A DNA stretch of 62,217 nucleotides from Pseudorhodobacter antarcticus. GTDB taxonomy: Bacteria; Pseudomonadota; Alphaproteobacteria; Rhodobacterales; Rhodobacteraceae. This document shows, piece after piece, positions 1-62,217 of the stretch. The DNA is taken from assembly GCF_900110135.1 (NCBI RefSeq), contig NZ_FOCO01000020.1, forward strand, positions 1 through 62,217, read 5' to 3'. Numbering within the stretch: position 1 is the first letter of the stretch; each line of letters begins with the position of its first letter. A program made the translations under genes and the position numbers. A model generated the notes under the pieces. That model was not told the origin of the DNA. It did no database searches and saw only the letters and a list, made by a program, of their open reading frames with translations.

Positions 1-42
1 TGTCTTGACGCCAGCATAACTCGCGGAACATAACCTAAAGGT

Positions 43-89
43 GGCTCACTTCTCGATGGAAAACCCGGCTCACATTTGCGTGGAAATTA
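43..89. repeat. Two 22-bp direct repeats, possible end of an IS21-type element
   Basis: Copies at 43-64 and 68-89 both begin GGCTCAC and contain TGGAAA, with a period of 25 bp. Short repeats of this sort mark the ends of IS21-family elements, so the window may open at the edge of one. The body of that element is outside the window, so this is inference. Confidence 0.35.
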
Positions 90-490
90 ACAGGCCAGCC
101 CCTCTCGATCCGCCAAGACCCATTGAAACTATTGGATAATTTGGTGGTTTTGAATCGCTATCCCACATAAAACCCCACAAAGAAAAAACGCTTAGGCCAT
201 AGGTTTTTTGCCCCCAGATTGCGCAGGTTAAGTTTCAGGCATTACCCAAACGCCCAAATTCTCTGAATTGTGGATGCGCGCAATTTGCATCCCCCTCCGG
301 TACTTTGCTTGCACCGTTTAAGGATTGCGCCAACCCCACCCCTATTTTTTTCAGCTATCGGTGTGAATGAAGGGGCAAGCATCGGTCCTGATGTTATCGG
401 CCCAAGGTTTGCGCATACCCCCGCCGATACGGCCAAGCATGGGGCAGCGGGTTAGTTGCCATAGGTCGGCAGTCATTGGCCCGCGTGCGT
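90..490. other. No supported gene
   Basis: Short open frames exist on both strands, but none has a recognisable protein, a good ribosome binding site or an operon context. This looks like decayed intergenic DNA between mobile elements. Confidence 0.5.
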
Positions 491-721
491 TTAGGGCAAT
501 GCGTTCACGCAATCGCGTGCCAGCTTCACCAGCGCCATTATATAGCGCCTGTTTTGCATGGTTGCTTGTGGTCTGTCACCATGCACCCATGCCCCATTGG
601 GGGGGGCAGTTGGTGCGCCACCGCCCGCGCTGTGCATCCGGCAAACGTGCCAGTTGTGCCGCGCCGGGGATTTGCAGCGCTTGCCCGTTGTTTTGGCCGA
701 TGCGGTGCATCTTTGTGCGTG

Positions 722-832
722 TTCCACGTGATGATGGGCATCGATTCCACGTGATGATGGGCATCGATTCCACGTGATGATGGGCGCTCATTCCACGCGA
801 AGGTGGGCAGCCATTCCACGGGATCGTGGGCA
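722..832 (+). repeat. IS21 left-end multiple repeats
   Basis: Five copies of about 19 bp, consensus TTCCACGTGATGATGGGCA, lie at a period close to 23 bp (starting near 722, 745, 768, 791 and 814). They match the inverted copies at the right end and are the expected transposase binding sites. Confidence 0.85.
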
Positions 833-890
833 GGTTTGATCGACAATCAAATGGCATAGGTTTTGGCTTTTAAAGCAGCCAGGAGTGCCT

Positions 891-2439
891 ATGCCCACCG
901 AGAGATTATCTATGCGCCGTATACGAGACCTTTTAAGATTGAAGTTCAGCCAGGGGATGAGCGATCGGGCGATTGCTGGGTCCCTTGGACTGAGCAAGGG
1001 AACGGTCGGGAATTATCTGATGCGTTTCACCCAAGCTGGCCTATTGTGGCCGCTACCCTCAGATCTGGACGACGACAGCTTGGAGTTGCTGCTGTTCCCT
1101 CGACCGCCGATGGCTTCGCTCTTGAACCGATCAGTACCGGATTGGGCGGCGATTGACCAAGAGTTGCGTCGACCTGGCGTGACGCGTGCGCTGTTGTGGG
1201 AGGAGTATCGCGCGCAATCCCCGGATGGGTTTGGCTATGCTTGGCTATGCTTGGTTTTGCGAGCATTTTGACGCCTGGAAGGGCCGGGTGCGGCCGACAA
1301 TGCGCCAAACGCATGTGGGTGGCGAGAAGATATTCGTCGACTTTGCGGGCGACACGATTGATGTGATTGACCCCGCGACCGGGGAAGCGCGGGCCATGAA
1401 GCTGTTCGTGGCGACGATGGGGGCCTCGAATTACACCTATGCTGAGGTGGTCGCATCGGAGGGATTGGAAGACTGGATCCTCGCCCATGCCCGGATGTTT
1501 GCCTTTCTCGGTGGCGTGCCGAAGGCCGTGGTGCCGGACAATCTGAAGTCAGCCGTGATCAAAGCAGACCGGTTCGACCCGGGGCTGAACCGGACCTATG
1601 CCGAGATGGCGGCGCATTACGACACGGCCGTTCTGCCCGCGCGACCGCGCAAGCCCCGTGACAAGGCGAAGGTCGAGGTGGCCGTGCAAGTGGCGCAACG
1701 CTGGATACTGGCACGGCTGCGCAACCATCGGTTCTTCTCATTGGTGGAACTGAATGTTGCGATCCGGCGGCTGCTGGACGAGTTAAACATGCGCGTGATG
1801 CGCGGCTACGGCGCCAGCCGTGCCGATCTGTTCGCCACGCTGGACCGGCCCAACCTTCAGCCTTTGCCGCCCGAGCCTTATGTCTTCGCCCGGTGGAAGC
1901 GCGCCCGTGTTGCACCCGACTATCATGTCGAAGTCGACAGTTCTTGGTATTCCGTGCCCTTCGCGCTGATCAAACAAGAAGTCGATGTTCGCACAAGCGG
2001 TCCGAGCGTCGAGATATTCCATTGTGGCCAACGGGTTGCGAGCCATCTGCGCACCCCGGGTCGGCGCAGCCACGTGACTGTGGCCGACCACATACCCTCT
2101 GCACATCGCCGCTTTGCCGAATGGACGCCGGCCAGAATGCTGGCGCAGGCAACGAAGACCGGCCCCGCCGTGGCCGCATTTTGTGAGATGGTCATGGCCG
2201 ACCGCCCGCACCCCGAGCAGGGCTTTCGCACCTGTCTGGGTGTGCTGGCCTTGGTCAAAACCTATGGGCCCGCGCGCGTTGACGCGGCCTGTCAGCGGGG
2301 TGTTACCATCCGTGCTCGCACGGTCACGTCCATCCGTTCGATCCTCAAGAACGGCCTTGATCGTGCCTTCCTGGAAGGCCCCGAAGAAGCCTCCCCCCTC
2401 CAACACGCCAACATTCGTGTTGGCGGCTATTACCACTGA
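891..2439 (+). pseudogene. istA: IS21 transposase IstA, frameshifted by a 10-bp duplication
   Basis: IstA catalyses cut-and-paste transposition with a DDE integrase core. The start ATG at 891 has AGGAG 5 bp upstream and opens the typical N-terminal helix-turn-helix (PTERLSMRRIRDLLRLK). At 1231-1250 the decamer TTGGCTATGC is present twice in tandem. Removing one copy restores the reading [14 protein letters not shown] and joins the two frames, which gives a full-length protein. The core then continues with [10 protein letters not shown] and VPDNLKSAV. The duplication should inactivate the gene unless frameshifting occurs. Confidence 0.85.
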
Positions 2440-2451
2440 GAAAGGAACAGA

Positions 2452-3226
2452 ATGCTGACCCACCCCACCCATGACCGACTTCTGGCTCTCGGCCTGACCG
2501 GAATTGCATCGGCGCTTGAAGAGCAACGCAGGTCGACCGTTTTTGATGACCTGTCGTTTGAAGAGCGCCTCGGCCTGCTGGTTGACCGAGAAGCCGCAGA
2601 ACGCGACGCCAAAAAGCTCGCCTCCCGGCTCAAGTTCGCCGCCCTGCGCCAGGATGCAAGCGCAGATCTTCAAGGCTTTGGGATCTCGACCTTCGCACAC
2701 CCCGCGGCATTGACCGCAGTGTCATGGCGCATCTTGCCGATGGCGCTTGGATCGCGCGGCATGAGAACCTGCTGATAACTGGCCCCACCGGCCTTGGCAA
2801 AAGCTGGATCGCCTGCGCCCTAGGTCACAAGGCCTGCCGTGACGGGCGGCCTGTCCTCTACCAGCGTGCCCCGCGCATGTTCGAAGCGCTCGCCCTCGCC
2901 CGAGGCGATGGCCGCCACGCGCGCATCCTCAAAACCATCGCCCGCATGGAAGTGCTGATCATTGACGACTGGGGTCTCGCCGTCCTGACCGCAGCAGAGC
3001 GCCGCGACCTGCTGGAAATCTTCGAAGACCGCCACGGCCGCGCCTCCACCATCGTCACAAGCCAATTGCCCGTTGAGCACTGGCACGAGGCCATTGGTGA
3101 CCCAACCCTGGCCGATGCCATCCTCGACGTCTCGTTCATAACGCACACAGGCTAAAACTTACCGGAGAAAGTATGCGAAAGGCAGCCGCACGAAACTCAA
3201 GCCTTGACCTGACACAACGACCCTGA
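2452..3226 (+). pseudogene. istB: IS21 helper ATPase IstB, two frameshifts
   Basis: IstB is the AAA+ ATPase that licenses IstA target capture. The start MLTHPTHDRLLALGL, Walker A GPTGLGKS and Walker B-like VLIIDDWGL are all present, but in different frames. The frame changes by minus one near 2670-2690 and again after 3128, where DAILD should continue as RLVHNAH. Both changes fit single-base deletions. The ancestral stop would be 3224-3226. It follows istA by 12 bp, the usual layout. Confidence 0.85.
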
Positions 3227-3251
3227 ATCAATGAACCTGTCGGTCAAACCA

Positions 3252-3348
3252 CCTGCCCAACTTGGCGTGGAATGACTGCCCACGATGCCGTGGAACGAGT
3301 GCCCACGATCGCGTGGAATAGCTGCCCAACTTCCGTGGAATGCGCACA
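3252..3348 (-). repeat. IS21 right-end multiple repeats
   Basis: Four inverted copies of the left-end repeat (CTGCCCACGATCGCGTGGAA-type), the last ending at the terminal TGCGCACA. Confidence 0.85.
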
Positions 3349-3732
3349 TCTTGGCGCGCTGTGGGCCTTGTGTATGGGGTTGGTGTCACTTTTCATCACC
3401 ACCCGCCCCCCATGCGGCACGGCCCCCACAATGGCTTGCTCGCCCGCGTTCACTGTCACATGCTCCACTGTAACCTTTTGTTGCCCGCCCGTGCGATAGC
3501 GTTTCAATGCCTCCATCTGGGTGGCATAGGTGCGGGCCAGCTTGTTCAAGGCGCGTTCGGCGGAGTCTTGCTGGGCGATGTTCTCCACATGGTTCAACCG
3601 CCGCGCCATCATCATGGTGGCCTGATGGATAGCCGCCATCTGCACTGCAAGCATGGCCTCCAATTCATCGCGTGGCTGGACACCTCGCACCACCGACAAA
3701 AGGAAGTTGCTTGCGCCTTCATCTACCTTGCG

Positions 3733-6700
3733 GTCAATGACATGCTGATTGGTGGGGCAGGCACCGACCGGGTGGTTTACGCGGGGCCTGCCAGCAATTT
3801 CAGCTTCACCGCGTCGGGGTCAGATATCATCGTGAATGGTACCGTGGGTGGCGAAGGCACCGACACCCTGTCGGGGATTGAACAGATTGATTTCAACGGC
3901 GTTGTGTATAATTTGCGCGCGGGCGGCACCGGGAATGACAACCTTTTTGGCGGCATCGGCTCCGATCTGTTTGTGACCGGCTGTGGCAATGATGCGGCCT
4001 ATGGGGGTGACGGCGCTGACGCATTTTATGGCGGCGCTGGCAATGACCAGCTTTATGCCGGTGCGGGCGATGATCTGGCTTATGGCGAAGACGGGGCTGA
4101 TACGATCCATGCCGATGCTGGCAATGACACAGTTTTTGGTGGCGCGGGCAATGATACCGTTAACGGTGACGCGGGCGATGACCTAATTTACGGCGACGCC
4201 GGAAATGACGGGGTTTCTGGGGGGCTTGGCAATAATACGGTGTATGGGGGCGATGCGGATGACACCGTTTCCGGTTCCGGAGGCGAGGATGTGCTGTATG
4301 GCGACGATGGCGCCGATACGGTTTACGGCGGCGACGATAATGACACGCTTTATGGCGGCGCGGGGGCTGATAACCTGTCTGGTGATTCCGGGGCTGACGT
4401 TTTCTATGCCGGGGCTGGGGATACGGTGTTCGGCGGGTCTACGGGCATCGACAATGACACGCTGTTTCTTGAAAACGTCGAAAGCATCACTTACGGCAGC
4501 GGCGGCGAATCTGGCACTGTCACCTTTACCGCCGCGAGCGGTGGGGGGACGCTGAGCTTTTCCGATATCGAGAATGTTCGCATTATTGGGCAGGTGGATG
4601 GCACGGGCGGCAATGACAGCATGGAGGCTGGCTTTGTCGATGCGGATGGGGACCAGATCGGCGCGGGCAGTGACACGGTTTATGGCGGCGCGGGCAATGA
4701 CACGATTGCGGCGGGCAGCGGCAATGACCGGGTGTTTGGCGGGATTGGCGATGACAGGCTTGCGGGCGATGCGGGCAACGACACGCTGACCGGTGGCGCG
4801 GGCAATGATGTGCTGTTCGGTGGTGAGGGGTCGGACCGTTTCATCCTGGACAGTAACTTTGGCAATGACACTATTTTTGGTGGTGAAACTGGCACGGATG
4901 TCGATGTGCTGGACACAAGCGGGTCGTCGGGTGCGCAAAACATCACACTGAACAGGTCCGAGGCGGGCAATTTCATCAGCGCGCAAAAGCACTGCCGCAT
5001 TTTCAGAAATCGAACAGTTCGTGATGGGCGGCAGCGCCGATACGTTCATCGGCACGGCTGCCACGTCTGGGGTGACGGTCGATGGCGGCGGCGGCAATGA
5101 CAGCATCACAGGGGGCAGCGGTGCCGACAGCCTGATCGGCGGCAGCAGCAATGACAGCCTTTCGGGCGGCGCGGGCAATGACACGCTGGATGGCGGCAGC
5201 AATAATGACACGTTGACCGGCGGTGCGGGCAATGACCTTTTGGATGGTGGGTCGGGCACGGACCGCGCGGTATACGCGGGGCCTGCCAGCAATTTCACCG
5301 TCACCCTATCTGGCAGCAACGTCATTGTCGCCGATACCGTGGGCGGCGAAGGCACTGATACGCTGACTGGGATTGAACAGATTGCGTTCAACGGTGTCGT
5401 CTATGACCTGCGTCTGGGCACCAGCGGCGTGGACAGTATTGGCGATACCGGTGGCAGCCCCGATTTTGTTGTGGCGGGCGATGGCAATGACGGGATCACA
5501 GGCACTGCGGGCAGCGACACGATGTTCGGGGGCAGCGGCAACGATGTACTGTAAGGCGACAGCGATGCAAAAGATGTGATGTATGGCGATGCCGGTGACG
5601 ACACAATTTACGGTGGCGATGCCAGCGGAAACCAGTCCTTTGGTGGTGACGGCGACGACAGCATTGTGGATGGCAGCGGTGATGCCGTTCTGGATGGTGG
5701 GGCAGGAAATGACTTTATTGGCGCGGGTGGCGGTAGCGACTTGTTTTATGGCGGTGACGGCGACGGTGCCGACACGATCACGGGCGAGGCGGGCGATGAC
5801 ACGATCTTTGGTGGGGCCGGTGCTGACCTTTTGTACGGCGAAGATGGTGCCGATGTGTTTTGCGGCGGTGCGGGCGATACCGTTGTTGGTGGCGAGGGCG
5901 GAACCGACAATGACACGCTGATCCTGAACCATGCGGATGTGCAAAGCATCAGCTATGGCGGTGGCAACAATGAGGCGGAAACGGTTACATTTACTGCGGC
6001 CAGCGGTGGCGGCACGCTGACATTCTATGAGATTGAGACTATCCGCATGGCTGGGCAGATCGATGGCACTGCGGGTGCCGACAGCATGGGTGCCGGTTAC
6101 ACGGATGCCGATTGCGACCAGATCGGTGCTGGTCATGACCGCGTGGTTGCGGGCGCGGGCAACGACACGCTGTTTGGCGGCGCGGGCGATGACCAGTTGC
6201 AGGGCGGGGTTGGGAACGATTCACTGTTTGGCGGCGATGGCGATGACACGCTCGCGGGGGACGCCGGCAATGACCTGCTTTATGGTGGTGCGGGGTCAGA
6301 CACGCTGAGTGGCGGCGCGGGCAATGACAGCCTTGTGGGTGGCGATGGGGCCGACCTGTTTGTGTTCGATGCGGGCGGCGGCGGCGATGTGGTTGCGGGT
6401 TTCAACGTCACGCTGGTGAATGGCAAAACCCTGGACCAGCTTGATGTCAGCGAACTGCGCACCACGGGGGGCGATCCGATCAAGGCCAGCGATGTCATTG
6501 TCAGCGATGACGGGAATGGCAACGCTGTTTTAACCTTTCCCGAGGGGGAGACGATCGTGCTGCAAGGCGTGGCCCCTAAAGATGTAGACAGCAAGCAAGC
6601 CATGGCCCGCATGGAGTTTCCGTGTTTTGGCACTGGCACGCTCATTCGAACCCCGCAAGGCTGGCGGGTGGTGGAAACCTTGCAGGCGGGCGCGCGGGTG

Positions 6701-7258
6701 ATGACCCATGATGGGGCGGCGCTGCCCATTCTTTGGGTCGGGGCGCAGCAGTTGACCCGCTGTGATTTGGCGGCAAACCCGCATCTTTTGCCGGTTCTGT
6801 GCGCGCCGGGCAGTTTGGGGAACCGTCAGGCGGTGCTGGTTTCGCCGCAGCATTGCATTCTGATGGTGCTGAACGGCGAGGAGGTGTTTGTCCGCGCCAT
6901 CCATCTGGCCCGTGCGGGGTTTGCGGGGGGACGGGTGGCAATGGGCAAGCGTCAGGTTGGTTATCACCATATTTTGCTGGATCGTCATGCCATTTTGGAT
7001 GCGGATGGGGCGGCGATGGAAAGCTTTTATCCCGGGCGCATGGCCATGGCGGCGGTGCAGCCACAGGTGCAGCGGGCGATTGCGGCCGTGATCGGCGCTG
7101 GCCTGCCGCGCGATGATTTTGAAGCCTTGTACGGCCCCCGCGCACGTCGGGTTCTTGCCGGGCAGCAGGTGGCAAAAGTCATTGCGCAAGGTGGATTGCG
7201 CAGGGTGCAGGACTGCCGCGCGTTGGCAATGTTGTGTCGTCCCGGTCTTTGTGGGTGA
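3733..7258 (+). pseudogene. RTX calcium-binding repeat exoprotein with C-terminal Hint domain, broken
   Basis: The reading shows dozens of nonapeptide repeats of the GGxGxDxLx type (for example GGAGNDQLYAGAGDD), which bind calcium after type I secretion. The C-terminus has a Hint_2-like module starting CFGTGTLIRTPQGWR near 6620. Proteins of this build are common secreted RTX proteins in Roseobacters. Three lesions are visible. No start codon or N-terminal region precedes the repeats at about 3733. The frame changes near 4980-4995, after which FSEIEQFVMGG resumes in another frame. A stop at 5552-5554 reads TAA where the neighbouring pattern VLYGD expects TAT. The same cassette (YAGPASNF...GIEQI) occurs near 3780 and 5280, so internal recombination is plausible. 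Confidence 0.8.
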
Positions 7259-7520
7259 CGTTTGGAAATACGCTTGCCCGTTTTGATGGGACGCGTCAGG
7301 CCTGACCGCAGGGGTGGAGGGGGTTCAGAAAGGCAGATGGGCGTTAGGGTTCGTGTCGGATTGCCCCGTTTTTTCATTTGGTGCTGACCGCTTGGAAACA
7401 GGGTATTCTGATGAAAAGTCGTTGGAGTGATGGATACCTGTGGGGTATGGCGCTGCAGGGAAGGGGGGATAAGTCCTTGCAGAATCCGACAGGCATGGGC
7501 GTAAGCTGATTGGGATTTGG

Positions 7521-7760
7521 TTATTTACCAACAGGAACATGGGTTGTCGAGATAACGGTGCCATCCGCGGCACAGGTTAGGCGCAGGCGTTTGCCCGCGT
7601 GGTAAAAAGAGAGGCGAAAGCGGCCAGCATCTGTGCCGTCGCCCGCCTCAAACCGGCTGGTGATATCGCCGCTGCGCATTTTTTCGGGCACCGCTGCGGG
7701 GGGCAGCCCCAAGAGGGGGCCCAGGTCATGGGCGTCGATGGTGGGCTGGCCGTTCGTCAT
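7521..7760 (-). CDS. DUF6522-like small protein of the nor cluster
   Basis: A 79-residue soluble protein (MTNGQPTIDAHDLGPLLGLP...). I recall it as the DUF6522 family often found beside nitric oxide reductase genes in Alphaproteobacteria; its role is unknown. The start ATG at 7760 lies 8 bp after the stop of the gene upstream, so it is probably the last gene of the nor operon. A longer upstream frame exists but overlaps that gene and has no family resemblance. Confidence 0.55.
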   Translation of the reverse strand: MTNGQPTIDAHDLGPLLGLPPAAVPEKMRSGDITSRFEAGDGTDAGRFRLSFYHAGKRLRLTCAADGTVISTTHVPVGK

Positions 7761-7768
7761 GGTGATTT

Positions 7769-8059
7769 TCAAGATGTCGCCTTGTTGGTTCCATTGGGCC
7801 CATCGGCCGCGTTTGTCACGTCTGCCGCGTTTGTTCCATCGGCACGGTCCATTAGTCGCCTGATATGGCGGGCAAAGGCAAGGGTTGCGGGCGCGCCGAT
7901 CACGCAGCCCAGTGTCAGGGACAACGCGCTTGACAGCACTGGCCCGCCGACCCAACTGCCGATGAGGGAGGCGAAGAATACGTTTACCGCCGCCGCCCCT
8001 GCCGCAAAGGGATATAGCACCAGTGCAATGCGCGCAGTGGACCAGCCGCGCCTGTTCAC
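7769..8059 (-). CDS. Small membrane protein of the nor cluster
   Basis: 96 residues with two predicted membrane segments (RIALVLYPFAAGAAAVNVFF and LSLTLGCVIGAPATLAFA), a basic RHIRRLMDRAD stretch and a low-complexity Asn/Ala/Thr tail. The GTG start at 8059 overlaps the TGA of the upstream gene (GTGA), which indicates translational coupling. It occupies a position seen in other alphaproteobacterial nor clusters, where small membrane proteins follow norD. Its function is not known to me. Confidence 0.6.
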   Translation of the reverse strand: MNRRGWSTARIALVLYPFAAGAAAVNVFFASLIGSWVGGPVLSSALSLTLGCVIGAPATLAFARHIRRLMDRADGTNAADVTNAADGPNGTNKATS

Positions 8060-8229
8060 TTGCGCATGACCAGATGATGGACCAGCCACAGGGCGGCCAT
8101 CAAAGCGAGGGACGCGATTGCGAACCAAAACTCGGCGGTGGCCGATTGCGCCTGCGGGATTGGGCGGTCAAAGGCGGTTGCAAAGGCGGGAGATGCCATG
8201 AGGATGGTCAGAAGGGAAAGCAGGCGCAT
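8056..8229 (-). CDS. nnrT: NnrT-like 57-residue membrane protein
   Basis: A signal-like N-terminus (MRLLSLLTILMASPAFA) is followed by the short motif FDRPIPQAQSATAEFWF and one C-terminal membrane helix. This resembles the small NnrT protein found after norD in Rhodobacter-type denitrification clusters; no biochemical activity is established. The start lies 2 bp after norD ends, and the gene overlaps the next one. The symbol is assigned from memory of the motif and position. Confidence 0.5.
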   Translation of the reverse strand: MRLLSLLTILMASPAFATAFDRPIPQAQSATAEFWFAIASLALMAALWLVHHLVMRK

Positions 8230-8230
8230 G

Positions 8231-10126
8231 TTAAGACTCCGTTGTCAGGGTGCGGTAAATATCGGGCAGGGCGCGTGGCAAGCGTTCGGGGTTGGACATC
8301 AGGCTGAAACCGCCGCGGCCAAAGATGCGGGCGAACCAATCTTGACCATCCTCATCAATGATAACGCCGTGCAGGGATTGTCCGGCGCGCCGCGCCTCGC
8401 GCACGGCCATGCGGCTGTCCTCAACCCCGTGTTGGCCTTCGTAATGGTCCAGATCATTGGGTTTGCCGTCGGTCAGCACGATCAGCAATTTGCGCGCGGC
8501 GGGTTGCAGCGCCAGCATCGCAGAGGTGTGGCGGATGGCGGCCCCCAGCCGGGTGTAATGGCCGGGCCGCAGCGCGCAGATATTGGCGGTGATGGCGGGG
8601 CCCATTTTATCGTCAAACCCTTTGCAGCGGGTCAAAAACACGCGGTCGCGGCGCAAAGAGGAAAACCCCCAAATGCCAAGGCTGTCGCCCGCTGCATCAA
8701 TGCCCGTGGCCAGCGCGGCCAACGCTTCGCGCGCCACGTCAATCACGCAAGTGTCGCCCACCGCCGCCTCGGTTGATCGGGACGTGTCGATGAGGAAGGC
8801 CACAGCCAGATCGCGTTCAATTTGGCGGGCGGCGTGCCAGATGCGGTCGCTGCCGGTGCCTGTGGCGCGCAGATCGGCCTGTGCGGTGATCAGGGCATCA
8901 AGGTCAAGGTCGCTGCCGTCGATTTGGCGGGGTTGCAGGATGCGGCGGGGGCGCAGGGTTTCGAATTGGCGGCGCACCTCGCGGGCGCGGGCGGCGTTGG
9001 GGATGAACGTCTCGTCCGGGTCGGGCACGGCGGGGGCATCCAGCACGCGGGTGTGGTCGGCCATATAGCTGCGGCTGCGGTGGTTCCATTCGGGATAGGT
9101 GAATTTGCCAGCCAACGCCTCGGTGTCTGCATCTGTTGGGGACAGATCAAGGTGCAGGCGCAGGCGGGTTGCGGCGCGTTTGTTGACTTTGGACAGGGTG
9201 ATGTTGTCTTGATCATCGGCGGCCTTTTGGGCGTTTTCGGTGTCGTCATCATCGACGCTGCGGTTCAAGTTCATGGATTCGACCCATGAAAAGATGGATT
9301 CGAAGCGGTGCAGGATGAAGCTGTCTTTGCGGTTCGCCTCATCCCGGTCGCGGCGTTCGCCCAGTTTGCGGGTGGTGGTGGCGGCGGTTGGGGGCGGTGG
9401 CGCTGCCGCATCCGGGGCGTGATCGGCGCCTGCGCCTGCCGTTGCATCGGTAAAGCGCAGCCAGAAGGGCACGGGGGCAAAGGGCATGTAGCTGCGGTTT
9501 TGCGCCACGTTTGGCGGGGCTGTGGGGGTGCCGTTAAGGTGGTCACACACGGCTTGTTCCATCGCGGCCTCGGGTGCTGGAAGGTGAAGGGTGGCGCGCG
9601 CGTGCAAGGTTTGTGCGCGCATTTCGGCATAGGCCGCGCGCAGGCCGGGGCAGGCGGCATGGGCCAGATCTGCCGCTGCGGCATTGGCGGTGATTTGGGC
9701 GCTGTCGGCGATTTGGGCGCTGGCGGTATCCGGGTTTGCGGTGGCTTGGGGCACCTTGGCAAAAGCGGCGAGGGCCACCAGCCAGAAATAGGTGGCGCGG
9801 TTCAGTTTCGGGTCGGCATAGACGGCGATGAACGGGGGCAGGCGCAGGCGCGCCCCGTCAAAGCTGGCGATATATTCCTTTTCGCGTTCTGCCCCCAGCT
9901 TGCGTTGCAGGCTGCGGCGGTGGCGGGTGAGGGTGGCGGCCGTTTCCGACATTTCCACGCCCGCATCGCCGCCAAGGGCACGAAACAACACCGCAAGGCT
10001 GGGCCGGACCTGCGCCAGTGTCACGGCAGCGCCCGCATGGACAGCGTCGCCGCCCATGCCATGCGCCATATCGTGCCACAGGTTGCCGATCGTCTCCTCC
10101 GGCTCCATCAGGTCCAGCAGTTTCAT
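8231..10126 (-). CDS. norD: NorD, nitric oxide reductase activation protein
   Basis: 631 residues with a C-terminal von Willebrand factor A domain. The metal site DTSRS is near residue 443, and a TDGKPND motif follows. NorD works with the AAA+ ATPase NorQ to activate or insert cofactor into NorBC. The N-terminal half is helical, with a long Asp/Ala/Pro-rich linker. It lies 12 bp downstream of norQ on the same strand. Length and order match known norCBQD operons. Confidence 0.9.
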   Translation of the reverse strand: MKLLDLMEPEETIGNLWHDMAHGMGGDAVHAGAAVTLAQVRPSLAVLFRALGGDAGVEMSETAATLTRHRRSLQRKLGAEREKEYIASFDGARLRLPPFIAVYADPKLNRATYFWLVALAAFAKVPQATANPDTASAQIADSAQITANAAAADLAHAACPGLRAAYAEMRAQTLHARATLHLPAPEAAMEQAVCDHLNGTPTAPPNVAQNRSYMPFAPVPFWLRFTDATAGAGADHAPDAAAPPPPTAATTTRKLGERRDRDEANRKDSFILHRFESIFSWVESMNLNRSVDDDDTENAQKAADDQDNITLSKVNKRAATRLRLHLDLSPTDADTEALAGKFTYPEWNHRSRSYMADHTRVLDAPAVPDPDETFIPNAARAREVRRQFETLRPRRILQPRQIDGSDLDLDALITAQADLRATGTGSDRIWHAARQIERDLAVAFLIDTSRSTEAAVGDTCVIDVAREALAALATGIDAAGDSLGIWGFSSLRRDRVFLTRCKGFDDKMGPAITANICALRPGHYTRLGAAIRHTSAMLALQPAARKLLIVLTDGKPNDLDHYEGQHGVEDSRMAVREARRAGQSLHGVIIDEDGQDWFARIFGRGGFSLMSNPERLPRALPDIYRTLTTES

Positions 10127-10138
10127 GGTGCGCCCCTT

Positions 10139-10930
10139 TTATCCGTAGACCGTGGCGACCAGATCGCGCAGGGCGGTCTGAACATCAGCATCATCGCTTA
10201 ACGGTTCAATGATCGCGGCTTCAATCGCTTGGGGGATTGCCATGCCGCCCGCCATCAAAGTGGCGGCATAGATCAGCAGGCGGGTGGAGACACCTTCCTC
10301 GAGGTCCATGCCGGATAGGGCGCGGATATGGCCCGCAAGCCGAACCAGAGGGGCCACGCGCGCAGCATCCAGCCCGCTTTCACGGACCACCACGGCCAGT
10401 TCCAGATCGGGTTTGGGAAAGTCGAATGTGACTGAAAGGAAGCGTTGCCGCGTGCTCGGCTTCATCCGTTTCAGCACGTTTTGATAGCCGGGGTTATAGC
10501 TGGCCACCAGCATAAAGCCTGCGGGGGCGACCAGCTCCTCTCCCGTGCGGTCAATCATCAGGGTGCGGCGATTGTCGGTTAGGGGGTGCAAGACGACCGT
10601 TACATCTTTGCGCGCCTCAATCACCTCATCCAGATAGCAGATCCCCCCCTCCCGCACGGCGCGGGTCAGGGGACCATCGACCCAAACGGTTTCGCCACCT
10701 TTCAGCAGGTAGCGCCCGATAAGGTCGGCGGCGGACAGATCATCATGACAGGCCACGGTGAACAAAGGTTTGCCCAGTGTGGCGGCCATATGTTCGACAA
10801 ACCGGGTTTTGCCACAGCCGGTCGGCCCCTTCAAAAGAAGGGGCAAACCATGTGTATGGGCCATCGTAAACAGCGCACATTCGCGGCCAGAGGGGGCATA
10901 GTGGGGGATGGTTTGTGCAAGATCTTTCAT
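10139..10930 (-). CDS. norQ: NorQ, MoxR-type AAA+ ATPase
   Basis: Walker A GPTGCGKT and Walker B-like ICYLDEVIEA are visible, as is the arginine-rich MKPSTRQRF segment typical of the NorQ/CbbQ group of MoxR ATPases. It partners with NorD to mature the NO reductase. Three in-frame ATGs (10936, 10933, 10930) follow the end of norB. The last has AGGGGA at the best distance, giving 263 residues. The first would overlap the norB stop as ATGA. Confidence 0.9.
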   Translation of the reverse strand: MKDLAQTIPHYAPSGRECALFTMAHTHGLPLLLKGPTGCGKTRFVEHMAATLGKPLFTVACHDDLSAADLIGRYLLKGGETVWVDGPLTRAVREGGICYLDEVIEARKDVTVVLHPLTDNRRTLMIDRTGEELVAPAGFMLVASYNPGYQNVLKRMKPSTRQRFLSVTFDFPKPDLELAVVVRESGLDAARVAPLVRLAGHIRALSGMDLEEGVSTRLLIYAATLMAGGMAIPQAIEAAIIEPLSDDADVQTALRDLVATVYG

Positions 10931-10932
10931 CA

Positions 10933-12282
10933 TCATTCCCCTGGCATGGTGACGGCAGGGCCGGGTTCGATAATCTCGCGGTTGCGGATCACCAGCTGCG
11001 AATAGATGAACAACAGCGCACCGATCACCACCGCAATCCCCGCGCCAAAGCGCATTATATAAAAGATCGACAAGCTGTCTTGGACATCCATGTAATAATC
11101 GCCCACAACCCTTTGCATATGGGTTTGGATGGTGCCTGCGAATGTCAAAACAAAGGTCATAAAGGCCATGCCGCCGGTCATTAGCCAAAAGCTGACCATG
11201 TTCAGCACTTGGTTATAAGGCTGGCGGCCCCGCAGCAGTGGAAACGCATAGGTAAAGATCGCAAGGTTCAAGGCCACATAAGCGCCATAGAACGACAGGT
11301 GCCCGTGGGCGGCTGTGATCTGTGTGCCGTGGGAATAGAAGTTAACCCCGTGCAGCGTGTGCAAGAACCCCCAGACACCTGCGCCAAAGAAAGCAACGGT
11401 GCTGGACCCCAGCGACCACAAAAGGGCAGCTTTGTTGGGGTGGTTGCGCTTGCCCTTCCAGACCATGATGAAGGCGAAAGACATCATCAAGAAAAACGGG
11501 ATAACCTCAAACGTGGAGAAGATGGAGCCGACCCACTGCCAGTAACCGGGCAGACCAATCCAGTAAAAATGGTGGCCTGTGCCGAGGATGCCGCTGAACA
11601 ATGCCGTGGCGACGATGACGTAAAGCCATTTTTCGACCACTTCACGGTCCACGCCTGTCAGCTTTAGCAGTAAAAAGGCAAGGATTGCGGCCATGACCAA
11701 TTCCCAAGTCGCTTCCACCCACAGGTGAACCACGAACCACCAGTACATTTTGTCCAAGCTGAGGTTATCGGGGTTGATGAAGGCAAACACCCACAGCAAG
11801 GACAACAGCCACAGGCCCATCAACAAAACGTTGGTAATCGCGGTTTTTTTGCCCGCAAGCACCGTCATTGAGATGTTGAACAGAAAAATAAGTGCGGCGA
11901 CCAAGATGCCGAATTTGACCCAAAGCGGTTGTTCCAGAAATTCGCGCCCGCCGTGGATGCCGACGAGGTAGCTGCCAACGGCCCCAAGCGTGCCGACCAC
12001 CAAGATAATCAGTTGCAGGTAGGCGAGTTTAACCGAATAAATCTCACGCTCCGATTCCTCGGGGACCATAAAATAGGCAGCCCCGAAAAAGCCGAGCAAC
12101 AGCCAGACGATGAGGGCGTTGGTGTGGATCATGCGGATAATGTTGAAGGGCAGGATTTCGGACAAGAAGTTGGGGGAGACATAAATCCACCCCGCCAACA
12201 GCCCGCCAAGGACCTGAATTCCAAACAGCCCCATCGCTGCAAGAAAGTACCAGTAGGCCACTCTTTGTGTTTGATATTTCAT
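10933..12282 (-). CDS. norB: NorB, nitric oxide reductase large subunit
   Basis: 449 residues with about twelve membrane helices. This is the cytochrome c-dependent NO reductase catalytic subunit, which reduces 2 NO to N2O at a heme b3/non-heme iron site. Conserved His regions are seen in HTNALIVWLLLG, GTGHHFYWIG and HGHLSFYGAY. The length fits cNorB and not the longer quinol type. It follows norC by 69 bp. A small cell-membrane partner (NorC) is encoded upstream, as required. Confidence 0.95.
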   Translation of the reverse strand: MKYQTQRVAYWYFLAAMGLFGIQVLGGLLAGWIYVSPNFLSEILPFNIIRMIHTNALIVWLLLGFFGAAYFMVPEESEREIYSVKLAYLQLIILVVGTLGAVGSYLVGIHGGREFLEQPLWVKFGILVAALIFLFNISMTVLAGKKTAITNVLLMGLWLLSLLWVFAFINPDNLSLDKMYWWFVVHLWVEATWELVMAAILAFLLLKLTGVDREVVEKWLYVIVATALFSGILGTGHHFYWIGLPGYWQWVGSIFSTFEVIPFFLMMSFAFIMVWKGKRNHPNKAALLWSLGSSTVAFFGAGVWGFLHTLHGVNFYSHGTQITAAHGHLSFYGAYVALNLAIFTYAFPLLRGRQPYNQVLNMVSFWLMTGGMAFMTFVLTFAGTIQTHMQRVVGDYYMDVQDSLSIFYIMRFGAGIAVVIGALLFIYSQLVIRNREIIEPGPAVTMPGE

Positions 12283-12351
12283 GATTTGTTTCCTTTTTGC
12301 GCGTGATTTTTCCGAAAATCGGTTCTCCCGTTTCGGGTCACGCTTGTCCCA

Positions 12352-12804
12352 TCAACCCGCATCGTTGGGCGGCCAACCCTGCGTGTCGGTTTGGTCGGCC
12401 CAGCGGAAAAATTCTGCCAGCCCACGAATTTCGGCGTCGGTCAGATTGAATTGTGGCATTTGGCGACGCCCCTCAATGCCGCTGGGCTGCGCCTCCATCC
12501 AGCCTTTGAGGGTGTCGAATGCATCCTCGGGGTCGTCCTGCACGCCCCAGCGGGTCATCACATTGCCAACCTCGGGCGCGAAATACGCACCTTCGCCGTG
12601 CAATGTGTGGCAGTTGATGCAGGAATGGCGTTCCCAGACATGCTTGCCAAGGATGACCTCTTCGCTGAGTGGCATGCCGGCGGTTGACACCTCCACCACA
12701 TATTTATGGCTTTGCGCTGTCAGGATGATGAACACCACGACAAAGAAGATAGACCCCCCATAGAAGATGTTACGCGCCCTTGATTTTGTAAGAAATTCTG
12801 CCAT
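12352..12804 (-). CDS. norC: NorC, cytochrome c subunit of nitric oxide reductase
   Basis: 150 residues with an N-terminal membrane anchor (NIFYGGSIFFVVVFIILTA), a single heme-binding CINCH, and a distal methionine in MPQFNLTD. It delivers electrons from periplasmic cytochrome c or pseudoazurin to NorB. It is the first gene of the nor operon. A TTG-N8-CAA box lies 62 bp upstream of the start, so control by an NnrR-type NO-responsive activator is likely. Confidence 0.95.
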   Translation of the reverse strand: MAEFLTKSRARNIFYGGSIFFVVVFIILTAQSHKYVVEVSTAGMPLSEEVILGKHVWERHSCINCHTLHGEGAYFAPEVGNVMTRWGVQDDPEDAFDTLKGWMEAQPSGIEGRRQMPQFNLTDAEIRGLAEFFRWADQTDTQGWPPNDAG

Positions 12805-12865
12805 GTCACGGCCCCCATTCAGTGAATACCTGTAAGGGGGATACACCGCGACACCGCAGCCAAGT

Positions 12866-12879
12866 TTGCGCCAGCGCAA
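12866..12879 (-). promoter_or_regulatory. NnrR/FNR-type box upstream of norC
   Basis: The perfect palindrome TTGCGCCAGCGCAA fits the TTG-N8-CAA pattern, and specifically the TTGCG-N4-CGCAA form described for NnrR in Rhodobacter. It is 62 bp from the norC start, the right distance for an activator site. Confidence 0.75.
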
Positions 12880-12971
12880 CATTCGCGCTGTTTGGCTTGT
12901 TTATGGGGGGCGGTTTGGCGGTGCCGGTATGGGAGTGATTTACGGGGTTTTGCGCGGATTTTGGGCCAAGA

Positions 12972-13724
12972 TCACTCCGTTTGGGGGGCTTGCCGGGTTT
13001 TGCGGCGCGCGCGGATGTCGTTTGCCAGATCAATGGTATAGGACGCAAGCGTGGCAAGGGCGGTTTCGGCCGCGTGGGCGTCGTGCGCTTCAATCGCTGT
13101 GGCGATGTCGGCGTGCAGGGCGATGATGCGGGTGCGCGACCGGGCGGTAAAAGTGATCATGTTCATCAAGGGCTGCATCGCTTCGACAGCGCCGGCGAGT
13201 TGATAAGACAGCACGGGGTTGTGCGCGCCATCGACCAGCGCACGGTGAAAGGCGACATCGGAGGCGCAGAACCCTTGGTCGCTGAGGCCGGGTTGCGATT
13301 GGCGGTGAATTTCTGCGCGCATGGTGGCGAGGTGGTCATTGCTGCGGCGCTGGGCCGAAAGGGGGATGCAAGCGCGTTCGAGGGCATAGCGCGCCTCGCA
13401 GGCTGTTTCAAAATCAACTTCGTTCATCGACAAAAGGAGGGTGGAAGTGGTGATTTGTTGGCCATACGCCTCTTCAAACGACAGGCGGTTCACGAAGGCG
13501 CCGCCGGTGGCACCGCGCTGGGTGCGGATCAGGTTTTGGGCGGCCAGTCGTTTCAGCGCCTCGCGGATGGTGGGGCGAGAGACCCCGAAACTGTCAGCAA
13601 GCTCTTGTTCAGACGGCAAGCGTTGATCGACCAGCAGGCGGCCCGCGATGATGGCGTCGCGCAGGGCGGCGGAAATGCGCAGGGACAATTCGCCTTCAGC
13701 GGCCATGGGGTAGGGGTGGGTCAT
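12972..13724 (-). CDS. GntR/FadR-family regulator, probable DMSP-operon repressor
   Basis: 250 residues. The N-terminal winged helix reads LPSEQELADSFGVSRPTIREALKRL. The C-terminal all-helical FCD ligand-binding domain has a DVAFHRALVDGAHN motif. In Ruegeria a GntR regulator beside dmdA-acuI represses that operon and responds to acrylate or acryloyl-CoA. The divergent position here and the intervening operator-like site suggest the same role (inference). It lies just downstream of the nor promoter region but on the same strand, so it is not part of the nor operon. Confidence 0.75.
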   Translation of the reverse strand: MTHPYPMAAEGELSLRISAALRDAIIAGRLLVDQRLPSEQELADSFGVSRPTIREALKRLAAQNLIRTQRGATGGAFVNRLSFEEAYGQQITTSTLLLSMNEVDFETACEARYALERACIPLSAQRRSNDHLATMRAEIHRQSQPGLSDQGFCASDVAFHRALVDGAHNPVLSYQLAGAVEAMQPLMNMITFTARSRTRIIALHADIATAIEAHDAHAAETALATLASYTIDLANDIRARRKTRQAPQTE

Positions 13725-13751
13725 GCGGGTCCTGACGCTGTAGGGTTTTAT

Positions 13752-13762
13752 ATGTCTTACAA
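13752..13762. promoter_or_regulatory. Candidate GntR/FadR operator
   Basis: ATGTCTTACAA contains the inverted repeat TGT-N3-ACA and matches the FadR-subfamily pattern (T.GT...AC.A) at five of six positions. It lies between the divergent regulator gene and the DUF2182-dmdA operon, followed by an AT-rich stretch suitable for a promoter. Confidence 0.45.
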
Positions 13763-13859
13763 TTAAATGTTTGACATTTGGCGGGTGTCAGGGAAATCTA
13801 GGGGCAAGCGGCGCACCCGTCTAGGGGTGTCCTGCGATTCCCTTTTTCTGGGTGGCTGC

Positions 13860-14663
13860 ATGGCGTTTTTGTCCCCTTCCCCTTTGCGCGGTTTGGCTGG
13901 TTTGAACCGGGCGGCGCTGGCATGGATTGGGTTTTATGCGGCGGTGCTGGCGGCGTGGCTGGCGGTGTTTGCGATGGCGGTGCAAAACCCGGCGCAAGGC
14001 CTTGGCGATATGCCCGCCGATTTTTGGGCATCTTTGTGCATCGCGGCGGGGCAGGCGGAATTTTTGCCTTTGGTTGCGATGTGGGCGATTATGTCGATGG
14101 CGATGATGCTGCCAACATTCGTGCCCGCGCTGCGGTGTTTTATGGACCTGTCGCACAGCGGGGCGGCGGATGGGCGCGGGGCGGTGGCGTTGGTGGCGGG
14201 TTATCTGGTCGTGTGGCTGGGCGCATCCGTGATGGGTGCTGGGGCGCAGTATTTTGCATCAGGCGCGGGGCTGGTGGGCATGACCGGGGCCAGCGTTTCG
14301 GGCTGGTTTACCGCGTTGTTGCTGCTGGGCGCAGGGGCGTATCAATTCACGCCCTTGAAAGAGGCGTGTTTGGCCAAGTGCCGGATGCCATTGACCTTTT
14401 TCATGGAGCGCTGGCAGCCGGGGGCGGCCCATGCGGGGCGGATGGGCGTGCAATTGGGTGTTTTGTGCCTTGGCTGTTGCTGGGCGCTGATGGCGCTGGG
14501 GTTCGTGGGCGGCACGATGAATTTGGTCTGGATGGGGCTTGCGACCTTGTTCATGACGCTGGAAAAACTGCCCGATATTGGCCGAATTTTGACGCGACCG
14601 ATGGGGTATTTCTTGATTGCTGCGGGGGTGATTGTCGCCCTGCGCAGCCTTGTAACGGGGTGA
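13860..14663 (+). CDS. DUF2182 membrane protein
   Basis: 267 residues with about seven membrane helices. The family is described as predicted metal-binding integral membrane proteins. Features seen include MWAIMSMAMMLPTFVPALRCF, FTPLKEACLAKCRMP and GVLCLGCCWALMAL, rich in Met and Cys, in line with metal binding. An open frame extends upstream to 13767 but has no support there. The stop is 12 bp before the DUF1326 gene, a usual partner of this family. What is uncommon is that both lie upstream of dmdA in one operon. Confidence 0.75.
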   Translation: MAFLSPSPLRGLAGLNRAALAWIGFYAAVLAAWLAVFAMAVQNPAQGLGDMPADFWASLCIAAGQAEFLPLVAMWAIMSMAMMLPTFVPALRCFMDLSHSGAADGRGAVALVAGYLVVWLGASVMGAGAQYFASGAGLVGMTGASVSGWFTALLLLGAGAYQFTPLKEACLAKCRMPLTFFMERWQPGAAHAGRMGVQLGVLCLGCCWALMALGFVGGTMNLVWMGLATLFMTLEKLPDIGRILTRPMGYFLIAAGVIVALRSLVTG

Positions 14664-14675
14664 AGGGAGACACCA

Positions 14676-15299
14676 ATGGCGCTGGATTTGCCGGAATGGA
14701 CGATGAAGGGGGAGCTGATCCTCAACTGCAATTGCACGGTGTTTTGCCCGTGCGTGGTGAGTTTGGGCAAACACCCACCGACCGAAGGCTATTGCCAAGC
14801 CTGGGTTGGCGTGCGGGTGGATGAGGGGCATTACGATGGTGAGGACCTTTCGGGGCTGAACATCGGGCTGATTATGGACATTCCGGGCAATATGGGGCGC
14901 GGCAATTGGAAAGCGGCGGCGTATATTGATGAGCGGGCCAGCGACAAAGCCTATGACGGCTTGGTTCGGATTTTTTCGGGCAAGGCGCGGGGCACCACGG
15001 GGTTGTTTGGCGTGATGGTGTCCGAGTTTTTGGGCGCGGAACGGTCCCCTGTGAGTTATGTGACCGAAGGCAAGACGCGGCATTTGGTGGTGGGTAAAAA
15101 GATCAATGGCTCGATTACGCCTGTGACGGGCAAGAACCCGGACGCCGAAATTGTGGTGACCAATACCGAATACTGGATGGGGGCCGATATTACGGTCGCG
15201 CAGGCCGACAAAGGCCGGGTGCGGGCCTATGGCCGCGTGTGGGATTTCGACGGGCGGTCCGCCGAGATTTGTCAGATTGATTGGAAAGGTCCGCGGTAA
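14676..15299 (+). CDS. DUF1326 protein
   Basis: 207 residues, soluble. The N-terminal motif LILNCNCTVFCPCVVS (three clustered cysteines) is the family signature, and GxxPTEGYCQAW follows. The function is unknown; genes of this family are typically paired with DUF2182 membrane proteins, which suggests joint handling of a metal or thiol ligand (inference). The stop TAA abuts the ATG of dmdA, so translation is probably coupled. Confidence 0.75.
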   Translation: MALDLPEWTMKGELILNCNCTVFCPCVVSLGKHPPTEGYCQAWVGVRVDEGHYDGEDLSGLNIGLIMDIPGNMGRGNWKAAAYIDERASDKAYDGLVRIFSGKARGTTGLFGVMVSEFLGAERSPVSYVTEGKTRHLVVGKKINGSITPVTGKNPDAEIVVTNTEYWMGADITVAQADKGRVRAYGRVWDFDGRSAEICQIDWKGPR

Positions 15300-16400
15300 A
15301 TGGCAACGATTGCACCCTCACGCCGGGTTCGGCGCACCCCGTTTTCGGCGGGCGTAGAGGCTGCGGGGGTAAAGGGGTATACGGTTTACAACCGCATGCT
15401 GCTGCCCACCGTTTTTGAAAGCATCACCGCCGATTATCGCCACCTGAAGGACCATGTGCAGGTTTGGGATGTGGCCGTTGAGCGGCAGGTGGAGGTGCGC
15501 GGCCCGGATGCGGCGCGATTGATGCAAATGCTGACGCCGCGCGATTTGCGGGGGATGCTGCCGGGGCAATGCTATTATGTGCCGATGGTGGATGAAACCG
15601 GGGGCATGCTGAATGACCCGGTGGCGGTGAAGCTGGCCGAAGATCGGTATTGGATTTCGATCGCGGACAGTGATTTGCTGCTGTGGGTCAAGGCGGTGGC
15701 GCTGGGGTTCCGGCTGGACGTGTTGGTGGATGAGCCGGACGTCTCGCCGCTGGCTGTGCAGGGGCCGAAAGCCGACGATTTGATGGCGCGGGTGTTTGGC
15801 GAGGAGATACGCCACGTGCGGTTTTTCCGCTTTGGTTGGTTCGACTTTCAAGGCCGCAGTTTGGCGATTGCGCGGTCGGGCTATTCCAAACAAGGCGGGT
15901 TTGAGATTTACGTCGATGGCACCGACATCGGGATGCCGCTGTGGGACGCGCTGTTTGCGGCGGGCGAGGATTTGGGCGTGCGCGCAGGTTGCCCAAATTT
16001 GATCGAGCGGATTGAGGGCGGTTTGCTGTCTTATGGCAACGACATGACCCGCGACAACACCCCGCATGAGGCGGGTTTGGGCAAGTTTTGCAACACGCAT
16101 ACGGCGGTGGGTTGCATTGGCCGCGATGCGCTGTTGCGGGTGGCCAAGGAAGGCCCGGTGCAGCAAATTCGCCCCATCGCGATTGGGGGCGACATTCCGC
16201 CGTGCGACCGGGTGTGGCCGCTGATGGCGGGGGGCAAACGGGTGGGGCAGGTGACATCTGCCGCGCGCAGCCCCGATTTTGGGGTGAATGTGGCGATTGG
16301 CATGGTGCGGATGACGCATTGGGATGCGGGTACGGTGCTGGAGGTGGAAACGCCAGACGGGATGCGGCCCGCGACCGTGCAAGACAAATTCTGGATTTGA
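15300..16400 (+). CDS. dmdA: DmdA, dimethylsulfoniopropionate demethylase
   Basis: 366 residues, GcvT-fold tetrahydrofolate-dependent methyltransferase. It transfers a methyl group from DMSP to THF, giving methylmercaptopropionate. Several segments match what I recall of true DmdA as opposed to glycine cleavage T protein: KGYTVYNRMLLPTVFES near the N-terminus, WDVAVERQVEVRG, QMLTPRDLRG, SPLAVQGPKADDLM, ARSGYSKQGGFEIYVDG and CPNLIERIEGGLLSYGND. Length (about 364-370) and the following acuI gene agree. Expressed from the operon beginning at 13860. Confidence 0.92.
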   Translation: MATIAPSRRVRRTPFSAGVEAAGVKGYTVYNRMLLPTVFESITADYRHLKDHVQVWDVAVERQVEVRGPDAARLMQMLTPRDLRGMLPGQCYYVPMVDETGGMLNDPVAVKLAEDRYWISIADSDLLLWVKAVALGFRLDVLVDEPDVSPLAVQGPKADDLMARVFGEEIRHVRFFRFGWFDFQGRSLAIARSGYSKQGGFEIYVDGTDIGMPLWDALFAAGEDLGVRAGCPNLIERIEGGLLSYGNDMTRDNTPHEAGLGKFCNTHTAVGCIGRDALLRVAKEGPVQQIRPIAIGGDIPPCDRVWPLMAGGKRVGQVTSAARSPDFGVNVAIGMVRMTHWDAGTVLEVETPDGMRPATVQDKFWI

Positions 16401-16412
16401 AGGAGGTTTTTG

Positions 16413-17402
16413 ATGTTCAACGCATTGTTGGTTGAAAAAGACGCAGAGGGCAAAACCCATGCGGCGGTGCGATCCATCGGGATGGACCGTTTGCCCGAAG
16501 GGGACGTGACGGTTGCGGTGGAATTTTCCACGGTCAATTACAAAGACGGGATTTGTGTGGGGCCGGGGGGCGGGTTGGTGCGGACCTATCCGCATGTGCC
16601 GGGGATTGATTTTGCGGGGGTGGTTGAGGCTTCATCGGACCCGCGATATGCGGTTGGCGATAAGGTGATTTGTACTGGCTGGCGCGTGGGCGAGGCGCGT
16701 TGGGGCGGTTATGCGCAAAAAGCGCGGGTGAAGGCCGATTGGCTGGTGCCGCTGCCAGCCGGTTTGACCACGCGCCAAGCGATGGCGGTGGGCACGGCGG
16801 GGTTTACGGCGATGCTGGCAGTCATGGCGTTGGAAGATCATGGGTTGGTGCCGGGCGCGGGCCAGGTGTTGGTTACGGGGGCTGCGGGGGGTGTGGGGTC
16901 TGTGGCAACAGCGATTTTGGCGCATCTGGGGTATGAGGTGGCGGCGGTCACCGGGCGGCCGGAAACGGCGGATTACTTGCGGGGCCTTGGGGCGGCGCAG
17001 ATCGTGGCGCGCGCCGATTTGGCCGAAACCGTAAAGCGCCCGTTGGAGGGCGAGGTTTGGGCCGGATGCATTGACGCGGTCGGCGGGGCCATGTTGGCGC
17101 GCGTGCTGGGGCAGATGAAATACGGGGCGTCCGTTGCGGCGGTGGGCCTTGCGGGGGGGGCGACCTTGCCTGCCAGTGTTATTCCCTTTTTGCTGCGCGG
17201 CGTGAACTTGCTGGGGATTGACAGCGTGATGCGCCCTTATGATGACCGGGTGCGGGCGTGGGACCGGATTGCGCAAGATTTGCCGATGGATAAGTTGGAG
17301 GCGATGGTGCAGCCCGCGACCCTGTCTGATTTGCCGCGCCTTGGGGCGGATATTTTGCAAGGACGGGTCCAAGGCCGCGTTGTGGTCGATGTGAACGCCT
17401 AA
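16413..17402 (+). CDS. acuI: AcuI, acrylyl-CoA reductase (NADPH)
   Basis: 329 residues of the zinc-free MDR family. AcuI reduces acryloyl-CoA to propionyl-CoA and detoxifies acrylate formed from DMSP. Seen: FSTVNYKDGICVGPGG near residue 40, HVPGIDFAGVVE, the nucleotide-binding VTGAAGGVGSVATAIL near residue 155, and FLLRGVNLLGIDSV. The ATG at 16413 has AGGAGG six bases upstream. It ends 13 bp from the convergent FliM-like gene. Confidence 0.92.
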   Translation: MFNALLVEKDAEGKTHAAVRSIGMDRLPEGDVTVAVEFSTVNYKDGICVGPGGGLVRTYPHVPGIDFAGVVEASSDPRYAVGDKVICTGWRVGEARWGGYAQKARVKADWLVPLPAGLTTRQAMAVGTAGFTAMLAVMALEDHGLVPGAGQVLVTGAAGGVGSVATAILAHLGYEVAAVTGRPETADYLRGLGAAQIVARADLAETVKRPLEGEVWAGCIDAVGGAMLARVLGQMKYGASVAAVGLAGGATLPASVIPFLLRGVNLLGIDSVMRPYDDRVRAWDRIAQDLPMDKLEAMVQPATLSDLPRLGADILQGRVQGRVVVDVNA

Positions 17403-17415
17403 ACCTGTATTCCGG

Positions 17416-18441
17416 CTAACCTGTGCGTTGCAAGACAGATGCCAAAGGCAGCATTTGGGCTTGCACGGCAGGGTCCGGTCGGGTGAGGTCGGTTAACTTG
17501 GTGGTTTCCATAAAGCGCACCGCCCGCATCCCGCGATTTTGCCCCAGTTTGCCGCCCGCAAGACGGGTGCCATTCAGCCCTTCGATGTCGATTTTATCTA
17601 AAGCGGCACTGCCCAAGGGCAACGGATCGCCGACTTTCAGGTTCAAGATCATGTCCAGTGGCAGTTTCATGCGGACCAACACGGCGACCAAATCTGCGGT
17701 CGCCTCCATCACTTGGGCGCCCAGAGCGGCTTCAAAAACCATTTCTGCGGCGCGGCTGGGCGGGGCATCGGGGGTTTTGGGGTGGCGTCCCTTGCCATCT
17801 GCGGGCAGCGCCAAAAAAACCTGCCCGGTTTTTGCGCCATTGCCCAGACTGATATCCGCTTGCATCAATTGATAGGTGACATCCTCCAGCAGCAGCGCCA
17901 AAGGGCGCGCATCCTCGAGGAAAGAGGCATAGCGAAAGCCGCTGGTCCAGATGAGGTCGTTGGATTGCAACAGCTCCGCCTCCAGCCCGTCAAGGGCGCG
18001 GTCGATCAGGCTGGACACCATCGCCGCATCGGTGCGGGTGGGGCGGCGCAGCAGGGCGGCGGTGCCACTGACCTTGCCCACCATTTGCATTTCCAAAATT
18101 CCTGCCAACACTTCGGGTGACAGGACCATTAGGCCCAAACCATCCTTTGGCCCTTCCAGCATGACAATCAAAGCGCAGTCGGTTGGCAGATCCAGCAGTT
18201 CATTTAAGGACCGCCGGTTCAGCGATAAGGCTGTCATATCGAGTTCAAGGCCCATTGCATCACGCGCCGCGCGGGCAAATGCCAGCTTCCACGCTTTTGG
18301 AGCTCCTTTTACAACTGTGGGGACGCTGTTCTTGCGTGACTGGCTGATCTTTCGTTTTATGCCGCTTTGTTCCAAGTTCACCCCCGTATCCGACTTTTTC
18401 GTTTTCGCAGAAACAGGTTTCTGATCGGTTAACGCATTCAA
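17416..18441 (-). CDS. FliM/FliN-type flagellar motor switch C-terminal domain protein
   Basis: About 341 residues. A charged N-terminus leads into a FliM-like middle region (LELDMTALSLNRRSLNELL) and a C-terminal SpoA-type domain (VRMKLPLDMILNLKVGDPLPL...GTRLAGGKLGQNRGMRAVRF). Such proteins sit in the flagellar C-ring or in related secretion switches. The open frame runs back into the tRNA at 18514. I therefore chose TTG at 18441, which has AAGGAG just upstream (3-base spacing); internal ATGs are alternatives. It is isolated from other flagellar genes. Confidence 0.65.
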   Translation of the reverse strand: MNALTDQKPVSAKTKKSDTGVNLEQSGIKRKISQSRKNSVPTVVKGAPKAWKLAFARAARDAMGLELDMTALSLNRRSLNELLDLPTDCALIVMLEGPKDGLGLMVLSPEVLAGILEMQMVGKVSGTAALLRRPTRTDAAMVSSLIDRALDGLEAELLQSNDLIWTSGFRYASFLEDARPLALLLEDVTYQLMQADISLGNGAKTGQVFLALPADGKGRHPKTPDAPPSRAAEMVFEAALGAQVMEATADLVAVLVRMKLPLDMILNLKVGDPLPLGSAALDKIDIEGLNGTRLAGGKLGQNRGMRAVRFMETTKLTDLTRPDPAVQAQMLPLASVLQRTG

Positions 18442-18513
18442 ACTCTCCTTGACCCGGTCTGCGCTTGCGCTTAGCAAGATTTTGTCCGAACGGGTGCGCG
18501 TTTGCGTTGTTCC

Positions 18514-18590
18514 GGGCCTGTAGCTCAACTGGTTAGAGCAGGGCGCTCATAACGCCTTGGTTGCGGGTTCAAGTCCTGCCGGGCCTACCA
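18514..18590 (+). tRNA. tRNA with CAT anticodon (tRNA-Ile2 or elongator tRNA-Met)
   Basis: 77 nt with encoded CCA. Acceptor GGGCCTG pairs with CGGGCCT (two G-U pairs). The D arm is TAGCTCAACTGGTTAGAGC, the anticodon loop CTCATAA has CAT at 18548-18550, and the T arm is GCGGG-TTCAAGT-CCTGC. The 1:72 pair excludes initiator tRNA. The sequence resembles alphaproteobacterial isoleucine tRNA read with lysidine, but the two CAT classes cannot be separated by eye. The 3' end is the prophage attachment site and stays intact after integration. Confidence 0.92.
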
Positions 18591-18592
18591 TT
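18573..18592. other. attL core repeat
   Basis: GTCCTGCCGGGCCTACCATT overlaps the last 18 nt of the tRNA plus two bases. The identical sequence recurs at 61846-61865. Flanking bases differ on both sides, so the core is 20 bp. Confidence 0.9.
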
Positions 18593-18636
18593 ACCTTGAT
18601 TTAAGTGTGTTATTTCATGGTGTTACCTCTAAGTGG

Positions 18637-18661
18637 GGCTAACCTTGAAAACGGGTTAGCC
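18637..18661. promoter_or_regulatory. Arm-type integrase or excisionase sites, left
   Basis: GGCTAACC (18637-18644) and GGTTAGCC (18654-18661) are inverted copies of an octamer that also occurs twice inside the right end and once more at 19890-19897. The right copy overlaps the integrase stop codon. Symmetric placement beside both att cores suggests arm sites. Confidence 0.5.
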
Positions 18662-19693
18662 TGAGTTCTTAGCCATAGCGCGGTCCGCTGCGCTACTTCT
18701 GTTGAAGGTGTCGGCGTACTTCTGGGCCTCTGCGAGTGTTTTGTGCCCAGTGATCGACATCATTTCATGCGGGGTACACCCAGCCTCAATCAGTCGCCTT
18801 GCGCAAGCCTTGCGCAGTCCGTGGCTGCTACAAAGAGGAAGCCCTGCTTCATCACACCAAGCCCGCATGGCGTTACCCACCCCGTTGACCGACCGGGGCT
18901 TTCCCACGTCAGTCTCTAGGAATGTTGACATGCCATCGGCGTATTCCAGTGTCTCTTGCAGGTAAGGATGCACGGGCATATCAATTACAACGCCTTGTCG
19001 TGTTTTCATCTTCTGCCGGGTGTACCGCAGTCGTCCCTCTTTAATGTTAGCGGGGCCGAACTGCACTGCGTCACATCTAGCTGCTGCTGTGTACAGCATC
19101 AGTGTCATAGCACGGTGCGCCATGCTGCCCATCAGGTGCGTCCCATAGAACTCGCTGATCTCGTCTTCTGTCCATGTGTGAAAGCCTGTGCTTCCTGTAG
19201 ACAGCTTCTTGATCGTCCTCGCTACGTTCGTGGGTGTAATGCTGTGGTCCACGGCGTAGTCTAGGAGAAATCGCCATACACGCAGATCGTTGTTTGCGCT
19301 GGATGGCGTATTGATCTTGTCGGCCATGAATTGCTTGATGTGCTCACGGCCAAGGCGGGCTACAGGCTTCTCACCATGCTGGTCATTCAGCCGGGTAGCG
19401 ATGTACCTGTAGCCCCGTTGGGTAACTGGTCCGAGGGCTTTGAACTCCACAGACTGATACCACCCCTCTATCACGGCGGACAGGCTACCGGGTTGGGAGC
19501 CTGAGTGAACCTTTCCTATAACCTGCTTGCCGAGCCTTTCGCCATTAACAGCAGCCGCGTACCTGCGGTTGAACTCGTCGGACCCATACACTGTTCCCAG
19601 ATTAAAGGTCACGCCGTCCTTGCGATACCGCCACCGTAGCTTCTGGTGACGATCACGATAATGGCTCACGCCGGGGTACGCTTTCTGTTTCAT
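18656..19693 (-). CDS. Phage tyrosine recombinase (integrase)
   Basis: 345 residues. The N-terminal arm/core-binding region includes KAYPGVSHYRDRHQKLRWRY. The catalytic domain has Arg in AARCDA (about 206), HGLRKACARRL (about 290), GHKTLAEAQKYADTF with the nucleophile Tyr at about 326. It catalyses site-specific insertion into and excision from the tRNA site. The gene abuts attL and is the last of a coupled run dnaN, 56-residue ORF, 63-residue ORF, int. Confidence 0.93.
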   Translation of the reverse strand: MKQKAYPGVSHYRDRHQKLRWRYRKDGVTFNLGTVYGSDEFNRRYAAAVNGERLGKQVIGKVHSGSQPGSLSAVIEGWYQSVEFKALGPVTQRGYRYIATRLNDQHGEKPVARLGREHIKQFMADKINTPSSANNDLRVWRFLLDYAVDHSITPTNVARTIKKLSTGSTGFHTWTEDEISEFYGTHLMGSMAHRAMTLMLYTAAARCDAVQFGPANIKEGRLRYTRQKMKTRQGVVIDMPVHPYLQETLEYADGMSTFLETDVGKPRSVNGVGNAMRAWCDEAGLPLCSSHGLRKACARRLIEAGCTPHEMMSITGHKTLAEAQKYADTFNRSSAADRAMAKNSG

Positions 19694-19696
19694 GGC

Positions 19697-19888
19697 TTAT
19701 TCATCCCACGGGTTATTGGAAGTTGATGCTGCGGTGTCAGAACCCGCGAACGTAAACTCCACAACCCCGTTAGGGTAATGCTTTGCGCCGACCGCCACCC
19801 TACCGTGCCTCTCAGCAACTCGCAGAGTGCGGTCTAGTGCAGCTTGTGTCGATCTGCGTCTAGCGGGTAGGGTAGGGGTGTTAGGCAC
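19697..19888 (-). CDS. Small protein upstream of integrase, excisionase candidate
   Basis: 63 residues, GTG start at 19888, stop 3 bp before the integrase ATG. It resembles the short basic proteins (ALxxxxxxG.....V.......G) that often precede tyrosine integrases in alphaproteobacterial prophages. It could be a recombination directionality factor, judged only from position and size. The start overlaps the end of the preceding small gene by 8 bp. Confidence 0.55.
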   Translation of the reverse strand: MPNTPTLPARRRSTQAALDRTLRVAERHGRVAVGAKHYPNGVVEFTFAGSDTAASTSNNPWDE

Positions 19889-20051
19889 TGGTTAGCCTCC
19901 GAATAGCGGTTGTGTTGTCACAGTGTCGTAGCCTGTATAAGCTGCGGATGGCACGAACAGCAGTACGTCGGATGGCCCATTGGCGGGTATCTCCGGCATA
20001 CCGCGCCCGGTTCAAGAGTGTCTTGATCCGGGCCACGATGATGTGGTTCAT
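19881..20051 (-). CDS. Small arginine-rich protein
   Basis: 56 residues starting MNHIIVARIKTLLNRARYA, with about a fifth of residues Arg or Lys. The start ATG shares its A with the dnaN stop (TGATG), and its 3' end overlaps the next gene, so it sits inside a translationally coupled string. A DNA-binding role beside the integrase would fit but is not shown by any motif. Confidence 0.5.
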   Translation of the reverse strand: MNHIIVARIKTLLNRARYAGDTRQWAIRRTAVRAIRSLYRLRHCDNTTAIRRLTSA

Positions 20052-21283
20052 CAGTAGCGCATCGGCATAACAATACGCACACCTTCAATGTAGCAATCTG
20101 CGTTCCATCCCCAGGACACACCTTGAAAACGGATGGGTGATCCCTCGTCCCAAGTGAAGTGAACGACACCACAATCAGAGAACGCCGCAAGAGCGTCCTT
20201 AAGATAGGCCGGGTTCACCCCGAAGCCGTCAAGCACAGTGTTGCAGTCGTCGGCGTCCTTGACCTGCTCTGCGACATCAGTGAAGGTCAGCGCCAGCGTG
20301 GTAGGCTCGTTGCCGTTCTTTGCGCCGACGGTGTTTTCACGGGTGTCCACATGGATTGCCCCGCCTTGCTTGCCAAGAACGCCCACCAGCCGGGTGATCG
20401 CCTTCTGTGCGTCATCTACATTCACCCCGGCAAAGCCCTTGCCCAGCGAAGGAATGACGCGGGTGTAGTCGGGGAACGTCCCGTCGATGTGTTTTGACAC
20501 CACCGACCATTGTTCGTGCTCCACCTTCACAAAGATCGGGCCAATCGTCAGTTGCACATAGCCTGTCGCCTTCTTGCCAAGTGCGCTGATCACAGTGTTC
20601 ACCGCCTTCTTGGGCCAGATGATGCCATCGCTATTCCACGGGCCGCGTCCCTCGGTAACAGGCCAAGCGTGGTCTGTGTCCATGATCCCTAGCTTGTGGC
20701 CGTCCGTGGCAACTGCACTCAGAACGCCCCGGCGGGAGTTCAGGAAGACGCCGTTGAGGTAGTACCGGGTTTCCTCAGTGCTGATGCACGGCGCAATGAA
20801 GCCAAGCCACGCAGCCATACGCGCTGCGGTCATGTGAAAGACAACCGCCGTGGGTGATGGCTTCATGTAGGGCATGTCCACAGGGAAGTCGCAGACGGGC
20901 AGGGCTTGCAGCTTTGAAACCATACCGTCCGCAGACACCACAACCCGGCCCGCTGGCTCGTCATCTACAGCTTCAATGGCGAAGGACACCAGACAGCCCT
21001 TGTTCGCGCCCTTGATGGCACGTTGCAGGCTGTCAGCGGTCACTGTGAACGCCTGATGCTCAGGCACAAAGCCGCCGCCCAGCCCTGTCAGCCGCCAAGT
21101 CGCGGTCTGGTCCAGATCGGTTGCCTGCATGGTGCCATCACCGGGGAACAGGATGTTGGCGAGGATGGGGATGTGCTTGTGCTTCTCAAGCGTCCGCATC
21201 AGGAACGCTACGCCAGCAGTGAGGTCAGCGTGCTCAACGTACAGCGACATATACTGTGTGTTCATGGGGGTCATATCATTCAT
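20051..21283 (-). CDS. dnaN: DNA polymerase III beta sliding clamp homologue (DnaN), phage-encoded
   Basis: 410 residues, somewhat longer than bacterial DnaN (about 370). Characteristic segments: HIPILANILF in domain 1, EETRYYLNGVFLN near residue 170 followed by LSAVATDGHKLGIMD, FPDYTRVIPS, and the C-terminal VRIVMPMRY that matches the VMPMR ending of bacterial clamps. The clamp tethers polymerases to DNA. It lies in the left arm, far from the phage polymerase at 52.5 kb. The ATG at 21283 is preceded by the conserved GAGCCTGAGAAC stem-loop leader. A clamp is unusual in a T7-type phage, where host thioredoxin is the processivity factor. Confidence 0.88.
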   Translation of the reverse strand: MNDMTPMNTQYMSLYVEHADLTAGVAFLMRTLEKHKHIPILANILFPGDGTMQATDLDQTATWRLTGLGGGFVPEHQAFTVTADSLQRAIKGANKGCLVSFAIEAVDDEPAGRVVVSADGMVSKLQALPVCDFPVDMPYMKPSPTAVVFHMTAARMAAWLGFIAPCISTEETRYYLNGVFLNSRRGVLSAVATDGHKLGIMDTDHAWPVTEGRGPWNSDGIIWPKKAVNTVISALGKKATGYVQLTIGPIFVKVEHEQWSVVSKHIDGTFPDYTRVIPSLGKGFAGVNVDDAQKAITRLVGVLGKQGGAIHVDTRENTVGAKNGNEPTTLALTFTDVAEQVKDADDCNTVLDGFGVNPAYLKDALAAFSDCGVVHFTWDEGSPIRFQGVSWGWNADCYIEGVRIVMPMRY

Positions 21284-21300
21284 GGTGTTCTCAGGCTCCA
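21283..21300 (-). promoter_or_regulatory. Leader motif copy 1 (GAGCCTGAGAAC), dnaN
   Basis: The minus strand reads TGG-AGCCTGAGAACA-CCA at the dnaN start codon. The 12-nt loop is identical to copy 4, but the stem here is only 3 bp. Confidence 0.5.
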
Positions 21301-21301
21301 A

Positions 21302-21418
21302 TTAGGGTTTGTTTTGCATAGCAGCGTATAGCGCAGTGGTAGCAACAGCTATCACGACACACAGTATCAATCCCGGCAGTTGCCCGCCGAGGTACTCTAG
21401 GAAACCGAGGGCGCTCAT
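21302..21418 (-). CDS. Small single-span membrane protein
   Basis: 38 residues (MSALGFLEYLGGQLPGL...) with one hydrophobic segment, LILCVVIAVATTALYAA. The ATG overlaps the stop of the upstream gene (ATGA). No family recognised. Confidence 0.5.
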   Translation of the reverse strand: MSALGFLEYLGGQLPGLILCVVIAVATTALYAAMQNKP

Positions 21419-22275
21419 TCAGGCACCGCACACACAAAGCCGATAGCCTTCATGTCAGCTAGGAACGCCGCAACAAGCGCGGGGTGTCGCGCCTTTAGCG
21501 CAGCAGTGAGGTCAGCCTTGGAAACACTGAGTTCTTCATCAGTAGCTTCCGGCCACACAGCAGCAGACCGCGCATGGTCGAGTTCCCGATCCTTGCCTTC
21601 ACCGTAGCGAGTAGCGTACTGCGTGAACGTAGGCTGGCAATGCTGTAGTGCGTACAGGAACGCCTTGGCGTCTAGGTCGCTATCGAATGGACACTCATGC
21701 CACTTGTCTCCGAACGCGCCGAGCGTGAACTTAGGGCCAAACTTATAGGCCGTGCCGCTGGTGTTCACATGGTCGTGTTGGATAACCTCAAAGTCATAGT
21801 TATCCATCTGTTGCAGCCAAGCAATGAACTTGTATTTCAGCTTGTGCAGGATCGGATTATCCCCGAACGTAAGGGCATAGGCCCAAGCGTTAGGTACACC
21901 CTTTAGTGATCCGTTGTAGTCACGGTTGCCTGCTCGATACACCGGGTTGCCGGGGTAGTGCATCGGCCCGTCCGATGACGTTAGGTGCCACTTGATAAGT
22001 GGGGTGAGTTCAGGGAAGTGTTCTGCGATTTCATCATGGCAACAGCCGCCCCAATCATGCCGTCCATTGGTAAAGCCATCCCCCGTGATAGCAAAAGTCG
22101 GATGACCATTATTGCAGCTATCGTCAAATCGCACTTTAACTCGCAGAGCCACAGTATCATCGCCATCTTTCCAGCGCCGTGTAGCAGATACCCATGTCTG
22201 CTTTGTGATGCGCTTGCTGTTGTGCTCCACAGAGGTTGCATCCCCCTGCACACCAAGAATGTCGCGGTACGTCAT
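21415..22275 (-). CDS. Conserved phage protein of unknown function
   Basis: 286 residues, soluble, rich in Trp, His and Asp. Segments such as GPMHYPGNPVYRAGNRDYNG and WAYALTFGDNPILHKLKYKF look like conserved phage sequence, but I cannot name the family. The ATG at 22275 follows a leader with the conserved stem-loop (copy 2). It overlaps the next small gene by 4 bp. Confidence 0.7.
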   Translation of the reverse strand: MTYRDILGVQGDATSVEHNSKRITKQTWVSATRRWKDGDDTVALRVKVRFDDSCNNGHPTFAITGDGFTNGRHDWGGCCHDEIAEHFPELTPLIKWHLTSSDGPMHYPGNPVYRAGNRDYNGSLKGVPNAWAYALTFGDNPILHKLKYKFIAWLQQMDNYDFEVIQHDHVNTSGTAYKFGPKFTLGAFGDKWHECPFDSDLDAKAFLYALQHCQPTFTQYATRYGEGKDRELDHARSAAVWPEATDEELSVSKADLTAALKARHPALVAAFLADMKAIGFVCAVPE

Positions 22276-22293
22276 ATGATTATTCCTTATGGG

Positions 22294-22319
22294 GTGCGGT
22301 TGTTCTCAGGCTCACGCAC
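22294..22319 (-). promoter_or_regulatory. Leader stem-loop copy 2
   Basis: Stem GTGCG/CGCAC encloses the 16-nt loop TGAGCCTGAGAACAAC (minus strand), 20 bp before the start of the 286-residue gene. The loop is identical to copy 3, while the outer stem pair is changed from C-G to G-C. Confidence 0.6.
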
Positions 22320-22467
22320 GGTGTTAAGCAGTTTCTTCACATGCTAAGGTGACGCTTCCGCATGAGGACCAGCAGGCTGTCACACGGCGCTACGACAATG
22401 GCCCGTTAGGGCGGTTTGGGTGCCCATTACGCAGGGACACCACGGGAGGATAACTAGGCCAACACTC

Positions 22468-22530
22468 CTACGGCACGCTAGTAGTTTTCGCGGGATACAA
22501 GCCCAGAGCCAACAAGATAACAGAGTACAT
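22468..22530 (-). CDS. Possible 20-residue peptide
   Basis: MYSVILLALGLYPAKTTSVP, a short hydrophobic peptide. Its start has a strong AAGGAGG 5 bp upstream, which overlaps the end of the preceding gene. It might be a leader peptide or a small membrane peptide. Too short to classify. Confidence 0.3.
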   Translation of the reverse strand: MYSVILLALGLYPAKTTSVP

Positions 22531-22540
22531 TATAGCCTCC

Positions 22541-22942
22541 TTACAGCATGATTAGAACAGGCCGCCCTGTGCCCACATTAGGCGGGCTAGTAGGCACATC
22601 AGGAACAGGCGGGGCATTGCGGGGCGTTACATCGCCCCACTCTGCGGATGTTTTTGCAGAGTGCTCTGCTGCCATAGTCTGCGCCTTCTTAGCAAGGCCG
22701 GGGAGGAACCCCAGCACTGCGGCAACAGACTTAGCCATGCTCAGGGTGATCGCCATGAATAGCCCCGCGATCACAGCCGTTAGCGCCCCGGTCATGGTAG
22801 CGCCCATTACAGCCACAACCCCAATGCTGAACACTACATCAACAAGCGTGGCGTGCTTGATGATACGCTTGAAGCCGACAACCCGGCCTAGTGTTAGTAG
22901 CGCAGCGGCACAGGTAGCACCTGCCATTGTGATAATGAACAT
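22541..22942 (-). CDS. Membrane protein of unknown function
   Basis: 133 residues with about three membrane helices (ITMAGATCAAALLTLG, VVFSIGVVAVMGATMTGALTAVIAGLFMAI) and a proline-rich C-terminal tail (PPVPDVPTSPPNVG). The ATG has AAGGAG upstream. It follows a 48-residue gene. Function unknown; no holin-type context here because the lysis genes are at 26-27 kb. Confidence 0.65.
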   Translation of the reverse strand: MFIITMAGATCAAALLTLGRVVGFKRIIKHATLVDVVFSIGVVAVMGATMTGALTAVIAGLFMAITLSMAKSVAAVLGFLPGLAKKAQTMAAEHSAKTSAEWGDVTPRNAPPVPDVPTSPPNVGTGRPVLIML

Positions 22943-22961
22943 CAGTTGTCCTCCTTGGGAG

Positions 22962-23108
22962 TTACTTGTTTAGGCGGTCAATGATCTCGCCCATCCTGCG
23001 AACTTCACTGTAAGCCCAGACTTTGCCCGCTGCGTCACCGTTCTGCATGATAGCAACAAGCATGTTTGCAGTCTCAGTCCACGTGGGCGTCATGTCTATG
23101 GTACGCAT
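22962..23108 (-). CDS. Small protein of unknown function
   Basis: 48 residues (MRTIDMTPTWTETANMLVAI...), start overlapping the stop of the upstream gene as TGATG. Soluble, mixed charge, no family recognised. Supported by coupling and the absence of other coding in the interval. Confidence 0.55.
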   Translation of the reverse strand: MRTIDMTPTWTETANMLVAIMQNGDAAGKVWAYSEVRRMGEIIDRLNK

Positions 23109-23308
23109 CAGCCGCAAGCCCCCATCAGCAGGAGTTCTTGTGCGCCGTACACCTCAAGGTCGCCACAGTGTTCACAGTGGCCCTTGCGCATGTCCGGTTC
23201 ACAGCCATGCGCATCCCCGCCGCAGGATAGGCAGTACCCAAGGTTTTCGTCGGCCTCTACAACCGACAGTACCTCGTCGGCGTCGATATTTGAGAAGTCC
23301 CAAGCCAT
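23108..23308 (-). CDS. Small zinc-ribbon-like protein
   Basis: 66 residues with two CxxC pairs (YCLSCGG and GHCEHCGD) around a DAHGCEPDMRK linker, the pattern of small zinc-binding phage proteins. Such proteins often bind nucleic acid or act as adaptors. Its start overlaps the end of the upstream membrane gene. Confidence 0.65.
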   Translation of the reverse strand: MAWDFSNIDADEVLSVVEADENLGYCLSCGGDAHGCEPDMRKGHCEHCGDLEVYGAQELLLMGACG

Positions 23309-23496
23309 CAGAATTGCTCCCCATACACAGCACGCGGATCAGCAACAGGCGTCTTGTACCACGCCCAGATACTTGCAATCTTGATGGAGAAAACCATCCC
23401 GATGATGCAGGCCCACATCAGGCCAAAGAACGAAAAGCCCATAACAGCCCACACGACAACTGTTATCGCACAGTCAAGCGAAAGAGAGTATTTCAT
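23308..23496 (-). CDS. Small two-span membrane protein
   Basis: 62 residues with two hydrophobic segments (CAITVVVWAVMGFSFFGLMWACIIG and a following span). The ATG at 23496 lies downstream of leader stem-loop copy 3. No family recognised. Confidence 0.55.
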   Translation of the reverse strand: MKYSLSLDCAITVVVWAVMGFSFFGLMWACIIGMVFSIKIASIWAWYKTPVADPRAVYGEQF

Positions 23497-23514
23497 AAGT
23501 CACCTTAGGTTAAG

Positions 23515-23542
23515 GCTGCGGTTGTTCTCAGGCTCACGCAGC
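23515..23542 (-). promoter_or_regulatory. Leader stem-loop copy 3
   Basis: Stem GCTGCG/CGCAGC encloses the same 16-nt loop as copy 2, 18 bp before the 62-residue membrane gene. The stem is the longest among the gene-leader copies. Confidence 0.6.
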
Positions 23543-23667
23543 GGTCTATCTTGAAACAACACGGTAATCCGCTAAGGTAGGCACTCAGCCAATATGGGTA
23601 GGGCGGTGCCGTGTTGTATCAGGATAGACCGGGCCACCAGTTAGCGGCCCGATCAGTCAGTTATATG

Positions 23668-24231
23668 TTACTCAGCGGTAACTGGCATGGTGCGGCCAAT
23701 GGAAGCCTTAGCAGCAGCTTCCACATTAAAGGCATCCACAGCCCGGTTGATCGCCAACAACAATTCTGGGTTGATCTCATCCCCCTTGTCAGCAGTCAGA
23801 CGGTCCCCACCGCGCTTCAACAACTTAGTGAGGTCAGCGGCAAAGTTCATTGGCTTGTAAGGGGCTTCCGGCTTCATCTCAAACCAACGCTTGTTCTTGA
23901 TTGCCTCCATATCCAAGGCATCAGCCTTCACACCCTTTGGGGCATAGAATTTGCCCTTATTGTCGCCTTCCTCGGCCACCGCCAACAACAAGCACATTTC
24001 AGCCCATTCCCGGATTGCATTGGAGCGCACACCCTTGGGCATATCCTCCAACAAGGCATTGATCTGGACAACAACAGGCCGCACATCGCCGCAAGCTTTC
24101 CACTTGATCGCAATGGCGACCAAGATAAGGTGGGTGTTCAGTTGGGCAGAGTTGTGCTCTGCGTGGTTCGCTGTGATTGCCGCCATGATAGCGGTATCGG
24201 TCAACAAGGCGTTGTAATTGATCTGTGTCAT
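23668..24231 (-). CDS. Conserved phage protein of unknown function
   Basis: 187 residues starting MTQINYNALLTDTAIMAAI, alpha-helical, with KGKFYAPKGVKADALDMEAIKNKRW cleft by charged residues. It looks like widespread phage proteins without assigned function. I chose ATG 24231. An in-frame ATG at 24249 would add MEPENT but lies inside the repeated leader motif. A GGGCC/GGCCC hairpin follows the stop near 23640. Confidence 0.65.
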   Translation of the reverse strand: MTQINYNALLTDTAIMAAITANHAEHNSAQLNTHLILVAIAIKWKACGDVRPVVVQINALLEDMPKGVRSNAIREWAEMCLLLAVAEEGDNKGKFYAPKGVKADALDMEAIKNKRWFEMKPEAPYKPMNFAADLTKLLKRGGDRLTADKGDEINPELLLAINRAVDAFNVEAAAKASIGRTMPVTAE

Positions 24232-24249
24232 GGTGTTCTCAGGCTCCAT
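24230..24249 (-). promoter_or_regulatory. Leader stem-loop copy 4
   Basis: ATGG-AGCCTGAGAACA-CCAT on the minus strand. The 3' side of the stem contains the start codon of the 187-residue gene, so folding could block initiation. Confidence 0.55.
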
Positions 24250-24307
24250 TCAGTCAGTGCGACATTGCACCACAAGGGGCAGACACTCTGCCACCAAGGT
24301 ATAATGC

Positions 24308-24475
24308 CTATCTCATTCCTACTTCACATAGTTTGTCTGCATACCGGGTAGCGCCGAACCGGGCTTCAATCGACACACTACCCGCCACCTTAACGCTACG
24401 CTTGCACTTGGCACTCACATAAACCTTGCGCTTAGGTGGCGCTAGCTTGCGCTTTGCCTTGATGCTAAACTCCAT
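24308..24475 (-). CDS. Small basic protein
   Basis: 55 residues (MEFSIKAKRKLAPPKRKVYV...) with many Lys and Arg in the N-terminal half. A strong AGGAGG stands 5 bp before the ATG. It is the first gene after the large gene-free region and could bind nucleic acid, perhaps the RNA or DNA element upstream (inference). Confidence 0.55.
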   Translation of the reverse strand: MEFSIKAKRKLAPPKRKVYVSAKCKRSVKVAGSVSIEARFGATRYADKLCEVGMR

Positions 24476-24906
24476 GTCATCCTCCTACTTGAATTATAGA
24501 TAGACCTATCAGGCCCATGTATAATGCAACTTAGTTGCTACAGTCATATCCGGTACTTTCCTGACTGTCGTTACCCCGCATAGTATCTGGGAAGCGTTAG
24601 CAATCCCTTCAACCTCCACTAGGTGGCCCTGTCAGTTAGTCTACCGTTGCTGGGCATGATGTAAACACCCCGGCTCCCCCATTGGGTTCGCCCGCTTTCC
24701 ACATCAGGCTTCCCCTAGTGTACTAATCGCAACTGTTATGCGGGCTAGGGCTTAAACCTAGTCTATATTACCCGGTTGTAGCTACGGGCTTTCACCCTAG
24801 CCGCTACACTAGCTATTTAGCAATGTGGGGAAGTTGTCACGCAACCACCACGCCAACAAAGAGCACACGTTATAGCCGCTACGCTATTATTCTATACCTG
24901 CTAGTA

Positions 24907-25082
24907 GGTTGCCGCTTGCGCCTGCCCTAGCTTTCCCGGTTTATCGTCCGGTCGTTCACGTTGCAACCTATTATGGACGGTGTAAGCAACTAATCCAGAG
25001 GGTATTTGCGCCGTTAGGCTATAGTTCCCACGTTCTACCGTATAGCTTGGAAAGTCTTTCCCGGTTGCCGCTTTCGCCTGCC
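24907..25082 (-). repeat. Duplicated GNRA-hairpin module inside the candidate RNA
   Basis: A 20-mer GGCAGGCGNAAGCGGCAACC (minus strand) occurs at 25063-25082 with loop GAAA and at 24907-24926 with loop GCAA. ACCGGGAAAG also occurs twice close by (24931-24940, 25055-25064). Confidence 0.7.
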
Positions 25083-25212
25083 GTTCTGTCTTTCCGTGAT
25101 CTAGTTATAGCCCGTTCTTTTCCTAGCTTGCAAGCGATTATTTGCAGATATACTAAACTATCTCCTAACGCATTGATTTGCATAGATATAAACCGGATAA
25201 ATGATAGGCTAT

Positions 25213-25245
25213 AGCTAGGTAAAAGCTAGGTATAAGCTAGGCATA
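25213..25245. repeat. Three tandem 11-bp repeats in an AT-rich stretch
   Basis: AGCTAGGTAAA, AGCTAGGTATA and AGCTAGGCATA follow each other without gap. They are helically phased like iterons and next to an AT-rich segment. Confidence 0.6.
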
Positions 25246-25380
25246 GCATAGTAAAAAGACCGGATTAGGGATGTATCAAAGCCTGATTTGCATGGCGGGG
25301 ATAGCATAGCGCCCGGATAGCACCGGGGCAGGGATAGGGCATGGTATCGGATAGCATCGGGATAAGCCGGGCTTGGCTTG

Positions 25381-25415
25381 CCACTCGTCACGGTGGATGT
25401 AACAGATACAAAGAT
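25381..25415 (-). promoter_or_regulatory. Conserved leader element after promoter (a)
   Basis: On the minus strand ATCTTTGTATCTGTTACA is followed by the hairpin CCAC-CGTGACGA-GTGG. A second copy at 47329-47364 has CCGC/GCGG in the stem with the same loop. Both lie just downstream of promoter-like 19-mers. Confidence 0.55.
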
Positions 25416-25434
25416 TTGAATATATCCGCCTATG

Positions 25435-25453
25435 GTCTTAGGACGACGGGATA
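25435..25453 (-). promoter_or_regulatory. Candidate phage-RNA-polymerase promoter (a)
   Basis: The minus strand reads TATCCCGTCGTCCTAAGAC. It is identical to the copy at 47278-47296 and nearly so to 32319-32337. It points at the candidate noncoding RNA and the left-arm genes. Confidence 0.55.
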
Positions 25454-26005
25454 AGCAAGGGCAGGGTATTGGATAGGCCAGATCAAAGCCGGGATAGGGC
25501 TGGATATGGTCAAATCAAAGGCAATAGATACACCAACGGGCACGCATTGCCCTGACATATCCCCAAAACGCCCTAAATGCGCCCAAATAGCGCCACCACG
25601 GCCCCTAGTCGTGATTTAACCTAGTCCTACCGCCCATCGGGCTAGTTGACGCTGTATGCGCCGCGTTTGGGCATTGGCTAACCATATCGGGCTAACTTAT
25701 CAGGATGTAAGCGTGAATAGCCTTGTTTCATTGGGTATTATGCCAATGGGTTCAAGGCCACGTTGGTCTAACAGGATGCAAAGCGCGGCGGCCTAGCTAT
25801 TGTCAAAGGATAAGACGCATGATGCGCCCGGATATTGTCCACGCGTGGTCTATACTGCGCGCGAGGGGGGGGTATGGGGGAAACGTGGTCGCGGAGAGGT
25901 ATAGACACCCGCTCGTAAAAATGTGTCGGAAATTGTTAAACCTTAGTTACTGTTGATACATAACCTAGATGAAGGTACGGAGGGGGCGGGTGGGTAATAT
26001 AGTGC
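25454..26005. other. Gene-free stretch with inverted repeats
   Basis: No credible gene. Seen here: an 8-bp inverted repeat GTCTATAC (25848-25855) and GTATAGAC (25899-25906) enclosing a run of eight G, the palindrome CCACGCGTGG (25839-25848), a GCGCATCATGCGTC palindrome near 25816-25828, and repeated AGGATGYAA...GCG words. This may belong to a replication origin or packaging region. Confidence 0.4.
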
Positions 26006-26034
26006 TTGACCTGTGATTAGTCATGTTGTAGATA
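26006..26034 (+). promoter_or_regulatory. Possible host sigma-70 promoter on the plus strand
   Basis: TTGACC, 17 bp, TAGATA. It points away from the gene-free region towards the hairpin at 26073-26111. The -35 box is good and the -10 box weak. Confidence 0.3.
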
Positions 26035-26040
26035 GCAGTG

Positions 26041-26117
26041 GTCACGCAACCGCCCCACAAGGCAGTTCGTAGGAATACCCCAGCGTGCTCTCAGGCTCCG
26101 CTGGGGTATTCTTTATT
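26041..26117 (+). ncRNA. Possible small antisense RNA with complementary loop
   Basis: A transcript from the promoter above would end in a perfect 13-bp stem (26073-26085 with 26099-26111) followed by TTTATT. It would display the loop TGCTCTCAGGCTC, whose TCTCAGGCTC is complementary to the GAGCCTGAGA present in the minus-strand leader motifs. No expression evidence. Confidence 0.3.
26073..26111 (-). terminator. 13-bp perfect hairpin after the lysis genes; motif copy 5 in its loop
   Basis: GAATACCCCAGCG pairs with CGCTGGGGTATTC around a 13-nt loop that reads GAGCCTGAGAGCA on the minus strand. It follows the outer spanin stop by 10 bp. A T-rich tail is seen only on the plus strand, so for the minus strand it may be a processing or regulatory hairpin more than an intrinsic terminator. 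Confidence 0.5.
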
Positions 26118-26120
26118 AAG

Positions 26121-26303
26121 CTAGGGTGTCCATCCGCAGATGCGCTGGCCCTTGACGTTGTGCGTAAGTATCTGCCGCGATAGGTCAATGGATAGGATGT
26201 CGCCTGTGGTCGGCCTAATGGGCTTATCCCAGCAGTTGCTATTTACGCATCCACTTAGCAAGAGCATCCCGCACAGCAGCATCATCTTTGCTCTGGATTT
26301 CAT
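26121..26303 (-). CDS. Outer-membrane spanin lipoprotein (Rz1-like)
   Basis: 60 residues with a lipoprotein signal peptide and lipobox LLLSGC, then a short periplasmic part. It overlaps the 3' end of the inner spanin gene in another frame, the classical nested Rz/Rz1 layout. Together they fuse inner and outer membranes at the last step of lysis. Confidence 0.75.
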   Translation of the reverse strand: MKSRAKMMLLCGMLLLSGCVNSNCWDKPIRPTTGDILSIDLSRQILTHNVKGQRICGWTP

Positions 26304-26475
26304 CGTCCACCTCCTTTGCTGTGATTAAATCCTGGGAAACCTGCTCAGAGGCGTCAATCCGGGCGTTCTGAGTGCCTTCACGGCGTCCCATGACCCAGAG
26401 GCCCCCACCCACGGCAAGAGCACCCAGCGCCCACGCTAGGAACGCCCAGACCTCCGCCGGGATTAAAGCCATCAT
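26239..26475 (-). CDS. Inner-membrane spanin (Rz-like)
   Basis: 78 residues: one N-terminal membrane helix (VWAFLAWALGALAVGGGLWVM) followed by a charged helical periplasmic domain. This is the expected build of an i-spanin, though short. Its start overlaps the stop of the preceding small membrane gene, and the o-spanin gene overlaps its end. Confidence 0.7.
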   Translation of the reverse strand: MMALIPAEVWAFLAWALGALAVGGGLWVMGRREGTQNARIDASEQVSQDLITAKEVDDEIQSKDDAAVRDALAKWMRK

Positions 26476-26648
26476 GTTGCCCAGCCCTTGCGCTTGGCGT
26501 AAACGTAGGCGTACTCCGTGATGACACCAATGACAGCGGATACTGCGATAACAATATCAGGATCGGCGGCGGCTGCGTTGCCAATAGCAACACCAGCAAA
26601 GATGCCTACGCCGTAGCGGATAGCAATGCGTGCGTATGGTGCGAACAT
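26472..26648 (-). CDS. Small membrane protein, holin candidate
   Basis: 58 residues with two hydrophobic segments (YGVGIFAGVAIGNAAAA and IVIAVSAVIGVITEYAYVYA) and a basic C-terminal tail KRKGWAT. It lies between endolysin and spanins, the usual holin place. I chose the ATG at 26648; the longer frame overlaps the endolysin. Confidence 0.6.
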   Translation of the reverse strand: MFAPYARIAIRYGVGIFAGVAIGNAAAADPDIVIAVSAVIGVITEYAYVYAKRKGWAT

Positions 26649-26649
26649 G

Positions 26650-27369
26650 TTAGTCCCTTTTGAAGTGTGTGATAAGTGATAGGATGAAGTCGATCCAGCC
26701 CTCACGGGTACAGGCGGCGGTAGGCGCGTCGGCTACAGGTGCAGCGGGTGCTACAGCCTGCATTGCATAAACAGATTGCAGCGCAACGAAGTACAGCGCG
26801 GCGTAGTCAGCAATAGTGCCGCCGTACTTGCGAACGTCGCCGTTAATCATGCCCCGGTAGGATGCCTCAAACTCCGCTGATGCCATAACGTCAGGAACGT
26901 CATGCAGGGAGCCTTTGCGGAACATACCATCGCGCATCCCGATGAACAGGATAGCCAACGCGTGCGGCCACTCTAGCGATAGGTCGGGTTGATCGACCAG
27001 TGGGATACCCAGCAGCTTTTCAAACTTGCGGTAGTTGTCTTCCCATGTGATCTGCACCAGCCCACGCCCGTAGTAACTCTTGCCCCGGTTGTTGGGCAGG
27101 GCGTAGTTCGTGCTGATACCGCCCTTGTTGTACAAAGCAGTGACAGCCCGGATAGCGCCTTGATTGGTGGAGGTGAAGCCTTCGCGTAGCGGCTGCATAC
27201 GCCGCCCGGTTTCGTGGTGTACTGTAGCAAGCACATATGCCAAGTCGGGCAGGCTGTACTTGTTCTGAACTCCATAGGTGACGATCTGGGTTAGACCATC
27301 GACCTGTAGCTGCGACAGCCGCCCGCTAAAAAGCGAACGGCGTGCAACCGAAAAGAACTCCGGGGTCAC
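26650..27369 (-). CDS. Endolysin, glycoside hydrolase 19-like
   Basis: 239 residues. The motif ATVHHETGRRMQPLRE with a catalytic-type Glu, and YYGRGLVQITWEDNYRKFEKLLGI, are hallmarks of chitinase-19/lysozyme-like phage muramidases that degrade peptidoglycan. The C-terminus carries an Ala/Pro linker and a hydrophobic segment. The GTG start overlaps the TGA of the upstream gene (GTGA). Confidence 0.85.
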   Translation of the reverse strand: MTPEFFSVARRSLFSGRLSQLQVDGLTQIVTYGVQNKYSLPDLAYVLATVHHETGRRMQPLREGFTSTNQGAIRAVTALYNKGGISTNYALPNNRGKSYYGRGLVQITWEDNYRKFEKLLGIPLVDQPDLSLEWPHALAILFIGMRDGMFRKGSLHDVPDVMASAEFEASYRGMINGDVRKYGGTIADYAALYFVALQSVYAMQAVAPAAPVADAPTAACTREGWIDFILSLITHFKRD

Positions 27370-27761
27370 TTAGCCGGAACGTCGATGACGAGCAGGCGTG
27401 CCTCAGCAGCCGCCACTGTGGCCTGTAGGCGGGCGATCTCAACCCGCTGGGCCGCTTGGTGGCGTTCGGCTTCCTTGGCGTTCTCAGCCTCCATACGCTC
27501 AAGGTCTTTGGCCTTCTGGGCCACCTGTGCAGCGATCTTGACCTTTGCGTGCTCACCGAGAACCCGGAGGGTATTCAGGAAGACTTGCAGGCGCACGGCA
27601 TCGCCGCCGATCCGGCCCACAGCGCGTGCGCCTTCTTTGCGCAGCATGGAGGTGAAGCCTGTGTCGTCAAAGGGGAACTTGATGTCGAGCGGGTTGGTGA
27701 ACTTACCAGATACTTCTGCTACAGCAGCTTTATCGGTGACAGTGGTTGGCTGATCGGCCAT
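27366..27761 (-). CDS. Coiled-coil phage protein of unknown function
   Basis: 131 residues with a long Ala/Glu/Gln-rich helix in the C-terminal half (AQKAKDLERMEAENAKEAER). It lies between the large terminase and the endolysin and is coupled to the latter. No family recognised. Confidence 0.65.
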   Translation of the reverse strand: MADQPTTVTDKAAVAEVSGKFTNPLDIKFPFDDTGFTSMLRKEGARAVGRIGGDAVRLQVFLNTLRVLGEHAKVKIAAQVAQKAKDLERMEAENAKEAERHQAAQRVEIARLQATVAAAEARLLVIDVPAK

Positions 27762-27770
27762 CGGTCTATC

Positions 27771-29564
27771 CTATCTGCGCATCATGCGCGAGAGTGCGTT
27801 GGGTTGTGCTGAGGTGCGGGACATTGTGTTCCACCCTTGCATGGCCCTCCCGTTACCGAGGGGGTTCTTCATAAGGTTGGCGTAAGCGGCTGTTGCTGCC
27901 TTGGCCTGAGCCTTGAACTCGTCTTGTCTGAGGTGATCCACCCACTTGCGGCAAGCGCCTGCAACTGCGTCGAGCCTGTCATCATGGAACAGCGCCCCGC
28001 GTTCACGGGTAATGCGGCTGATCTGATGGAATAGGGAGTAGCTTGAGCGATGCTCCACCGGGTACTTCTGGCATTGTTCCCAATCGTCGGAGAGTAGGCC
28101 GATGTCCACCACCAGCCTGCCTGAACCGATTACTGGCTCTAGCACGTCAATGATGCGCAACTCCTTCTGCCCGGTTTCCCAGATGTCTTCGATGTGGCAC
28201 TTGTGCGCCTTGAGCAAGGTAGGCGTCCACACACTGCTAAGTGCGCCGTTGCCGTAGTTCTTCTCAATCCCGATCTCAAAGGGCTTCCAGCGTTCCGCTA
28301 TCGCGGTAAGCTGTTTGATTGGCCCTGCGTCTAGGCCACCGGGTACACCGCCAGCCGCTACAAGGAAGATACGCCCTGCGCTGAACTTCGTTACGGCGTA
28401 TGCTGTTTCATCGCCGTTCTGTCCACCGCCTGCGGGGTCAACATACATGTAGCAGCCTTGGAACGCTCCGAAGGATGCACCGAAGCTGTCTGCCCGGTAG
28501 TAGGTATCTGCCACGGGGAAACCCATTGGGGTTGAAACCACTGAGCCGGGGCCGGGTTGAAAGTTGATCTCAAGTGGGGCGGACTTGTCCGCGACGTGCA
28601 TGAAGATGATCTTCTCTGCTTTAAGAGGGAACCGCTGTGCGTCGGACAGCCGGGTGTCCAGCATGTGCTGCAACTGGAAGTACGCCGCGCCTTGGTCGAT
28701 CTCTTTGACGGAAAGGATTTCTTCATTGAGCAACTGCGGGTCGGTAGGCTTGCCCCGGTCGCCCATTGGCCCACCGCCGTGCGCTAGGCGCGGATCGTCG
28801 GCAAGGGCTTCCTGAATGGTTGGTGCAAGGTGCGGACCGTAGTTCTTGATCTCTTTGTCGGTCGGATACCGCCCCGGCCAGATGCGAATAGCAAAGCCAC
28901 GACCGGGTAGGCCGTTGTAAATGCTGTCCACGCTCTGCGGTGTGCCGAGGTAGATGATGTCACCTGTTGAACAGATGGATGTAAAGTCGCGCGTGAGGTG
29001 CCGTAGGCGCGAACGCTGTACCTCAGTGGCACTGTTCTTTGCGCTCTCTACGTCATCCGCAATGAGCACGTCTGCGCGCTTGCCCTGCATGTTCGAGGTG
29101 ATCCCGATACAGGCAATACTGGGCGACTTCTCTGGCCCCTTTAACTCGTTGTGAACGTCAAAGGCTTTAACAGAGGCCCGGTCGCCTGCGCTACGGTCGG
29201 GCCGGAGACATTCGAGTTCATCCATGCCCATGATGATCTGAATGATCCAGTTGCTAATCTCTGTCGCCATGTCGCTGCCCGAAGATACAATAAGTACCCG
29301 CGTGGTTGGATCATGGATAATGCGCCAGACTGCGTAGCAGGCTGTAATGGTTGTCTTTGCCTGCCCACGCTGCGCTTGGATCATGCGGTACGTCGGACCG
29401 AACTCTAGGTACAGTGCGATGTCCAACTGCAACGGTGTGCAGTTGAAGCCGAGTAGCCCTGTGATGACATCGTACAGGAACGGACGAAACTCCGGGTATT
29501 CTTCCCGAAGCCTGTCTACGTCCTGCCAGCGTTCGCCCTCTGCGAACTCCCTGAGATCACCCAT
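27771..29564 (-). CDS. Terminase large subunit (T7 gp19-like)
   Basis: 597 residues. The DNA-packaging ATPase/nuclease has QRGQAKTTITACYAVWRI as a Walker A-like element near residue 60, VLIADDVES as Walker B, and acidic nuclease residues in the C-terminal half (MYVDPAGGGQNGDETAY). It overlaps the small subunit gene by 8 bp. Length matches T7 gp19. Confidence 0.9.
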   Translation of the reverse strand: MGDLREFAEGERWQDVDRLREEYPEFRPFLYDVITGLLGFNCTPLQLDIALYLEFGPTYRMIQAQRGQAKTTITACYAVWRIIHDPTTRVLIVSSGSDMATEISNWIIQIIMGMDELECLRPDRSAGDRASVKAFDVHNELKGPEKSPSIACIGITSNMQGKRADVLIADDVESAKNSATEVQRSRLRHLTRDFTSICSTGDIIYLGTPQSVDSIYNGLPGRGFAIRIWPGRYPTDKEIKNYGPHLAPTIQEALADDPRLAHGGGPMGDRGKPTDPQLLNEEILSVKEIDQGAAYFQLQHMLDTRLSDAQRFPLKAEKIIFMHVADKSAPLEINFQPGPGSVVSTPMGFPVADTYYRADSFGASFGAFQGCYMYVDPAGGGQNGDETAYAVTKFSAGRIFLVAAGGVPGGLDAGPIKQLTAIAERWKPFEIGIEKNYGNGALSSVWTPTLLKAHKCHIEDIWETGQKELRIIDVLEPVIGSGRLVVDIGLLSDDWEQCQKYPVEHRSSYSLFHQISRITRERGALFHDDRLDAVAGACRKWVDHLRQDEFKAQAKAATAAYANLMKNPLGNGRAMQGWNTMSRTSAQPNALSRMMRR

Positions 29565-29907
29565 TGCTGACTACTGCCAGCTTGGTCAGTGTCGCCATAG
29601 CAGGGCGGTTGGCCTTGCGCTCTTGCAAGCGCCGTTCTTGGCTAGACAACTCTGCAAGCTGTTCGCTGTCGAAGCTGATGGTGTTGTCCTTGAGGAACTT
29701 CGTGATTGCTGCAAGCATTGCCGGGTTGGGCATAGCTGCATCTGTCATCAACTCAGTAAGCACTTCCTCTGATACGTCCGCCATGCTGGGGATAGCGTCT
29801 AGCGCGTCCAGCCTGTCTTCGTACCGTTGTAGCACCTTGCTGAATACATCAGCGACCTTGGCATGAAGGATGCCGAGCCGCTGTTCCGTCGCGGCACCTT
29901 TTGCCAT
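29557..29907 (-). CDS. Terminase small subunit (T7 gp18-like)
   Basis: 116 residues, helical, acidic in the middle (SMADVSEEVLTELMTD). Position directly before the large terminase and its size support DNA recognition for packaging. The AGGAGA upstream of its ATG sits in a CTATAGGAGA context. Confidence 0.75.
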   Translation of the reverse strand: MAKGAATEQRLGILHAKVADVFSKVLQRYEDRLDALDAIPSMADVSEEVLTELMTDAAMPNPAMLAAITKFLKDNTISFDSEQLAELSSQERRLQERKANRPAMATLTKLAVVSNG

Positions 29908-29916
29908 TGTCTTCTC

Positions 29917-30174
29917 CTATAGTTTCAGATACGCAAAGAGTAGTCCCACCAGCGTCAAGCCGATGGGGATAAGGGATATAATGCCTGCTGTTTTCCAAGC
30001 AGTGCGTTCGATATGGGTTAGACGTTCTCCGTGGGCGTTGAGCCTGTCATGGATACCGTCATGGGCTTTTTCCATGTCTGCCTTCTGGACAGAGTGTGCC
30101 GTTAGAAGGTGCGACACCTTGGCGTCAATCTGCCCTAGCAGGTATGCGCTGCTGTCCGTCGGGTTATCAGTCAT
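29917..30174 (-). CDS. Small C-terminally anchored membrane protein, second holin-type candidate
   Basis: 85 residues: a helical soluble N-terminus (KVSHLLTAHSVQKADMEKAHDGI...) and one C-terminal membrane span (TAGIISLIPIGLTLVGLLFAYLKL). This build resembles XhlA-like or tail-anchored phage lysis proteins. It lies between the tail genes and the terminase, the T7 position of the holin gp17.5. Confidence 0.6.
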   Translation of the reverse strand: MTDNPTDSSAYLLGQIDAKVSHLLTAHSVQKADMEKAHDGIHDRLNAHGERLTHIERTAWKTAGIISLIPIGLTLVGLLFAYLKL

Positions 30175-30183
30175 TGTGTCCTT

Positions 30184-30465
30184 TTAGCTGTAGTTGTAGG
30201 TGGTCCAGCCCATCGCGCGGGCGGATAGCCAGAACGTCCATGCAAGCAGGCTGCATCCAAGCATCCGCCAGACTGGCCCTGCCTGTGATCCATCAGCAAG
30301 CATTGCTGCTAGGAACAGGTGGTCGCACTTAGATCGGGATGGTGAACCAGCTTGGTAGCCTTCGTCATGCCTGTCCCAGCTTGCGGTATTGAAGAACATA
30401 GCGGATAGCCGCGTCAACACCTGCCGCAAAGAGGCGGGGAACCACTGAGGTCCAACGCCATTCAT
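30184..30465 (-). CDS. Phage protein with HD-Y motif, phospholipase-like candidate
   Basis: 93 residues. SWDRHDEGYQAGSPSRSKCDHLFL resembles the His-Asp...Tyr helix and following Asp of small phospholipase A2-like phage proteins, and two hydrophobic helices follow. The assignment is tentative. The start overlaps the stop of the upstream gene (ATGA). Confidence 0.45.
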   Translation of the reverse strand: MNGVGPQWFPASLRQVLTRLSAMFFNTASWDRHDEGYQAGSPSRSKCDHLFLAAMLADGSQAGPVWRMLGCSLLAWTFWLSARAMGWTTYNYS

Positions 30466-30929
30466 ACGCTGACCTGCATCGCATAGACAAAAATATCGTC
30501 AATCTGTTCAGGCGTGAAACCATCGCTGCCAAGCGCGTCAATCAGCGCGTTTGTGCGCCGGATTTCTGTTGCATATTCCCAAACGATTGCCGCTTTGGGG
30601 TCAGCGTCGGCAATGGCCTGCACCGTTTTAATCAGGCCAAGCTGCCAGAGTGTGACGCGGATTTGCGCGGGGCTGGCAACCATCGCCTCGCGCCGTTCCG
30701 CAATGGTCGGTTCTGGTACTGGCTCCGGCTCTGGTTCTGGTTCAGGCGGCACAACCGCCCACGCCTTACCGTCCCATTTTGCCTGTTCACCTTGGCTCAA
30801 TTCAGGCGGGTTAGGCGCATCCACCGCGCCACCGGGCATGTGATACACCCCCGGCTCAAGCGGGCTTTCGTCCGCCGTGGTGAAGCCTGTGAAAAAGCCT
30901 TTGTCGTCAAGTTGGATCACTGTTTTCAT
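30462..30929 (-). CDS. Tail fibre assembly-like protein
   Basis: 155 residues. The N-terminal GFFTGFTTADE...GVYHMPGGAVDAPNPPEL and the WDGKAWAVV module, followed by a PEPEPEPVPEP linker and a helical C-terminus, match tail fibre assembly chaperones found after tail fibre genes. It lies 9 bp downstream of the tail fibre gene. Confidence 0.7.
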   Translation of the reverse strand: MKTVIQLDDKGFFTGFTTADESPLEPGVYHMPGGAVDAPNPPELSQGEQAKWDGKAWAVVPPEPEPEPEPVPEPTIAERREAMVASPAQIRVTLWQLGLIKTVQAIADADPKAAIVWEYATEIRRTNALIDALGSDGFTPEQIDDIFVYAMQVSV

Positions 30930-30938
30930 GGGTTCACC

Positions 30939-32294
30939 TCAAAAGAAGATTACGGCTAGATCAGCTACGTTGCGGGGGCGAGTTTCACCACCACCTGTTG
31001 AGCCAGTGACACGGTTTGTATTTGAACCATTTGAACCACCACTAACGTCAGCATTTGCACCGTTATATGAACCGTTGATCGCGTTGACGTAAGTGTGTGT
31101 GTGCGCCTGTAGCCCCCCTGCCTGCGCCGAACCAAACACCCGGCCCGGATCAACACCCCGACCATCGTCCCAGCCCCGGATAAACTCACCACGGCGGTCG
31201 GGCAGGTTAAACGTGGTGGACCCATTGCCTGCGCCATGCACTATCCCAATTCTAGCAAACAGGCGCGCGTAGGTAGCCCTAGAAACCGCCGCGCCGTTCG
31301 CCTTGAGCGTTCCGGGAGGGGCAGTGTTCATGGCATAGAAAGCGATTTGGCCTACCATCATTTCAGAGACAGCCGCCGCCAAAGCCCCCTGCGCCGCCGT
31401 GGCGTAAGAAGCAGGGTCAACCACCGCTGCAAACGCCTCAGCCTCATTACGGGACACCAACGCTTCTGATGCTTTTGTGGTCGCGGTGTTGGCCCCCGTT
31501 GATGCTGTTACTGCGGAGGCCGCCGCCGCGTTCTGCGATATTAATGCCGCTGCTGCCTTGTCTACAGCGACCACTGCGGAGACACCCGCTGCGGTTTGTG
31601 AAGCAAGTGCTTCCCCTGCTTTGGTACTGGCTATACCCGCCTGAGTTCCGGCTACACCTGCCGCCCCTGTAGCCTCTGCGGCCTTGGAAGTGGCTGTGCC
31701 TGCGGACGACGACGCAGAACTTGCGCTCGTAGACGCCTCGCCTGCTTTAGTCGTAGCAGTGCTTGCGGATGCTGTTGCGGATGTCTGCGATACAAGCGCA
31801 GCCGCAGCGGATACTGCACTAGCGAGTTGAGAAGCCAGAGCCTCTGCTGCCTTTGCTACTGCAAGGTCCGCCTGCACAACTGAGCGTGCCACCTGCGTCT
31901 GCACCGTGATAAGAAAGTCTTGTATCGTGGAGATACCATCAAACGCAGCAACGCGCCCGTCCAGAAACTCATGCACGGTCATCATAACCTGCTTAAATCC
32001 ACGCACCAGCGTAGCGCGTGTAAAAGAAGCAGTACCGCTAACATCCAGCACAAGCTGATCGCGCGCGACGGTGCGAACTACAACAACCACAGTATCAACT
32101 GCGATGGCGTCTGTAACCTGTACCTCTGCATCGCCGTTCCAAGTAAACGCCCGGAAAATCTGGTCGCCCAGTGCATCAAGTTCACCTTGAACGTACACTT
32201 GCACGTCCTCTTTATTTAGATAGCCCAAAGCAAAGTTCACGGCGAACGTGCGGGGGCCTCCCGTGTACGGGTATTCAAGCCGAGAAAGGCCCAT
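30939..32294 (-). CDS. Tail fibre protein (T7 gp17-like N-terminus, collar C-terminus)
   Basis: 451 residues. The N-terminal domain (RLEYPYTGGPRTFAVNFALGY) is of the T7 tail-fibre attachment type. A long Ala/Ser/Thr-rich heptad shaft runs from about residue 140 to 300. The C-terminus has a phage tail collar-type domain (GQIAFYAMNTAPPG...LPDRRGEFIRGWDDGRG...AHTH). Host recognition is expected to reside at the C-terminus. A promoter-like 19-mer lies upstream at 32319-32337. Confidence 0.85.
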   Translation of the reverse strand: MGLSRLEYPYTGGPRTFAVNFALGYLNKEDVQVYVQGELDALGDQIFRAFTWNGDAEVQVTDAIAVDTVVVVVRTVARDQLVLDVSGTASFTRATLVRGFKQVMMTVHEFLDGRVAAFDGISTIQDFLITVQTQVARSVVQADLAVAKAAEALASQLASAVSAAAALVSQTSATASASTATTKAGEASTSASSASSSAGTATSKAAEATGAAGVAGTQAGIASTKAGEALASQTAAGVSAVVAVDKAAAALISQNAAAASAVTASTGANTATTKASEALVSRNEAEAFAAVVDPASYATAAQGALAAAVSEMMVGQIAFYAMNTAPPGTLKANGAAVSRATYARLFARIGIVHGAGNGSTTFNLPDRRGEFIRGWDDGRGVDPGRVFGSAQAGGLQAHTHTYVNAINGSYNGANADVSGGSNGSNTNRVTGSTGGGETRPRNVADLAVIFF

Positions 32295-32318
32295 AGCTGT
32301 CTCCTAGATATGATCTAT

Positions 32319-32337
32319 GTCTTAGGACGACGGGACA
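32319..32337 (-). promoter_or_regulatory. Candidate phage-RNA-polymerase promoter (b)
   Basis: Minus strand TGTCCCGTCGTCCTAAGAC, 25 bp before the tail fibre start. It would drive tail fibre, terminase and lysis genes. Confidence 0.55.
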
Positions 32338-32361
32338 GCTATAAAGCCGCCCCGCCGCATG

Positions 32362-35300
32362 TTAATCGAACGCCCTGCTGATACCGATTGTACCTGCGAA
32401 CGGTAGCGACTTTAGCGCCTGCTTATCGTACCAGTCTGCGTTGCCCATCACGGTGTCGATGATAGCACCGGGGATGCGGCGCTGGTCGTTCAGAACCTTA
32501 ATCATCGGGGGGGTTAGGTCGGTGTACGGCCCGTAACGGTTGAACCGCATGTCCTCTAGCCCGACCATCGTAAGAACCGGGTCAAGCACCATCGGTATAA
32601 AGCCTGTCATGTTCGAGTAGTTGAACGCCGACTTAGCAAGGTCTGTCGTGCTACGCTCACGACCATCAAGCGTGTCGCGCACCATTACCGCCACGGCTGC
32701 TGTAGCCATGCCGTACATGACGTTAGTGATATTCTGCATGTCCATATGCCGCGCATTACGGAGAACCTGCTTTTGCACTGCCTGTAGTGGAAAAGTCTTC
32801 AAGTGCGTGACTACTGATCCCCATTGGGTGTGCATCCATGCGTCCTGTTCCCCAGCCATTGACTTCTGCACAAGCTGGTTCACGTTCCGCGTGATCGACG
32901 CACCGAAGTTTTCTGCGGTGGCAACATCCCACTTATCCATGTTCAGCTTGTTGACAAAGACGTTGCCCTTAGCGGTTGTATTGAACTCAATGGTCCCGTC
33001 TTGGATCAGCATGATAACAGTGTTGATGTCGTCCTTATACCCAAAGCCTAGGTCCATTTGCATCCTAAACAGCGTGGCTTCCGGGATAGGTTCACCCTTG
33101 TCTACGCTCTCTTTGATGGTACGCATTACCTTGTCCGCAACGCCCAGTGCAGCCGTAGTCTGCTGGTGCGAACGCACGGAATTAAACAGTGACGTGTATC
33201 CCTGCACCCATTGAGCGTTAGAGGTAAGTTTGCTCACGCCCTTTAGCCACGTTGCGCTGTCGCGGTCAGTTACGTCATCAAGGTCAAGCCACTGTGCGAA
33301 GTGCCTGTGGTCATCCCCGATCTGTCCAGTAAAGTACGCCATGTCGTCCAGAAGACGCCTGTTGCCAGCCCTCAACTCTTTGTCGAAGATAGCCATAGGC
33401 CCGCGCACTACCCAATTGGATATTCCGTTCTGGGCCATCTGTACGCCTGTCTCTGCAAGCTGTGTGATACCTAGTTTCTCCAACAGCGCGATGTTGGTAA
33501 GGCGCTTCACTGTTGCCAGCAAGTCGCCTACGCCCTCGTTCTTTGCGCCACCGAAGTACCCTGCAATCGGCCCGCCGTTGAAGTGTGAGAACATCGCCTC
33601 TAGCTTGCCCGCTTCGATAGGCACCTCACCCAACGCACGCTGTTCTGCCTGCAAGGCTGTAATGAAGTCCTTACGCTGCGCCCGGTTTGTAATACCAAAG
33701 CGTGACAACGCTGCACTACCCGCAAGCCTGCGGCTGTATCGCTGCCAAGTCTTGTGCATGTCATTGTCCAAGAGGTCCACGATCTTTAACTCCGATCCAT
33801 CGGTAGTGCGGATGGGGGTATTCAGGTCGATGTCATTGCGGCGTTTGGCAAAGCCCTCCTTCGACTTCTCGCCCTGCTTTCCAATAAGGCGGTCCATCAG
33901 GGCTTGCCGTTCTGGTGCAGGCATCCCGCTTTTCTCAAGGCTTTCCTCTAGCCACTGCTTACCGTCACCGGATAGCAACGACACAAGGCTAACGTCTACG
34001 TCACCCTCGCGCGCAAGCGCACGCTGGATAACTGCCTTAGCAACTGCGCCTGCATCTTTGCGGTTGCTCATACCGGCTGCGCGGTACGCGCTGGTGTAGG
34101 CTGCGATGATGTCTTTGCGCGTGGTTCGCCCAGATACCTCTGCGGCGTGGATTGCGGCACCGTTATGTGCATACGGGGTGTAGCCCGACCGCACTTCAAT
34201 GTCCTCAAACCCGTCCATAGCAGTCTGGCCCTCGCGGCCCTTGCCGATAGTAACGCCCTCTGCGCCTGCCTTGTCGTACTGGTCTGCTGCACGCAGCACA
34301 TGGATACTACGGCCCTTGCTTTGGCGACCATGCAGGCGGTCGTTCATTTCCAGCATGACTTCCCGGTTAAACGCTACCTTGGCCTTGTTTGACGCACCAT
34401 AGCCTGTGCCTTTCCATGTCTCGCCTGCTTCCCGCGCAAAGCTGGTAGTGGCGCTTTCCACTTCACGGGCAAGGTGGGACTGCACGCGCTTGGTGTAGTT
34501 CTCCATCAGGATAGCTGCTGTTGCGCGGCCCCGACCAAGCCCACTGGCACTCTCAAAGATTGTGCCTGCAAGGTAGTTCGCGGTTGCTGCTTTGCTCTGG
34601 TACAGTTCGGTGAAGTTCTGCGTGGTGAAGGAGCCTAGCTTGGATGTTGCCACCCTAGCAAACCACTCGGTGTCCTCTGCCTGCTTCTGTGCGCCCCAGC
34701 CGGATTGATCGCGCCAGTCGCGCGTGGCCTTGTGGATAGCGTCACTGGTTGGCGTGATCGACATCAGCGGATCGACAAGACCCGTTGGCTGCACTGGTGG
34801 CTTGATGCTTGCTGCCCCCACAGTTGAACCATCAGGGGTAGCGGTCTGCGCGTAGGCAATAGCGTAATCCTCTGCTGACTGCTTTGTGCTGTCCATCATT
34901 TCCGGGGCGATGTTATCTGCGGTGTCGATCATGCTTTCTACGTCAAGGTCTTGCTTGTGCGCTGGATGATCTGTGCGGATGTTACTGTGAAATTCCTCCT
35001 GCGCTGCCCGGAAGTCTGGTCGCGTGCGGGCCATCACTTCCTCGGTGGCGACCTTCTTTGTGATTCCGCCTGCACCACTGAACGCTGTACCCATCATACC
35101 GCCAAGCGCAGCGGCACCAAACGCCATGTTCACGGCTTCTTCCCAGCCCTGTGTCTCGCGCATGTAGCTGTTCGCAGCGCCGACCAGCGCCCCGGCCTGT
35201 GCGCCTGCGTTGATGCCCATTGCTGTGCCTGCCAGCCTGCCAGCAGCGCGCGGGCTAAGTCCGATAGCCTTTGACGCCTTCAAGGCAGTGCGGGCTACCT

Positions 35301-35826
35301 TGGCTGACGCAAACGCACCCCCACTCATTACGGTCATGGGGAGGTCTACATCCACCAGCCCGCCGACGATAACGCCAAGCGCGCTGTTCTGATTGCCCAC
35401 GCGCTCTGCACGTTTCAGGTCTGTCTTAATGCGCTCCCGCGACCGCAGCGCCGCAGAAAAGTTGTCGTTCTCTAGTATCTCATCTTGAAACTCATACGGG
35501 ATGCCCTTCGTGAGTTCATCGAACTTCTCGTCCTTGTCGTAATCCTTCTCACCCCCACGGAAGCCAAGCAAGGACAGGCCCATGCCAGCAATAGCAGCAA
35601 CCACCGGGATGTCAGCCGGGTTCTCTACCCCAGACATATCCATAGCAAGTGGCACCGCCTCGTCCTTGATGATCGTGTGCGCAGCATAGGCGGCAGTCTC
35701 TTTGAAGCCGTTAACGATGTCACCGACAGCACCATCTTGCATACCCTGCTTGCGCTTTTCAGCAGCGGCACGGGAAAACTGCGTATCCTGCATGGGCGGG
35801 AATAGCTTGTCTTGTTCGTTGTCCAC
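32362..35826 (-). CDS. Internal virion protein (T7 gp16-like, DNA ejection)
   Basis: About 1154 residues; the size and position match the large ejection protein. Hydrophobic helical stretches (VPVVAAIAGMGLSLLGF, AGAQAGALVGAANSY) fit a protein that forms a conduit through the envelope. I see no transglycosylase motif here; that motif is in the preceding gene. GTG at 35826 with AGGAGG 5 bp upstream is the likely start. An intrinsic terminator lies just before it. Confidence 0.75.
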   Translation of the reverse strand: MDNEQDKLFPPMQDTQFSRAAAEKRKQGMQDGAVGDIVNGFKETAAYAAHTIIKDEAVPLAMDMSGVENPADIPVVAAIAGMGLSLLGFRGGEKDYDKDEKFDELTKGIPYEFQDEILENDNFSAALRSRERIKTDLKRAERVGNQNSALGVIVGGLVDVDLPMTVMSGGAFASAKVARTALKASKAIGLSPRAAGRLAGTAMGINAGAQAGALVGAANSYMRETQGWEEAVNMAFGAAALGGMMGTAFSGAGGITKKVATEEVMARTRPDFRAAQEEFHSNIRTDHPAHKQDLDVESMIDTADNIAPEMMDSTKQSAEDYAIAYAQTATPDGSTVGAASIKPPVQPTGLVDPLMSITPTSDAIHKATRDWRDQSGWGAQKQAEDTEWFARVATSKLGSFTTQNFTELYQSKAATANYLAGTIFESASGLGRGRATAAILMENYTKRVQSHLAREVESATTSFAREAGETWKGTGYGASNKAKVAFNREVMLEMNDRLHGRQSKGRSIHVLRAADQYDKAGAEGVTIGKGREGQTAMDGFEDIEVRSGYTPYAHNGAAIHAAEVSGRTTRKDIIAAYTSAYRAAGMSNRKDAGAVAKAVIQRALAREGDVDVSLVSLLSGDGKQWLEESLEKSGMPAPERQALMDRLIGKQGEKSKEGFAKRRNDIDLNTPIRTTDGSELKIVDLLDNDMHKTWQRYSRRLAGSAALSRFGITNRAQRKDFITALQAEQRALGEVPIEAGKLEAMFSHFNGGPIAGYFGGAKNEGVGDLLATVKRLTNIALLEKLGITQLAETGVQMAQNGISNWVVRGPMAIFDKELRAGNRRLLDDMAYFTGQIGDDHRHFAQWLDLDDVTDRDSATWLKGVSKLTSNAQWVQGYTSLFNSVRSHQQTTAALGVADKVMRTIKESVDKGEPIPEATLFRMQMDLGFGYKDDINTVIMLIQDGTIEFNTTAKGNVFVNKLNMDKWDVATAENFGASITRNVNQLVQKSMAGEQDAWMHTQWGSVVTHLKTFPLQAVQKQVLRNARHMDMQNITNVMYGMATAAVAVMVRDTLDGRERSTTDLAKSAFNYSNMTGFIPMVLDPVLTMVGLEDMRFNRYGPYTDLTPPMIKVLNDQRRIPGAIIDTVMGNADWYDKQALKSLPFAGTIGISRAFD

Positions 35827-35843
35827 ATGGACCTCCTGAAATG

Positions 35844-35881
35844 AAAAAGCCCCGGCGTGCATCCTGAGATACAGCCGGGGC
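35844..35881 (-). terminator. Intrinsic terminator between internal virion genes
   Basis: GCCCCGGC/GCCGGGGC 8-bp stem followed by five T on the minus strand. It could reduce expression of the following large gene. Confidence 0.75.
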
Positions 35882-35896
35882 AGGGTGGGTTGGTAG

Positions 35897-38800
35897 TTAC
35901 TTAGTAAGGCGCTGACGATGCTTCTTTAAGGCGGCGTCGCCTGCGTCCTTTAGCGAGATAGTGATAGGCTCCGACGTACCACCGTTCGGCAGGGATACCT
36001 GTACAACAACACTCTTGCCGTCTGCTGCTGGATACACGTCAAACGGGCGTACACCTGTAGCACTTACATCTAGTGCAGCTTTCAACCCCATAGAGGGTGT
36101 CCAGCCTGCACCAAGGTCAGGGCCAAACAGTAACGTAGGCGCAGCAAGAATAGCCCCTGCTGTGGATTGTAGCCACTCTGGCATGTACTCGGTGCCGACG
36201 GTTTCATTAAGAAACGGGTGGCGTGCCCGCATAGCGTCTGTCCGCAGATAGTCCATAACGGCGGAGTTCACGTCGCCGGGATGCTTAAAGTCATTGGCCT
36301 TGTCACCGAACATGGCTTTTCGCACGTCAATGCCCATGTGCAAAACCTGCCCGCCGATGACCTCTGTGCGGCGTTCTACCTTAGCAAACGCTGCGTCTAC
36401 CATATCATCAGGCCGCATATTCGGGGAAATACGCTGCATCTTCTCAAGTTCAACAGATACTTCATTGGACACCACGTCTAGGACATCCGGGGATTGTAAG
36501 GCCATCCGATCTGCGGCGCTTTTGTCTCCCAAATTCGAGGAAGTGAATGTTATGTCATCTGACATCCTATCATTCACAAAAGCACGAGACACCATATCTA
36601 TCCGCTTGATTACTTCTGGTCGTGCCATGAAGTCATCTACGTCCTCCACGCGCTTGTTACCCAAGAGGTCCACACCGACTAGGCGCACGCCCTCTGCAAT
36701 AGCACCACCGTCGCTGCTGCGGGTTAGGATACCCTCAGCGAGTACCCGCCCTGCTTCATCCAGCATAGTGTCTGCTGCACGCGGGTTCATAGCCTTCAAC
36801 TGCGCGTACTGCTCTACCACATCCACGATAGCAGGATTAGGGTTGCCATCTTTGTCGATCACAGTACCCCGCATAGCTGCGGACATATGCCGCGCTACCT
36901 TGGGATCAACCATACCCGTCTTTGCATAGAACGCGCTTACATCCTCTGCAATAAGGGCATTACCTTGGCCTTCTGTGTATCGCCCTGCTGCTTCATTCTC
37001 TGAGTGCTCGTTTACAATACGGTCTTGCGCGCCCTTAAACGCCCGTGCCTGCAAGTCCTTCGGTAACTCCGACACATAGCCTCCGGCAGTAGCCGCTGCA
37101 ATTTCTGCCTCCTGTTCCCGCCAAGTTCGGTTCCGTTCCAAGCTGGTCTGCATCTGCGTGAACATCTTTTCCTCTGCGGCGGTGTTCCCGCGATCAGCAA
37201 CAGCAATGTCGTACTTGTCGAAAGTCTCCTGCCTCGCCACCCGCAACTGCCCCGTGGCCGCAGCTACCTCACCGGGTCCGCTTGCTGGATTGTTCACGAC
37301 ATCGTTGTACTGCGCGCGCTGAGTGAACAGGTCTGCCTGTGCATTGGTCATGGCGTTGATGCGGTCGTCTGCTGCGCCATCCTCTGCCAGCTTGTCGCGC
37401 TTTGCCAGCAAGGCTGTTTCCACGCCCTCAGCAACACCGATCTCGTGCGTTACGTCGGCCTGCTGGCGGGCAACACCGTACTCCTGATACTTGTCTTCAC
37501 GGCGCTGCTTCCACTCGTCCCTGTCGATCTCGCCGCGCTCAAAGATGCTGTCGAGGTTCGACAACTCCGGTTGCATCGCCTCAAATGTCTCCATCGCCAT
37601 GCGTTCACGGGTGTTGTTAAGGCGCTGCTGTGCAATGTTTGCCCGGTCGGCCCCCGTAGGTGCTTTCCAATTTCCAAGCGCCGCCATGATGTTCTTGGCG
37701 TAAGGTTCTGTTTCGCTGCGCTTTGGAAGCACGCTGTAGTCGCGCCCGCCTGCCAACCACTTGTCCGCGTTGCCGGGGCCAGCGTTATAGCCAATAGCCA
37801 CCGCCTCTAGGTCGCCGCTGTACCGCTTATGCAACATGGCCCAATAGTCGGAGCCTACTCGTGCGCGTTCCTCTGCGCTGTTGTCCTGTGCAGGCCGAAC
37901 ACCAAAGCCGGGATCAGAGTTCGTCCCGTCCATAACCTGATGCGTGCCTCTGGCTCCCGCTGGGGATACTGCGTCGGCCCTGCCACCACTCTCGAAGTGA
38001 ACCATGATGCTTTCAGTGATCTTGGCGGTAGTCTGCCAGTCGCCCCGGAGGGATGCTTCATCATACAGAGAAGCGTTTGCCCGGTTGTCTGCACGCTTGG
38101 TCGTGTGCGCTGTGGAGTAAACTGCGCCCGCGTCGGCCATGTTCATTGTGATGTCGTGTTCTGCATACAGCATGGAGAGTTCTTCTGCTGCCGCCGAGGG
38201 GTCTTGCCCCAACTCGACTGCATCCATGATTGCACGTTCGCCTTGGATCAGGGCATCATTGTACTCACCACGGCGGCGGTTTTCAAAGGCTGCCTGTGCG
38301 CCGCGAATAGCGTTCACGTCCTTCTCAGACATTTCATCAAGCAGGCCCGCCCCGGCCAGCGCCGCATAGGCCAGCGGATTGTCGTTGGCAAACGCACGGG
38401 TCACACCAGATACCACCGCAGCCTGCCTGCGCTCGGCACTGAGGCCCGAAGACGCTGTACCTTCACCGCCCTTGGCAAAAGACACAAGCTGCCCCACAGC
38501 GGTCGGGTCACGGCTCACAACGTCAATGGTTCGCTCAAGGCTTTCAAAGTTCTTCTTCTCTTTGTACTCCATATGCGATTTTGTGTGCGCCCCCACCAGC
38601 GTCGGCAGTTGCGTAAGCATCTGCTCCCGGACTAGCTTCTGGGTCCGGGGGTCTTTGCCCTCCAACAGCCCGTCCACGCGCGCCTTGTAGTTTGCCCGGA
38701 AGTCCTCTGGGGATAGGGCGTACCCCGATTGGGAGATTTCCTCCTGTTGGGCTGCAAGCAGGCTGGATGAAATGGTCTGGCTATCCATGACGCGATAGCC

Positions 38801-39091
38801 TTCCAGCGCCCACTTGTTGCCGCCCATCTTGATGTTTTCCATCGCCTCGCCCTGCTGATAGGCCATCTGGCCCTCAAGGTACGCGGCCTCGTTGACCTTA
38901 GTGCTCTCTTTGGCAAGGCGTTCTGATCCCCACTTTACAAGCTGGTCGGTCACATCAGTCATGGCGCTGCGCTGCACCACGATAGGGGCAGGCCGGGATA
39001 CACCCGGCCCTTGTAGCGCAACTGATTGCATTTCCGACTGGCCTGCAAGGTTGTCGGCGGGAGTAGCCCGTGTGGGCAATCCTTTGGTCAT
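35897..39091 (-). CDS. Internal virion protein with lytic transglycosylase domain
   Basis: 1064 residues. A soluble lytic transglycosylase motif is near residue 365-460: SIMVHFESGGRADAVSPAGA with catalytic-type Glu, then GTHQVM and IGYNAGPGNADKW. It should open peptidoglycan during DNA ejection. In T7 that domain is in gp16; here it is in the gene at the gp15 position. Most of the rest is helical and Ala/Glu-rich. Confidence 0.85.
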   Translation of the reverse strand: MTKGLPTRATPADNLAGQSEMQSVALQGPGVSRPAPIVVQRSAMTDVTDQLVKWGSERLAKESTKVNEAAYLEGQMAYQQGEAMENIKMGGNKWALEGYRVMDSQTISSSLLAAQQEEISQSGYALSPEDFRANYKARVDGLLEGKDPRTQKLVREQMLTQLPTLVGAHTKSHMEYKEKKNFESLERTIDVVSRDPTAVGQLVSFAKGGEGTASSGLSAERRQAAVVSGVTRAFANDNPLAYAALAGAGLLDEMSEKDVNAIRGAQAAFENRRRGEYNDALIQGERAIMDAVELGQDPSAAAEELSMLYAEHDITMNMADAGAVYSTAHTTKRADNRANASLYDEASLRGDWQTTAKITESIMVHFESGGRADAVSPAGARGTHQVMDGTNSDPGFGVRPAQDNSAEERARVGSDYWAMLHKRYSGDLEAVAIGYNAGPGNADKWLAGGRDYSVLPKRSETEPYAKNIMAALGNWKAPTGADRANIAQQRLNNTRERMAMETFEAMQPELSNLDSIFERGEIDRDEWKQRREDKYQEYGVARQQADVTHEIGVAEGVETALLAKRDKLAEDGAADDRINAMTNAQADLFTQRAQYNDVVNNPASGPGEVAAATGQLRVARQETFDKYDIAVADRGNTAAEEKMFTQMQTSLERNRTWREQEAEIAAATAGGYVSELPKDLQARAFKGAQDRIVNEHSENEAAGRYTEGQGNALIAEDVSAFYAKTGMVDPKVARHMSAAMRGTVIDKDGNPNPAIVDVVEQYAQLKAMNPRAADTMLDEAGRVLAEGILTRSSDGGAIAEGVRLVGVDLLGNKRVEDVDDFMARPEVIKRIDMVSRAFVNDRMSDDITFTSSNLGDKSAADRMALQSPDVLDVVSNEVSVELEKMQRISPNMRPDDMVDAAFAKVERRTEVIGGQVLHMGIDVRKAMFGDKANDFKHPGDVNSAVMDYLRTDAMRARHPFLNETVGTEYMPEWLQSTAGAILAAPTLLFGPDLGAGWTPSMGLKAALDVSATGVRPFDVYPAADGKSVVVQVSLPNGGTSEPITISLKDAGDAALKKHRQRLTK

Positions 39092-39101
39092 GGGCTATCT
39101 C

Positions 39102-39644
39102 CTATGTGTCTGGGGTGTTGCGGGAAGGGGCGGGAGCGGATGGAGTGTTGCGGTCGTAGATGTCCAGCATGGACACGCCAAGACCAAGCAAACTTGCGGA
39201 TACCGACGGACCTGAGATCGGGGATACATCCCGACCATACACAGCCTGCATTTGTGCATTGCGACGGTTGTTCAGGTTCTCTGCGCCCTGCTGCTTCAAG
39301 CGGTACTTCAAGGCGCCACTGGCGCGCAGTCTACTGCGGGTGAGGCTCTGCATGGTATCATCGACCGATGATCCACTTGCTCCCGCATGTGCTGCTGTAA
39401 CACTTGCCATCGCGCTGTCTTCAAGTGCCTGCAACTGGATTGCCTCTGAGGCACGAACACCTGCATCCCGGATGTTGATCTCAGTGCGCGTGAGATTGTT
39501 CTTGGTTTGCGCAAGGCTGATGTCGGCCATCTTGTTATTGTAAGCCTGCGTCATGCGGGCCATCTTGCTCTCGTGCTTTGCTGCCCCATAGGAGTTCGCC
39601 GCCCCTATGATAGACATGCCCATCTGGGCGTACATCAGGCTCAT
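39102..39644 (-). CDS. Internal virion protein (T7 gp14-like)
   Basis: 180 residues, helical, with an N-terminal hydrophobic segment (MSLMYAQMGMSIIGAANSYGAA) and long Gln/Asn/Ala-rich helices. Position between tail tube B and the transglycosylase protein, and size, match gp14, which forms the outer-membrane part of the ejection channel. Confidence 0.7.
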   Translation of the reverse strand: MSLMYAQMGMSIIGAANSYGAAKHESKMARMTQAYNNKMADISLAQTKNNLTRTEINIRDAGVRASEAIQLQALEDSAMASVTAAHAGASGSSVDDTMQSLTRSRLRASGALKYRLKQQGAENLNNRRNAQMQAVYGRDVSPISGPSVSASLLGLGVSMLDIYDRNTPSAPAPSRNTPDT

Positions 39645-39653
39645 TACGGCCTC

Positions 39654-41993
39654 CTATGGTTTGAATGGTTGCCCCGCCCATTTCACCTCTAGGATGGTTG
39701 CTGGGCGAACGTCGTCAGAAGATATTTCAATGGACGAGTAATCCGCACGCTCACCCCACGGCACTTCCAGCGTACCAGTGCGTAGCCCAACCGCTGACAC
39801 GGTAGGATCATCAGCCTGCTCAAAGAAGCTAACGCTAAACACGGTGTCCTCGCGGTAGATGCTTTTCATAGTTACATCCAGCGCGCCTGCGTCAACGTAG
39901 TCGATAAAGAACGATCCGATCACAACATGCGCCCTAGCTACCACGGCCCCATCCCTATCTCGTATGAAGGGCATGGTGGGCATAATAGACCTGCGGAACT
40001 TAATGCCCGCTACTACACTGGAACCGGGTGGTGCGTCACCAGAGTTGAACGTGTAGGTCGTGAACCCACCAACTGTTGTGGCGGTTGGGTCGGCCTGCGC
40101 CCCGATAGACACACAGCCTGTGGATTGCACAAACGATGCGTTGGGGAATGGCAGAACCACGGTGTCCTCAACCACAGTCATAGTCTTCGCCCGGTCTAGG
40201 CAAATAGGGTACATGGTAACGTCGTCGTCCGGGGTATCTAGGTCCATAGCGTTAAGCGTGTAGTTGTTGTGTAGTGCGTGCCACATGATAATATACACGA
40301 TACTGCCATCAAAGAAGAACGCAGCTACGGGATCAGGGAAGTCGTACTCACAGAACGCGCTCTGCACCTTGTCTGTCCCGCGCCACAGGTACTTGTAGCC
40401 CCACACTTTATTTGATGTAGGTGCGTGCGTCGTTGTACACAGAAGCAGGTTGAAGTTTGTGCTGCACTCAATACGGTTGACCGCCCCTATGATGTAACGG
40501 TCGGCTGTTTCCGTAAGCGTTTCAACGCCGTTTGTGGAAACTTCGTCGTTCGTATAGAACTCGTTAAGGCCAGAATACTTCCCGGCTTGGAATGGAAACA
40601 CAATGGTCTTGCCTGTCTCAACCGGGCGGGAACCCCCGTCCATTTCAAAGGCGGTGGTCTGCACCATAGACGCAGTGCTGGGCGTTAGTATTGCCGCCCC
40701 CGATACAATAAACTGCCCCTTCCCAGGATCAGACATAACCACAAGGTCGCGGTCAAACATCACAATCCAGTCGAGTTCCACAGTGGTATCACTCGGTGGT
40801 AGCATCCCGATAACGTCAGTCGCTAGGGTCGCGGTGGCTGACTTCTTGAAGAAGTCCACAGGGAACTTGGTGCGGGAGCAAACGATGCCCGCCGCAGCCG
40901 CAGCAAACACCAGCCGGGATTGGAAGCTGGCGATGTCCCTGATAGGGTGCCCGATGAACGGCGGCATAGGCACGGTTTCTTCGTTACCTACGCGCCGCCC
41001 TTCCCACGTCCCGCGTTCAAAGTGGAACTCCCCGTCAGTGTATCGCAAAACATGCGGCATGGTGCTAAGGTCAAAGTCTGTCACCTCTGTAGGATCGTAC
41101 CATTCTTCCCACACCCCTGCACTCGGCCAGCCTGCACCAAGAGTGTCTGTACTGTCTGAGTTGAAGCGAAGGAAGTAGTCGTCCTCCCCGCCTGCATCAT
41201 TGCCTGTCACACGAACTAGCGTGCCGTGGGATGCAGTCTCGGCAAGGTCTGCGACATTCTCTACCCGGTCGGTGTAGGATCGCATGGTCGTACCGTCTTC
41301 ATCATCGAAGGAGGACAGCGTAAACGCACCCGTCGCGGTGATCTTTAGAAGGCCCTCGTGTCGAACGACAGCAGTGCCCGCCTTAAACGCGCCGTGTGCC
41401 ATCAAGGATGTGCGAATTTCTTGCATGATCCAAGTGCTTGTCGTTTTGGATGCGTCACCGTCAACTGTGCCTAGTGGCGTGGTATATGTACCGACCGCAA
41501 CTGCGCCATCAGCGTAGGTGATCGTGACAGAATACTTCCTGATAAACAGACCACCAAGGCAATACGCTGTTCCCTGATTGGTGATGACAGATGATGTATC
41601 CGGGATGGGGTTTGTGGCGGTGATGACGTTACGGTTTGCGACATACAGCACCCCGTCATAGCCATTGCTTGCAAGCTGTTCGCCAACGTAGGCCGTGGCG
41701 GCAGCGTCTTGAAAGTTCACCGGGACAACTGCGCCTGTTTGCAGCCGCCACGCTTTAAGCACGCCCGCCCTGTGGCCCAATAGGAACGCCTCTCCGGCGA
41801 CCTCCGCACGCATAAATTGCAGGCCAGCAGGACCAGTCAGTTCTGACAATTCCCGCAGACCGGGCCGGGGTGTAAGGCCACGGACAACATCGCTCTGCGT
41901 GTTCAACTGGTAGGTTAGCTTGCCCTCTGGGCGTATGTGTGCGGGCTGTTGGCTTACGCCCTGTAGCAACGCGCCTAGTGACTTACTCTGCAT
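39654..41993 (-). CDS. Tail tubular protein B (T7 gp12-like)
   Basis: 779 residues, close to T7 gp12 (794). It opens SKSLGALLQGVSQQPAHIRPEG, a very typical start of gp12 proteins. It forms the lower tail nozzle. It follows tail tube A directly. Confidence 0.9.
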   Translation of the reverse strand: MQSKSLGALLQGVSQQPAHIRPEGKLTYQLNTQSDVVRGLTPRPGLRELSELTGPAGLQFMRAEVAGEAFLLGHRAGVLKAWRLQTGAVVPVNFQDAAATAYVGEQLASNGYDGVLYVANRNVITATNPIPDTSSVITNQGTAYCLGGLFIRKYSVTITYADGAVAVGTYTTPLGTVDGDASKTTSTWIMQEIRTSLMAHGAFKAGTAVVRHEGLLKITATGAFTLSSFDDEDGTTMRSYTDRVENVADLAETASHGTLVRVTGNDAGGEDDYFLRFNSDSTDTLGAGWPSAGVWEEWYDPTEVTDFDLSTMPHVLRYTDGEFHFERGTWEGRRVGNEETVPMPPFIGHPIRDIASFQSRLVFAAAAAGIVCSRTKFPVDFFKKSATATLATDVIGMLPPSDTTVELDWIVMFDRDLVVMSDPGKGQFIVSGAAILTPSTASMVQTTAFEMDGGSRPVETGKTIVFPFQAGKYSGLNEFYTNDEVSTNGVETLTETADRYIIGAVNRIECSTNFNLLLCTTTHAPTSNKVWGYKYLWRGTDKVQSAFCEYDFPDPVAAFFFDGSIVYIIMWHALHNNYTLNAMDLDTPDDDVTMYPICLDRAKTMTVVEDTVVLPFPNASFVQSTGCVSIGAQADPTATTVGGFTTYTFNSGDAPPGSSVVAGIKFRRSIMPTMPFIRDRDGAVVARAHVVIGSFFIDYVDAGALDVTMKSIYREDTVFSVSFFEQADDPTVSAVGLRTGTLEVPWGERADYSSIEISSDDVRPATILEVKWAGQPFKP

Positions 41994-42004
41994 AGTGATC
42001 TCCG

Positions 42005-42580
42005 TTACTTCAACAGCCTGCGCATTGTCTGCGGTCTGGCGAATGATTTATAGGACGCCCCCTTGAAGAAGTTGACATCACTGTTCTGTAGCTGGTCGCG
42101 CATGATCGCGGCGCGTGAGTCCTGCACTAGCCGTAGGTAGGAACTTAGCTTTGGTTCCCCGCCATTCTCGTCTAGGTAAAACATGTAGACTGCGTGGGCC
42201 TGTAGGTACGCCTGTGCTGTAGGCGGCATGTCTGCAATAGGAACAAACTCGATCACGTCCACCTCGACCTCGTGGCCAATGACGTGACTTCCGCTACTCA
42301 TGCTGTATAGCTTACCGCCCCGAACAACGTACTTTAGGTTGGTGTTGGTGGGGTCTGCGTTTAGCGTGGTGGATGGCAGGATGACCTCTCCGGCAACATT
42401 AGGTCGATACATCCGAACGCTGCGGTTAAACCACCAGCCTTTGCCCTGCATGACGCGGGCTTCTTTGACTAGCTTGTTGTACGCCTTCTTGTAGGCGGGG
42501 TGTGATGTGTTTGCAGTAGATACTGCGGCTGTACCAGTTGCGGCCAGCATGTCGTTTACGATCTCTAGTTCCGTAAGCAT
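42005..42580 (-). CDS. Tail tubular protein A (T7 gp11-like)
   Basis: 191 residues (T7 gp11 has 196). The start MLTELEIVNDMLAATGTAAV and MQGKGWWFNRSVRMYRP are typical of gp11, the ring linking portal and nozzle. The longer open frame upstream to 42706 runs into the terminator and is not used. Confidence 0.88.
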   Translation of the reverse strand: MLTELEIVNDMLAATGTAAVSTANTSHPAYKKAYNKLVKEARVMQGKGWWFNRSVRMYRPNVAGEVILPSTTLNADPTNTNLKYVVRGGKLYSMSSGSHVIGHEVEVDVIEFVPIADMPPTAQAYLQAHAVYMFYLDENGGEPKLSSYLRLVQDSRAAIMRDQLQNSDVNFFKGASYKSFARPQTMRRLLK

Positions 42581-42671
42581 GGTACACTCCTTTGTGCATG
42601 AAGACACCCTCCGGGGTGCGCGGTGATAGCCACTCAAGGTATTCGCCCGCGTGGAGGGTAGTTTGATGAAC

Positions 42672-42717
42672 AAAAAAAAAAACCGCCCTACTGCACCATG
42701 AGGCACAACAGGGCGGT
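42672..42717 (-). terminator. Strong intrinsic terminator after the capsid gene (T-phi analogue)
   Basis: ACCGCCCT/AGGGCGGT 8-bp stem followed by eleven T on the minus strand, between capsid and tail tube A. T7 has its main terminator in the same place. Confidence 0.9.
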
Positions 42718-42732
42718 GATTGTGGAATTGTT

Positions 42733-42783
42733 GGTCACACCCGCTATTATTTCACGCGAATGGTTACTTTGTTTGGTGTGACC
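42733..42783. repeat. 9-bp inverted repeat upstream of the terminator
   Basis: GGTCACACC (42733-42741) and GGTGTGACC (42775-42783) could fold the 3' end of the capsid message. Confidence 0.45.
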
Positions 42784-42820
42784 CGCAGGGCGGCTATAGT
42801 TAGCGCAACCGGATTAGGGA

Positions 42821-43780
42821 TCAGAAGCGGTTGACGACGCCGCATACGTCAGGGCGGCGGTTCGACACACCGAAGGCGGTGAAGCTGTCGATGAACCACT
42901 GCTTTTCGATCTTGTCAAAGTACACGTCGGAAGTCAGCGGGATGGTTTCACCAGCCAGCAAGCTATCAGGGTGCATGATGACTGCCACTGCTTTGGCCTC
43001 AGCCGCCGACACGTCGTATGCGTTGCTGTTGCCTGCGTTGGACAGCTTGTGGCCTGCGATTGCGGCGTTCGGGATACGCGCTGTGGAAATCAGAGGGGAA
43101 CCCATGATCGACTTCATCTTACCCAGCGAGAAGTTCGAGTTATCTGGGGAGAACTCGCGGCTCACCAGCTTGTCGTTGTTCAGCAGCACTTCACCCATTG
43201 TTGGGCGCACAAGGATTGCACATTCTTCGGTGTCAATGTCTTCTTCCTGCATGGCAATCAGGATGCGAGTGATTGCTTTGTACAGCAAATCGGGGTCAAG
43301 GTGATCGTTTGAAGCCAGCAGGGTTTCTTTCTTGCCTGCGCCGATGGAGCCATTCAGGTTCGCCGGGGCCGCAAGGGATGCACCTTTGATGGCTTGGATC
43401 AGGAAGGCTTGGTCGAAGAACTTGGCCTGCTCTTTGCCGTGGTCTTTGCCCAACTCGTCGCGGGCAGAAAAGTCTGTTTGAAACTCGTTCAGCATGGAAC
43501 GGTTGTCGCGGGCCAGCACAACAGTATCAACAGTAACAGACACGCGGCCAAACTCAGTCTTGGATGCGTCTGGGCGCACGCCGGGGGTAAGCGCAGTCAG
43601 CGTGGTCCGACCGACGCGGCGGTTGATAAGCGTGTCGGTGCCGCGAACAGGCTTCACAGTAACCATCTTGCGCATGATCGAAGACTTGGCGAACTGTGCA
43701 TCAACTGCGCCGCCATACTGTTCGATCATGTCTGCTACTGGAAGGTCCGACAGGTGGGCGGAAGTGGTAGGTAGTGCCAT
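42821..43780 (-). CDS. Major capsid protein (T7 gp10-like)
   Basis: 319 residues. Features such as DLPVADMIEQYGGAVDAQFAKSSIMRKMV, DTLINRRVGRTTL and AECILVRPTMGEVLLNN-type segments match T7-group capsid proteins with the HK97 fold. It is preceded by the scaffold gene and followed by a strong terminator, as in T7. Confidence 0.9.
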   Translation of the reverse strand: MALPTTSAHLSDLPVADMIEQYGGAVDAQFAKSSIMRKMVTVKPVRGTDTLINRRVGRTTLTALTPGVRPDASKTEFGRVSVTVDTVVLARDNRSMLNEFQTDFSARDELGKDHGKEQAKFFDQAFLIQAIKGASLAAPANLNGSIGAGKKETLLASNDHLDPDLLYKAITRILIAMQEEDIDTEECAILVRPTMGEVLLNNDKLVSREFSPDNSNFSLGKMKSIMGSPLISTARIPNAAIAGHKLSNAGNSNAYDVSAAEAKAVAVIMHPDSLLAGETIPLTSDVYFDKIEKQWFIDSFTAFGVSNRRPDVCGVVNRF

Positions 43781-43803
43781 ATTATAGTGCTCCTAGAGGG
43801 ATG

Positions 43804-44643
43804 TCAGATGCCAGCGGCGCGGCCACGTTCACGGGCCTTCTGAATTTCATTGATTGCTACGGTGTCGCCCTTGGCATTTGCCTTGGCTGTTTCCGCGTAG
43901 TATTCTGCGCGGGTAAGCTGGCGGTTCGCCGGGGCCGCGTTGGTGTCGGGCGTGATCTGGGCCGCGTCACCGATGCTGTTGTTGCTGTCCACGGCGTTGT
44001 ACCGCCCAAGGATTTCTTGTGCGGCAAACCGCGCCTGTGCGCCGCCTGCGTCGATCATGCCGCGATACTCAGACAGTTCCGCTTCCGGTACGCCTGTCTT
44101 TGCCCACGCGGCAAGCTGCTTCCAGTTGTCTTCACCGCCCACGCTGCCGTGAACGTCTTTCAGGATGGACGCGCCTTTTGCTGCCTGCTTCCCGATAAAG
44201 TTTTCGGTGCCTGCAAGGATCAGCGCCGCGCGGGCTTTGCCTACCTTTTCGATAAGCGCCGCCTGATCCACCTTGGTAACGTCGCCTGCTGTAATGGCGT
44301 CGTACATCATGGCCTTTGCATCAGCCGGGGTCATGCCTGCGTTCTGCATGATCTCCATGACTGCATCACCAGCGGGGTCGCCTGTGGTTCCCCACGCGTC
44401 GGTGTCCAGCGGATTGTCTTCTGCCGTGGTGTCGTCCTCAGCCTTAGCTGCGGCTACTGCCGCTGCGTCATCAACGGCCTGCTTTGCGGCTGCTGCGGCG
44501 GCTTCTGCATCCGTCGGCTTGACGGGCGCTACGTTGGTGTCTGCGACGGGCGGCGTGTTGCCAACAATGTCCTTAGACGTACCGTTGGTTGTATCTTCGG
44601 TTGCGCCTTGTACAGCGAGTGACTTATCTTCTGGTGTGGTCAT
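43804..44643 (-). CDS. Capsid assembly scaffolding protein (T7 gp9-like)
   Basis: 279 residues, acidic, Ala-rich (DAEAAAAAAKQAVDDAAAVA), with a basic C-terminal end (ARERGRAAGI), the usual build of scaffolding proteins. Located between portal and capsid. Confidence 0.85.
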   Translation of the reverse strand: MTTPEDKSLAVQGATEDTTNGTSKDIVGNTPPVADTNVAPVKPTDAEAAAAAAKQAVDDAAAVAAAKAEDDTTAEDNPLDTDAWGTTGDPAGDAVMEIMQNAGMTPADAKAMMYDAITAGDVTKVDQAALIEKVGKARAALILAGTENFIGKQAAKGASILKDVHGSVGGEDNWKQLAAWAKTGVPEAELSEYRGMIDAGGAQARFAAQEILGRYNAVDSNNSIGDAAQITPDTNAAPANRQLTRAEYYAETAKANAKGDTVAINEIQKARERGRAAGI

Positions 44644-46217
44644 TAGCTTTCCTCAGCTACGGCGGCTTCGCCTGCCTTTTGTCTGACGTTGGCATCAGCT
44701 TGGATGCCAGCGAGTTGCTGCTGCTGCTGCATTGCTTGTTCGCTGTTTTGCTTCATTTCATCTTGCGTGAACATGAACTCAACGAACTTGACTGCGTGGT
44801 TGGTGAACACAAACGATGCAAACTTCATGGGGTTGATCGTGCTACGAACTTCCTCTGGTACTGCTTCCAGCATTTGAAGGTCCGCGATTGCTGCACGCAC
44901 GTTTGCAAGCTGGCCCTGCCGCGACAGGCTTTCCAACCCGGTCGTGATAAGGATTTCAAATACATCGTTTACAGCCCCACCGACTTCCTTTGCGAAGTCC
45001 ATAGAGTACACAACATACTCAGCCTCATACTGCTGCCACTCAGTCGCTAGGCGGGAGTACAGACCACCAAAGGCGCTCTCCAACTCGTTAGCGATGAACC
45101 GGATTTCTTCTGCTGTGATGCGCTCGGCATCCCGAACAGAGTTGCTGTTCAGCAAGAACGCCTGCGCTAACTCGCGCTCCCATCCCATGATGATCTCACG
45201 AAGTACACCGATCTCTAGGCGTCGTGCGCTCTCTGGGGTAGTGATGTCATCCCTGCGGCCTGCGTGGTAGGAACCGCGAGGAGAGTTGTTCAATTCTTCT
45301 ACGTCCAGCCCTGATCCGGGATCGACAAGAAACTTGATGTCGGCCATGACACCGATCATTTCCACCAGTGCCACTGAACACACGTCAATGTTATGGAAGG
45401 AGTTGATGTTGTCTTCTACCAGACCCCGGCCATAGTTCTCGCCACGGGCTAGGCTCCATGCAAGCACAAGCACAGGAAGGTTGCGCGGTGTGTAGAACCG
45501 CACGCCCGGTACTGCGATGTTGTTGACTGCCTGCGCGCTGCGCCAGCGTTTACCAACCAGCTTGTAATGCGTGAGCAATACGACGGGGCTATCCTCTTTC
45601 AGCGCGGGCTGATCTGCCAGCACCATCTTCTGCATAGCCGCATCAAGGTTGCCGAACTTCTTACCGTCGCGCAGCATAACCTCTGTGATAGCGCCTTCGA
45701 TAGTGCGCCGCACGCTGTAGTCTCTGATACCATACGCTGTACGCGATCCGCTATCAAAGCGACGGATACATGTGTTGCCTGTGATAATCATGTGCTTCAC
45801 AGCTTCAACTGCCACAGGGCGATAGGTGGTTAGACCCATCTTGCGCATACCTGCTTGCTCGACGTTTGCTGTCTCAGTACGCACCAACTCAGCAAACGCT
45901 GCCTCGTTCTCGGTGCCGACTTCCTCAGATATTTTCTTGCGGGTTTCCGGTGTCAGCGCCACGGTGAAGAACGGGCGGTCCTTCGGGAACATTGTATCCA
46001 CTACCTTGTTTGCAAGGTGGTTAACGACACGCGGGCCAATAGCAACAGCCCCACGATCTTGTTCCGATGATGCGGATGATTCTGGGGCGCAGATGTACGG
46101 TAGGGTGAGGCGGGCGTAGTTTTCGCTGCGCTGGATCAGGTCGCCCTTCTCTGTCTCCATCGCGGTCCAGATAATAGCCAGATCACCATGGGGCGCGGTT
46201 GGATCAGGGTGCTTCAT
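44643..46217 (-). CDS. Portal (head-tail connector) protein (T7 gp8-like)
   Basis: 524 residues, near the T7 gp8 size (536). SENYARLTLPYICAP near the N-terminus, VVNHLANKVVDTMFPKDRPFF, and a C-terminal Gln-rich helix (EQAMQQQQQLAGIQADAN) match T7-type portals, which form the dodecameric packaging vertex. Its start overlaps the stop of the upstream gene. Confidence 0.9.
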   Translation of the reverse strand: MKHPDPTAPHGDLAIIWTAMETEKGDLIQRSENYARLTLPYICAPESSASSEQDRGAVAIGPRVVNHLANKVVDTMFPKDRPFFTVALTPETRKKISEEVGTENEAAFAELVRTETANVEQAGMRKMGLTTYRPVAVEAVKHMIITGNTCIRRFDSGSRTAYGIRDYSVRRTIEGAITEVMLRDGKKFGNLDAAMQKMVLADQPALKEDSPVVLLTHYKLVGKRWRSAQAVNNIAVPGVRFYTPRNLPVLVLAWSLARGENYGRGLVEDNINSFHNIDVCSVALVEMIGVMADIKFLVDPGSGLDVEELNNSPRGSYHAGRRDDITTPESARRLEIGVLREIIMGWERELAQAFLLNSNSVRDAERITAEEIRFIANELESAFGGLYSRLATEWQQYEAEYVVYSMDFAKEVGGAVNDVFEILITTGLESLSRQGQLANVRAAIADLQMLEAVPEEVRSTINPMKFASFVFTNHAVKFVEFMFTQDEMKQNSEQAMQQQQQLAGIQADANVRQKAGEAAVAEES

Positions 46218-46522
46218 TACAGGCCACCAATAGCACTTGCGCTAACTCCACCCACGACCCCGCCGCTGCTGGTTCGCTTGCCTGCGCCCTTCTTGGTCGC
46301 GCCGTTTGTAGTGTCCGGGTCATCTACAGAACCGATCTTGACCCTAGCGCCTGTGTCTTCCTTCATGCGCTTTAGTCTCGCTGCCTCTGTTGCCCCGGTT
46401 TCTTGCTTCTCTTGGGTAGCCGCAAGCTGCGTTCGTTGCTTCTTGCGGTCTTTTGAAGCCATAACGGCAGAACCGACCCCAACCGCCAACGCGCCAATAG
46501 CAAGCGCAGTAAAAAGTGCCAT
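46217..46522 (-). CDS. Small virion-associated protein candidate
   Basis: 101 residues with an N-terminal hydrophobic helix (TALAIGALAVGVGSAVMA), a Lys/Gln-rich middle and a Gly/Ser-rich end. It occupies the T7 gp7.3 (tail assembly) position before the portal. The similarity is one of place and build only. Confidence 0.55.
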   Translation of the reverse strand: MALFTALAIGALAVGVGSAVMASKDRKKQRTQLAATQEKQETGATEAARLKRMKEDTGARVKIGSVDDPDTTNGATKKGAGKRTSSGGVVGGVSASAIGGL

Positions 46523-46530
46523 GTCTTCTC

Positions 46531-46929
46531 CTATAGGTTAAGTCGATGGCTTCGCTCTGCAAGCGTGAAGCCCATATGCTCCAACAGCTTGAGTGCTCGT
46601 TCAGGAGTAGTGTTTAGTGTGGACATCCTGACTTCATCAAGTTCAGCATCCTTTGCGTATTGGATGAACCGCCTAAGCAGGCGCAGCCCGTCTTTACCGG
46701 GAGCGTACCATCCGGTTTCAACCAGCGCGGCCCACGGTCTAACCGGGTCCATAACAGGAAGTCCTGCGATGAAGCCTGTGTCCGTGAGGAAGATAACCCC
46801 GTGTTTAATGATGTGCGTTGTCCAGCTTGCCGTTCGATCTGGACAAGCTGGCATGTCTGAGTATGCAGTTGTAAACTCCACCACCATCCCGGTTATTACC
46901 GGAACGTCTGCTAATGTTGCCTGCCTCAT
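46531..46929 (-). CDS. GNAT-type acetyltransferase
   Basis: 132 residues. RQATLADVPVITGMV at the N-terminus, the central strand and turn VETGWYAPGKDGLRLLRRF and the C-terminal TTPERALKLLEHMGFTLAERS follow the GNAT fold. The substrate is unknown. Short GNAT proteins before the portal are known in several T7-like phages. Confidence 0.75.
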   Translation of the reverse strand: MRQATLADVPVITGMVVEFTTAYSDMPACPDRTASWTTHIIKHGVIFLTDTGFIAGLPVMDPVRPWAALVETGWYAPGKDGLRLLRRFIQYAKDAELDEVRMSTLNTTPERALKLLEHMGFTLAERSHRLNL

Positions 46930-47099
46930 TTCCGCACTTCTTCTTCAATGACCTTACGCAAGTCAGCCTTAGCTGTCTCATAACCTACGTCGTACATCGT
47001 GCTTGTTGCAGTCATACGCTTAGGTAAAGACCAGCCTTCCAGCCGTTTTGCCATCCGCTCATTCATTGGTGGTGTGCTAACCGTCGATAGGCTTGTCAT
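46926..47099 (-). CDS. Small phage protein of unknown function
   Basis: 57 residues (MTSLSTVSTPPMNERMAKRLEGW...), with GGAG 7 bp before the ATG and a 4-bp overlap with the GNAT gene. Charged helical C-terminus. No family recognised. Confidence 0.55.
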   Translation of the reverse strand: MTSLSTVSTPPMNERMAKRLEGWSLPKRMTATSTMYDVGYETAKADLRKVIEEEVRK

Positions 47100-47241
47100 T
47101 GATGTTCTCCGGGTGCTGTATTGCATCAAGCACATCGCGGGGTAGTTGCCGGGATATGTCTTGTGGAATAGGTAGTCCTCGACCGACGTACTCTGCTGCC
47201 AACAAGATCAAATCCTCTGGCGGCATATCGGCATAGGCCAT
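47077..47241 (-). CDS. Small acidic phage protein
   Basis: 54 residues (MAYADMPPEDLILLAAEYVG...), first gene after the RNA polymerase intergenic region. GGAGG stands before the ATG, and the promoter-like 19-mer at 47278-47296 is 37 bp upstream. Unknown function. Confidence 0.6.
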   Translation of the reverse strand: MAYADMPPEDLILLAAEYVGRGLPIPQDISRQLPRDVLDAIQHPENINDKPIDG

Positions 47242-47277
47242 TGTGTCCTCCAAGAGTTCCCATGATCGGGATGCTTT

Positions 47278-47296
47278 GTCTTAGGACGACGGGATA
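47278..47296 (-). promoter_or_regulatory. Candidate phage-RNA-polymerase promoter (c)
   Basis: Minus strand TATCCCGTCGTCCTAAGAC, the same 19-mer as copy (a), placed at the head of the morphogenesis genes. Confidence 0.6.
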
Positions 47297-47328
47297 GGTA
47301 ATTGCCGATCTTTGAGCCATTACGCATA

Positions 47329-47364
47329 CCGCTCGTCACGGCGGGCTGTAACAGATACAAAGAT
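47329..47364 (-). promoter_or_regulatory. Conserved leader element after promoter (d)
   Basis: ATCTTTGTATCTGTTACA and hairpin CCGC-CGTGACGA-GCGG on the minus strand, matching 25381-25415 with a compensated stem change. It contains ATCTGTT, the T7 RNA polymerase pause/termination heptamer. Confidence 0.55.
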
Positions 47365-47372
47365 CGACTTTT

Positions 47373-47391
47373 GTCTTAGGACTATGGGTTA
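47373..47391 (-). promoter_or_regulatory. Candidate phage-RNA-polymerase promoter (d), divergent copy
   Basis: Minus strand TAACCCATAGTCCTAAGAC shares CCC and GTCCTAAGAC with the other copies and overlaps the stop codon of the RNA polymerase gene. Confidence 0.45.
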
Positions 47392-49857
47392 ACCAAAGAA
47401 GAACTCGGATTTGAGGACATCTTCGATCTGCAAAGTCCCACGGGCAGGCAGGGCAGGCAGGGTAATACCGTGGCGTTCCTCGTGTGCTATCTTGAAGTCA
47501 GCAAGCACATCATGGTCGCCATGCAGCTTAACAAACTGTTCTCGTATGATCCGGTGCCATTGCTTGATGTCACAGGCATGAACACCGAAGTCATCATGGA
47601 TCATGGCAAAGGAAGTGATACCGGCCTCTGCACCTGCATTAAGGCACATCTGCATGTGGCAGGCATCTACATGGTGTACTAGGTTCGGGCTGCTGCCCTG
47701 TCGCTGCTTACGCGCGCTCAACTCGTCGGTGTCCTCAGCCATGCTAAGGCACAGCCGCCCGGAAATCTGGGTTTCAATGTTCCGGGTCTTGTAGTTGTAC
47801 GTTGCCTGATACACTGGAAAGCCAAGTGGGCTTGTGTACTCTAGAGGATGACCTGCCTTGGCAAGTATCCCGGCACACTCCTGAACCCAGTCCATCGCCT
47901 GCCTAGCGGCGACCACCACTTCCCCAATGCTTCCCCATATGATTGGGCTGAGGTACATGGAGTGCCGGAAGTTCGTGCTCTTGTCGAAGAAGTCGGGGGC
48001 TGTGTCTTGCAACCAACGAAAGATGCTGTCGGTACACGCCTGCCGCGTTGACCCATACGGCATGGTCATTACAGGCGGCTTGGGTAGCTTGCGGGGAATA
48101 CCGGGCAGGTCCATGCTTTCAAACAGCGCCATCCAGTTCACAGCCCCCGCGTGGTGCTCGTCGTTTAGGCTACGCAGCCCGATCAGCTTGCGAGTAGCAA
48201 CATCACCTACGTTCTGGTAGATGTCTGCTGGCACCTTCATCGGGATCAGGTTCACCGCCGCGCCGCCAATGCTGTCACGCAGCATGGCTGAGAAGTGCTG
48301 TAGCCCGTTGCAGCTACCATCCAGCGCCACAGGGAGGTGCGACACAAACGCAGCGCCGTGTTCAACAGCCCCGGCATATTCCAAGCAGAACGCAAGGAAC
48401 TGGTATGGCTTATCGGCGTCCTTCCAATGGTCGCGGGCTGACACGGGGTCTTCGGCCACGGCCAACCAAAGCGCAGCGTTGTCGTCAATCCACTTTACGC
48501 GGTCGGGGTAGTCCATCTTGTCTTTGCCGTATTTGTTGGCACCATGAACCTTCAACCAGAACAAGCCGTCTTGGCCTAGTGCCTTGCCCTCGTGAAAGCG
48601 TAGCAGCGCCTTGCCGTGATCTGTACCCTGCGGCGACAGCCCTGTGGTTGCTGCGTACACCCGGCCCCGAAAGTCACACTGGTACACATAGTAGAACACG
48701 CTGTAATCCGTGAGCGTGCCAGCCATCCGCATTGTCCGGGTAAGCGCAAGGTTCTTTGCTACCCGTTCCCGCTCTATGATGTGTATCTCGCGGGCGTTGA
48801 TCTTCCAGTTCAGGAACGCCTCTTTACGGGGGTCTGTCTCTGTCAGGGCCGATGGGTCGTCTTCGGCGCTCAAGGGGCTGGGCGGCACCTCGTAGGGCTG
48901 GGAACGCGGCATCCCGATACCAAGGTCTTTGTGCCAGACTTCCCGCATCACTTCTAGGATCGGGGTGTTCAATTCCCATCCTGTATTCTGCATGGCGTTG
49001 ATCGCTGTAAACACCTTCGACATATCTGCGGTGGCAAATAATGCCGCCTGTGCTGATCCAGATTTACCGCGCATCTTAACAAGCGGGGTGCGGCTGCGTA
49101 GGGCGGGGCTGTAGTAGCCCCCATCGCTTATTGCACACCAGTCTTGCGGCGGGACGACACAAGGCATCCTGTCGGGGTGCGCTAACTCCATCTGCTCATT
49201 GTGCTGCATCACCCAATCAACACAAGCCTGTGTCGGTACGACTGATACTTCCTTGCGGTTGTTGCCAAGGTTCACGATCTTCTTTTCAATCAGGTCGCAG
49301 ACTTCCATCATCAAGCCGATAACCGTAGCGCCCACGCCTAGCTGTTCCTCTTTCAGCCACTCGCGCCAAACCTGCTCCTTGCTGGATTGTGCATGGCTAA
49401 GGGCACGCTTCTGATAGCGGTAGTTCGTGCTGCCTCTGGCTTCAAACTGTCTGATGATTTCCGCGTAGTATTCCTTGTGCTCTGTCTCAAACTTCATAAA
49501 GCGCAAGTCGTCTTCGATTACCTTCCCTATGTTAATGCAAAGTGACTGCAACGATTGCGGATTAAACATGGCGGCAATGACTGCCTTGAGTGCCATGAGT
49601 GCTGCTTTATCAGTGTTGACGGTGGCAAGGAGTTTGGCGTACTTCCCACGCCTGCGCCCATCGGGATGCTTCCCGGCTAGGTACAGGCTGATGTGGTCAG
49701 AGATTTGCAAGACATAGCTACGCAAAAGGCGACTGCCCGCAGATGTTTCATGCGTGCGGTCGCCCTTGATTGCTGCGTCCTGTTGAGCACGGTATCTGCT
49801 GACACCATGATCGACCATCGTTCCTTCCCATGACAACTGGTCATGGATTGTGGGCAT
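47389..49857 (-). CDS. Single-subunit DNA-dependent RNA polymerase (T7 gp1-like)
   Basis: 822 residues (T7: 883). Motif A ALDGSCNGLQHFSAM with the catalytic Asp near 511, motif B RKLPKPPVMTMPYGST near 595-605, motif C MIHDDFGVHA near 754, and a terminal aromatic FFFG like the T7 FAFA foot. It transcribes phage middle and late genes from its own promoters. Four candidate promoters are listed here. It follows the replication genes, later than in T7 but as in some other Autographiviridae. Confidence 0.95.
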   Translation of the reverse strand: MPTIHDQLSWEGTMVDHGVSRYRAQQDAAIKGDRTHETSAGSRLLRSYVLQISDHISLYLAGKHPDGRRRGKYAKLLATVNTDKAALMALKAVIAAMFNPQSLQSLCINIGKVIEDDLRFMKFETEHKEYYAEIIRQFEARGSTNYRYQKRALSHAQSSKEQVWREWLKEEQLGVGATVIGLMMEVCDLIEKKIVNLGNNRKEVSVVPTQACVDWVMQHNEQMELAHPDRMPCVVPPQDWCAISDGGYYSPALRSRTPLVKMRGKSGSAQAALFATADMSKVFTAINAMQNTGWELNTPILEVMREVWHKDLGIGMPRSQPYEVPPSPLSAEDDPSALTETDPRKEAFLNWKINAREIHIIERERVAKNLALTRTMRMAGTLTDYSVFYYVYQCDFRGRVYAATTGLSPQGTDHGKALLRFHEGKALGQDGLFWLKVHGANKYGKDKMDYPDRVKWIDDNAALWLAVAEDPVSARDHWKDADKPYQFLAFCLEYAGAVEHGAAFVSHLPVALDGSCNGLQHFSAMLRDSIGGAAVNLIPMKVPADIYQNVGDVATRKLIGLRSLNDEHHAGAVNWMALFESMDLPGIPRKLPKPPVMTMPYGSTRQACTDSIFRWLQDTAPDFFDKSTNFRHSMYLSPIIWGSIGEVVVAARQAMDWVQECAGILAKAGHPLEYTSPLGFPVYQATYNYKTRNIETQISGRLCLSMAEDTDELSARKQRQGSSPNLVHHVDACHMQMCLNAGAEAGITSFAMIHDDFGVHACDIKQWHRIIREQFVKLHGDHDVLADFKIAHEERHGITLPALPARGTLQIEDVLKSEFFFG

Positions 49858-49864
49858 TATGGTC

Positions 49865-49990
49865 CTATGCTTTGGGAGTAAAGACAGCCTCTAGCTGTGT
49901 ACGCTCTTGCTCTGCGTGCGCTGTGGCGTTGCGGGCAATGAAGCGGAGTAGATACAGGAAGTCGGCGCTTAGTTGTACGGGGGCGGGCAT
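49865..49990 (-). CDS. Small protein between endonuclease VII and RNA polymerase
   Basis: 41 residues (MPAPVQLSADFLYLLRFIAR...), start overlapping the preceding stop by one base. Unknown function; supported by coupling and lack of competing genes. Confidence 0.5.
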   Translation of the reverse strand: MPAPVQLSADFLYLLRFIARNATAHAEQERTQLEAVFTPKA

Positions 49991-50382
49991 TAAGTTGCTT
50001 TCAGTGCCGCTCGTTTCACGCGGGCCTTAGCGTTGCGGGCTAGGCGGAGTTCTTCGGCGGTCTTGTGTGTGTGATGGAAGACACCACCATGTTGCGGTGT
50101 GATGTGGCGCTCGTAGTAGCGCAGCAAGCGGGCCAGCCACTCGTACTCTGTACCTTTGGCACGGGCGCGGCGGGCAAGGCTGAATACCCTGCCCTCCATA
50201 CCGTTGCAGTTAATGCAGAGCACGTCGCGGAGGTAGCCCGTTGCGTGATCGTGATCGAGTGCAGGCGTCTTATTTGCTGCTGCGGTCATAGACTGCTCGC
50301 ACAGAGGGCATTTGTACCCCTGCTGCTTCAACAGCGTTGTCCTAACTGTCACCGCTTGGCTTGCTTTGATGCGTACTGTCAT
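49990..50382 (-). CDS. Recombination endonuclease VII-like nuclease
   Basis: 130 residues. CPLCEQSM, LDHDHATGYLRDVLCINCN and the following NGMEGRV form the zinc-binding His-Me finger core of the endonuclease VII family, which resolves branched DNA before packaging. T7 itself uses an unrelated enzyme (gp3), so this is a replacement. The ATG overlaps the stop of the 38-residue gene upstream. Confidence 0.88.
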   Translation of the reverse strand: MTVRIKASQAVTVRTTLLKQQGYKCPLCEQSMTAAANKTPALDHDHATGYLRDVLCINCNGMEGRVFSLARRARAKGTEYEWLARLLRYYERHITPQHGGVFHHTHKTAEELRLARNAKARVKRAALKAT

Positions 50383-50495
50383 CGCGCTTCAATCGGGTAG
50401 TACCGCATACCGCATGTAGAGCACACGATAGCCTGCCCGTTAGGATAGACGCGCTGCTCACAGATATTGCACTTGTACAGCTTAGGCTGTGCCAC
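50379..50495 (-). CDS. Small zinc-ribbon protein
   Basis: 38 residues with two CxxC pairs (YKCNICEQ and VCSTCGM). The GTG start overlaps the exonuclease end and its stop overlaps the endonuclease VII start. Probably folds around one zinc ion. Confidence 0.55.
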   Translation of the reverse strand: MAQPKLYKCNICEQRVYPNGQAIVCSTCGMRYYPIEAR

Positions 50496-51561
50496 TTCGC
50501 ACCTCCTTCAACCACTTCACAACGTCCAGTGGGTCATCGCTGCGGCGCATCCATAGCAACTGCATGTCACCCAGAAGCGCCTGCGTCGGTGTGACTGGGG
50601 TGCTTGTCTGCCAGTGCTCAAAAGGATAGTCGTGTTCCACATGGAGCATTACGAACAGCCTGCGCACCAAGTCAAACGCATCGCTGTCGTTATGCACATC
50701 GGCCAAGAGGTTGTAGGCCATTACAACGCCGCACGGCTTGGTCTTTGCCCTAGCTGCGTACATGATCTTCATCGGGCCTGTCATGTACTCCGGCGTAGGG
50801 GCTTTGCGCACCTGTTCCTGTGCTTTCAGGTAGGTCTGCGTGGGCTGCAACTCACAGTGTACCACGCCGGGTACAGCAGGCAGTCCCTTAATATGGTCTG
50901 CTGTGTCACCCATCAAGCATTGCGCCCAAAAGAACTTGGTTCCCCAGCCTTTCAAGGTCTTGCTCGACTTGCTATCATCCACCCAGATGCTACCGAACGT
51001 ATCAACTACGTCCACCAGCGCCTCTGTGTCAAAGCACCAATGCAGACCCGGCACCATGCGCAAGTCCTTGTCGCGGCTAACGATGACACTAAGGTTCCGA
51101 TCTACTGCGCTGTAGTTGGCAATAGCCAGCCCGTCATCAGCCTCTCGTTCAAGGTGAACCACACCATTAAGCACAGTGCCAATATAAGCCCGTACCGCAT
51201 CAAGGTGCTCAGGTTTTTCCTTGTCTGCGCGGTTTGCTTGGTACTCCTGTTGGACCGCCTGCGCTGGTCTGCTGCCCTTATTAGAGCCGCTTGGTGTGAC
51301 GTGGCAGACATACGATGACGCACCACACAGTCGCATAAGTCCGGTTGCGACCAGTTCAGCACCTTCCTGCATATCAGACAGCGTTCGCCTTTGCTTAATA
51401 CCATCTAACTCATCCTTTGTTTCTGCGGAAACTTGATACGCCAGAAAATCGGCGTCAATGTGCGCAATGCGCCCCGGCACTTGCTCAGGGTACACCACGG
51501 CGTCGAAGTGGCCGCTGAGATCATCAGCAGCCACTCCAAACGCAGCTAACGGGTTGGTCAA
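50482..51561 (-). CDS. 5'-3' exonuclease (T7 gp6-like, PIN/FEN fold)
   Basis: 359 residues. Acidic metal-binding motifs RIAHIDADFLAYQ, EADDGLAIA and VSRDKDLRM, plus the helix-hairpin-helix-like region CLMGDTADHIKGLPAVPGV. It removes primers and degrades host DNA in T7-type phages. It overlaps the SSB-like gene by 4 bp. Confidence 0.85.
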   Translation of the reverse strand: MTNPLAAFGVAADDLSGHFDAVVYPEQVPGRIAHIDADFLAYQVSAETKDELDGIKQRRTLSDMQEGAELVATGLMRLCGASSYVCHVTPSGSNKGSRPAQAVQQEYQANRADKEKPEHLDAVRAYIGTVLNGVVHLEREADDGLAIANYSAVDRNLSVIVSRDKDLRMVPGLHWCFDTEALVDVVDTFGSIWVDDSKSSKTLKGWGTKFFWAQCLMGDTADHIKGLPAVPGVVHCELQPTQTYLKAQEQVRKAPTPEYMTGPMKIMYAARAKTKPCGVVMAYNLLADVHNDSDAFDLVRRLFVMLHVEHDYPFEHWQTSTPVTPTQALLGDMQLLWMRRSDDPLDVVKWLKEVRSGTA

Positions 51562-52520
51562 AGACCCAGATCAGCCATGATGTCTGCCGGGGAAGCATCA
51601 GGAGCACCGCTCACGTCCTGCTTGGTCTGCTTAGGCTCAACGGCTGGGTCCACAACAGGTGCCGCCTCCACGGGCGTCTTTGGTGCCTCTGCGGGCGTCA
51701 CGGGTTCCAGCACTTCTTCTTCCGGGGTTTCCACCTTGCCGGGATCAAGGTTCAGGTTCAGGTCGCCAACCCCGGAAACCAAGGTTTGCAGTGCGCTGCC
51801 CTCAAAGCCGACCATGTTCTGCACGATGTCTTCTTGAAGCCAGTTCTTCGATTGCTCTGTCTCAACACCCTTGGCGTCCTTCACAGTGCGGGTGCCATCA
51901 ATGAATATGCTCTCCCACTGCTCTTTGGTCGGGTTCTTGAGTAACAGCAGCTTGATCGGCACGCTGATCTCAGGGACGGCGACGTTCGTGACAACTTCTG
52001 TCATCGGGTCTGTGATCGTAGGCGGGCCGATCAACCAGTTACCGTCTGCGTCCTTCATGTTCGCAAAGGTGCGCTCCGGCTTGTCCTCGGTCTTCGCCAC
52101 AGTGTTGTGTTCGATCTTGATAAGAAAGCCCTGTCCAAGCATACTCGCCATGTGCTTGATGCCTTCACGGCCATACACCATCTTCTTCATCAGCTTGGAG
52201 AAGCTGGCCTTGTCGCCAACCTTCAACGCCATCTTGATGCTCTGCATGTTGGTGACGGTGCGCTTGACACCATCCACTTCAATCTCGCGGCGGTGCTTCG
52301 GCCCGTTCAACTCAAAGTACATCCGCACTTCCATGCAGTCTGCCTTGGGCTTGCCTTGGAATGGCTTTTGCTTGCGCTTGCCAACCTCAACATAACCGAC
52401 GAACCGCGCCGGGGTCCAGCCAGCCGGGGCAGGGCCGTCATCAAAGTTGCTTGTTTCCTGTGTCTGGTCGTCATACTGGTCGGCATCGGCGGCTTGGTTT
52501 ACGAGTTCATTGACGTTCAT
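51558..52520 (-). CDS. Single-stranded DNA-binding protein candidate (gp2.5 analogue)
   Basis: 320 residues. The N-terminal two thirds are mixed beta (ARFVGYVEVGKRKQKPFQG, EVRMYFELNG). The last third is a long acidic Pro/Glu/Ala linker ending in DIMADLGL. An acidic tail and position between exonuclease and polymerase fit a phage SSB; there is no sequence motif that proves it. Confidence 0.55.
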   Translation of the reverse strand: MNVNELVNQAADADQYDDQTQETSNFDDGPAPAGWTPARFVGYVEVGKRKQKPFQGKPKADCMEVRMYFELNGPKHRREIEVDGVKRTVTNMQSIKMALKVGDKASFSKLMKKMVYGREGIKHMASMLGQGFLIKIEHNTVAKTEDKPERTFANMKDADGNWLIGPPTITDPMTEVVTNVAVPEISVPIKLLLLKNPTKEQWESIFIDGTRTVKDAKGVETEQSKNWLQEDIVQNMVGFEGSALQTLVSGVGDLNLNLDPGKVETPEEEVLEPVTPAEAPKTPVEAAPVVDPAVEPKQTKQDVSGAPDASPADIMADLGL

Positions 52521-52528
52521 GTGTTTTC

Positions 52529-54880
52529 CTAGTGCGAATAATGTTTAAGGGAAAGCATGTTCGGGCCGACCTCGGCATCCACGGGGAATGGAACCGGGCA
52601 GTCGATGTTGAACAGATGCTTGAGAAGTTGCGGCACAGCCTGCATGATCTTCTTCATGCCGGGGATGACGGTATCAACGATGTCAGGCTGCATGTCAGCC
52701 CACACACAGTCATGTACGGTGTTGACCAGCAGCGCCCTGCCGTTGAAGTTGTCGTTCTTGACGAACCAGCGCCATAGGAAGCCAAGGATCATCTGAACGA
52801 TCTCCCCGCCTGTTCCCTGTACGGGATAGTTCTTCAACTCTGGTGGGCTGAACGTATCAGTGATGCCCTTGCTACGCATAAACGCGGGGGCATCCCAGCT
52901 ACGCCAACTGTATAGGGTGCCTGTTGGTGACTGCCATGTGCCTCTGCGGTACACACGCCAGCCTCTATCTGCATCGCGGAAAGGCTCTGAGGTGGCGTTC
53001 ACCTCTTTCTCTACATCCGCGTTGAACTTCACTACACCGGGGTATTCCTTTTCCTCGGCTTCGATCATTTCCTTTACGTCGTCCAGTGGGATACCATTCT
53101 TCTCTGAGATAGAATTGGCCCCTGCACCGTATGCACGCTCAAAGCTGAATGACTTGCAGTTCCGGCGTTCTGCGTTCCACTTGGCGTAGTCTGGTGCGTC
53201 TTCGTTCTTGCAGTGGAACAGTGCGAACTCATAGGACACGCTGTTCTTCAACGACACGCGCTTGCAGTGGAAGTCGATCTTCAAGTTCAAGTCACGGATT
53301 AGGTTCACATCACCGCTGAGTAGACCCTGCACAACCACTTCAAGCTGGCTGTAATCCAACTCACCCATAACGCCGTTCTCAAAGCGGCTGATGAACACTG
53401 CTTTCACATCTGACTTCTGACCTGTCGGGATGTTCTGCATGTTCGGGTTATTGGCTGATAGCCGGGTCGTCACTGTGCTTGTGTGGTTAAGACTGTGATG
53501 AACGATGTGATCTTCTTTCTGTACGCACGTTAGCATCCCAACGTACATCTTCTTCTTTGTATCGTATCGGACGTAGTAGGTGCCGATCTCCTTACTGAGA
53601 GCCTGCCACTTGCCCATCAGCTTTAGGAACGGCACATCACGGTTTGCAAGGATAGCGATGATGTCAGAACCCGTACCATACACAGGCTTGCCCATGCCGT
53701 CTGTCAGCTTACCTTTCCAATCGGAATCAGGCTTGGTGTAACCGGGCAACTCGTAGAAGAAGTCTTGGTACTTCACCTTCAACTCACCGGGAACATCCAC
53801 GTTCTTGAACTTGCCATCGCCCTTCTTCTTGCCGGATAGGTAAGTGTCTTGCTTGCGGCTTTCTGGACCGGGGCAATATAGGTATCCTGTCTCAACCCCA
53901 TCCAAAGTCTCTGGGACACACTTTGATACATCAACAGGCTCCCCACCAAACAACGGCCACCGCGCCGTAGCCTTGAGCCTAGCAAGCTGCCCGGTTGCCT
54001 CGTCCAGATACGTCGTCTGCTTCTGGTAGCGGATCGTGCCACCGTACAGCAGGCAGGAGATATGCACGTTGCTGCCCCAGCTAAACCCGACTTCATCCGG
54101 GATGTGCTTGATGTACTCTTGCAGCCCTGCCTCAGCTTCATTGAACTCTGCGGTGCGCAGGATCAGGTCCGCCTTGGCGCGGGCGGTGTCGATCTTGACG
54201 CCGTTGAACTCCATTTCTGTTGTGGCACACAGCCCGTCCATCCGGGCCTTGATTGCAGCAGTCATGTTCAGGTCTTCGGCCTCTTTGATCTGCCCCAGAT
54301 AGATCAACTCAGTGTTGCCGATGTCGCCGCTGTTCCGGCCTTCGTCCTCTGTGCCAATGAGGTAGTCTTCGAGCAGCGCCGGGTCGATCTGGGATGTCAG
54401 ATAGCCTGCTTCCCATAGCGCCTTGATACCGTCGATCTTCTTGCGGCCCCCGTATTCCTCAATGATGTTGTCCATAGCGGCCATCTGGCTACGCTGGCTC
54501 TGGGCATTAACGAGGTAGTAGCCGTACTGCGTACACCAAACCCTGCCGCCACGCTTGTAAAACGCCTTAAGGTCTGGGTTGTCGTTGCACATCTCATACA
54601 GCAGGTCAAACTTGATGTTGTGGCCGACAAGTACCGTTACATCATCTGGGATACGCAGGTAGTTGTCTTTGGTCTTGCCCTTGAAATACTCCATGCTGGC
54701 ACGGGTATCGCCCTGCTTCTTCCAGCCACGCATGACGACGTAGTTCAATGGATGGAACGGGTTGGCCTTGCGCTTGTGGCTCTGGTGTGTCTCCGTTTCG
54801 CTGTCGAAGACTAAGTACACATCGCCGGGGTTAGGGTTTGGCGCAGGAACGCCATTGCTGTGCATGGGAAGGATACTCAC
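52529..54880 (-). CDS. Family A DNA polymerase (T7 gp5-like)
   Basis: About 783 residues. The 3'-5' exonuclease DxE motif (FDSETET) is near residue 25 and VGHNIKFDLLYE follows. Palm motif A MGELDYSQLEVVV is near 509, finger motif B RRNCKSFSFERAYGAG near 573, and motif C NTVHDCVWAD near 722. It is therefore a replicative polymerase with proofreading. GTG at 54880 overlaps the preceding stop (GTGA); a GTG at 54892 and ATG at 54865 are alternatives. The presence of DnaN in the same phage raises the question of its processivity factor. Confidence 0.93.
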   Translation of the reverse strand: MSILPMHSNGVPAPNPNPGDVYLVFDSETETHQSHKRKANPFHPLNYVVMRGWKKQGDTRASMEYFKGKTKDNYLRIPDDVTVLVGHNIKFDLLYEMCNDNPDLKAFYKRGGRVWCTQYGYYLVNAQSQRSQMAAMDNIIEEYGGRKKIDGIKALWEAGYLTSQIDPALLEDYLIGTEDEGRNSGDIGNTELIYLGQIKEAEDLNMTAAIKARMDGLCATTEMEFNGVKIDTARAKADLILRTAEFNEAEAGLQEYIKHIPDEVGFSWGSNVHISCLLYGGTIRYQKQTTYLDEATGQLARLKATARWPLFGGEPVDVSKCVPETLDGVETGYLYCPGPESRKQDTYLSGKKKGDGKFKNVDVPGELKVKYQDFFYELPGYTKPDSDWKGKLTDGMGKPVYGTGSDIIAILANRDVPFLKLMGKWQALSKEIGTYYVRYDTKKKMYVGMLTCVQKEDHIVHHSLNHTSTVTTRLSANNPNMQNIPTGQKSDVKAVFISRFENGVMGELDYSQLEVVVQGLLSGDVNLIRDLNLKIDFHCKRVSLKNSVSYEFALFHCKNEDAPDYAKWNAERRNCKSFSFERAYGAGANSISEKNGIPLDDVKEMIEAEEKEYPGVVKFNADVEKEVNATSEPFRDADRGWRVYRRGTWQSPTGTLYSWRSWDAPAFMRSKGITDTFSPPELKNYPVQGTGGEIVQMILGFLWRWFVKNDNFNGRALLVNTVHDCVWADMQPDIVDTVIPGMKKIMQAVPQLLKHLFNIDCPVPFPVDAEVGPNMLSLKHYSH

Positions 54881-55407
54881 CGCAGCGGCCACGGGTATTT
54901 GGCTGTTATCTTGTCGATGTACTTTTGGAGCATCTGTTCGTCAACGCTGTTGCCAACACCGCCCCCAACACCGCCCCAGCGTTCACGATTAACGGTGTGC
55001 TGCTTGTCAGCCGCGTCCCGTAAGAACCGCTTGTCTATAGTAAGAGCACCCCTTGCCCAGAACACATTAGACACGGCCATGGAGTGGTATTCCATCATGC
55101 TCTGTATGCTTATGTCGCCGCCCCGATATATCAGGTTCAACGGCAAGCCCCGTACTGTGAACGCGCCCTCTGTAGCAATGAACCCGCCAGTTGGTCCGTA
55201 AGAGGTAGTGTCGGGCCACGGCACCCCCCACCCCGCAGCGTTTTCTACAACTACGTCAATATCCTTTACAGGTTGACCTAGCAAAGTATCGCGTAACGCC
55301 CCGCCAGCGATAACGTAACTCATGCGGAAGGGGTGATGTTTATAGTGTTCGTATATAGCGTCGTCCACTTCTTCCATGAACGCGATCAGTTCCAGTATCT
55401 TACTCAT
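54877..55407 (-). CDS. Nucleotidyltransferase of the tRNA/poly(A) polymerase type
   Basis: 176 residues. YVIAGGALRDTLLGQPVKDIDVVV is the classic GG-RD-DxD signature of the polymerase-beta nucleotidyltransferase fold. The protein is far shorter than CCA-adding enzymes and lacks their RNA-binding tail. ATG at 55407 overlaps the ligase end by 8 bp. The substrate is unknown; the phage carries no tRNA that I can see. Confidence 0.75.
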   Translation of the reverse strand: MSKILELIAFMEEVDDAIYEHYKHHPFRMSYVIAGGALRDTLLGQPVKDIDVVVENAAGWGVPWPDTTSYGPTGGFIATEGAFTVRGLPLNLIYRGGDISIQSMMEYHSMAVSNVFWARGALTIDKRFLRDAADKQHTVNRERWGGVGGGVGNSVDEQMLQKYIDKITAKYPWPLR

Positions 55408-56296
55408 AGCTTGGCTCCATCTTGTCCTCCCGCCAATGCTGGAAGGTGGGCTGTCGCAACGCTGTGTAGCTGTCGTCGCGCTTGTACTTGATCGTGGCGA
55501 TACGTGGCTGGTCGATATGCCCAATGGGTCCACAAACATCCCACCAATATTTGCGGTCAGCGTGTGACATCTTCCCCGGCCCGATACCAATCTCTGTGCC
55601 GTGGAAGTCCGCTAGGATACGACCGACCATACCAAGGGGTACGCCGTGCTCAGAGACAGCTTCTTCAAATCCGTTGATGCGCAGGTCCACCGTGGGATCG
55701 AACACAACCTTCTGGTAATCCCAATGCCGTGTACCGGGCTTGAACAGCGCAGAAGCACTGCGGGCGATGTAGCCCTCAATCTTGGCTGCGTCTGGCCGGG
55801 TACTCGCTACATCCAGTTGACGCATCAAGTCTTCTTCGTCGCGGCACAGCGATTGGTGTACCATACGGGCAGTATCCGTCTGCACTGTCCGCAGGATACC
55901 GCGCAGGATACGCTGCCGCAGAAACCACGGTGCGTCACAGTGATTGCTGTAGTCAAAGAAGTTCAGGATAAGGTCGTCCTGTGGCACCTTGCGGCGCACC
56001 ACCCCACTGACATCCTTGAAGTCGGTGAAGGTCTTGTGCGTAACCTCTGCCACAAAGGTCGTTGGCCCTGTAATTGAGATGCCGTGCTCTGACAGTGATC
56101 GCAGGAACGCACCTACAACAACATCACAGCTTGGCAGGGGTTCGCCGCTGCGTGACTGCGTTGCCCATTCCATGCCGTGCTCATGGGGTATAACGTCAAT
56201 GCGTACAGGAACACCGTCATGCTTAACGCTCAGGCCGACCGGGAATACCAGCTTTGACGCATCAAAGCCCTTAGCCAGCGGGATGCTTGCTGTCAT
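55400..56296 (-). CDS. ATP-dependent DNA ligase
   Basis: 298 residues. Motif I SVKHDGVPVRI with the adenylated Lys, motif IV-like KIEGYIARS, and motif V TIKYKRDDSYTALRQPTF. Seals nicks during phage replication; T7 gp1.3 is the counterpart. The order of domains and size are normal for a minimal ligase, although the spacing between motifs is long. Confidence 0.8.
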   Translation of the reverse strand: MTASIPLAKGFDASKLVFPVGLSVKHDGVPVRIDVIPHEHGMEWATQSRSGEPLPSCDVVVGAFLRSLSEHGISITGPTTFVAEVTHKTFTDFKDVSGVVRRKVPQDDLILNFFDYSNHCDAPWFLRQRILRGILRTVQTDTARMVHQSLCRDEEDLMRQLDVASTRPDAAKIEGYIARSASALFKPGTRHWDYQKVVFDPTVDLRINGFEEAVSEHGVPLGMVGRILADFHGTEIGIGPGKMSHADRKYWWDVCGPIGHIDQPRIATIKYKRDDSYTALRQPTFQHWREDKMEPSYE

Positions 56297-56667
56297 TTTG
56301 ATGTCCTTTTATGCTCTTGTGGCGGCTCCCGGAACGACAGGTAGTCGTACTGCGGGTTTTGCTGGATGAACAACTCAAGCTGTATAATCAGCCCCGCCGC
56401 CTCATGTGCTATGTGCAGCAGGCCGCTCTCGTCATCGAACATCTGCCCGGTATCACGGCTGCGGCGATGTCTGCGGCAAGCGGAGTTCCAACGATCTGCC
56501 GCAACCTTCATCCAGCTACGCCGCTCGTACTTGAGCATACCGTAATCAAGCACACGGTTTATGACAGACAGTGCTCGTACCATGTCATGCTCAAGTAGCA
56601 GGGGATCGGTTTTGCCTACATCGGCTTTTGCTTCTTGGCTTGGCGCGCCTTCTATGTTTACCGCCAT
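56293..56667 (-). CDS. dATP/dGTP diphosphohydrolase-like protein (DUF5664, MazZ-type)
   Basis: 124 residues. LSVINRVLDYGMLKYERRSWMKV...RWNSACRRHRR...GQMFDDESGLLHIAHEAAGLIIQLE follows the DUF5664 pattern, the family of the cyanophage S-2L MazZ nucleotide hydrolase. It probably shapes the dNTP pool. No PurZ-like gene is in the window, so diaminopurine DNA is not indicated. Confidence 0.7.
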   Translation of the reverse strand: MAVNIEGAPSQEAKADVGKTDPLLLEHDMVRALSVINRVLDYGMLKYERRSWMKVAADRWNSACRRHRRSRDTGQMFDDESGLLHIAHEAAGLIIQLELFIQQNPQYDYLSFREPPQEHKRTSK

Positions 56668-58274
56668 CCTTTGCCATCCTTAATGGTGATGATGCACCGC
56701 TTTGCGTTTGCATACGTTCCGATCATGCTGTGCGACCAGCCCGACAACCCTTTGTTGTAGCCCATGTCCAGCTTGCCATAGACGCCAGCAGTGTAGACGC
56801 CCTCAGTGATACCCGCAGAGTGCGTGTGCGCTGTGTTCGCCTTACCAACTGTGCGTAGGTTCTTGGGGTTGCCGCGTGCGCCGTTCGGGCCGAGGTGGCC
56901 GTGCAGGCCCGCTTCGATCTCACCGAGGATGCGGTAGCTGTCATCCTCCTGCAATATCTCGCAGCTATCCAAGAAGTCCTCAGACAAGTGCAGCGATAGT
57001 GCATGGGTGAAGGCGTGCGGTTCGTCGCCAGCTTCTCTCGCCTTGAAGCAATAGGCGTTCATTTCATGCCAGTACCGGGCGTTAATCGGGTCTGCCATCG
57101 CGGTTGTGTTGCGCAGCCATCCTTCAATGGCCTGATCGTGGTTTGACACAATGATGATGTGCCGGGAATACTCGCGGTACGCTGCTTCATTCAAGAAGGT
57201 AGCCGCGTTCACGATCTCCCTCTCCACCTCGTCTGTACCCTTGACGTACATGCTGTGCAGGAAGTGCGGGTCTTTGATGTTGTGGTGGTTCCGCGCCGTG
57301 AAGTCGATGGTGTCGTGGAAGTGCTGCTCGTGGGGCCGGAGCCTGTCAACAATGCCGCCGAGGTCAAAGACCGCGTGTGCCGTGGGCAGGTCCAGCTTGT
57401 CCATGTGGATGTCGCCGTGGGTGATGGCGAACATACGACAGTTCTCCTGCTCCCCCTTTAGTGTCCAGTAGGAAGTGAGGTCGTAGAAACCGCCAGATTT
57501 ATCAGCGTTCAACTGCCGCGCCCACCACGTCCCGTTGTCGTCCACTTCAACCACCAGCGCACCGAACACATGATGGAAGTCTGCCACCTGTCCTGCTGCT
57601 TTCTGGATGTAGTTGCGTGCCGTGACCGTCCCCGTGGTGTAAAGGAACTTCGCCGGGTCGATCTTCATTGTCGGCACGCTTTCCATGACCAGCTTTGCGT
57701 GCGGGATGATGGCTGATGCCTGTCGGGTGTAGTTCTTGAAGCTGGACAGCGGGTTGATACGCGTCGGGATCACATTCAACTCGCCGCACCAGATCAGATC
57801 AGGCGTTACTTCCAGCGACACATCAGAGGCATACGGCAAGATGCGCGGGTCAAACCAGATGTCGTCGTTGTCTGAGGATTTCTGCGATCCGGGCTTAACC
57901 GACTTGCTGCCGTAGGATGCCTTGTTGTAGGTGTAGCGGCTGATGTGCAACTCTGCATCCCGTGCGGCACAGTATCGCTCTAGCGCAAGGAAGAAGTCTT
58001 CGTTCAACAGCGTGTTGGACTGCGCACTGGTGAACACAAACGTCTTGCCTGTGGCGATGTTGCGCCGCTTGTCCGGGGCATCCAGTGTGCCGCCGATGAT
58101 GGGGCCGGATAGGGCAACAGGTTCAAGGCACTCAGCGTCGATGTCGTTGGCTGTGCGCAGGAAGTCGCCTGTGGTGAACTTCTCGCCGTGGCTGCGAAGC
58201 CATAGCATTGCTGATACCCTGCCCCCGCCATTGGCCGCTAGGGCGTCTTTAACTTGTTCAGCAGACACACTCAT
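56658..58274 (-). CDS. Large replication-module protein, metallophosphoesterase-like candidate
   Basis: 538 residues. THGDIHMDKLD, IIVSNHDQAIEGW and NTAHTHSAGI resemble the GD, GNHD and GHTH blocks of calcineurin-like metallophosphoesterases, in the right order but with substitutions. The N-terminus is helix-rich (VSAEQVKDALAANGGGRVSA). It lies between helicase and nucleotide hydrolase. Conserved large proteins occur at this place in other marine T7-like phages. The catalytic assignment is tentative. Confidence 0.5.
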   Translation of the reverse strand: MSVSAEQVKDALAANGGGRVSAMLWLRSHGEKFTTGDFLRTANDIDAECLEPVALSGPIIGGTLDAPDKRRNIATGKTFVFTSAQSNTLLNEDFFLALERYCAARDAELHISRYTYNKASYGSKSVKPGSQKSSDNDDIWFDPRILPYASDVSLEVTPDLIWCGELNVIPTRINPLSSFKNYTRQASAIIPHAKLVMESVPTMKIDPAKFLYTTGTVTARNYIQKAAGQVADFHHVFGALVVEVDDNGTWWARQLNADKSGGFYDLTSYWTLKGEQENCRMFAITHGDIHMDKLDLPTAHAVFDLGGIVDRLRPHEQHFHDTIDFTARNHHNIKDPHFLHSMYVKGTDEVEREIVNAATFLNEAAYREYSRHIIIVSNHDQAIEGWLRNTTAMADPINARYWHEMNAYCFKAREAGDEPHAFTHALSLHLSEDFLDSCEILQEDDSYRILGEIEAGLHGHLGPNGARGNPKNLRTVGKANTAHTHSAGITEGVYTAGVYGKLDMGYNKGLSGWSHSMIGTYANAKRCIITIKDGKGWR

Positions 58275-58423
58275 GGACGGTGGCCTTTGAACAGCTTGAA
58301 CGCCCGGACGCGCTTGCCCGACGGGCGCTTCATTGTGGGCTGGTTCGCCATAGGGTGACGCAACTGGATCATGCGTGGCTCTGAGTTAGCCACTGCTTGA
58401 AAGAGAACTGTAAAGATGTTCAT
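58271..58423 (-). CDS. Small basic protein between helicase and phosphoesterase-like gene
   Basis: 50 residues (MNIFTVLFQAVANSEPRMIQ...KRPSGKRVRAFKLFKGHRP) with a strongly basic C-terminal half. Both its ends overlap neighbours as ATGA. Possible nucleic-acid binding. Confidence 0.55.
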   Translation of the reverse strand: MNIFTVLFQAVANSEPRMIQLRHPMANQPTMKRPSGKRVRAFKLFKGHRP

Positions 58424-59700
58424 TCGTCGGATGCTCCTGATGTGTCGGCTGTGTAGGGGATGTCCTCGTAGCGCGCCTTTTGCGGGCTGTACTGGACGGT
58501 GGCGCGGGGGTCTTGTGGTGCGCCCTCGCGGCGTATCTTGTTCTTTGGCATACCGATGTAGCGGACGCCTGCTAGACCGGGATCATTGCTGGCCCCGATC
58601 ATCATCATAAAGTCGCACGCACCCTGCTTCCCGGTTTTGCTGTCTTTGAGCATACCGAGCGTAGGGAATTGCAGACCGTCGCCTTCATTGCTGATCTGGG
58701 ATGTCGCCAACCCTGCATGGTCGTACTTCACAGCGAGTTCACGGCCCCACTGATACATACGCTCTAGGCCAAGGTCTGTACGGGCTGAGTCACCAAAGCC
58801 CCGGATGTTGTCGATCATGTCGTAGACGACTAGGCCGGGTTCCTGCTTCTCAATGATGCCCTCGACCGTGAAGCAATCTGCGTTGTGAACGTCGATCACC
58901 CTGATGCGGTCGATAGCACCCATGATGCTGATGTAGGCGTCACGGATGTTGCCGCCGCCGTCCATCTTGATAAGTTCTGACATCGTAGCGCCAAGGGCTG
59001 CTTGATACAGCCGGGGGATGATGCGCTTGCCCGGTCCCTCGTTGTTCAGCCAGATAGCGTTCTGGCCTGTGGGAAGCTGGGCGGCTAGGTGCGTCAACTC
59101 CGACGCAATGAACGTGGTTTTGCCCTTGTCGGGTCGCCCCGCGATGATACCAAAGTCACCGCCGCGCAAGCCCCGGCACGATTGGTTCAGACATTCCAGC
59201 CGCCAACTCAGGCCGCTGTCGTCAATTTCCTCTCGCAGCAAGTCTCCGATGTCGTCCCGGATGTAGTCGATCTCCCGGATACCAGCGTCGGCCTTGAAGC
59301 CGTCCACCAGCCGGGTGATCTCGCCTTGGATGTTCGATAGGTCGCCTGCATCAAACTTAGCCAGCAGGTTCGCTAGGTCTGTTCCCATACGCAGTTCCAG
59401 CATACTCCGCATGATGCCTTTCTTGACATCTTCGGGTACATCCTTGGTCATCACGTTCGACAGGATGCCGTCATACGCCGTGGATTGCTCTGCGGTAAGG
59501 TTCGGGTGCCGTGATCTGAACACAGGCAAGAACGTGGCGTGGTCGATGCGCTCCTGATCCGGGAACATATCGAAGTATTTGCCGAAGTCCGCTAGAATAG
59601 CATTGGTCTGTGGGTCGAGTGCTGATGTCGGTACTCTGCCGCGTATCCGCAGGTAGTCCGACTTGTGTTTGAGGATGCGTAGTAATTGAAGGTCGATCAT
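58420..59700 (-). CDS. Replicative DNA helicase (DnaB/T7 gp4 helicase domain)
   Basis: 426 residues. Walker A AGRPDKGKTTF is near residue 190, a Walker B-like hydrophobic-Asp stretch LVVYDMIDNIRG follows, and RecA-core motifs GLATSQISNEG and RYIGMPKNKIRR come after. The N-terminal 150 residues are helical like DnaB. Primase is encoded separately just upstream, so the bifunctional T7 gp4 is split here. Confidence 0.88.
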   Translation of the reverse strand: MIDLQLLRILKHKSDYLRIRGRVPTSALDPQTNAILADFGKYFDMFPDQERIDHATFLPVFRSRHPNLTAEQSTAYDGILSNVMTKDVPEDVKKGIMRSMLELRMGTDLANLLAKFDAGDLSNIQGEITRLVDGFKADAGIREIDYIRDDIGDLLREEIDDSGLSWRLECLNQSCRGLRGGDFGIIAGRPDKGKTTFIASELTHLAAQLPTGQNAIWLNNEGPGKRIIPRLYQAALGATMSELIKMDGGGNIRDAYISIMGAIDRIRVIDVHNADCFTVEGIIEKQEPGLVVYDMIDNIRGFGDSARTDLGLERMYQWGRELAVKYDHAGLATSQISNEGDGLQFPTLGMLKDSKTGKQGACDFMMMIGASNDPGLAGVRYIGMPKNKIRREGAPQDPRATVQYSPQKARYEDIPYTADTSGASDE

Positions 59701-59864
59701 ACCATGATACCCCTCCCTACGCAGTACAGCGCAGTCTCAGGCACCCACTCGTAGACAAGAGTGGCCTGACTTAGCTGGACAAGGATTATACCGGGGTGCG
59801 ACAGGTAGTTGATACCTGTAGACCAAAGCATAAGCGCGAGTTCATACGTTGTGGCGCAAGTCAT
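59697..59864 (-). CDS. Small protein between primase and helicase
   Basis: 55 residues (MTCATTYELALMLWSTGINYL...). The AGGAG for its ATG is inside leader motif copy 6 (AGGAGCCTGAGAATG). The stop overlaps the helicase start. Hydrophobic, unknown function. Confidence 0.6.
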   Translation of the reverse strand: MTCATTYELALMLWSTGINYLSHPGIILVQLSQATLVYEWVPETALYCVGRGIMV

Positions 59865-59883
59865 TCTCAGGCTCCTATGTGCG
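59855..59883 (-). promoter_or_regulatory. Leader motif copy 6
   Basis: AGGAGCCTGAGAATG on the minus strand. The shared GGAGCCTGAGAA here acts as a properly spaced Shine-Dalgarno sequence. Possible outer stem CGCA/TGCG only. Confidence 0.45.
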
Positions 59884-60672
59884 GTTTGTTATTGCCTCCC
59901 GTATCTGCTGCCTGTGCAGCGCCTTCGGGTCTTTGGCGGTTTGAACGCGGGTGAGCACAACAGGGTACAACCCCATCCTGCCCCTGAGCCGGGTCCATGC
60001 TTTATCGCCAGCACCGTCGGCGTCGAACCACCCAACGACTTCGCCGGATGACTGCGTGATTTGGGCGGCGTGCTCTGGTGTGATAGCTGTACCAAGCACA
60101 GCTACCGCGTTGACGCCTGCCCGGTGAACAGCGATGGCCGACAGCACGTCCTCCACAACCACAACTACCGGGCTATCCCGGTGTGGTGCACGGAAGATTG
60201 TATCTGCGTTGCCAGACATCATGCGGTACTTCGGCCTCTCCTTGAAAACAGCGCGCCCTAGCAGCCCGACCATACCGCCCGTGGGGCCATAGATCGGGAT
60301 CAGCACACGCCGCGTCTTTTCATGCCAGTGCATCCCGTAGGTGCCTGTGGCGTCTTCTGGGGATAGCCCGCCTTTGAGCACCCACTGCCACGCCTCCAAC
60401 GGGCCTGCTGGAAGCGGTACGGCATCTGGGGGCATGTGGGGTAGGGTCTGGGACGACAACACGTCTTCTGCCTGCCTTGCGGCAAGGATTTCAGCTATGC
60501 TGCGCTCCCCGTGTGGTTGAAACTCATTCGCCCCGCACCTGTGGCAATAAAGGCTTACGCCGTTGTGCCCGTTGCTTATCGTGGCGCTGCGATCAGACGC
60601 GCAACACTCGACCTTTTGTTTGGACCCTATTCGCATATTCAGGGCTGATTGTTGCCAGTTCTTCACTGTCAT
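59875..60672 (-). CDS. DNA primase (T7 gp4 primase domain, stand-alone)
   Basis: 265 residues. The N-terminal zinc-binding region (VECCASDRS...SLYCHRCGANEF) and Toprim core (VVVVVEDVLSAIAVHRAG, VVGWFDADGAGDKAW) are clear. It synthesises RNA primers and should pair with the helicase downstream. I chose ATG 60672 (GGGGG three bases upstream); it overlaps the preceding gene by about 80 bp. An ATG near 60639 is an alternative. Confidence 0.85.
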   Translation of the reverse strand: MTVKNWQQSALNMRIGSKQKVECCASDRSATISNGHNGVSLYCHRCGANEFQPHGERSIAEILAARQAEDVLSSQTLPHMPPDAVPLPAGPLEAWQWVLKGGLSPEDATGTYGMHWHEKTRRVLIPIYGPTGGMVGLLGRAVFKERPKYRMMSGNADTIFRAPHRDSPVVVVVEDVLSAIAVHRAGVNAVAVLGTAITPEHAAQITQSSGEVVGWFDADGAGDKAWTRLRGRMGLYPVVLTRVQTAKDPKALHRQQIREAITNRT

Positions 60673-60952
60673 CTGCCCCCTGTTCAAAAAGCTGCACAAG
60701 TGTGTCGCCGTAGTGGCATGTCATCTGTGCTGATGCGGAACCGCCCAGCGTTGAAGTAGACAGCGTGATGCAGGCAGGGTGCTTGGCGCGAGTGTCGGTG
60801 CAGTAGATCACAGCCACGTTGTCGTTGTGGTACTCTACAGTCATACCAAACTTGGCAAGGACGTCGCTCCATCTGCGGTAGACCACTCTTGATGTGAACT
60901 CCGCCGCCGTAATCATAAGCCGCAAGCGGTCGTAGCCGGGTGTATTGTTCAT
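60593..60952 (-). CDS. Early phage protein of unknown function
   Basis: 119 residues (MNNTPGYDRLRLMITAAEFT...), soluble. ATG overlaps the preceding stop as ATGA, and the 3' end overlaps the primase start. No family recognised. Confidence 0.6.
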   Translation of the reverse strand: MNNTPGYDRLRLMITAAEFTSRVVYRRWSDVLAKFGMTVEYHNDNVAVIYCTDTRAKHPACITLSTSTLGGSASAQMTCHYGDTLVQLFEQGADDSEELATISPEYANRVQTKGRVLRV

Positions 60953-61224
60953 GCTGCTGCCTCCCGGCCTATATTTGCAACCCACAGTGTCGCCTCGTAC
61001 CGTTCCGCCGCACGGGCCTTCTTGATAGATTTCTGCAATCGTCGCAGGTCTGCCTCAGTGAGCATAACGGTGCTGTCGCCGTCCCACTGGGCTACCGTAA
61101 CCGCGTACTCGACGCACCGCAGTCCGTTGTTGTACTCTGTGGTGTGTTCCGTGATTGTAAGTGTGTCTTCCTCATCATGGGCGCAGTAAACCTCAGTGAT
61201 GATACGCGCGGTATCTTGGGCCAT
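60949..61224 (-). CDS. Early phage protein of unknown function
   Basis: 91 residues, acidic N-terminus (YCAHDEEDTLTITEHTTEYNNG) and basic helix (LRRLQKSIKKARAAERYE). It is the first gene after the terminator at 61236-61265. Confidence 0.6.
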   Translation of the reverse strand: MAQDTARIITEVYCAHDEEDTLTITEHTTEYNNGLRCVEYAVTVAQWDGDSTVMLTEADLRRLQKSIKKARAAERYEATLWVANIGREAAA

Positions 61225-61235
61225 GTAGCCTCCAA

Positions 61236-61265
61236 TAAAAAGGGCCGAGCACTAATGCCCGACCC
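61236..61265 (-). terminator. Intrinsic terminator after the right-most gene
   Basis: GGGTCGGGC/GCTCGGCCC 9-bp stem (two G-T pairs) followed by five T on the minus strand. It separates the first gene from the replication operon. Confidence 0.8.
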
Positions 61266-61296
61266 TGTGTCCGTAACAACAAGTCTTTGGGGTGCT

Positions 61297-61737
61297 TTAC
61301 AGCCCCGCGAGAGGATCGAAGGGTTCGGCAGACACAGGGACTTGCGCCTCTGTGGCCTGATCCACCTCTGCGGTCACAACCGCGTCTTCCAATCCAGTGC
61401 TTTCAGCGCGGACCGTCTTCTTGCCAACAGCATATGCCTGCTTGCTTGGCTTGGTGATATAGCCGAGTTCAACAGCACGGTTCAGGTACGCCCGGACAGT
61501 CTGGACAGACTTGATTTCCATGTCCATACGCTTCGCAGCGGCCATGATCTGATTGATGTTCAGTTCAGCGTATCCCGCTTCCTTGCCCGCAACCACTACA
61601 TCAGCCCAGTTACGCGCTGCGGCACTGCGGTCGCCGCCGCCTGCTCCAAGGTTCTTTTGAAGTTCGGCTGGAAGATCAGAAACGTCGGTGAAGTCAAAGA
61701 TGTTCTTGTTTGTCATATGTACTTTCTTCGGGGTCAT
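61297..61737 (-). CDS. Right-most phage gene, possible winged-helix regulator
   Basis: 146 residues. The middle part (NINQIMAAAKRMDMEIKSVQTVRAYLNRAVELGYITKPSKQAYAV) looks like a helix-turn-helix followed by a wing. It is the gene nearest attR, has its own promoter region with a palindrome and its own terminator, as a lysogeny or early regulator might. ATG 61737 has AAGGAG six bases upstream; the ATG at 61716 is an alternative. Confidence 0.6.
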   Translation of the reverse strand: MTPKKVHMTNKNIFDFTDVSDLPAELQKNLGAGGGDRSAAARNWADVVVAGKEAGYAELNINQIMAAAKRMDMEIKSVQTVRAYLNRAVELGYITKPSKQAYAVGKKTVRAESTGLEDAVVTAEVDQATEAQVPVSAEPFDPLAGL

Positions 61738-61752
61738 TTGATGCTCCTTGCA

Positions 61753-61811
61753 GGTTAGCCACGGCAACAATAACATAAGTGTTATCAAAGGCGCTATAGC
61801 AAGGGTTAGCC
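61753..61811. promoter_or_regulatory. Arm-type direct repeats and palindromic operator, right end
   Basis: GGTTAGCC at 61753-61760 and 61804-61811, 51 bp apart in direct orientation, matching the left-end octamers. Between them ATAACA-N4-TGTTAT (61770-61785) is a perfect palindrome in the promoter region of the right-most gene. Confidence 0.5.
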
Positions 61812-61845
61812 ATTACTAAGTGATTGAAACTGCTATGGTTGGGTC

Positions 61846-61865
61846 GTCCTGCCGGGCCTACCATT
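61846..61865. other. attR core repeat
   Basis: GTCCTGCCGGGCCTACCATT, identical to attL. The rest of the tRNA is not present here, as expected for the distal attachment site. Confidence 0.9.
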
Positions 61866-61893
61866 CTCTTTGAAACACTGTGTGGTTCGACAC

Positions 61894-62217
61894 GGCTCTG
61901 TTGCACAAATCTCATGAGGGATTCATCTTGTGAATCCAGCATGGTAGCTGTGTGGTATGAGTAAACCGACACCCCTCGCCTACAAGACCAGGAACTGGTC
62001 CGCCTATAACGAAGCGCTCAAGCGTCGTGGCTCGCTGACGATTTGGTTCGATCCCACCATGACCTGGGAGGCTGCGCCGACCGGAAAACGTGGCCGACAG
62101 CCCGACTACAGTGACGCTGCGATCCAGACATGTCTGACGATGAAAGTACTGTTCGGCATGGCGCTGCGGCAGACGACGGGGTTTGTCGAGAGCCTCCTGC
62201 ACCTGATCGACTTGGAT
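61894..62217 (+). mobile_element. IS5-family insertion sequence, left part
   Basis: The terminal inverted repeat GGCTCTGTTGCACAAATC begins at 61894, close to the GGCTTTGTTG...AAATC ends of IS903-type elements. The element starts 28 bp beyond attR and runs out of the window. Confidence 0.8.
61957..62217 (+). CDS. IS5-family transposase, N-terminal part
   Basis: 87 residues visible, open to the window edge. YKTRNWSAYNEALKRRGSLT, IWFDPTMTWEA and QTCLTMKVLFGMALRQTTGF are typical of IS5/IS903 DDE transposases. The catalytic residues lie beyond the end. Confidence 0.88.
   Translation, partial: MSKPTPLAYKTRNWSAYNEALKRRGSLTIWFDPTMTWEAAPTGKRGRQPDYSDAAIQTCLTMKVLFGMALRQTTGFVESLLHLIDLD

Follow-up and report, generated by a model that had tools for sequence, protein, structure and literature searches.

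Which function does the long gene-free gap of the Pseudorhodobacter antarcticus prophage fulfil, and does it encode an RNA? The window, i.e. the whole stretch of DNA that was analysed (62,217 nucleotides, contig NZ_FOCO01000020.1), carries this prophage with its gap. An initial annotation had proposed there a large ornate noncoding RNA on the minus strand, possibly akin to the giant phage RNAs GOLLD and ROOL. The gap was therefore compared with its own shuffled sequence, with related phages and with known RNA families.

The prophage and its gene-free gap

As judged from its genes, the prophage is a temperate T7-like element. It is bracketed by 20-bp att repeats (GTCCTGCCGGGCCTACCATT) at 18573 and 61846, the first of which is the 3' end of a tRNA-Met gene; this gene, the sole tRNA gene detected in the window, is the attachment site. 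The minus strand, along which the examined phage genes on either side of the gap are read, encodes a DNA polymerase, a phage RNA polymerase, a head-tail adaptor (portal), a scaffold and a major head protein. It also encodes tail proteins, internal virion proteins, a tail fibre, a small terminase, an integrase, a large terminase with a T7 RNase-H-like domain and a chitinase-like lysin. The T7-type terminase, the phage RNA polymerase and the internal virion proteins expected alongside a T7-like left end are all present, and a predicted host-type early promoter precedes the first early gene. The closest large terminases are those of MedPE-SWcel-C56 (C56), ParMal1 and ParKuw1 (62-65% identity to that of the window). 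Among genomes of the same family, two of 394 have a match to this protein: its own genome and one encoding a 37% identical terminase.

In the early part, a gene at 20051-21301 (minus strand) matches DNA_pol3_beta_2, the central domain of the bacterial sliding clamp; to our knowledge, genes of this type are unusual in T7-like phages. The motif GAGCCTGAGAA is found five times on the minus strand (21298, 22313, 23535, 24246 and 59874) and also in a terminator loop near 26099. By eye, some copies stand before a start codon and others in a hairpin loop; a similar motif precedes a gene in the phage sequence L020 and lies within a terminator in L005.

The gap spans 24476-26120 (1645 nt), between an o-spanin-like ORF that ends at 26121 and a 55-aa ORF that starts at 24475. 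The initial annotation, which described about 0.9 kb of uncoded DNA (24491-25415), was correct about the lack of genes but underestimated the extent. Beyond its outer edge, two overlapping minus-strand ORFs (26121-26303 and 26239-26475) look by eye like an i-spanin whose end is overlapped by an o-spanin, the latter with a lipoprotein-like start. Gene-free gaps are found at the equivalent place in ParMal1 (1220 nt), ParKuw1 (1226 nt) and C56 (1938 nt), whose records carry no annotated feature there, and relatives of the early gene at 23668-24231 are the first gene past the gap in these three phages. The features of the region are collected in Table 1.

At the DNA level, the gap had no match among phages, and in 195 genomes only two matched, i.e. 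the window's own and one (G090) with a 36-nt patch. Searches of IMG/VR with a shared 19-mer (GGGATTGCTRACGCTTCCC) returned three stretches. One was this prophage itself; the other two, near-identical, we rejected as chance, since they lie in a coding frame, capsid-like by eye, of an unrelated phage. A 20-mer from ParKuw1/L030 was found in four contigs and a gapped pattern of the relatives' 5' core in five, none of them beyond the set already analysed.

Table 1. Coordinates of observed and predicted features in and beside the gene-free gap
Feature	Position	Strand	Remarks
Terminus-like element (TTTCCGACACATTTTTACGAGCGGGTGTCTATACC...GTTTCCCCCATA)	25865..25934	-	Best conserved DNA of the gap
Putative direct terminal repeat, ~380 bp	25529..25905	.	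Suggested by the spacing of two similar sites
TATCTGTT	25401..25408	-	Includes ATCTGTT, class II terminator word of T7 RNA polymerase
Short repeats (CCTAGCTT-type)	25136..25260	-	Between terminal repeat and early promoter; read by eye
Host sigma70-type early promoter TTGCAA-N18-TATAAC	25104..25133	-	Predicted
Leader RNA, ~620 nt, putative extent	24476..25097	-	Promoter to first early ORF; position as in structured leaders of relatives
Leader 3' domain	24466..24649	-	R2 match; related to ParKuw1, ParMal1, L030, L106 and C56
Closing helix P6	24551..24646	-	CGGUA (24646-24642)/UACCG (24555-24551) and CUGAC (24635-24631)/GUCAG (24565-24561)
Hairpin P7 GGGAUUGCUAACGCUUCCC	24589..24607	-	Loop common to ParKuw1 and L030; stem of L030 differs
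Hairpin P9	24493..24525	-	Immediately 5' of ribosome binding site
First ORF after leader (55 aa)	24308..24475	-	C-terminus resembles L017 ORF at equivalent place (by eye)
First widely conserved early gene (187 aa from given start)	23668..24231	-	Relatives in ParKuw1, ParMal1, C56, L017, L020 and L025

Candidate genome ends and a predicted early promoter

The terminus-like element was found by blastn comparison of the gap with the regions downstream of the terminase in relatives. By eye, it is similar to the beginning of the Rhizobium phage Paso sequence, for which a PhageTerm-predicted terminal repeat of 371 bp (1-371) is annotated, followed by gene-free DNA up to 1480 (about 1.1 kb); the window was not among the blastn matches of Paso. 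The left end of the virion DNA would thus be located at about 25905. Moreover, two similar sites are separated by 380 nt in the window. Such pairs, detected in five of the 15 sequences tried, are spaced by 364 nt in ParKuw1, 393-395 in L020, 356 in L047 and 275-277 in L005. PMC11617373, the source for the class II terminator word carried by TATCTGTT, reports this word from the concatemer junction of phage DNA as well. The overlapping word TATCTGT occurs in the gaps of ParKuw1, ParMal1, C56, L005, L020, L025 and others, and is absent from those of L017 and L024. T7 has short repeats beside its terminal repeat, and those of the CCTAGCTT type may be similar to them. The terminus-like element, its likeness to Paso, the 380-nt site pair and TATCTGTT together indicate that the outer part of the gap most likely corresponds to the joined genome ends. 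Positions 25381-25458 of the gap, beside TATCTGTT, have a 72% similar counterpart of 68 nt on the plus strand (47329-47396), at the 3' end of the gene for the phage RNA polymerase.

We also searched for the promoter pattern TTGCAM-N16..19-YAYARY, which was composed after the family sequences were known. It has a single match in the first 9 kb after the terminase gene of the window. The pattern is found at the start of the leader in seven of 30 sequences belonging to six lineages (window, ParKuw1, ParMal1, C56, L017, and L025 and L030 counted as one), and in each of the seven it is the sole match within up to 9 kb. Three others carry it elsewhere only (L106 and L006 outside the leader; L090 in the gap, 1.4 kb before the gap end) and 20 lack it. 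The promoter-like 19-mer that had been described at the 5' edge of the proposed RNA was not found on reading the sequence; the sigma70-type site lies instead inside, at 25133-25104. The RNA would start at about 25097. Hence, of the interval first assigned to the RNA (24491-25415), the part from about 25100 to 25415 would be repeat and genome-end DNA, and the RNA more likely extends from about 25097 to 24476.

A probable leader RNA shared with related phages

The sequence of the window, taken alone, does not distinguish itself from chance. The initial annotation had seen many short perfect helices with GNRA loops in one orientation only. In 24491-25415, the minus strand has one GNRA hairpin (at least 4 pairs, GU allowed), compared with a mean of 0.52 in 200 dinucleotide shuffles, 80 of which had as many; the plus strand has none (shuffle mean 0.30), and with Watson-Crick pairs only there are none on either strand. 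Likewise, the nine hairpins of at least five Watson-Crick pairs are matched or exceeded by 75 of the 200 shuffles (mean 7.83). About 26 chance 7-bp long-range pairings are expected by arithmetic in 925 nt, so that the single pairing reported is uninformative alone. Folding z-scores are -0.51 (minus) and -0.82 (plus) for 24476-25435 and, on the minus strand, -1.29 for 24476-24900, -1.15 for 24476-25120 and -0.98 for the last 420 nt of the leader. In a minus-strand scan of 200 nt, no segment wholly within the leader falls below -1.21; one across its 5' edge (25030-25229) reaches -2.30, and the lowest scores of the whole scan (-3.85 and -3.17) are those of the terminator near 26090. Hairpin density and single-sequence folding of the window were consequently rejected as evidence.

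The evidence for a structured RNA comes from the relatives. A stretch preceding the early genes is common to ParKuw1, L030 and its near copies, ParMal1 and L106. RNAalifold, applied to MAFFT alignments, predicted 98 pairs, 30 of them with double changes, from four sequences, and 96 pairs, 39 with double changes, from five; L030 and L026 being nearly identical, these represent three and four lineages, respectively. For the 34 helix pairs of the 5' core, 95.2% of the cells are paired in the MAFFT alignment of five relatives versus 78.9% when shuffled. Double changes affect 16 of these pairs versus 7.2, and none of 500 shuffles, which ignore relatedness, was as high. When the partners were slid, at most two pairs had double changes, a control that favours this structure because the structure was derived from those same sequences.

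Furthermore, the leaders of the relatives fold well, with z-scores of -3.55 (ParKuw1), -3.26 (L030), -4.31 (L106), -3.76 (ParMal1), -4.19 (L017), -4.95 (L020) and -2.88 (L024). For the last 420 nt of the leader, eight of the nine phages surveyed have a z-score of about -2.0 or lower, the exception being the window. In this survey, the start of L024 was placed by eye and not by homology, and for the window, L017 and L020 a small ORF before the homologous gene was taken as the end of the leader. Mean z-scores over the nine, window included, are -3.12 for the leader, -2.49 for the antisense, -0.68 further upstream and -0.98 for coding controls. Since the antisense folds well and single coding controls also reach low values (-3.76 in L020), z-scores settle neither strand nor function. 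Seventeen further gap ends, defined by ORF calling and not by homology, gave a weak signal (mean -2.08 versus -1.44 for coding controls).

Three covariance models were used: R1 for the 5' core of the relatives, R2 for the 3' domain (seeds ParKuw1, L030, L026 and ParMal1, the window being left out) and R3 with the window among the seeds. Over 76 sources, R1 gave five matches, all seeds or their copies, and no further lineage; in the window, the 5' domain was not detectable by this model, whose best minus-strand row scored 4.7 bits. In contrast to R1, R2 matches the window at 24649-24466, i.e. just before the first early ORF, where a 3' domain is expected. Its score is modest (21.1 bits; E 0.0023 over 0.99 Mb, 1.8e-6 over 801 nt), and 40 of the 46 lettered pairs are standard. 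Searching 75 sources with R2 (E up to 10), from which the copy of the same prophage in IMG/VR (L004) was excluded, gave 13 rows. Four are seeds or copies (L025, L030, L011 and L010), and four lie on the opposite strand of seed leaders, because the P9 hairpin is nearly palindromic. Four fall in leaders of phages other than the seeds (L106, 67.2 bits; the window, 21.1 bits; C56, 20.6 bits, present in two copies, L013 and L108, and hence counted twice) and one is noise (L056, 8.2 bits, E 6.9). Therefore, all non-seed rows above noise fall in leaders.

With filters off, R2 gave 35.9 bits in C56 and 14.3 bits in L020, the latter barely above a chance row of 12.1 bits in the same contig. Its search of 390 genomes of the order returned no match and also missed the window's own genome, which makes it uninformative. 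R3 reached the leader of L020 at 17.4 bits (0.99 Mb searched, E 0.048) and, with filters off, that of L017 at 15.5 bits (60 kb searched, E 0.0086); the next rows in these contigs scored at most 8.6 bits. On L005 and L024, it gave nothing above noise. Nor did the models find anything above noise in the leaders of Paso, PP2, L112 and L040. The best row among these four and the Rhizobium stretches RHEph08 and RHph_N37, which are densely coded and may hold no leader, was in RHph_N37 (12.4 bits, E 0.043); located inside a gene, it was distrusted. In a ten-row alignment, fitted to the model and including two partial hairpin rows and one likely spurious row, 46 of 59 pairs have double changes versus 24.3 when shuffled.

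Within the 3' domain, the helices are unequally supported. P7, in a stretch of 20 nt 95% identical to ParKuw1, has a pairing probability of 0.94-0.97 (0.94-0.96 in the full leader). The outer six pairs of P9 reach 0.88-0.99 in the full leader and 0.40-0.64 in shorter stretches, and 16 of its 21 pairs have double changes in the model-fitted alignment. P6, at 0.10-0.44 according to the stretch folded (0.12-0.15 in the full leader), does not belong to the fold that the window prefers; across seven phages, each of its four closing pairs occurs as two to four types of pair.

Because the RNAs of relatives at the same place show co-changed paired bases, the inner part of the gap probably yields a folded leader RNA. 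The leader of the window is best read, from these comparisons, as a divergent member of an early leader RNA family that is undescribed. It shares with the leader RNA of ParKuw1 and ParMal1 an equivalent position and the 3' domain matched by R2; it differs in that the R1 domain is undetectable and that, unlike the leader of ParKuw1, it does not fold better than its shuffles. We found no description of an RNA of this type in the literature searched, which largely lacked subscription journals. The proposal of a structured minus-strand RNA in the prophage gap is thus supported by the covariation and folding of relatives and by a model built without the window, but its place would be that of a leader, between the probable genome terminus and T7-like early genes.

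Competing explanations and biological meaning

The left end of T7 carries a terminal repeat, early promoters and an RNase III site before gene 0.3. The window, with its T7-like genes, has in the same order a probable terminus, a gene-free leader with a predicted host promoter and a hairpin before the first early gene; it differs by an integrase and by a single recognised host promoter, of the TTGCAA-N18-TATAAC type. The T7 leader is not known to contain a conserved, structured RNA several hundred nucleotides long. In our view, the leader of the window is a novel structured version of a familiar element, namely the early leader found in T7-like phages. On the whole, we give a probability of about 0.6 to a reading in which the gap combines the genome ends and the early control elements of a temperate T7-like phage, with a leader RNA whose 3' domain is shared by relatives.

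Some of these data would also fit a region with DNA functions only, i.e. packaging and genome-end DNA plus promoters followed by an unstructured, fast-evolving leader, the structured RNA of relatives being lost or replaced here. The chance-level folding of the window leader, the lack of an R1 match and the position of the most conserved sequence, i.e. of the terminus-like element, beyond the interval first proposed all agree with it; the R2 match at the expected place, the P7 loop common to ParKuw1 and the P9 hairpin before the ribosome binding site do not, and we hold this explanation to be rather unlikely. An antitermination RNA such as put of HK022, modifying the host RNA polymerase for read-through of the long early operon, would be expected directly after a host-type promoter and before that operon, with a structure kept despite sequence drift, as here. 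Since put RNAs are much smaller than this leader, we regard such a role as improbable.

A free-standing giant RNA of the GOLLD or ROOL type, i.e. RNA cages formed during lysis, seems very improbable to us. Rfam at gathering scores detected only the tRNA in the whole window and, in eight relatives, only a Hammerhead_II ribozyme outside the leader, in L017 (11002-11065, 41.8 bits, about 2 kb past the early gene). Rfam 15 at E up to 10 gave chance-level rows only, four in the window gap, one in L106 and two in ParKuw1. None was GOLLD, ROOL or OLE, so that the check proposed by the initial annotation found no match at either threshold. The RNA moreover sits behind a host-type promoter and before early genes, and the only tRNA gene detected in the window is the attachment site; the leader does not adjoin a phage tRNA island, as ROOL does. 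ROOL has a size near 600 nt, in which the leader resembles it. The prophage habitat is common to the leader, GOLLD and ROOL, and a conserved 3' part with a less conserved 5' part is also described for GOLLD, many members of which exceed 800 nt, in contrast to the leader (PMC12286853). A packaging RNA made beside the genome end would agree with the adjoining probable terminus. Phage phi29 has such an RNA. Ordinary T7-type small and large terminase subunits are present here, and Paso, whose terminase is related, has no model match; this is the explanation to which we give least credit.

Under the leader RNA reading that we prefer, the minus strand would lead from the terminus-like element and the likely terminal repeat, through short repeats and a single promoter for the host RNA polymerase, to a leader of about 620 nt. 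Upon induction or cell entry, the host polymerase would transcribe this leader first. Its 3' part would fold into the domain common to related phages, as the model and the covariation of relatives suggest, and its 5' part would have diverged past recognition. The early transcripts of T7 are cut by RNase III, and P9, before the first ribosome binding site, would most likely be cleaved by this enzyme. Such cleavage would free the leader RNA and give the early mRNA a new 5' end. The leader RNA would act mainly in cis, affecting how the early operon transcript is processed, how stable it is and when it is expressed; it may in addition act in trans on the host.

More tentatively, T7-like phages of alphaproteobacteria might carry an undescribed class of structured RNAs of 350-620 nt, transcribed from the first host promoter, released by RNase III and composed of a slowly evolving 3' core and a rapidly replaced 5' domain. 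These would act early in trans, for instance on the host RNA polymerase or ribosomes; we consider this wider proposal doubtful at present. Since covariation is observed in isolated Paracoccus phages, the leader RNA idea is directly testable. If a conserved folded RNA is indeed encoded at this place, the first product of infection in these phages would be an RNA and not a protein.
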